A stretch of DNA of 64,000 nucleotides, taken from Hydra vulgaris. Lineage: Eukaryota > Cnidaria > Hydrozoa > Anthoathecata > Hydridae. The stretch covers positions 22,799,001-22,863,000 of the forward strand of contig NC_088933.1 in assembly GCF_038396675.1 (NCBI RefSeq). Reading direction: 5' to 3'. Of this stretch, positions 1-64,000 are shown in pieces; position 1 is the stretch's first letter; the number at the start of each line of letters is the position of its first letter. Under the pieces are notes generated by a model. The model was not told the DNA's origin, ran no database searches, and saw only the letters and a list, made by a program, of their open reading frames with translations. The position numbers and the translations under genes were made by a program.

Positions 1-1364
1 CCATGAATGTAAATTTGGACATTTGCTTGGCAAGATTATTTGCCTGAAATTTGGTAGATGTATCATACTCTGAACTGTTAGCAATTTCAACTAGAGCATC
101 ATAAACTTTGGAATATTCATATTTTAATGTCTTTAAGCTTTTCCACTCGAGACTCCCATCGAGTATCAGACAGTGGCTTCAAAGTCAAAGTTTGCACTGA
201 TTTCATTAAAATGGCCCATCTGATATTAGAACCTGAGAAAAAGTTATAAACTTCTTGTACCAAACCATAAAATGACACTGTTTTTGAAGAAGATTTTGCA
301 GCATCACATACCATCAAATTCAAACTGTGGGCACTACATGACACAAAAAGCGCTCTAGGGTTAATGTCTCTTATTCTTTTTTGCACTCCAGAAATAATCC
401 CTTTCATGTTTGCTTCATTATTGTATGATTGACTTCGACAATTTAATATATCTAGACCTGCTTCTGTCAAATGTTTCAGGAAAGTTTCTGTTAAAACTTT
501 ACCGGTTGTCGTATTTACATTAACAAATCCAATAAAATGCTCTTCAAGTGCAAACAACTTGCTGTTGTAAAATCTAAGAACTAGGGTTAATTGTTCTTGG
601 TGAGTTACGTTTGTAGTGCAATCCATAATTATTGAATAATATTTTGCATTCTGACAATTTAAAACTATAGATTTCTTTATCTCTGAACATAAAAGTTGAA
701 TAACTTGGTTTTGAATGTTTTTGCCAAGATAGTGATCACTTACTTCGTGTGATTTAATTTTTCTTAGATGCTCTTGAAGTATTGGATCAAATTCTGAAAT
801 CATTTCAATCAAGCCCAAAAAATTTCCATTGCCTTTAGAAAATAATTAATCAGTGTGTCCTTGGAATGCTAAATTGTGAGAGCCGAGAAATTTTATAACT
901 GAAATTATTCTCTTCAAAATGTTTTGCCAATACTCCACTTCTAATTTGATTTTTTTTAAGTTGCATTCATTGACAGTTTCATTTTTCTTCATTCTTGCAA
1001 CCAAATCCATCCACTTTATAAAGCATACCTTGTGGTTTACGGACTTCTCATGGTCCTTGAGATCTGATGTTATATGTTTCCAATCAGAATATCCATTTTC
1101 AGTTAATTTTGTGCTCTTTTTTCCGATAGAAAATATTTTGCAAGGAAAACAAAATATGCTGTTTGAATGCTTGGAGTAAACTAACCATTTTCTTTCATAG
1201 GTTCCCCATTTGGAAAATACCCTTTATAATACATCACTGAGAATTTTTGTCCATGGTCATCTTTTGGAAAATCTTCCTCCTTCAGTTTTAAAGGACCTTG
1301 TTGAACCGGAATTTCTCTAAATGAATTCATTAAGATTTTGGGCCAAAGAGCAGGATCCTCAATT
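1..1364 (-). pseudogene. DUF4371/hAT transposase relic (ZMYM1-like), main exon
   Basis: The minus strand reads through DPALWP, then a CFPCKIF cysteine motif, then EYWQNILKRIISVIKFL, then the DUF4371-type core (MDCTTNVTHQEQLTLVLRF, EEHFIGFV, AHSLNLMVCDAA, LSDTRWESR). This is the order seen in the ZMYM1-like branch of hAT transposases, nuclear proteins that cut and paste hAT elements. The frame is broken: a TAA lies just upstream of the GNFLGLIEMISEFDP block, and one extra base in a T4 run at about 122-125 shifts the frame near the 3' side, after which DALVEIANSS continues. The element runs off the left edge, so the hAT dimerisation domain is missing. A probable first exon lies at 1760-2201, across an intron that carries a MITE. 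I am confident of the family and of the breakage. Whether any host copy is domesticated cannot be judged here. Confidence 0.82.
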
Positions 1365-1425
1365 CTGATATGCAACAATTAAGGAAATTAGAATTGGATC
1401 TTTCATAAGAGAAGTAAGATTTATA

Positions 1426-1730
1426 CAGTAGAGTCTCGATTATCCGACTAATACGGGACCAAGGGGTGTCAGATAAGAGAAAAAATTGTTGGATAACAAG
1501 GATATGGAGATTAAAAAAAAAAAATGTATATGCATTACTAGGTTACAGTTCTTAATGTGATTGTGCGTATTTATATTATTTAAATAACGCAAAACAAGGC
1601 AAAAATATGCAAAATATCAATAGAAACTATGAAAAGGAAAAGTAAATTAATAAATTAAAAAAAAATAAAAAAAAAGTGAAAAAAAAATTCTTTTTGGATA
1701 ACCGAGTGACGGATAACAGGGACTGTGCTG
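1426..1730. mobile_element. pogo/Tigger-like MITE in the hAT intron
   Basis: The left end reads CAGTAGAGTCTCGATTATCC. The right end, reverse-complemented, reads CAGCACAGTCCCTGTTATCC. Both fit the imperfect CAG...TC..GTTATCCG termini known from pogo/Tigger non-autonomous elements. The interior is A-rich and non-coding. A TA precedes the left end, but the right flank reads TT, so the TA duplication is not intact. It lies between the two exons of the DUF4371-hAT relic. Confidence 0.6.
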
Positions 1731-1759
1731 TTTTCATACAAAAATAATTTCCTACTTAC

Positions 1760-2201
1760 TGTGATGTTGATGGAAACGTAATATTTTCTTCAACAAGATT
1801 ATTTTCTGGAACATAGAGGGGCTATTCCCATTATCATCTTCCTCAAGCTGTATTGGATCTGGATCGTCTTCTCCATGATGATAAGTTAGTGTATCTGGAT
1901 CTTCTTCAAGCTGTATTGGACCTGGATCATCTTCTCCATGATTATGAGGTAGGGTATCTGAATCATCTTTAAGCGTAGGAAGATTGTCAAGATCATCTTG
2001 AGGTTGTGGATCATCAAGATGAGGGGTATCATCAGGATGAGGACGATGTGCAACTTTAGAAGTAGCGATCTCTTGAGTATTTGCATCACTCAATGGCTTA
2101 AGGTGACGCAAAATTGAATTCTTCTGAGTGGCGAGGTATTTTTCTTCCTCGAGTTTTCTTTTTCTCTTATTATGACCAGATTCAAACTTTCTCCCAGTCA
2201 T
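1760..2201 (-). pseudogene. 5' exon of the DUF4371/hAT relic
   Basis: From an ATG at 2199-2201 the minus strand encodes MTGRKFESGHNKRKRKLEEE, the basic leader typical of DUF4371/ZMYM1-like transposases. An acidic tract with a tandem HGEDDPxPIQLEEDPDTL repeat follows. A good donor (GTAAGT on the minus strand, 1754-1759) follows the exon, and an acceptor CAG precedes DPALWP at 1364. The phase across this join is off by one, so the repeat tract probably holds an indel; an overlapping alternative frame there supports that. The open frame extends upstream of the ATG to 2345, but that part lies in a hairpin and is unlikely to be protein. Confidence 0.55.
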
Positions 2202-2312
2202 AATTACTGTCTGATGAGTTTTGATGTAGCGAGCAATTTCCTTCTGCGCCAACAAGGATGAAGAAACAAAACAGAACTGACTGAATGAAAGTAAAAAAGC
2301 CAAAGTTCGGAA

Positions 2313-2370
2313 AAACCGGAATAAATATACTATAACTATCTCCATAGTTATAGTATATTTATTCCGGTTG
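2313..2370. repeat. perfect 25-26 bp hairpin
   Basis: The arm at 2314-2338 is the exact reverse complement of 2345-2369, and the next base pair inward also matches, leaving a 4-nt loop. It sits just upstream of the hAT first exon. No terminal motif or target duplication was seen. Confidence 0.85.
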
Positions 2371-3915
2371 GTATGCTTTTCTCATTCAAATTGTTCAAAT
2401 GTTCAAAGTTCGCAAATCCTAAGAAAATGATTTGACAGACATGTAAAAATATTATTATTTTTATTAAAAAATATATATTTAAATTTTAAAATTATGAGGC
2501 CCTAAAAATCCTGAGGCCCCGGCAAAATCCGGAATCCCCCCCCCCCCTCTTCCCCTAAGGCAGCCTTTGTAAGTTAGTGTTGTTCATTTTTAAAATAAAA
2601 AATACAAGCCAAATAAGTATTTACCGGTTATCTCCATTGGAAACCAATATAAATGAAGAAGCCATCTGCATATCAAAAGAGCTGAAAACGCTGTAAATTA
2701 CTAAATACCTATCAAACAATTTTTGTTTTGAAATTTTAATACTTTAAGAATATTATGATATAAATTTGTACAATTTATATTTTCGTTTAAAATTTTTTTA
2801 AGATACCTAGTTGCACAGATGAAGTCAATAGTAAGTTTGAATTTTATATGAATTCCTTCGACAAGTTATGTTTCTTTAAAAAATATAAATTACATAAAAA
2901 TATAAATAAGATAATATATAAATATAGAAAAACATATGAATACTGTTATTTATCTTTGGAAATATAAAAGCTAATTTATTAATTTTGTAAATTAGTTTTT
3001 ATATTTCAAAAATAACCAACAATAACAATATATTTACCAGTAAATAATATACAAAGGTGTTAATAACATAATACCAACTGGAAGGCTCACTCTCAATAAA
3101 TAACAGTAATGGTTTGTTTTTACAAATACAATAGTTGTACATCTAAAGATTGACACACTTACAAACAATTAAAAACTGGTTTTATAACAACAAAATTGGC
3201 ATAAAATAATTGTATTGAAAATAAATGTTCAAAAAAATACTATTATAATTATTGCTAAAAACAGTAATAAAAATTTAAAAGAAAATTAAATCAAATATAA
3301 TTTCATCTCATTAATTTATATAGATAACAAAAGGTTACGTCTGGTTAATAAATTATAAGCATTATCTCAAACTATAACTAGGTTTCTGACATAAAGTTTC
3401 TAAATAATTTAAAAATTAGATTGTTATATATCATTGAAAACAGCAGTAATACAGTATTTTAAAAGTGAAAAAATTATCAAAATTGAACTGAAATTCATAA
3501 TTATCGAAATTGAATTAAAATTTAAAAAAAATCTATGATGATTTAAGTATCAAATTTTTAATATATGGATTCATTGAAAGAACTGTAGTCAAAACAAAGT
3601 TTTTCTTGACTTCAATTTCTATAACGTCACCAATTTAGATTACTTAATGCTTATAACTTGGTATCAAAAGATAGATGCAATCTTGCAGATTCTAGTTCTC
3701 TCTCTTGAGAGAGCTACAAATATAAATTGTCTCCTGACTGCCAGGCGTATCCAGAGGTTTAACACACCTTGTATAAAAAATCTTTTATTATTATTTTTTT
3801 AATAATTTTCATTTACTCGACTAGATTATTTATTTACTAGTTGAGAAGGAAGCATCGTAATAGCAGATCTAATCAAGACGAGTTCCCTTTGTACCAAAGT
3901 ACTACTCATATGTTG
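2371..3915. other. AT-rich stretch, nothing recognised
   Basis: A C-rich patch around 2510-2560 (repeated AGGCCC and an 11-C run) resembles hAT MITE remnants, but no paired terminus was found. The rest is AT-rich with no supportable gene. Confidence 0.5.
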
Positions 3916-4022
3916 AGAAGGTGGAGCTGGGGTTTGAACCTGCAATCCTGCTGCTACAACCAATAATTATTTTGACCTTTTTAGCAGCTCTTTAACAAAC
4001 TAAGCTATCCCAGCACAGATAC
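3916..4022 (-). repeat. degenerate tRNA-derived SINE
   Basis: Read on the minus strand, GCTGGGATAGCTTAGTTTGT resembles an A box and GCAGGTTCAAACCCCAGC a B box, about 80 bases apart. These are the internal polymerase III promoter parts of a tRNA-derived SINE. The spacing is stretched by an AT-rich insertion and no cloverleaf closes, so it is not a functional tRNA. Confidence 0.55.
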
Positions 4023-6080
4023 TATATTGTACTTTTATTTATTAAAATGAGTTAATTTTGTATGAAAAGAATTTTATTATATTGCTAGTTTCATCCGTCA
4101 TATTCTTTCGTCCCTTCTAAATCAAAAAAAAAAAAAAAAAATTAAAATATAAAAAATATATAGTTTGAAATAAAAATTATAATTAATTGATAATATAAAT
4201 GAAATTATATTAAAATGCAAATTATAATTTAATGTCTGATTCTTAATTTGGTAGATATATGACAAAGTGTTGGAATAGGTGATCTTTTTTTGGCATTGCT
4301 GAACATACCCATTTACTATCTATATGGTGAAGTTGTGCTTTTGCGGTTACATCATCTGTAATAATAATTCTAAATATCCTCCACTGCAATAAGACAAACA
4401 GAAACCATGTTTTTAAGCTGCTTAATAATGAAACATTTTTTACTGATTTTAAAATATTTGGAAAAAAAAGGATTTCCAAAAAACTATTGCTCATTCTTTG
4501 ACTTAGCTCATTCATAGCTCAGTATTTGGTCAAGAGCAATAAACTTATAGTCATATTTTGACATTAGGTGAAGGTTGTTGATGGGAATATTTTCTTTCGC
4601 TGTGGTATCAAATCCATGAGTATAACCAAATAAATTAACCACTATCCCAAATATAGACTAATCATTAAACTTATTTACTGTTTTTTATAAAATCATCTGA
4701 AAAAATGAAATTAATTACAAGATAATAAATAAAGCAAGAATATGGACAAATAAAATTTTAAAACTTTTATCAACTCTATAAGTATTATATTTTAACTTTT
4801 TCTAATAGTAAATTTTAATTGGTTTATAGAGAAATAAAGCAATACTAAATAAAATAAAACTAACAACATAGTGCATAGACAGAAATGTATAAAATTTTTT
4901 ACATAAAATAATAATGGTTGACAATAAAAGTAAAGTTCTAACTAACTAAAAACAATGCTGAGTATTCTTGTTTTTACAGAGTCTAAATTTTCTTTACAAC
5001 AAGATTATTGACTTTGTCATTGACTAATTCAGTATTATTGTTTAGACCAACATGCTTTTATAATAATATCAAGATCTACATCTACTAGATGTAAAACTAA
5101 CACTAAAAAGTATCTCAGTTCTAGAAATAAACAGCTCAATGCTAAAGTCAATAACTATAAACATGAATACTGTCTTTGATTTGTTTCATTATTTGAACAA
5201 GTTAAACAAATGCTAAAAATTTATATATATGTTTATATATGTTTGCTTTGTTGTTGTCAACCAAACCCAAATACAAATTAAATGTTATAATAAAAATGGA
5301 TATTAGGTTTTGTGATATATTGTAAGTAAATTATAAAACTTTAAATATATTTATTTTAATATAATAATATTATTTATTAAATATTTGAAATTAGATAATA
5401 TTAGAAACATTTACTTCCTCCTTCCATTTTTTTCTTACTTCACTGGTATTTTTATATATTATTTTTTCTAAATGTTTATAATTGTTATTTTTGTAAATAA
5501 TATAGTATTTTAAAAGTTAATTATAAGACAATATAGAAGTCTTTTATATTTTCATTTTAATAACAAAATAGTATTATTATTTGGAAAAGTTTAAGCTTCA
5601 AACCTCCACTCGCCCCTACATCAAAAGAGAGACAAAACAAATTTAGGTACTTTTTCTGCGAGGAGTAGAAAAGTATCTTGGACACATTTGTTTTCAATGA
5701 AATATGGCAAGTAAATAGAAAATAGGTTTTAAAAAAAAACATTCCTTCGATGATAATTTCATGTAAGAATAGCAAGGTATTGCTCAAAATTAGTAAAACC
5801 ATTATAAAACTTAATTATTATACAAAATTGTAACAAGAAAAAATAGCTAATAACCTCTCTACTTTTTAAAAAACATCTAGATCAATATATATTTCCAAAA
5901 AGAATGCCTCAAAAAAACATTAATGCAACACAACCTAAGAACAGACTTCAAAAAACATAACACAGAATTTTAGGTTATATATTATAAAATTTGGTTAAAT
6001 ACCATACAAATTATATTAAATAGCAGGTTATTATAATAAATTATAATAACCCGCTAAAACAATACCACAACAAAACAAAA
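4023..6080. other. AT-rich upstream region, nothing recognised
   Basis: There are only short low-complexity open frames, for example 4243-4515 on the minus strand, which matches no family I know. The region ends at the TA tract just before the host gene's first exon. Confidence 0.4.
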
Positions 6081-6081
6081 T

Positions 6082-6390
<309 letters not shown>

Positions 6391-6460
6391 TACATATATA
6401 CTCTGTTGTATTATATAGGGGAAGGCAGTATCAATTGAATCTAAACATCTGTAAAAAATC

Positions 6461-36155
<29,695 letters not shown>

Positions 36156-36437
36156 TGCAAGTAACAAACTTGTACATTTTTTAATATAGGATTTGGTAAG
36201 TGTTTTTAGAAAAATTTATGTCATTTCATCATACTTTAAAATTTTTTTCCCTCTGTTTTATATAAAATGTTTTATTTTTTTTAATATATAATTTTTTTTT
36301 TCCGAGTGACTTAAAATATTTTTAACTCTTGCGTTTACATCTGTTTACGAAAAAATGAGTTTTTATTGCGTGCAAGCGTATAAGGAAATTTAAGAGAAAT
36401 TAGGATCACTCATTTAAATGAAAATGCAATTGTTTTA

Positions 36438-36443
36438 AATAAA
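36438..36443 (+). promoter_or_regulatory. candidate polyadenylation signal
   Basis: AATAAA about 280 bp after the stop of the aminotransferase gene. Closer variant signals (AATATA) exist, so which is used is unknown. Confidence 0.35.
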
Positions 36444-37476
36444 TCTCATGTCATGGAAACGTAACCGTATAACATTTTATTTTTTATAGAAAGTTTGATA
36501 ATTATGTTTAATCAGTAAACACTGTGACAAACAGTCTGATGAAAAAGTATTTACTAAAAATAAAAATAAAAATTTTTTTATAATAAATTTTAAAAAACAA
36601 GTGTTTATATAACTTCCAAAAAAAACTATATTTGTGTAATCTATAATACTATATTCAATATTGCATATAAAAAAAATTTCATGTATTTTCTTTATCTTTA
36701 GTATGTAGCTATGCTATTTAAAAAAGAAATTTAGATAGAAATTTAGATAAATAACAATAATACCTATCTGAATAGCATATCTTTATATTATATCTATAAT
36801 CAATATAGTATGTATGCAGAAACATTTAAATTTTCACCCTACCTCGTAAAAAAGAAAAAAAACGCAGTCTCTAAAAGAATGTAGGCTTTTAATCTAATCT
36901 TGTCAGTGTTATATAATAATTTCAGGAAATATATTTTAAAAATATCTTCTTTTTTTTTTTTTTTTTTTTTTGAATGCATATTTATATATATACCCGTTCT
37001 CGTCTTCGCTTATCTAATAAGGAAAAAATAATTTAAAAAAGTCTTTGCACCTACATTCCTATTAAATAGACGGAAAAAAAATAAAAACATTGCGGTTGTA
37101 GACCTTTTTTGTAAACATTTTTCCTGATTTGATTTGGTCAGTTTTACCGCATTAAAATCGGGGTAAATATAAAATAGTTTGGAATCTGATTTATGAGTAA
37201 TCTTCGGTATTGTGAACCTTAACAACAGAGAAAAAAACAACTCGTCTCTATAACAGTTTTGCGTTTCTCAACTTCCAGAAGCTTTTGCAACAAGTTTATT
37301 GCTATTGTTCCCATTTAGAGATGGGCTCAATTTGAATACAATTTAATCTCATTGTGATAAATAAGTACTGGTAAGTGTTTAGTTGATCTTGAGTAATGTT
37401 TGACATTTCTAGCAAAAAAGAAATAAAAATTTATTAATCGAAAATGTTATCAAACACATTCCGAACAATAATTTCA

Positions 37477-37545
37477 ATGCTTATATCTCGTTCTTACTAG
37501 AAAATTTGAAATAATTTCAAATTTTCTAGTAGGAATAAGATAAGC
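37477..37545. repeat. imperfect 34-bp inverted repeat
   Basis: The core CTAGAAAATTTGAAAT/ATTTCAAATTTTCTAG is perfect, with weaker pairing of TGCTTATATCTCGTTC and GGAATAAGATAAGCA outside. Confidence 0.75.
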
Positions 37546-38981
37546 ATTTCTTTATAAATTTTTGCAACTACGAGTGAAAAAATGAAAATTACGAGTGGAT
37601 TTCTATTCTAATAGTAAAAAGGCAACATGATTACGGTAAAATATTAAAGCGATCGATTATTTTTTAAAAACATGGTAAAATAGAAATTGGTCTTTAGTTA
37701 GAAGCAATAGAATCGTTGCCGCTTTTAAATATAATAAGTAACCCATGTTTTAAGGACAGGTTGCAAGTATACAGAAGGAAATATTCAATATTGAAAACGC
37801 CTTTTCCAAAAATCGAATTAATATCATTAAGTCCTAGGTTTTTGTTTGGTTGTATGATATCAAAAACGCTTTGAAACTGGGTAGAAAAATATTATAATCT
37901 TACCACAAAATTTTTTTTTTCCAGATATTGATTTAAAACTTGTTTTTGCATGATTTTCTTTATCAGCTAGCTTTTCCCAATAAGACTTTGTTGACCCTAG
38001 ATTATTTTTCTTTAAACATTATTTCTCATCTGACAAAAACTTGTGGAAGTTGCAAAACAAATCTATATTTTAAACAGTAAGATAAGGCTATTAAAAAAGC
38101 TGTATAGACTTTTTGCTTAAATGGTCGGCAAGTTAAAAAGTTGGGATTAAAGGTTGATAAAAAAACGTTAAAAAGTTGATAATGCAAAAAGTTGACAGCC
38201 TCTATTGTTCTATTTGCTGTATAGGGCAGTGTACGAGAAGTAGTCGCAAAGTTAATATTTCAAAAATCACAAAAGCTAAAAACTGAAAAAATTCCATTAA
38301 AAAGAGAAATTTATTTTGGTCAAAATACTCAGATTTTACCCACGGTCGTGCCGGTAGGCCACCAAGTTTAATGAGTAAAAGTGTCCAAATGAGTTTTGAA
38401 GCAAATATATTATTTAAAAAAAAAAATTTATGGAAAAAATAAACGGGAAAAAATTCTTAAGAATGAAAATAAGAAATTTTTACGCTTTTCAAGTGTAACC
38501 CATTCTTCCAAATATATAAAAATTTTTTGGGTCTTCTGGCCCCTGTTGGCCTCCTAATATTTAATTTTAAAAGTGACGAAAGTGTGGGGGAAAAAATAAA
38601 CAATAATAATCAAAAAATTAAAACAGTAAATAGAAATAAAAAACACAATATTAAAAAAAAAAATAAACAAAAAAAGAAAAATATTCTTCAACATTGACGT
38701 AGCCTTTTTGAACTTGTTGGTCACGGCTATAACTAACTGTTCGAGAACATTTTTCAAAAGAGTTTTTTAAATGCAATAGAAATAGATATGATACTCGAAG
38801 AATCGGAAATTTTAATGTACCATATAAAAAATAAAACTATCACGTTTCTCTATTTCATATCCTGGCCCTTACCTCTACAACAAACTAATATCCAAAAATA
38901 TTCCAATTACAAAATTACATAACCCAAATTCTTTAAAAATACTATTTAAAAAACTTGTTCTAAACATGAACAATTTTACGA

Positions 38982-39014
38982 ACGTATATTAAAACAAATA
39001 GTTTTAATATACGT
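38982..39014. repeat. 14-bp perfect hairpin
   Basis: ACGTATATTAAAAC and its reverse complement flank a 5-nt loop. Confidence 0.8.
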
Positions 39015-40344
39015 AAAAACCTTAAAATTTACTACTAAGCAAAGTAAATGTTAGATTTTATTTATATTTCGTACACGTCTGTCAATATATTAAGTATAAC
39101 AAGCCATGTAACTATATATTTATGTGTGTCAAGTACAGTTTTTATTTGTTTTTGATTATCTAATAGCTTTTTATATGTGACTATAATGCCACCATGATAT
39201 TTTGCTAAAGTGAAATTTTTTAATAAATTAAGTATGCAAAAAAATCGCAACTAAAAGCGGTTTCTTGATGACAAGACCACATGCTTTTTTTGCAAGTTTC
39301 CCGCGTTCTTTTAACAGTGATACTATTTTACATTTATTATTTGTACTGAAAAAAGTTTTGATTATATGTACGATATTTTATTTTATACATTGCAAACGAA
39401 CTATTTTATATTTATGTACGTATCTGTAAAGTTTTAATAAAAAAATAAATGAATAAATAAAAAAAGTTCAAATGTGTTGATTGTTTATAAGGCATACCTA
39501 TAATTGTGTGGATTTTTTAGATCCAACTGTGCAAAAGTTTGAGGATTTTTGGACGAAATGTCACTCCGTTCTCCAATTAAATATTTGAAAAGTATTATAA
39601 ACCTGATAAGGTTTTTAAAAAAGTAGTTCATTGCTTTCTAAATTGCTTTTTAACACTTTTTAATACATTTTCAACTCACTTCCGGTACATATGCAACATA
39701 TTGAATACTTAGAATATAAAGAACTGTTAGTTAAATATGTTTTTAACAATAATAGTTTTAATTAATAAAAAAAGTTTAGACAAACTCTACAATAAAAATC
39801 AAATAAAAAACTATGCATATACTTTTTAACTTTTATAAGTGTACTCTTTGTTTCATTCATTTTATAATACGACAGGAACATCTTTCAGATCTTTTTATTG
39901 TTCGAATACAAAATTTGATATCTTCTTTCATTTACCTAGCAGATATTATCTCTGCATTTGTGAGCTTAAAATGCCGACGAAAGGTGTTTTAAAACATATA
40001 CAGATCACTTTATAATAATGACCATTAAAATTTTTTATCAAACAACGTGTTTTAAAAAAAATAAATGCGTAGTAAATAACCCCCGATGCGTGTTTAAATG
40101 CAAAAGAATGTACATTTAAAATTCGTAGCGTAACAATTAAACTATTTTTACACTTTAATAAATATAGATTTTTTAATATATCAAAAATTTAAGTAGTTTA
40201 GATAAAAATATATATTTTTAACAAGGTTAGAAAAAATCTAAATGTCACTGATAGAGTTGTTTTTGGTACGCTAAAAGAAAAACTAGTTGTTTAAGATATA
40301 AAAATATAAAACTTACAACAAGATGAAACACTCTTCCTGTCAAA

Positions 40345-40620
40345 GTGTCCAGAGAACCTTCAAGGCATATAAGTAGTGATGCCACCAAAAACTTGAAGAT
40401 AAACTACAATCTTCCAAATTGTGCGGTGTTAGGTATAATGAAAGAGATAAGAAAAGGAGACGATCTGGAATACAGGAGAACACCTGTGCTGGTGTTACAA
40501 ACAGATTATAGTTCCTGGTTAAGTTTTACTATATCAAAAAGTATAAATTTAGGAGTGGCAGAAACTTTTCGAAAAAGATTTTGTTCATTTTACCATAATA
40601 TCTATCCTAGTCAATATTAA
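40345..40620 (+). CDS. unrecognised 91-codon open frame
   Basis: A frame with mixed composition (for example IMKEIRKGDDLEYRRTPVLV) that is less low-complexity than its surroundings. The nominal start is GTG and no convincing ATG or splice boundary was found. It could be a transposon or LINE fragment. No family recognised. Confidence 0.15.
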   Translation: MSREPSRHISSDATKNLKINYNLPNCAVLGIMKEIRKGDDLEYRRTPVLVLQTDYSSWLSFTISKSINLGVAETFRKRFCSFYHNIYPSQY

Positions 40621-41199
40621 CACTTTCATGATATTCTCTGAGATAAAATCTGGTTATATGAAACTTCCCTCTTAATGTAACCCTTTTTTTTTACTTAAAT
40701 TATGAGATATAGTTTTAAACGAAGCTACAACTCCAAAAATCTTTCTATTTTCTTTTTGAAGGATAAATGAACTTTAGAAATGAAACAAAGGCTAGCAAAT
40801 ACTAACTTGCGGGAATAATATTTCTAATAAATAATCAAAGTCTCCTAACCTTATGAAGACTTGTGGTCTGATCAACAGTCTTCTATCATTAATCATTGAA
40901 TTAAAAACGTTCTAAAAAAAGTTAAAAACAATTTTAAAAACAATGAACTACCTTCTTTAAATCTTTTATATAAATTAACTATTTAAATCTCGGATATAGT
41001 AGGTTAAATTGCTTAGATGCAAGATTCTTTTTTGTGGAACGCTTTTACAATTTTTGGACTGCTTTTATTAATTCAATTTGATATGGCAATCAAACTAGGG
41101 AGCAATATTCTGAAAATTTAAATCTTTTGGATTGGAAGACCTACCTAAAATATGATCTTCTAACTTATAGTTGAAACTAATATAATTTCTCAATGAAGC
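40621..41199. other. intergenic, nothing recognised
   Basis: AT-rich. May hold the decayed C-terminal side of the LINE that follows. Confidence 0.35.
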
Positions 41200-41760
41200 A
41201 GGTGCAATCCTATGTACAAAACACTTAGTTCTATTAATAGATATTTGTCACGTTTCTAGCTATAAATAAACTAAGTGATAGCTATGATCTATATTGCAAA
41301 ATGAACTGAATAATTTGACATCATCGGCATAAATCTTTAAAGTGCAATCAAAATTGTTAACTTAGCAGATAAAATCGTTGATAAATAGTAAGAATTATGT
41401 TGGACCTTACACGCTACCTTTGGGAACTCCAATACAATAAAAGCTAGGCTTGACAATAAACTTGAAACTTTAACTTGTTGCCACCTTTTGGTAAGAAATA
41501 CGCCAATCCGATTTATTAAATTTCTTTTTATGTTAAACAAAGCAAGTTTGGCTAACTATTTTGTATGAGAAACAGAATCCAATGCCTTTTGTAAGTCGTT
41601 ACATACAACTTCTATTGATAAATATTTGTCTAATGCAATGCTCCAATCATGTACAGATTATGAAAGATTTGTACAAGTAGAACGTTTCTTGAGGAAACCA
41701 TGTTGCTTATAGACACTTATGTTAGGATGAGTTGAAAAAAAAAAGAAGTTAATAATTCTT
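41200..41760 (-). pseudogene. CR1-like RT relic
   Basis: The minus strand reads QHGFLKKRSTCTNL, then LSIEVVCNDLQKALDSVSHT, then FNIKRNLINRIGVFL, then a decayed GVPKGS block and a TSSADD-like block near 41310-41330. These are the successive RT palm motifs of CR1-type LINEs, with the catalytic residues degraded. Confidence 0.7.
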
Positions 41761-41783
41761 CCTATTGCATAACAACATGTGCA

Positions 41784-41951
41784 CAGTTCTGGATTAACAG
41801 CCTCGGGCCTCGAGTTTTAGGGGCCTCGATTAAAAAAAAAGATATTATTAACTATTACAATTTCTTAAAATAAAATTTTTGATTAATAAAATTGAAAAGT
41901 TCTTTCTGATTTAAATAGCCCAGGGACCCAAAAGTGCTTAATCCGTCACTG
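41784..41951. mobile_element. 168-bp hAT-type MITE candidate
   Basis: The left end CAGTTCTGGATTAACAG and the right end, reverse-complemented, CAGTGACGGATTAAGCAC share the CAGT..(C/T)GGATTAA terminus common to hAT elements. The interior is AT-rich with GGGCC patches near both ends. The 8-bp flanks do not match. Confidence 0.5.
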
Positions 41952-42379
41952 CAAATGAATGTAAGTGAAATTGATCTGTAATTATTAGGGTAATGTCACT
42001 CTTTTTTAAAAATTAAAGAAAAAAAAGCTTGAAGCCACGATTGAGATAGAGTTACGGTATAAATAGAAAGATACGATTTTTAATTCGTTTTTAATAGTTT
42101 CTATGTAAGATATTTGTGAGAATATTTTATACGATTAAAAAATTTTGATTCTCAAGAATTTATTTTCAAATTTCGCTATGAAAATTGTCATTAATATTAT
42201 CTTTATAATGAAATTATTACAATGAAAGGACAATTTCATAACAAAATTTAAAAATAAATTACTTAAGTAGCAAAATTTTTCAATCGGATTAAATATTAGT
42301 TTATTATAGTATTTTAATGCAACTCCTGAAGCAGAGCATGAATACAAGCCCTGCTATTTGCAGTATAAGCACATAGTTA

Positions 42380-42720
42380 CATTGTAATAGTTAAGTTGTT
42401 TTTATCTAAAAACTTATTGTGATGGGTTCTAAAAAGATTTGCCGAAGAACGTGAAACAACATTATTGGGAGGAATGTTCCAAGGATTCGCAACTCTATTT
42501 GTGAAAAAGTATTTCACAATTATCAGTTATTTCTCGGCGTAAGCGTTTACAGTGACCGTGCTTAGGTTCTGCTGTCAATTGTTCAATATGCCAGTTAACT
42601 CTAAAATTTTTATTTTCAATTTTAAAATGCTGACTGCAATCAAACGCGTTTTTATGACTGTTAAAGTGTGTAAATTAAGAAGGTGCTAGAGTTCTTAATA
42701 GCAAAATTGTTTTAGACCGT
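42380..42720 (-). pseudogene. LINE C-terminal tail fragment
   Basis: The minus strand reads KYFFTNRVANPWNIPPNNVV and FRTHHNKFLDKNNL, the conserved end of CR1-like ORF2. It lies on the far side of the RT relic at 41200, so it comes from a separate insertion. Confidence 0.65.
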
Positions 42721-43462
42721 GAGGTACTTTTTATTAAATAATAAGTTTTTTTTTTTAATTATAAAAGTCTGCCCAAACCAAAACCCTCAGAAAATGTAGG
42801 TAACTCACTATGCCAATCCCAAAGTCAGTAGTTAAACTCACTACGCCAATCCCGAAGTAAGTATCCACAAGAAAAAACCTCTGACCGTTTATTTGAAACT
42901 TTTTTTTTAGTTTTATTAATAAATTGCCATATTTATTTGAAAATTCTTTTTTGTTTAAGACAACTTCTTCTTCTTGTGTTTCTCTAAGTTTTTTATACAG
43001 AATTTAAGACTTATATAGTCTTTATAAAGTCTTTTGCAAAGTGTTGCAAAATCTCCTTAAAAATATGTTTTTTCGCTCAAAGTTATGATGCTCTCTACTT
43101 AATAACTTATTAAATAATTAAAAGTGAACAAAAAAATTATCTGCTGTTAGTAGTAGTATTGTCTAAATGTCTTTGCAATAGTTAAAATAGTTCCAGCACC
43201 GAGCAAAGTCCTCACCGAAAAAAAAGCACTCAAGAACTTGAGATTTCACAGCTCTGGAAATCAAAGCTAAAGTTAGGAATCCAAATTATACTGCAATTAT
43301 TTTATAGCAAATTATATTACACAAAGCCTTCATAGGCATATTGCATTTTTAATAAATTTTACAACATTACTTGTAGCTAGTAGTAAGACTTTTGGTGTTT
43401 TCCTTTTAAACAATCAAATCGTTTATCTTGCAGACGTGATACTTTACGGAAATATCTTAATT
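42721..43462. other. intergenic, nothing recognised
   Basis: A roughly 20-bp near-repeat (CTCACTACGCCAATCCC variants) at 42800-42855. Otherwise AT-rich. Confidence 0.4.
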
Positions 43463-43470
43463 GTTTAAAC

Positions 43471-46372
43471 CAGTGTTTCCCAACCTTTTTAGTGCCATGG
43501 CCCACGAAAGCTCATTAAAATGTCTCCCATGTTACATATGAATAATTTTTAATATCTTAAATTTTTCATAAGTAGCATAAATTTATATACTGCAGGAAGA
43601 AATCACAAAAAGTTATTTATTAAACAAAAAAATTCAAGTAAACAAAATATAGTAAACAATACATAAGTAAATAAAATAAAATACATCAGGTATTCAAGTC
43701 TAAAATAAATGAAACCTAGTGAGATAATTGCGCTTGATACTTGTTACAAAGAGATTTTATATTGGGTTCCAATTTTGTTAGCTTCATTCTCAGATCTCCC
43801 CGTTGGGTTATATTCAAACGATTTCTTTTTTTAAGTAACAAATCAGTTATGGCACTAAATCCACATTCAGCTAAATATGAAAAAAGAAACGGTAATAATA
43901 GTTTTCTTGCACATTCTATTGTGCTTGGATATTTAATTTTGGTTCTTTAAAAAAACTATGCCATCGATCCTTTTATATTAAATAAAGTTTTAACTGACTC
44001 GTCAATTTCTTTCAAATCGGAAAATCTTCCTTTTAAATCAGCTGATAAGTATTTTAGATGCTCGTCAATATTAAGTATAGCGGTATCAGTTACTTCACAT
44101 TTTTGAAGCCAATGAAACTTTTCAAATTGTTTTTGGTAAACGTCTTTTTCAAATAGTTAAATAGACGTAATAAAACCAAATATCTTCGCTTTTGCATCAA
44201 CAAGAGTTTTATTTGTTCCTTGAAGTTCGTTATTCAATATATTTAGTTTTTGAAAAATATCGGTAAAATTAGTCAAATATGCCTTAGAATCGATCGTTAA
44301 CAGATATTGCATTTCAGTTTTGTCGCTTAAAAAATCACTAGGAGTATTAAAAAGTTCCATAAATCTTTTTAAACAGTTCCCTTTCGAAAGCCATCTTACC
44401 TCAGTGTGAAGTAAAAGTCTCATATGGGCTTCGTTGTTTTCTTCAGAAAATAATTTAAAAATGCGCTCTTGTTTTGCACTTGCTTTAATAGAATTACTGC
44501 ATTTTACAAACAAGCTCATTACTTTATTTAGAATAGGAGAAAGATTTTTAGCTACCAAGTTTTCTCTGTGAATAACAAAGTGCACAAGAAGCATATCTGG
44601 ATTTTCATCTTTCATCAGTTTTAAGCAACCTTTTTTTTTTGCCCATCATATTAGGAGCACCATCAGCAGCACAGGACGTTATATTTTTCATCGGCATTTT
44701 ATTCGTACCTAAGTAACTTTTTAGAGTACTATATATATCTTTAGCGGTAGTGCTGCTTTTTAATGATTTGCAAAATAATATTTCTTCAGCAAAATCATTA
44801 TTTTATCAATGTATCTGACACATGTAAGTAATACTGCTTCGCTGTCTCTCAATGTTGATTCGTCCATTTGCACCGAAAAAAGTCTTGTTTTTAATTTTTT
44901 GATAAGTTGTATTTCAACATCTTTACTCATTTCGTCGATTCTTCTGCTGACAGTATTGTTACTTAGTGGCATGGTTTTCACATCTTGGTCATCTTTTCCG
45001 AAAACAGTTTTAACAAATGTTGATATTGAAGGCTTGATTAACTGCTCTCTTATTATATGATTTTTCCCAGATTTGGCGATGAGTAAAGAAATTTGATAGC
45101 TAGCCTCAAGAGTGCGATTAATATTAACATTATGAGCAGTAAAGAGAGACTTTAAAGTTGCTCTTTTTTCATAATTTTTCTTTAAAATTTGAAAATAATT
45201 CAAATTTGAATTAATTTGATCTTTATGTTGTGCCTTAGTAAATTTGAATTAATTTGTGCCTTAGTAAATTTGAATTAATTTGATCTTTATGTTGTGCCTT
45301 CAAATGTGCTTCAAGACGACCTGGTTTCATTGATTTATTGTTCAAGCGTTGTTGGCATAATAGACAAAAAGGTAACCGTGCATCATGGACAGCAGGTATA
45401 AAACCAAATTTTAAATACTCTTCCGAGTACTGCCGAATTTTTTTCTTGCTTGCACTACTCATGGGCTAAAAAATGAATTTTAAAATCAATTAGGAAATTA
45501 AAAATATATATTTTGTAATGTTTCGTATTCTTATTTATTATTGAAAGAGAATCCACGTTGGTTTTTGTATTATATTTATTTCTATATTTGAATATTAAAT
45601 TATAAACAACTAGTTATATATACACTATGTGTAGTCTTCTCGACTTGTTATTTCAACTGTTATTACGTTAGCGCTACGGCTTTTAAGTGAGAATTCTTCG
45701 TGCGGAATTAGTCTCTCAAGGGAATACTTCCGCAATAAGTTTTCGCGCAAATCTCCAAAGGAAATTACTTATTCCGCAATCACTAATCGTTATATAATCA
45801 AACTAGCGTTTGAAATGATTGTCCATAGGGAATTGTTTTCGTAACAATCGTTACATATTTCTTTATTTTTCTGAGACATCTAAATTCTAAATAGTTAATT
45901 AAATATATTTACAATTATATTTACTTACCAATTATATTTAAATATCACTTACATTTATTTATAAAATGTGTTACAAATTTGAAAATAACGATAAATTCGA
46001 ACCACTGCTTTTATTTCTTGTAAGCACAGCACTGCTTTTATAAGTACAGCACTACTTTTATTTTAAATTAAAGGTAACGCACATTGGCAGAACGATACAA
46101 GCAACTGATAATCCTAGTCCAAAATTTAGTTTTCCGAATCAAATCCTTGTTTTCCGAATTAGTTTTCCGAATCCTAGTTTGCCGAAGCAAATCTTAGTTT
46201 TCTGAATGCATTCTAGCGAAAAAGTTTTACATGATGAACTTCATAATGGACGTTTCCTGGAGATTCGACTATTTGGTTAAATTTAGACTGAAAAAGCCTT
46301 TTTTTTTCCATTGCCCCCGAACGATCGAATTGCCCCCTGAAAAATTCCCACGCCCCACGTTGGGAAACACTG
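43471..46372 (-). mobile_element. complete hAT transposon with 8-bp target duplication
   Basis: Both ends begin CAGTGTTTCCCAAC (14-bp perfect terminal repeat). The element is flanked by identical GTTTAAAC octamers at 43463-43470 and 46373-46380. The 2.9-kb length, the 8-bp duplication and an internal transposase reading on the minus strand define a hAT element in structurally whole form. The coding frame is broken, so mobility would need a transposase from elsewhere. Confidence 0.96.
43716..45462 (-). pseudogene. hAT transposase, Buster/ZBED5-like, frameshifted
   Basis: From the ATG at 45460-45462 there is a BED-type zinc finger (FCLLCQQRLNNKSMKPGRLE, then HLKAQHKD). Next come the RISYxIS-like block NINRTLEASYQISLLIAKSG, LFSVQMDESTLRDSEAVLLT (catalytic Asp), CAADGAPNMMG and HFVIHRENLVAKNL, EVRWLSKGNCLKRFMEL, and the dimerisation tail PFLFSYLAECGFSAITDLLL with LEPNIKSL. 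The stop is TAG at 43716-43718. Breaks: a tandem duplication of a roughly 40-bp unit at 45200-45300, a two-base gain near 44800, and one extra base in a T10 run at 44631-44640. The catalytic blocks themselves read cleanly. Family assignment to the Buster/ZBED5 side of hAT is from motif similarity. Confidence 0.88.
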
Positions 46373-47088
46373 GTTTAAACTAATAACCAACTGACGTCAT
46401 TTCTTGGAAAACACCATGATTACAAAAAGTGTTTGGCGTCTGTATTATGTACTTTGCTGTTTGTCGTTTTTTTTACAATATATAAAATATATAAAATGCA
46501 TAAAATATATAAAAATGACGACACAGCTTTATTTTCTACAGTGATTTGTTATCTCGATACTAGAGGCATTCATGACGATGAAATTTATGTTTTTTAATTA
46601 TAGTCGGTAACTGCAAACTCGAGATGCAGGCGTTTCTGTTGATTTTACTACTAGGTGCTTTTACTCAAGAAGGTTTTGTGATAAATTAGAATGATGACGG
46701 ACTTTTTTTTTCAAATGTTTGTAATTTTTGGTGGAAACAAAATTTTTGGTTTGTTAATTTTCAATTTTTAATTTTAATAAGTTGTTTATCGTTTTATAAA
46801 TTTAGTTTAACTAGTTCCACCATCGGTGGATTTTTTTTTAGAGCTTTTTGCATGATTTTTGAGGATTTTTTGCTAATTTTTTTACAAAATTTTTTTTCAT
46901 CAACCATATACAAACAAGTGAAAGAAAAATTAAAACACAAATCTGTTATACGACAAAAATTCGATTCGAACTTTTGTCGTATAAAAATTTTTTCGAACTT
47001 CGAACTTCAAAGTTTAAAAATATGGACTTCGAAAACACGGAATTCGATTTTTTCGAAGTTGAACAAAATGGTCCTTATAATTGCATAT

Positions 47089-47127
47089 ACAATCAAAGTA
47101 TTTCGAAGTAATGAAATTCGAATTTTA
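47089..47127. repeat. 39-bp direct repeat, copy 1
   Basis: Identical to 47488-47526, 399 bp downstream; begins ACAATCAAAGTATTTCG. Confidence 0.85.
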
Positions 47128-47487
47128 AATTTATGAAGTTTATATTTTCAAAGTTCAATTTTTTTTCAAAGTTTTTTTAATTAAAAGTTTGCTATTTTTT
47201 GCTTATCGCACATTGTATATTGAATAAAAACTAATTAATTTTGAAATATTTTTGTTACTTAAATAATTTTTAAATTAAAGTTAATATCAAGGTTGGCAAC
47301 GGTTGAAGCGGTGTTTCTTACAAATGAGTAGCCGTTGGTATCAATTTTGTTTACCATTTTATTGAAGTGATTTTTTTTTTATTTTATATATATATTAAAT
47401 TTAATTAGGAGTTTTTCGAGTTTTATTGTAATACTGTTGTAACCAATGAAAAGTAATTAGTAAAATGTTCAACTTAGTTTTTAAAGT

Positions 47488-47526
47488 ACAATCAAAGTAT
47501 TTCGAAGTAATGAAATTCGAATTTTA
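47488..47526. repeat. 39-bp direct repeat, copy 2
   Basis: Identical to 47089-47127. Confidence 0.85.
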
Positions 47527-47582
47527 TTCTATTAATATTTTCAAAGTTAAATAAATGTTTAGCAAATAGAATCGATTGGCCG

Positions 47583-47785
47583 TGCGGCCGTGGCGCAGTG
47601 GTTAGAGCGCTTGCTTTATAAGCAGGAGATCCAGGTTCGAAGCGAGCTCTGGACAAATATTCGCGTCACGGTAAGGAAGGACGCGTGAACTTTCTGGTTA
47701 AATGCACTTCCGCGGTGCTCTGTGACAAGACCGTTAGGACTTCTTGGGGCACCTAAAATTAAAAAAAAAAAAAAAAAAAAATTGT
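47583..47785 (+). repeat. tRNA-derived SINE with poly(A) tail
   Basis: The head GCGGCCGTGGCGCAGTGGTT carries the A box, and GGTTCGAAGC is the B box. The arm CTTGC/GCAGG encloses the loop TTTATAA (anticodon position UAU). The body runs to CTTGGGGCACC and ends in A-rich sequence of over 20 bp. The acceptor stem does not close, so it is a SINE and not a working tRNA. It is the least decayed SINE in the window. Confidence 0.85.
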
Positions 47786-47957
47786 TTGTTGAGCACTAAT
47801 TTATAGTTCAAGATTTAGTAAATACAAGTTTTTAACAAAAACAATAGTTTACGACTTTAGCTGATTAAATATCAGAGTAAATAAACAAATATTCAATATA
47901 TTATCACGAAACATTTAGTGTTGCAACTTGAAAAAAAACCTCTCTACAAGTTAAAAA

Positions 47958-48578
47958 ATGGCTCCTTCAACAAGGCTCCTGATGACGCATCCTTCTGGAA
48001 AGTGTAAGGAATGCGGAAGAATTCTAAAAATGAAAAACTCATCAACTGGCGCTTTAAGGTCTCATTTAAAGTGTCACAAAGGAATTCTTGCAAGAGTGTT
48101 AGCCTCTGAACTAACAGAAACTGAGCAAGATTACGCGAATTCACTAGAACTTTACCAAGCTTTGGTTGATGCGGACGAGTATGAAAAGAACCGTGACGGT
48201 AAGAAAATTTAAAATACAGGCGGCCCTTGTTATGTGCGATCTTCTTATTTAGCTTTAGATGCTCATAAATAAAGTTTAACTGTTTCAATTTAATTTTTTT
48301 CAGATTTTATCAACAGTCCATCAAACAACGCTCATCTGAAAACACACAAACAGAAGAAGTTGTTGCCAGCCCAATCCACACCTAACAATTCAATTGTTGG
48401 ATACTTTCAGCCCAAAGTTTTAATTTTTGACAAGCGGCAACTTGACTATGATTTCGACCTACTTGAGTTGTTGGTGAGCTGTTTCCTTTCATTCAACATT
48501 GTTGAGATGGAAAGATTCAAAGAGTATGCGGCCAAAAGGAAGCCCAGGATGACGGTCAAGTCTGCAACAACTTTTTCA

Positions 48579-48631
<53 letters not shown>

Positions 48632-50466
48632 TCTTTCCTAGCACAGCATGCTGCTGTCAAAAATAAGTTTCTGCTGTAAAAACGTTTGCGTGGATAGTTG
48701 TAATTTGAATTGAAACTCTGGCATTATATATATTTAATTGGTTATTATTATTTTATTTTTAAGGCAAAAACTCCCATTGCTTTACGGACAGGTAAAGCAA
48801 TACATTTCTGAGGAATTGGCTAGAGAACTCAATGACTGTGAAGGCCTTGGGGCTTCGACAGACATGTGGACAAGCAGAAGCAACGATTCTTACATATCTG
48901 CAACACTTCATTTCATCAACAAAAACATTGAACTGAAATTGTTTGTTCTTGCTCGCCAGCCATTTAGTGGCCAACATACAGCTGCAGCTTTAGCCAAAGC
49001 TTTGGATAAGGTTATGCAAACAGACCTTTCTTTTATCAGAGCCAGCACTCAAAGGATTGCTGTGCACGTTCAGTAGCTAATATAAAGGCTGCAATTCCGA
49101 AAACAGTAGAGATTACAGACTCTCTGCTTTGCGCTGATCACTTGATTAATTTAGTGCTGCAAAATGCCAACTAAAAGAAAATTTATAAGTCTTTAAGCCA
49201 CAATGGGACGTCCCAATCTTCTGAGGAAGACGACAACGACATTTACAAGGCAATCAAACAAGCCCAGGATTTCTTTACAAAGGTTCACAGAAGTTCAAGT
49301 TATCAAACTGACATCAAAAAAAAGTGTCAAGAAAATGAAGGTAATATTAATAATATTTTGGTCTAATATTGAAACTTTTAATTTAATAAAAGTATTTGGT
49401 AAAAATTAACATTACACATCTCATAAACACTGAAATATTGTCCACCCCCTCCTCCTCCTCACGCATGCAAATAATTGTGACACTAAATATTTATTTTTTG
49501 TTTTTTTATTTTTAGTTTCTTACGTCAAGATCATCACAGACTGCTTGACAAGATGGAACTCGAAGTCTTTGATGATTACCTCTGTAATTCGGTTGAGAGA
49601 AGTCCTTTAAGAATTGAGAGACAGTAAATGTGAACTTGCTGATGTCATCCCGTTAGAGTCAGTTTTTACTTTTGGCGGAAGTTCAACCCATCTTGGATTC
49701 ATTCCGGAAAGTCAGCAAGACCTTTTCTGCTGTCAAGCATCCTACACTTCATCTTGCCTGCAGCCAACTGGTCAACCTTCAGATGAAACTAATCTCCATT
49801 GCACAATCTGCCACAAAAGACTGTCCAAATTCTGACTGGTGAGCTGAATAGGCGATTTCCAATCAGTGGAACAAAGAATCACTACCATGTCGTGGGAAAT
49901 TTTCTTACCCCTTCTTCAAGGGTGCATTGGTGAAAAAGTATGGTGATTTGGAAGGGCTCAAGGACAGGTTGGTGAATGAGCATCTAAGTCATCAAGAATT
50001 TTTGTCCCAAATCAGGAATGCTTCCCTTAATCTGACAGGGTCTGGCTTTGATCTTGACGAAGCTGAAAAAATGGCATTAGAAATGTCTGGAGAAGAAAAT
50101 CTGTTCAGGGATGGAAAGTCAAAAATTGAAATTGAGTTAGACACATACAAAAGTCTCCCTCGTTCCAATTCCTCAAACACTGATGTCCTAAAGTGGTGGG
50201 AAGCCCATGCAAAAATGATTCCACTACTTTCCCAAGTTGCAAAAAAATACTTGGCCATTCCTTTAACTTCTGCATCAAGTGAAAGGGTTTTCTCAGCTGC
50301 AGGCAGTGTGGTTACTGATTCAAAAACAAAATTGGATTCCCAAAATGTTGACAGAATTGTTTACCTCAAGACCAACATTGGAAAGATGAATAAAGCACGA
50401 CCTGCTTTGACAATTCGACTTCGAAAGACTTTGTCACCCGTGATGCAGAAGCTTAATTACTACTGA
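47958..50466 (+). pseudogene. BED-type hAT transposase gene with introns, decayed
   Basis: Exon 1 (47958-48198) has a BED finger: CKECGRILKMKNSSTGALRS, then HLKCHKG. It splices in phase 1 to exon 2 (48304-48580, DFINSPSNNAHLKTHKQKKL to SATTFSR), which splices to exon 3 from 48764 (QKLPLLYGQVKQYISEELAR; GLGASTDMWTSRSNDSYISA with a catalytic Asp). After shifts come EITDSLLCADHLINLVLQN and, past another probable intron (about 49340-49515), CLTRWNSKSLM. The dimerisation domain (about 50190-50460) has LKWWEAHAKMIPLLSQVAKK and PLTSASSERVFSAAGSVVTD, ending KLNYY and TGA. Stops at 49074 and near 49626 and 49833 show decay in the middle, while the ends are well kept. No terminal repeats or target duplication were found. 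Confidence 0.85.
48581..48627. repeat. (GT)n microsatellite at a splice donor
   Basis: About 47 bp of GT dinucleotide beginning exactly at the donor after TTCAAG (exon 2 end, 48580). Confidence 0.95.
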
Positions 50467-50777
50467 GCTTTCACCTAAGCATTGTGGCCGTAGATTATAA
50501 ATAATAGATGGTATAAACCGACATAGCGAAAAAAGTATCCAAGTTTATCATTGAAGTTTTCATTTACCTTAAACAAACGTTTAAAAAATGCTGCAAGCAT
50601 ATCAATTATACCCACCAAATGAAGTGTTATCCATTACTATCACTCAAATAGAAGTTAATATTGACTTTAACAAATTAACAAATTATTCCGAAGAAAAAAC
50701 TACGAGCAAATAACCTAATAATGGAGGTATTGATAAAAGTTTTTAAGTAAGTGTTGATAAATACATTATAAACGCTG
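50467..50777. other. flank between hAT gene and Transib
   Basis: AT-rich, no feature. GGTATTGATAAAAG near 50730 is mirrored by CTTTTATCAATACT near 53895 across the Transib, so the Transib may have landed in a palindromic repeat. Confidence 0.35.
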
Positions 50778-50816
50778 CACAGTGCCTCACAGCTACGGAA
50801 AAACGGCAAAAACCCT
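50778..50816. repeat. Transib left terminal repeat, RSS-like
   Basis: Heptamer CACAGTG (50778-50784), 21-nt spacer, then GCAAAAACC (50806-50814). The last block is one mismatch from the V(D)J nonamer ACAAAAACC. Confidence 0.93.
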
Positions 50817-51232
50817 CAAATCAGTGTTTCTGAATGGATTTCAACCTTTTTTGGCTCTAAATATATTAAAATTTAATCAGTAACCCAACCCGAAAGTCAG
50901 AAAAAATTTTGCACACTTTTTTCAAAATATTTTTGCAAATTCTGAATTTTTTTACCACTTTCTCAACATGCTATTCTGTCGTTTTTTATTGTACTTATAG
51001 AGACAAATTCATAAATATATATATAGTTTATTTACATAAAAAGTGACAAATTTTCATTGTTTTTAAACACTCTACATATAATCCTTTAATAACAGCTGAT
51101 TTTGTCAGTAAACAGTGAAAACAATAAAGATTACATTATTCAGAAACAAATATCTACAATTTCTGTATGTTGTAACATATAACATATATAACATGTAACA
51201 ATATAATTTAGATTTAAACAAAAAAACTAAGC

Positions 51233-53224
51233 TTAGTGTTTTAGCAAGTTAAGAACTTGTTCAGACAAGGGGTTTCCATTGAAAGATTTGTGTTTTATGA
51301 AGTTGATCGACGAAATTTCTGGATCAGTTCTGATCAGCAAATATTGAAATTGATTTTTCATTACATTGAGTCCGGAAATTTTGCATGAATGGTTTAACCT
51401 AGCATGTCTTAACACTTTATTTTGGGCCTCCTGAGCCTCCTCAGAATAATAACCAATGGGTAGTTCTAGATTTTCAGCAATTGCAGGTCCATGAACTAGA
51501 AGTTTGTGAAGAGTTGGAGGCATTCTGTACCAATCATAGTTATTAACTATAAAGGCTAGAGTCTCATTGCAGTATTGGCTAAATCTATCAATATCTAGGT
51601 CATACCCTGAACAAACAGCTTGAAGAACTGTCCTCACCCGGAGAATCAACTCAACCTGAACTCCTGTTGTGTCAGCAAAAGCCTCACCATGCATGAATGC
51701 TCTTCGGGCAGTATTACCATCATTTGTATTCCCAAACCCAGTTTTTGGAACATCTACCAGTAAACTAAGTTCTGCTCTAAACCTATCTTGAATAGTTTTT
51801 TTTCTAGCTTGAACAAGTACCTTATCTTCGGCTAACCTGATATCTGTCCTTGGAATAGTCATCTCCAGTCTGTAGCCTAAATGAAGTATGTATTCAAAAC
51901 ATTTAATCCAACAATGCAATGATGATAAACCAAGGGAAATAGCATCATCATTCACAGGTTTAATTTTAACTAGATCTAGCTTGTTCATTTCTGATGGTTT
52001 CGCACCACAAATATTGCAGCTTGCAGATGATTTTGTGTTGGTTAAGGCATTAACCACTTTGCCATCAAACATGGTTAGTTCAACATGAGATTTTATATTG
52101 ATACTGACTTTTCTTCCATCCGCAAGTGTAATAATCTCAACATAATCTTCCAAATCAGCCATCTGATCACGAATGTATTTTTCTTCTGACTTGCTAAGTT
52201 CTGTGGTTTCTTTTTTGTATTGAAGACGAAGAGGTCTGCAAAAATGAGAACTATTTGGTTTCTTATTCTCCCAAATTGTTTTACTTTCTACACTTAACTT
52301 AAGAGGTACAATTGCAGTTTGGAAATGGGATTCTTCATTTTTTTTAGCCTCCTCAATGTCTGTGTTATCATACCTTTGTTTATACAAACTTTGGCTTGAT
52401 GCACCATCAAACCCTGCTTTTAGAATAAAACTACCATTGAGCACATTTTGATCTGTATCCAGAGTTTTTAAATTGTCTTCACTTAATACAATAACTTTTT
52501 TAAGAGTATGATTCACCATGGACTGTAATTTACTTTCAGCAGAAGTTTCAGTTACAACAAGGTCCTCTGGATAACAATTACTTTTTTCCTTGAATAGAGC
52601 ATGTAATGTTGGATAAATATTGGCATTGTGTTTGATTGAGGAGTTTCTTATCATTTGATACTGATCATCACTGAGATCACAATTAACTTTTAATGAAAGT
52701 GCTTCTTTCTCACTCATCATTATCGGTTCCTTGCTGTCCATACTTTTTCTGATTTCAGATGCTTTCTGAATAGACTCTTTAACCACATAAGCAAAGTCTT
52801 GTAAGTCACCTGATGATTTTGCACTTTTAACAGCAGCCAGAGCTAAAACCTCTGGATCATGCGCAGATAATCCAACAACTCTTGTTCGCTTACTTCTCTC
52901 TCCTAGATCTTTCCAATTTTTCTTTGGTCGCCCTCCACTGAACTCTTTTCTGCTTACATTGTCAGCTTTCATAACAATTTGAATTTCGGTTTGCAACCAT
53001 TTCTTTTCTTTCATTAACAGCCTGTCATATGTTTTGTTTACTGCAATCCACTTAGCTTTCAATTTTATCACCAAAATTCGGATTTTTTCTGTTAATTTTT
53101 CACTATGCACTTTTTCATTATCCAAACCTTCTGATATCAAAATTTCCTCTTAAAGGAGGCTCACAATATCCTTGTTAGTTATACAAATTTCTCTTACTTT
53201 GGGAATCAAGTCTATTATTTTCAT
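51233..53224 (-). CDS. Transib transposase (RAG1 core homologue)
   Basis: An open frame of 635 codons runs 53140 to 51233. A start ATG at 53222-53224 is in the same frame but separated by one TAA (53150-53152). Numbering from 53140: GFDGASSQSLYKQ at 243-255 (Asp245), HFCRPLRLQYKKET at 299-312, MFDGKVVNALT at 357-367 (Asp359), and CNICGAKPSEMN at 375-386 (zinc-type CxxC). GFGNTNDGNTARRAF is at 468-482, MPPTLHKLLVHGP at 540-552, and YYSEEAQEAQNK at 564-575 (the candidate catalytic Glu lies in it). These match the Transib/RAG1 core blocks around RAG1 Asp600, Asp708 and Glu962. The protein would bind the CACAGTG ends and cut by a hairpin mechanism. Upstream of Asp245 lies a basic GGRPKKNWKDL patch. 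All catalytic positions are kept. The only visible lesion is the TAA near the start, which a downstream start (Met43) could bypass. Confidence 0.95.
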
Positions 53225-53815
53225 TTTGAGATGTAATCACAAAGGCACATATTACTAACTAATTTTTTGGATTTTTAAAAAACTTTTTGCGGATTTCTTA
53301 TTAATTGCAAAAAACTTTAAAATTCAATTTCTCAAAAACGTGCTACTTTGGGGCGGGTTTTTTTTTTCCGGGCATTCCTGTATATATTCAAGATACTTCC
53401 CCATCAAAATTCAGGGTGGACAAGTGTGGACATTTTTAGAAAAAGTAAAGATTGTGAATATTATTTTCTGAATATTTTTAATTTTTTCACAAATTGTGAA
53501 ATTCGAACATTAATTTTTGGTGTCGATGAAAGTCCAATGTCAGTTACTTACCGGATGATATAATATATATATATGATGTTCACCGAAAAAATGAAAGAAA
53601 ATTATTTAAAAATGACCATTTTGTGACAATTTTAAGATCTACTTGAAAACTCTAAAATTTCTAGTGAATTTTTGCCCACAAACAACCTGCATATAACAAG
53701 CTCACAAAAAGAGTAAAAATTTACAAAATCATAAAAAATGGGTTTACCTTGTTCAGTATGCTTATAACAATCAAGATAAAGTTAAAAAACATCAAAATAA
53801 ATTTAAAAAATTAAT

Positions 53816-53854
53816 AGGGTTTTTGCCGTTTTTTCGTATCTGTGAGGCACTGTG
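53816..53854. repeat. Transib right terminal repeat, RSS-like
   Basis: Reverse-complemented it gives the same heptamer, a 21-nt spacer and GCAAAAACC, with two differences from the left end, both in the spacer. Confidence 0.93.
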
Positions 53855-53859
53855 CGCTG

Positions 53860-54629
53860 CACATTCTAACACCCAATGCAATGTCTGTCAATCTTTTATC
53901 AATACTTTCACTATTAAGTTGCTCTCTCTAACTCAACTACCTCTAACATTTATTCTTATTTAAACCGTTCTTCCTATACTCGTTTACTCTTAGTCCGTTG
54001 AAGCGGGTTATGATGCCCTTTAGTGACCTGAACTCGTCTTCGCGGGCATTGGTATGGAACCTTTATTAGGTAATAAACCGGAGGAAAAACCACAATACCA
54101 ATAATCTAATAATAAATGACAAAATATTCATGAAATTTTTCCTAATCTACTGGAGTTTGTTCAAGTTAGCAAAAAGTATTACATTCTACAATTAAACTCA
54201 TTTTAACTACAATTTAACTAAGTTTGTTTAACTAAACAAAGCCTATAACAAAGTTTTAAAATCGCAAAAAAATATATTTAAGGTTCATTCTAGAAAAGCT
54301 GCAAAAGGTTTTATAAAAATGCATACATTTTGGCTAATTCATATACTAGATTGTAAATATAATATATTTATCCAACTGTTGCAAAACTTGTCTGTTACCT
54401 ATCCGAGACAATATAATAAAAGACCTTATCTTTATACATTCTGAAGCGGCAACCATAAAGCAGTATACTTTACTACTCGTCCTAATACAAAATCTTTAAA
54501 TCTTGACAATAGTCAATACAAACTAATATTGTCAAGAAAGATAATCATAAAAGAAAAAAAAAACTCTAAAAACAAATTTCAATTTTAGAAATTTGATCTT
54601 GGAGTTTTTTCAATCTACCTTTGAGGCGT
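53860..54629. other. intergenic, nothing recognised
   Basis: A GC-richer patch at 53990-54090 (GAAGCGGGTTATGATGCCC) looks like a repeat fragment. A roughly 12-bp inverted repeat (TCTTGACAAT...ATTGTCAAGA) is at 54505-54535. No gene. Confidence 0.4.
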
Positions 54630-54630
54630 T

Positions 54631-54704
<74 letters not shown>
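54630..54704. repeat. (TA)n microsatellite
   Basis: About 75 bp of TA dinucleotide, directly abutting the Tc1 left end. It may be the insertion site or have grown from the TA target. Confidence 0.95.
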
Positions 54705-54707
<3 letters not shown>

Positions 54708-54995
54708 TATTGGACAAGACATTTGCAACCAACATCGAACAATGTTAAAAAGTGTTCCTAATTTTACATGTCTTAAAAACGAAACGAACTATACTAACAC
54801 AGCAAACAGTTCAGGAGTCTGGAATCATAGCATGCATTGACATGAGCAATCAGCTAACAGGTGACAGCACACAGGCAGAATTTCGTTGACAAGTGCCATT
54901 TTGCAGCGGACAAAACAAATGCAACTTTTTTGGTTTGTTTCATTTTCTTAAGTCTGGTCCGTGTCAACGTCACGGAAATTTTTTAATAATTTAAA

Positions 54996-55118
54996 GGAAG
55001 TATCCAGAAGTTTTCAGAAGTTTCCAGAAGAAGCATCTGGAAGCGTTTAGTAGCATCCAGAAATATCCAGAAACATTCAGAAGCATCTAGACGCATCCAG
55101 ATGCTTCCAGAAGCATCG
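54996..55118 (+). promoter_or_regulatory. heat-shock-element-like array
   Basis: 54996-55030 parses into seven contiguous 5-bp units: gGAAg tATCc aGAAg tTTTc aGAAg tTTCc aGAAg. 55054-55118 parses into thirteen more alternating nGAAn and nATCn/nTTCn units, most within one mismatch. Alternating inverted nGAAn pentamers in a strict 5-bp register are the binding-site grammar of heat shock factor. The array ends about 50 bp upstream of a TATA box. HSF binding is inferred, not shown. Confidence 0.6.
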
Positions 55119-55170
55119 AAAAGAAGCATCTAGAATCGTCCAGAACAGGTTCACACAAGGTTCATTTTAC

Positions 55171-55207
55171 TATATAAGAGACATGTAAATCGACATGTAA
55201 TTCAGTC
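55171..55207 (+). promoter_or_regulatory. core promoter: TATA box and initiator
   Basis: TATATAAG starts at 55171 and TCAGTC (initiator-like, A at 55204) follows about 33 bp later, the canonical spacing. The transcript would have a roughly 240-nt leader, with a possible short GT-AG intron (about 55391-55455, AAG|GTAAAT...TTTAAG) before the transposase ATG. Confidence 0.55.
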
Positions 55208-55444
55208 AGTATATGGAAGTCAATCAGTCAGTATTATCAAGACAGTTTATCGAAGTGAGTTTTATCAAAGTGTTTTATCGAAGAATATCAATACAAGAAG
55301 TGAAATACAACAAGTGTTTCATTACTTCAATACAGTCCACATCCAACCAAGACGTTGTGTTCCACAGAGCATTATTGTATCATCACAAGGTAAATGTAAC
55401 ACGGTAAGCCTTGAGAAGCGTGATTATTTATTTTTATTATTTTT

Positions 55445-55999
55445 ATGACTTTAAGTGCAAAAATGGCTACCGACAGTCTTGGATTGGAACTAAGAAAGAA
55501 AATTATTGGCGATTACGTAAGTGGAATGTCACAAAAAAGTATTTGTGATAAATATCGCGTGAAAAAATGGACCGTATCAAGACTATGTTCCAAATATCGT
55601 TCTACGGGGAAGTTGGCAGCAGATAACAAAACCGGAAGACCGCGTTCCACCACTTCTAGTGAGGATTCTATGATCGTCAGATCCGTCAAGAAGGATCCCT
55701 GGATATCATCAGTTGAGATACAAAAGCAATTAGAGCTGCCTGTATCGGACCGAACAATCAGACGACGTGCTGTTGAAGCCGGATTGTTTTCTCGACGCCC
55801 TGCAAAGAAACCGGTGATTTCACTAAAAAACCAGAAGAAAAGACTCCTGTTTGCTACATCTCATATTGACTGGAATGTGCAGAAATGGCGAACTGTCCTG
55901 TTCAGTAATGAATCGAAGTTCAACATCATTGGGAGCGATGGCATTTGCCGTGTACGTCAACCGGCCGGAAAACGCCTCGATTTACGTTACTGCACTCCA
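55445..55999 (+). pseudogene. Tc1 transposase, N-terminal half
   Basis: ATGs at 55445 and 55463; the second has the better context (AAAAATGGC). The frame gives two helix-turn-helix domains (IIGDYVSGMSQKSICDKYRV; VEIQKQLELPVSDRTIRRRA), the GRPR linker motif, and the start of the DDE domain (WRTVLFSNESKFNI). The first catalytic Asp (normally FSDESKF) is Asn here. It continues RVRQPAGKRLDLRYCTP and is cut exactly there by the insertion. In intact relatives TVKHGG follows, and that resumes at 61729. Confidence 0.9.
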
Positions 56000-57498
56000 A
56001 GTCGGCATATCTAGTATTGTAAATACTCGGAGTATTGATCACGTATAACATACCGCCGTTGATACCAGAAAAATGCGCATTTAGTTTTAAGTTTCGAATT
56101 CGAGTTCAATACCACTTATTTATCAAAAATACGTATTATTTAATGTTTGATCAAAATCGGATACGATATCGTACCCGATCTCGATCAAATATCAACCTAT
56201 AACGGAAAAACGAAAATCTTTGCTTTAAAGCGCATGCTTAAACTGAAATTGTAAAAGCAAAATTTAAATAAGAAAGTTTTCATTTGAAATATTTAGTAAA
56301 AAGTTTGTCTGGAATGAAAAGGAATAGTCAGGAATACATGAAAAGTTGTATGAAGAGATATCGTTCTGCTAAAGCAGTATCGCATATCTGCAATGCAGTT
56401 ACAGTACTTTTTTGTACTAAAAAAGTTATTAAAACTTTATCATAAAAATATTTAATACTACTTTTAAATTTATTTTGTTTTATTCTTATTTTTTATTATA
56501 TTCTTATTTTCTTATTATCTTTATTTTATTTAAGTCCTAAATTAATATAATTCAAATATATTATAAATCCTATCATTTCATACCTTGCTTATTCTATTAT
56601 GTTGATTATTATTTTATTAACATTTCTGTTATGCTATTACCTTTTTTTTGTACTGTTTTAAAAAATTTAGAAAAATAAATTCAAATTTCAAGCCAACACT
56701 GACATTTTATTGTTGCTAAACGTTAAATTTTGTTATAAGGATTGCAGTTCTTCTATCTGTTTTTTGCTCTTTATTCAATAAGTATTTGATTTAAATTAAA
56801 TATAATTATAATTTGATATTTTATTACGAGATATATGTTTTTACATATATATATATTCATATATATGAATTTTTTTAGATTTTTTCATGTTATTTTTTAA
56901 TTTTTTGTTCGCGCAATTCAAGTTATATATGTTTATAGTTTGCATATATGTTTATATTATGTTCAAAGTTAAAAAGTTTTTAATAAACATATGTATGTGG
57001 TAATATGTGTTATGTAATTGTTTTATAAATGTGTCATTAAAATAGTATAAAATGTACCTATTGTGAATATAAATATAATATGAGGTTTTTGTATATGTTA
57101 CATAAAGTTGAATAAATGTATTGTGTTTTATAGTTATTATGTATGTTTATATTATGTTGTTTTCATGTTTTCAAAGTGTGCGTCTTGGCAAACGTGTTGA
57201 GCAAGATTTTGCGTAAAGTTGTTATTTATGTTACTAATGTTGTTACATTTGGCTTACCTTAATGTTGGTGTCCATTGTTAAAAGTTATAAGTGGTTTTAT
57301 TATTGAAACTCACTGCTTTTAATCATTCACTAAAAGCCACTCAAGAAAAATCATTTTGCCATATATACATTTTGTTTATATCTCAATTTGAATTTTTAGA
57401 ACCATGAAGTACAAACATGATTTGTTTTCTAAAAGCTAACATGAAATAACAATATTTAACAACTACTACTCTCTTATCATGACATCTTATCTCTATCA

Positions 57499-58641
57499 CA
57501 GGCTTGGTCAGGAAGGCGTGCGATTTCAAGTCTTTATATGACCACGCAAATAATATTTTGTTTTGACGATTTAACCACGGTTTTTAACAAATGCGCTGAA
57601 ATAATTAGTTTTTAATTACGTCGAAAATAAATAATTTCGATACGTTTATCTTTACTAACGTTTTTTATTAGCAAAACGCTTTTAAGTAAAGTAGCTAATG
57701 ATTTTAATTAAAGTATCATTGAAAGTTGTATAATTTTTTATTTATATTATTTAATTATATAAGATTTTTTTATAAGTAAAACAAACGTAAAAATTGAAAA
57801 AAAAAAAATGATTTTATAAGCGACGACTTTAAACAGCGAAGGTCTCTTTATATTAGAATTTATATTAGAATTTAACTTTATATTATAATAACTTTATATT
57901 AGAATCATTAAAGTTTTTACTGAGAAGAAGAAAAAAAAGACAAACTTTTTTGAAAGCCGTTTGAATTAAATAACTTTGATCTTTACTTACGTATTTATAT
58001 TATTGAAACGCATTTAAATAAAGTAACAAATCACATTTTTTATATTTACATAAGTATTTTTTATTATAAATGTTTTTAAATAAAAAAAAATTATAACAAT
58101 TTTTTAAATAAACGATTTAATTATTTTTACTTTTTTTACTTTTTGTGCGAAGAATTGTTAAGAATCTTTTTTTAAACTTTTAAATGTACGCGTTTATTAA
58201 ACAATTGTCTGTTGTAAGTTGTTACTTTATTTAAAAAAGGTTTAGCATAATATGAAATTATAAAAACATTAGTAACGATAAACGATTCAAAGTTATTTAT
58301 TCCAAACGTAATTTAGATAATCTTATCGTTATAGTTTATTATTTTTTTTAGTTAAGTTTTAATTTTATTTTTGCAATTTTAGTTTTATGCAAGTTATTTT
58401 TATTTTGTTTTTCGTTATTTTTTGGACGAAAATTTATTCGCTTCTTTAACGTTTTTTTTAAGTTTCTTTATAGGTTGAGTTGGTTGAGGTCCTAGTTGAG
58501 TTAAGATTTTTATAGCGCGTTTTTAAAACGCATACAAATTTTTAAAACTTATTAACAGCCGTGGTCAAGTTAAGTAAAATCAAATAGAATTTGCGTGGTC
58601 ATATTATGACGTGAAATTGCACGCCTTCCTGGCCAAGCCTG
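57499..58641. mobile_element. 1.1-kb TIR element with 6-bp target duplication
   Basis: The ends CAGGCTTGGTCAGGAAGGCG and, reverse-complemented, CAGGCTTGGCCAGGAAGGCG continue as imperfect inverted repeats for about 100 bp (shared TGACCACGCAAAT). CTATCA directly flanks both sides (57493-57498 and 58642-58647). There is no coding capacity. CAGG termini suggest hAT, but a 6-bp duplication is short for that group. Confidence 0.88.
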
Positions 58642-59280
58642 CTATCAGATATATTGATTTTCGATTCATATTTGATTTTTTTCTTTGTATTTACTTATCA
58701 ATTACATTTTTTCATTTCAGATTTATCATATCATGGATTTATGCGATATAAAAGAACAAATGTATGTAAATTTTTATGAATTTTTTCTAGGCTTTTCTAA
58801 ATGTGTTTCTTATTCACATTTTATTTTACAAGCAAGGTCTGCAAGCAAATTTGAGCTGAAATTTTTTTTTAGCTTTTAAGGAGAATTGGCGTTATTCTTT
58901 GTTTTATTTAATTTGTTTAAATATAGTAGTTCTAAAAAATAAATGTTTGTTTGTTCTTGGTTTTTTACTTATCTGTTTTCAGATTCTTATAAACTAGGCA
59001 ACTCAGCTAAGCAAGTTTTGTTTTATTTTTAAGTGCTATTGGAAAGAGCTGAAAGTTATTTTTTAGAGTGATTGAAAAGAACTGAAGTGTTTTTTAGTTA
59101 CTTCACACGGTGTAAGTGATACTGGTTTGAGTAAGTTTACTGATTTGTTTTATTTTATATTGGATTTATTTTATATTTGATATATATTATATTAGATATA
59201 TATTTTGTGTATTTAACATGAAAAACTGCCTGTAATTTGTTGACACTAAAGTTTATAAACTTAAATCTGCCTATAATTCA

Positions 59281-59500
<220 letters not shown>

Positions 59501-60624
59501 CTTTAGAGTAAAATATACTGACTGACATTGCTTCAATATTTTATACAAGATTGTGCATTTATTATTTTTGTTCATTAAGGTAAAAATAATTTTGTGCATT
59601 GTAGATTCTTTGTTAAATTAAAAATAATTGATGTAAATAAATATTGTTTAATATTTTTGATAAACGACTTATGTATGTAAACGAATAAAAAGATATGGAT
59701 TTCAATAAATCTTAAGTTTAAATAAAGTCTTTGATTAGAAAAGATCACAATTTGTAAGATTCTTTTATGTTCATTTATTCAATTGTAACAATAGTAAGAT
59801 AACTGGTAATATGATAAAAGTGAAATTGAAATAGATATTATTAAGCTCAACAAAGTTATTAATGTAAAATGCTAATAGGAAACTTTAAAATAGTTGTCAC
59901 ATGAAAAAAAGAGATCTAGGCAGGATGAAATTAATCGTTGTTGAAATGTAAGAAATGTAACTCGAAGTGCAGAAAACTTACTTGACAGAATTCAGTGTCA
60001 AGCAGTGTTAATGTCTGTTAATTTGATTTTACTTTAGACACTTCAGAACAAAGCAAAGTATGAGTTTAACTATTTATAGATAGTAACAATTAACACTTTT
60101 AAATCTAAATAATTTTTTTTTTTTTTATAATTTCTATCATAATTGTGTTCTTTTTTTCATTTTTTTTTTAGTTTGTCTATCCTTTGTCATCTTTTGATTA
60201 GTTAGCTAACTGTTGAAACATGGTTTTAATTTTTGTAAATTTAGTATGATATGAAATTTACTCTATTAATCATTAGTCAACAGTTAGAGAGAAGCTGGAG
60301 CTTAATTAAGAAATGCTGGAAATTAGCTTTTAATCAAGGTAAAAGTAATTTTGTTTACTGGTAACATAATAAAACCAGTTACTAGTATTTATTCCGTGCT
60401 TTTTTACATTTGTTAACATGCTGCTTTGGAAACACTTTCTTTCTCTCTCACTCTAAGATGAGTGGGAGATTTAATAAAACTTATGTAATTACTGAGCTCT
60501 TACGTATTTCTTAAAACCACAAATGATAATTACCATTTATAAGAAATTTTTAAATGCCAGCGTTACTATAGTAACAATGTATACATTGTCTAGCCTTTTT
60601 ATAATCTTTTTTAATCATTCTGTA

Positions 60625-60906
60625 GACAGAATATATGAATCTGTCATTTCGAAAAGGACATAAGTCCAAAACTTTTAGCAGTTAGTTTATAAGTTTGAAT
60701 TAAAAATTTCTGTATGATTTATGTTTTTTTTATAAAAAATAAAAAATACATAAATTATATACGTTCTTTATTTATCTACTTCTATGTTTAATTTCTTTAG
60801 CAACCTAGACATTATTTTAATAAAAATCATATTTTTGTTGATTTTGAAAAGTTTTAGTAAATGGGCTTGTGCCCTTTTCGAAATGACAGGTTCATATATT
60901 TTCTGT
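60625..60906. mobile_element. foldback MITE, about 280 bp
   Basis: The left arm ACAGAATATATGAATCTGTC followed by ATTTCGAAAAGGACA is mirrored on the right by ACAGAAAATATATGAACCTG and TCATTTCGAAAAGGGCA (reverse complement). About 40 bp of each arm pair. No coding sequence; the target duplication is unclear. Confidence 0.75.
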
Positions 60907-61294
60907 TATTATTATCCTAATTCTACTAACAATAAAATGCAAATAGTACTTTTGTAATTAAAAATTGTAATTTTTTTTTCATGTCTTTTTTTAGGTATTT
61001 GCAGGCTTTCCTTGACTTTCCTTTTCTGGTACTTGTGTTGTGACAGATTTTAAAAAGAACTCAACTGATGTTAATGCGGTCTTTATGTCGTTACCTATAA
61101 GCAATAACGTTGCTGATACGGAGTCAAAGTTAAAATATTTATAGATAAATTTGTATTTAATATTTTAGATAATATATCAAGTTATTAATGTGTTTTTATT
61201 GTTATCAATGGTTTAATAACTCATAACCCGTATTACGGATTGCTTACTGCTAGTCATTATCATTATGTTATGAACTCATTAGTTAATAAAATTG

Positions 61295-61700
61295 TATTGA
61301 ATATTCTCTGGTTATCGTGTTTTATACGTGTTTAAATGCGAGTTTGATACTCAGTAGGCGTCGTATTGTATACCTGTCTTTATACGCATCTGATGTCTAT
61401 TTATAATGCGCGTTTGACACGATAAAATGGCTAACATATATTCGTAAATAATGCGTATTCTGGAAAGTTTTAAATGCGCATGTAATACCAGGAAAATATC
61501 GTATTGAATATTCTCTGGTTATCGTATTTTATACGTGTTTACAAAAGTTTCAAATGCGAGTCTGATACCCTGTAGGCGTCGTATTGTATACCTGTCTTTA
61601 TACGCATCTAATGCGTATTTCTAATGCGTGTTCGATACGATAAAATGGCTAGCATACATACCACATCGATACGTATTTAAACGAGTTTCTAATGCGCATT
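61295..61700. repeat. 207-bp tandem repeat, about 1.9 copies
   Basis: TATTGAATATTCTCTGG recurs at 61295 and 61502, and both are followed by the same ordered words (TTTATACGTGTTTA, GTAGGCGTCGTATTGTATAC, CGATAAAATGGCTA). The copies differ by roughly 10-15 percent. It sits just inside the right terminus of the 5.7-kb insertion. Confidence 0.85.
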
Positions 61701-61728
61701 TACAACTAAATTTGCCGACTGGGATAAG

Positions 61729-62209
61729 ACCGTGAAGCATGGTGGAGGCAATGTAATGGTCTGGGGGTGTTTTTCTGCTAACGGTCCAGGTCCAATACAT
61801 CGAAACGATGGAATAATGGACCGTTTCATGTATAAAAATGTCCTGACAGATGTTATGTTACCTCATGCTGAATGGAATATGCCAATAAAATGGGTTTTTC
61901 AGCAAGACATCCGAAACACACTGCAAAAGTAGTCAAGCAGTGGTTTCAAGACAACCACCTATCGGTGATGAATTGGCCGCCTCAATCTATGGATCTCAAC
62001 CCTATCGAGAGATAGGGTTGAGATCCCTGTGGGAGATCGTCAACCGCAGAATTAATCGTGAAGGTGTTCGTAATAAGGATCAACTTTTTGAACAAATCCA
62101 AAAGGCCTGGGCAGCGATTCCACAAAGTTTCATTCATCACCTGATCGAATCTATGCCTCGAAGATGCAAGGCTATGATCGACAACAAAGGATTCGCCACG
62201 AAATATTGA
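61729..62209 (+). pseudogene. Tc1 transposase, C-terminal half
   Basis: Resumes TVKHGGGNVMVWGCFSANGP in the frame left at 55999. It continues [17 protein letters not shown] (second catalytic Asp), where a deletion turns the usual QDNDPKHTAK into a frameshift. It then recovers LNPIE and LWEIVNRRINREGVRNKDQL, ending MIDNKGFATKY and TGA. An inverted duplication between PIE and LWEIV (61991-62026) adds bases and disrupts the frame next to the catalytic Glu. The copy is dead. Confidence 0.88.
61991..62026. repeat. 16-bp snap-back inverted duplication in the Tc1 transposase
   Basis: 61991-62006 and 62011-62026 are exact reverse complements around GAGA. The left arm is the native DLNPI coding sequence. 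The right arm is its mirror copy, inserted before LWEIV. Confidence 0.9.
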
Positions 62210-62465
62210 TAGCGAAATACAGCTTGGTCAACATTTTGTCGAGTTGCACTTGTTTTGTTCAGAAGGAAATCAACTTTTTTTAATACTTTTGATTAATTTA
62301 TTAATTTTCGTGAACAAATAATGAACTTTGTGATGAATAAAACTTGAAGACTTTGTCTCTAAACACTTACATAGTTATTTCTCTAAATTGAAAAAAATGC
62401 AGCACTTTTATATAAAGAAACTAAATTAGCATTATTTGGTTGCACTCGTTTTGTCCGATACTGTA

Positions 62466-63589
62466 TATATATATTTTGATTACTTTAGGCAACGTAGAAG
62501 GTGGAATGAAACCAATTGGAATTAGAAAAGTCTTGAGGCAAAAAACTGGGAAAATGATAAAATGACTCATTTTTCAAACTCATTGAGTTTTAAAGTCTGG
62601 CATTCAAGAAGCTACAGGGCGATTAAAGCACGCACCGGTCTAGAGGGGAATGCAAAAGCTGCAGTTCACGCTATGAAATAATTTTTTTTTAATGATGGTA
62701 GTGACGCCGTGATTCTTTAAGACGCAAAAAAATTTTTAACTCACTAAACAGAATATCCACTTTTTTAAATCCAATACATACGCCCTCCAATTTCAAACAT
62801 TTTAGTTAACATATATTGTATTCCTTCCCTTCTAATGAAATTTGTCAGTAATGATATAAGGTATTTCCAGTGCTGTGTCTAGTTGGTGGGAGATCCCCCA
62901 AAATCAGCCATTAGGGCCCCAAAATCTTAAAAAATTTTCCCATAGGTATTACCAAAAAAAAAAAAAAAGGTTTCTAAATTTGCAAAAGAGCCCCTTAAAT
63001 TTCCAAATGGGCCCTCTAAAATTACTGGGCACCTCCCCCCACCTCCCCACTACTCAAAGCGATAATCTTGCAATATTTTTTTATGCACTTCGAATAAACC
63101 AATAAATAAATATCTAAAAAGAAATATATTAACAAAATAGTTTCTAAATGATGTAAAGAGGTAGAGCAATTATTAATATTAGCTGAAAGAAAGCTACATG
63201 CTGCATACTAAGCATTAATACATATTTACATTCACTGTTAACAGCAAAAAAGTCAATTTTTGCAAGAAAATGAAACGTTTAGAAAATCTTTAGACAACAA
63301 AAATGAGTAAAAACCTTTAACATCTATACTGGGCAAAAAGAGTAAAATTATAATACCTATAGAGAAGTAATTGTTTACTCTTTCAATTTGTCAAGGTGGA
63401 TTAAGTATAACAAACCTATATAAAGAGCATGGGCGTAGATTACTCAAATTTTCAAGGGGGACAAAAAATTAAACGTTCAATTTTTTCAAGCAATACATGT
63501 CTACTATCCAGTATTTTTAAAAAAAAAAACAGTTCTGATTTTGATTAACTCACATCAAGATCGAATTTTACTTGGATGCAAAACATATC
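62466..63589. other. intergenic; possible MITE scrap
   Basis: 62870-63060 has CCAGTGCTGTGTC, AGGGCCCC and GGGCCCTC patches with C-runs, reminiscent of hAT-type MITEs, but no paired ends. An A15 run is at 62954-62968. GGGCGTAGATTACTC at 63432 resembles a hAT-relic terminus. The rest is AT-rich. Confidence 0.4.
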
Positions 63590-64000
63590 TCACATAAAAT
63601 CCATTTCAAGACTCCTGATAATTTCCTCATGAGTATTCATTACAGAAACAGCGTTCAGCCTTTCCTGGCTCATGTTCAATCGGAGAAAAGTTTTTAGTCA
63701 ACGCAGACTACTAAATGATCGTTCTGCAGTACAAGTTGACACTGGCAGGACCAGAATTATTTTATTAAAATGGACAATATCCGAGGCAATGCTTCTCAAT
63801 CCAATTTTTTCTAAATCCAATTTGTTCAAAATATTTTAGTTGAACTTTTTTTCTGTTAGCTTCGTCAATGAAAAGGTCCCGGTGAAGCTGCAGTCTTTGA
63901 TAATTAGGAAAATTGTCCTTGTAGAAGTTTTTTATGTAGTCAATACTGCATTCAGTGTTATTTGATCCAATCACAAATTCTTTAATTCTTGCTAAATGAC
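63590..64000 (-). pseudogene. hAT (DUF4371/ZMYM1-like) C-terminal relic
   Basis: The minus strand reads ECSIDYIKNFYKDNFPNYQR upstream. The hAT dimerisation motif STCTAERSFSSLR follows, then LKTFLRLNMSQERLNAVSVM, ending SLEMDFM with TGA at 63590-63592. A TGA sits inside the LRRLKT block, and a shift separates the two halves near 63760. The N-terminal part lies beyond the right edge. It complements, but does not overlap, the left-edge relic, which lacks this domain. Confidence 0.8.

Follow-up and report, generated by a model that had tools for sequence, protein, structure and literature searches.

A tandem array of HSE-like pentamers upstream of the predicted transposase TATA box in a Hydra Tc1 family: a candidate HSF-type promoter

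Does the run of short inverted pentamers in the 5' region of a Tc1 transposon of Hydra vulgaris act as a promoter region for the host heat shock factor (HSF), or is it a short-unit tandem repeat that resembles HSF sites by coincidence? The locus lies in a 64,000-nucleotide, AT-rich stretch of the genome (hereafter the window; GC content 28.9%). An earlier note on this DNA had described twenty pentamers in two runs (54996-55030 and 55054-55118), alternating in exact register in the manner of HSF sites and followed by a TATA box and an initiator. Coordinates of the features discussed below are collected in Table 1.

The assignment of the element to Tc1, made in the same note, was borne out by several lines of evidence. 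The 5' part of its transposase has a Pfam domain match, three related proteins (P0001-P0003) match both transposase halves, with 78-93% identity across the segments aligned by tblastn, and the element ends can be aligned as terminal inverted repeats flanked on both sides by TA (54703-54704 and 62464-62465), which lie within a TA-rich tract. Each inverted end carries two direct repeats with the same spacing on both sides, an arrangement that, together with the TA target, we take to be the IR/DR layout by name. The direct-repeat consensus was written from these four sites themselves, and at up to 4 mismatches no further site was found in the 64-kb window. In IR/DR-type Tc1 elements such as Sleeping Beauty there are two direct repeats per inverted end, about 200 bp apart, and the transposase is of the DD34E type; the Hydra element resembles them in both respects. 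The family member P0002 has the invariant residues D128, D218 and E253, presumably the catalytic ones, with the 34 residues of a D-D-34-E spacing between the last two. Eight of the 33 proteins found are at least 90% identical over the aligned part, and one of these, P0002, represents 229 sequences. The copy in the window is dead: it cannot act for itself because its transposase gene is split and damaged. Its first catalytic position is N, where all 16 aligned relatives have D (D128), and a nested insertion separates the two halves of the gene. Within this insertion, 61288-61438 and 61493-61656 are 85% alike.

Table 1. Features of the Tc1 element and its HSE-like array. Positions refer to the window; mismatches are counted against the consensus of the four direct repeats.
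Feature	Position	Strand	Evidence or remark
Tc1/mariner element, IR/DR type	54705-62463	+	Inverted-repeat alignment of ends; tblastn of transposase halves
Left outer direct repeat, probable transposase site	54712-54729	+	3 mismatches to consensus
Left inner direct repeat	54908-54925	+	1 mismatch to consensus; 196 bp from outer
HSE-like array block 1, 7 pentamers	54996-55030	+	Contains perfect HSE trimer GAAnnTTCnnGAA at 55017
HSE-like array block 2, 19 pentamers, several degraded	55029-55123	+	Phase shifted relative to block 1
HSE-like array block 3, 5 pentamers	55122-55146	+	Pentamer scan
Predicted TATA box TATATAAG	55171-55178	+	24 bp past array end
Initiator-like TCAGTC	55202-55207	+	At initiator distance from TATATAAG
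Transposase 5' part	55445-55993	+	Pfam HTH_Tnp_Tc3_2 4e-19; tblastn; start ATG 55445 or 55463
Nested insertion, about 5.7 kb, own inverted ends AGTCGGCA...	55994-61725 (approximate junctions)		tblastn and end alignment
Transposase 3' part	61726-62206	+	tblastn pieces; two frame changes, near 61908 and 62009-62018
Right inner direct repeat	62243-62260	-	1 mismatch to consensus
Right outer direct repeat	62439-62456	-	1 mismatch to consensus; 196 bp from inner

The window holds other open frames and repeats. A second, distinct and decayed Tc1-like transposase lies in two pieces on the minus strand (12593-13583), with helix-turn-helix matches, a DDE_3 match just below the curated cut-off (3.6e-06) and a weak tblastn match to Tc1 relatives. 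The segments 9611-10750 and 20644-21833 are inverted copies about 89% identical and, judged by eye, a reverse-transcriptase element. An open frame of 638 aa (51236-53149, minus strand) is without a Pfam match at 0.001 and may, again by eye, encode a transposon protein, and a host-like open frame at 28464-29051 has an aminotransferase class V match (1.1e-17) and is possibly an exon.

The twenty pentamers are indeed present in the two runs described, although the array proved wider: admitting two degraded pentamers (CGTTT and AGTAG) takes the start of the second run back to 55029, and a third block follows, so that the whole comprises 31 pentamers with small overlaps. All three blocks are built from a common 10-bp tandem unit, AGAAG CATCC, and they are mutually out of phase. 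Pentamer alternation is thus a true property of the array, but the word exact was too strong. The forward units have an exact GAA in 13 of 17 cases; the reverse units have an exact TTC in only 2 of 14 and ATC in 8 of 14, with the middle T in all 14 and the C in 11. If an HSE is defined as at least three contiguous alternating nGAAn/nTTCn pentamers with the G kept, the array contains a perfect trimer at 55017; a gap-type site lies at 55007. Step-type sites (GAA-n7-GAA-n7-GAA) lie at 54997, 55007, 55060 and 55123, and the window has one more elsewhere, at 56312. Under a strict rule, which demands of every pentamer the G plus one or both of the other core bases, the array has runs of 8, 5 and 5 pentamers.

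The likeness to HSF sites was scored as a chain, using HSF weights that did not come from a database matrix. On these weights the best chain in the window reached 61.2 bits at 55029-55118; with the array excised the best chain in the window was 15.0 bits, and the maximum over 60 dinucleotide shuffles was 22.9 bits. The longest strict-rule run (8 pentamers, 55079-55118) was matched by none of 300 shuffles, one of which reached 7. Step-type matches numbered five in the window versus 0.85 in shuffles, and runs of at least 4 pentamers 7 versus 4.9. Perfect HSE trimers are at chance expectation, with one in 64 kb versus a shuffle mean of 0.9.

Such comparisons bear on the explanation that the array is a plain 10-bp minisatellite, which arose in one ancestral leader and was spread by transposition, with its HSE likeness coincidental and without a regulatory role. 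A loose rule (at least 5 of 6 core bases and both Gs) is passed by 3.2% of random 10-bp units, which counts in favour of coincidence. Permutation of the ten unit columns, which preserves the tandem period, the composition and the copy-to-copy variation, argues the other way: none of 5000 permutations reached the observed value of 104.3 on the HSF weights described above, and the best was 95.2. This result and the chain scores agree with the HSF-like site grammar that the earlier note had proposed. The coincidence explanation is also opposed by the building of three out-of-phase blocks from one unit and by the position of the array (54996-55146), between the left IR/DR arm and the predicted TATA box and initiator. 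We consider it unlikely, though it is the most probable of the alternatives.

The unit itself raises a second alternative, namely that the array is an enhancer for some other host factor, with a site near AGAAGCATCC, and directs tissue or stage expression instead of a heat response. The real unit has ATC more often than TTC in its reverse half, and a promoter position would suit any activator. Against this, the observed column order topped all 5000 permutations, which were scored for the HSF pattern alone. Binding of another factor in this manner seems improbable to us. A third alternative would make the array an accessory site that serves the left end by binding transposase or by bending the DNA. 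Its 10-bp period is close to one helical turn and it adjoins the left IR/DR arm, whereas the unit is unlike the four direct repeats by eye. A comparable pentamer run was looked for at the right element end and none was found; since the right end is without an array, we think a transposase-binding role very improbable.

The geometry of a promoter is seen just downstream, as claimed, in the TATA box and the initiator-like motif. The pair pattern TATATAAG plus TCAGTC occurs once in the window versus 0.2 expected in both-strand shuffles, where the pattern did not come from a database and was picked after seeing the pair. Less than 400 bp separate the array from the start site downstream of it, which is itself predicted from the TATA box and initiator. 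The 740-bp 5' region had been called unusual in itself; it is less odd than that, as the left IR/DR arm accounts for about 220 bp of it and the leader past the predicted start for about 250 nt.

Whether the array belongs to this copy or to its family was examined through sibling leaders, which were found because the predicted protein P0004 fuses a translation of the array to transposase. No sibling DNA copies were found within the 64-kb window, nor in the scanned viral or genome contigs, from which records of the own genome are possibly absent. Predicted proteins were therefore back-translated and aligned to the window. Searches, one of which scored the best 7991 candidates by shared words, together listed 11 distinct proteins, and eight (P0004 and P0034-P0040) were kept as translations of sibling leaders, so that siblings number at least eight. 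The database protein P0035 is named Hydra vulgaris and closely matches the sequence upstream of the transposase. The other three, P0041-P0043, were dropped as sibling leaders and taken to be unrelated; they are short proteins with repeats like QKPPEASRSL, which 10-bp units resembling CCTCCAGAAG would encode, perhaps in a similar minisatellite elsewhere that has no TTC/ATC half. This approach reveals sibling leaders only where gene prediction retained an open frame; four of them, P0036-P0039, start at an ATG inside the array.

Seven of the eight siblings have indels in the array relative to the window. We counted 10 of them, seven of 10 bp and three of 20 bp; these are per-copy counts against the window and are not independent, several siblings having an indel at a common place, such as the one after 55020 in P0004 and P0034. 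The remaining sibling, P0040, begins at 55111 and has no array indels. Outside the array the lengths differ by 1, 2, 4, 7, 11, 12, 14, 21 and 80 bp; in P0004, P0035 and P0039 some of these differences may reflect predicted splice junctions instead of indels. Because all 10 counted array indels are of 10 or 20 bp, the register is kept across siblings. All seven leaders tested (P0004 and P0034-P0039) are compatible with in-register HSE runs, the longest having 21 contiguous pentamers (P0036), where compatible is a generous criterion given codon degeneracy. Residue shuffles gave a run at least as long as the longest one observed in 14 of 500 cases for P0004, in 4 of 500 for P0034 and in 0 of 500 for the other five. 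The TATA box is compatible and free of indels in six of the seven sibling leaders that cover TATATAAG, and in the alignment the P0035 leader has 12 bp fewer between the TATA box and the initiator. This suggests that the array is a family feature in which, as far as the siblings indicate, the unit number drifts and the register does not.

The same indels can be turned to the side of the plain minisatellite, as all of them are whole units, and 10-bp slippage alone would yield whole-unit indels and a kept register. Substitutions were compared between core and spacer positions. Among the eight sibling leaders 10 of 85 core positions provably differ versus 5 of 53 spacer positions, a protein-level comparison of low power; counted by cells, the figures are 27 of 484 and 11 of 282. 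The core bases thus have no extra conservation among siblings, again as a plain minisatellite would have it, and the array differs at more positions than its flanks (15 of 138 versus 11 of 210). The first A of GAA differs at none of 27 positions. Five G positions differ: at 55014, 55047 and 55077 the window copy is off the HSE base and at least one sibling keeps it, and at 55004 and 55117 siblings depart from it, 55004 being the third base of the ATG where four of the predicted proteins begin. Within the array of the window copy, G and the first A deviate in 5 of 62 cases versus 15 of 62 for spacers (p=0.026, with a grouping that was picked post hoc), and all three core bases in 12 of 93 versus the same 15 of 62, which is non-significant (p=0.085). 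As the core is as variable as the spacers among siblings, selection on the HSE core is not established; the array data allow selection without proving it. The register conservation that the earlier note had named as a test is therefore seen in the indels, but the array is also a drifting minisatellite whose core is no more conserved than its spacers. A further point for the coincidence explanation is that a comparable 10-bp repeat, with CTC as its reverse unit, seems to underlie P0041-P0043, which we take as unrelated.

Considering these results together, we hold it to be fairly probable that the array is a family-wide HSF-type promoter of the transposase, kept as a minisatellite that preserves the register, and from this we infer heat induction. 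On this reading the array would serve the transposase gene of a Hydra Tc1 family of the IR/DR type as its upstream promoter region. When the host is stressed, its heat shock factor would bind as trimers to some 30 pentamers of the nGAAn type just before the TATA box, the proposed target sites being one perfect HSE, four step-type sites and many imperfect ones. Transcription would start near 55204, and more transposase would be made and more transposition would follow. The number of units would drift between copies via 10-bp slippage, with site register and helical face preserved. Binding by HSF, induction by heat, the position of the start and any effect on transposition are all predictions of this scheme. 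Step-type HSEs are described as functional with low activation, HSF1 as preferring canonical sites, and the guanines as the most conserved bases (PMC4552642); position 2 (G) of nGAAn is described as critical and the third and fourth positions as of lesser importance, and the usual upstream distance of HSEs is given as up to 400 bp from the transcription start (PMC2871787). A 90-minute heat shock at 33 C was reported to induce HSP70 in H. vulgaris (PMC2908143). P0035 counts against the promoter reading: its coding sequence passes through the array, and therefore the array may be transcribed, something not required of a pure promoter, and its leader has the shortened distance between TATA box and initiator noted above.

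We know of no HSE array in the leader of an IR/DR-type Tc1 element like Sleeping Beauty. The Arabidopsis LTR retrotransposon ONSEN/COPIA78, which carries few HSEs, has a promoter that uses the host heat shock factor; the proposed Hydra promoter is like it in placing an element promoter on the host factor and unlike it in that ONSEN/COPIA78 is a plant LTR retrotransposon. Transposons bearing HSEs are already known, and heat-shock activation of transposons via host machinery is said to have been shown in plants and animals (PMC12810828). Caenorhabditis Helitrons (Garrigues et al. 2019, PMC6927752) are likewise DNA transposons with HSEs, some of them consistent with tandem, overlapping HSEs, and HSF-1 binding was reported in that study. 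Their HSEs are described as diversifying the response of host genes, whereas the Hydra array stands directly upstream of the TATA box of its own transposase and its binding is predicted. The LTR retrotransposons TCN12 and TCN3 of Cryptococcus likewise have putative HSEs in their own LTR, which were proposed as the explanation of mobilization at 37 C (PMC12810828); they have one or two such elements, in contrast to the tandem array in Hydra. A C. elegans survey discusses Tc1/mariner elements with sites of other factors, and HSEs in Helitrons (PMC8896005), and a sea anemone preprint mentions that transposon-related genes rise in heat-stressed coral (PMC13104882). Among the matches listed from the open-licence literature, judged by title and opening of the abstract, no paper described a Tc1 transposon whose own transposase promoter carries an HSE array, and nothing of the kind appeared for Hydra; the arrangement is without a match to that extent.

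It is quite possible, although somewhat less likely than not, that a self-adjusting HSE minisatellite has placed the transposase of the whole Hydra Tc1 family under the host heat shock factor. One inverted pentamer pair would be gained or lost with every 10-bp slip while the register stayed intact, copies would differ in how strongly stress wakes them, and insertions would scatter ready-made heat-shock enhancers over the genome. If this is true, a cut-and-paste transposon family sets the timing of its transposition by the stress response of its host, and the unit-by-unit variation among its copies is a built-in promoter series. The heat-shock protein response was reported to vary between Hydra species (H. 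attenuata versus H. oligactis); the family would therefore offer a natural test of whether transposon activity follows the host stress system. Such a family could also seed heat-shock enhancers near genes.
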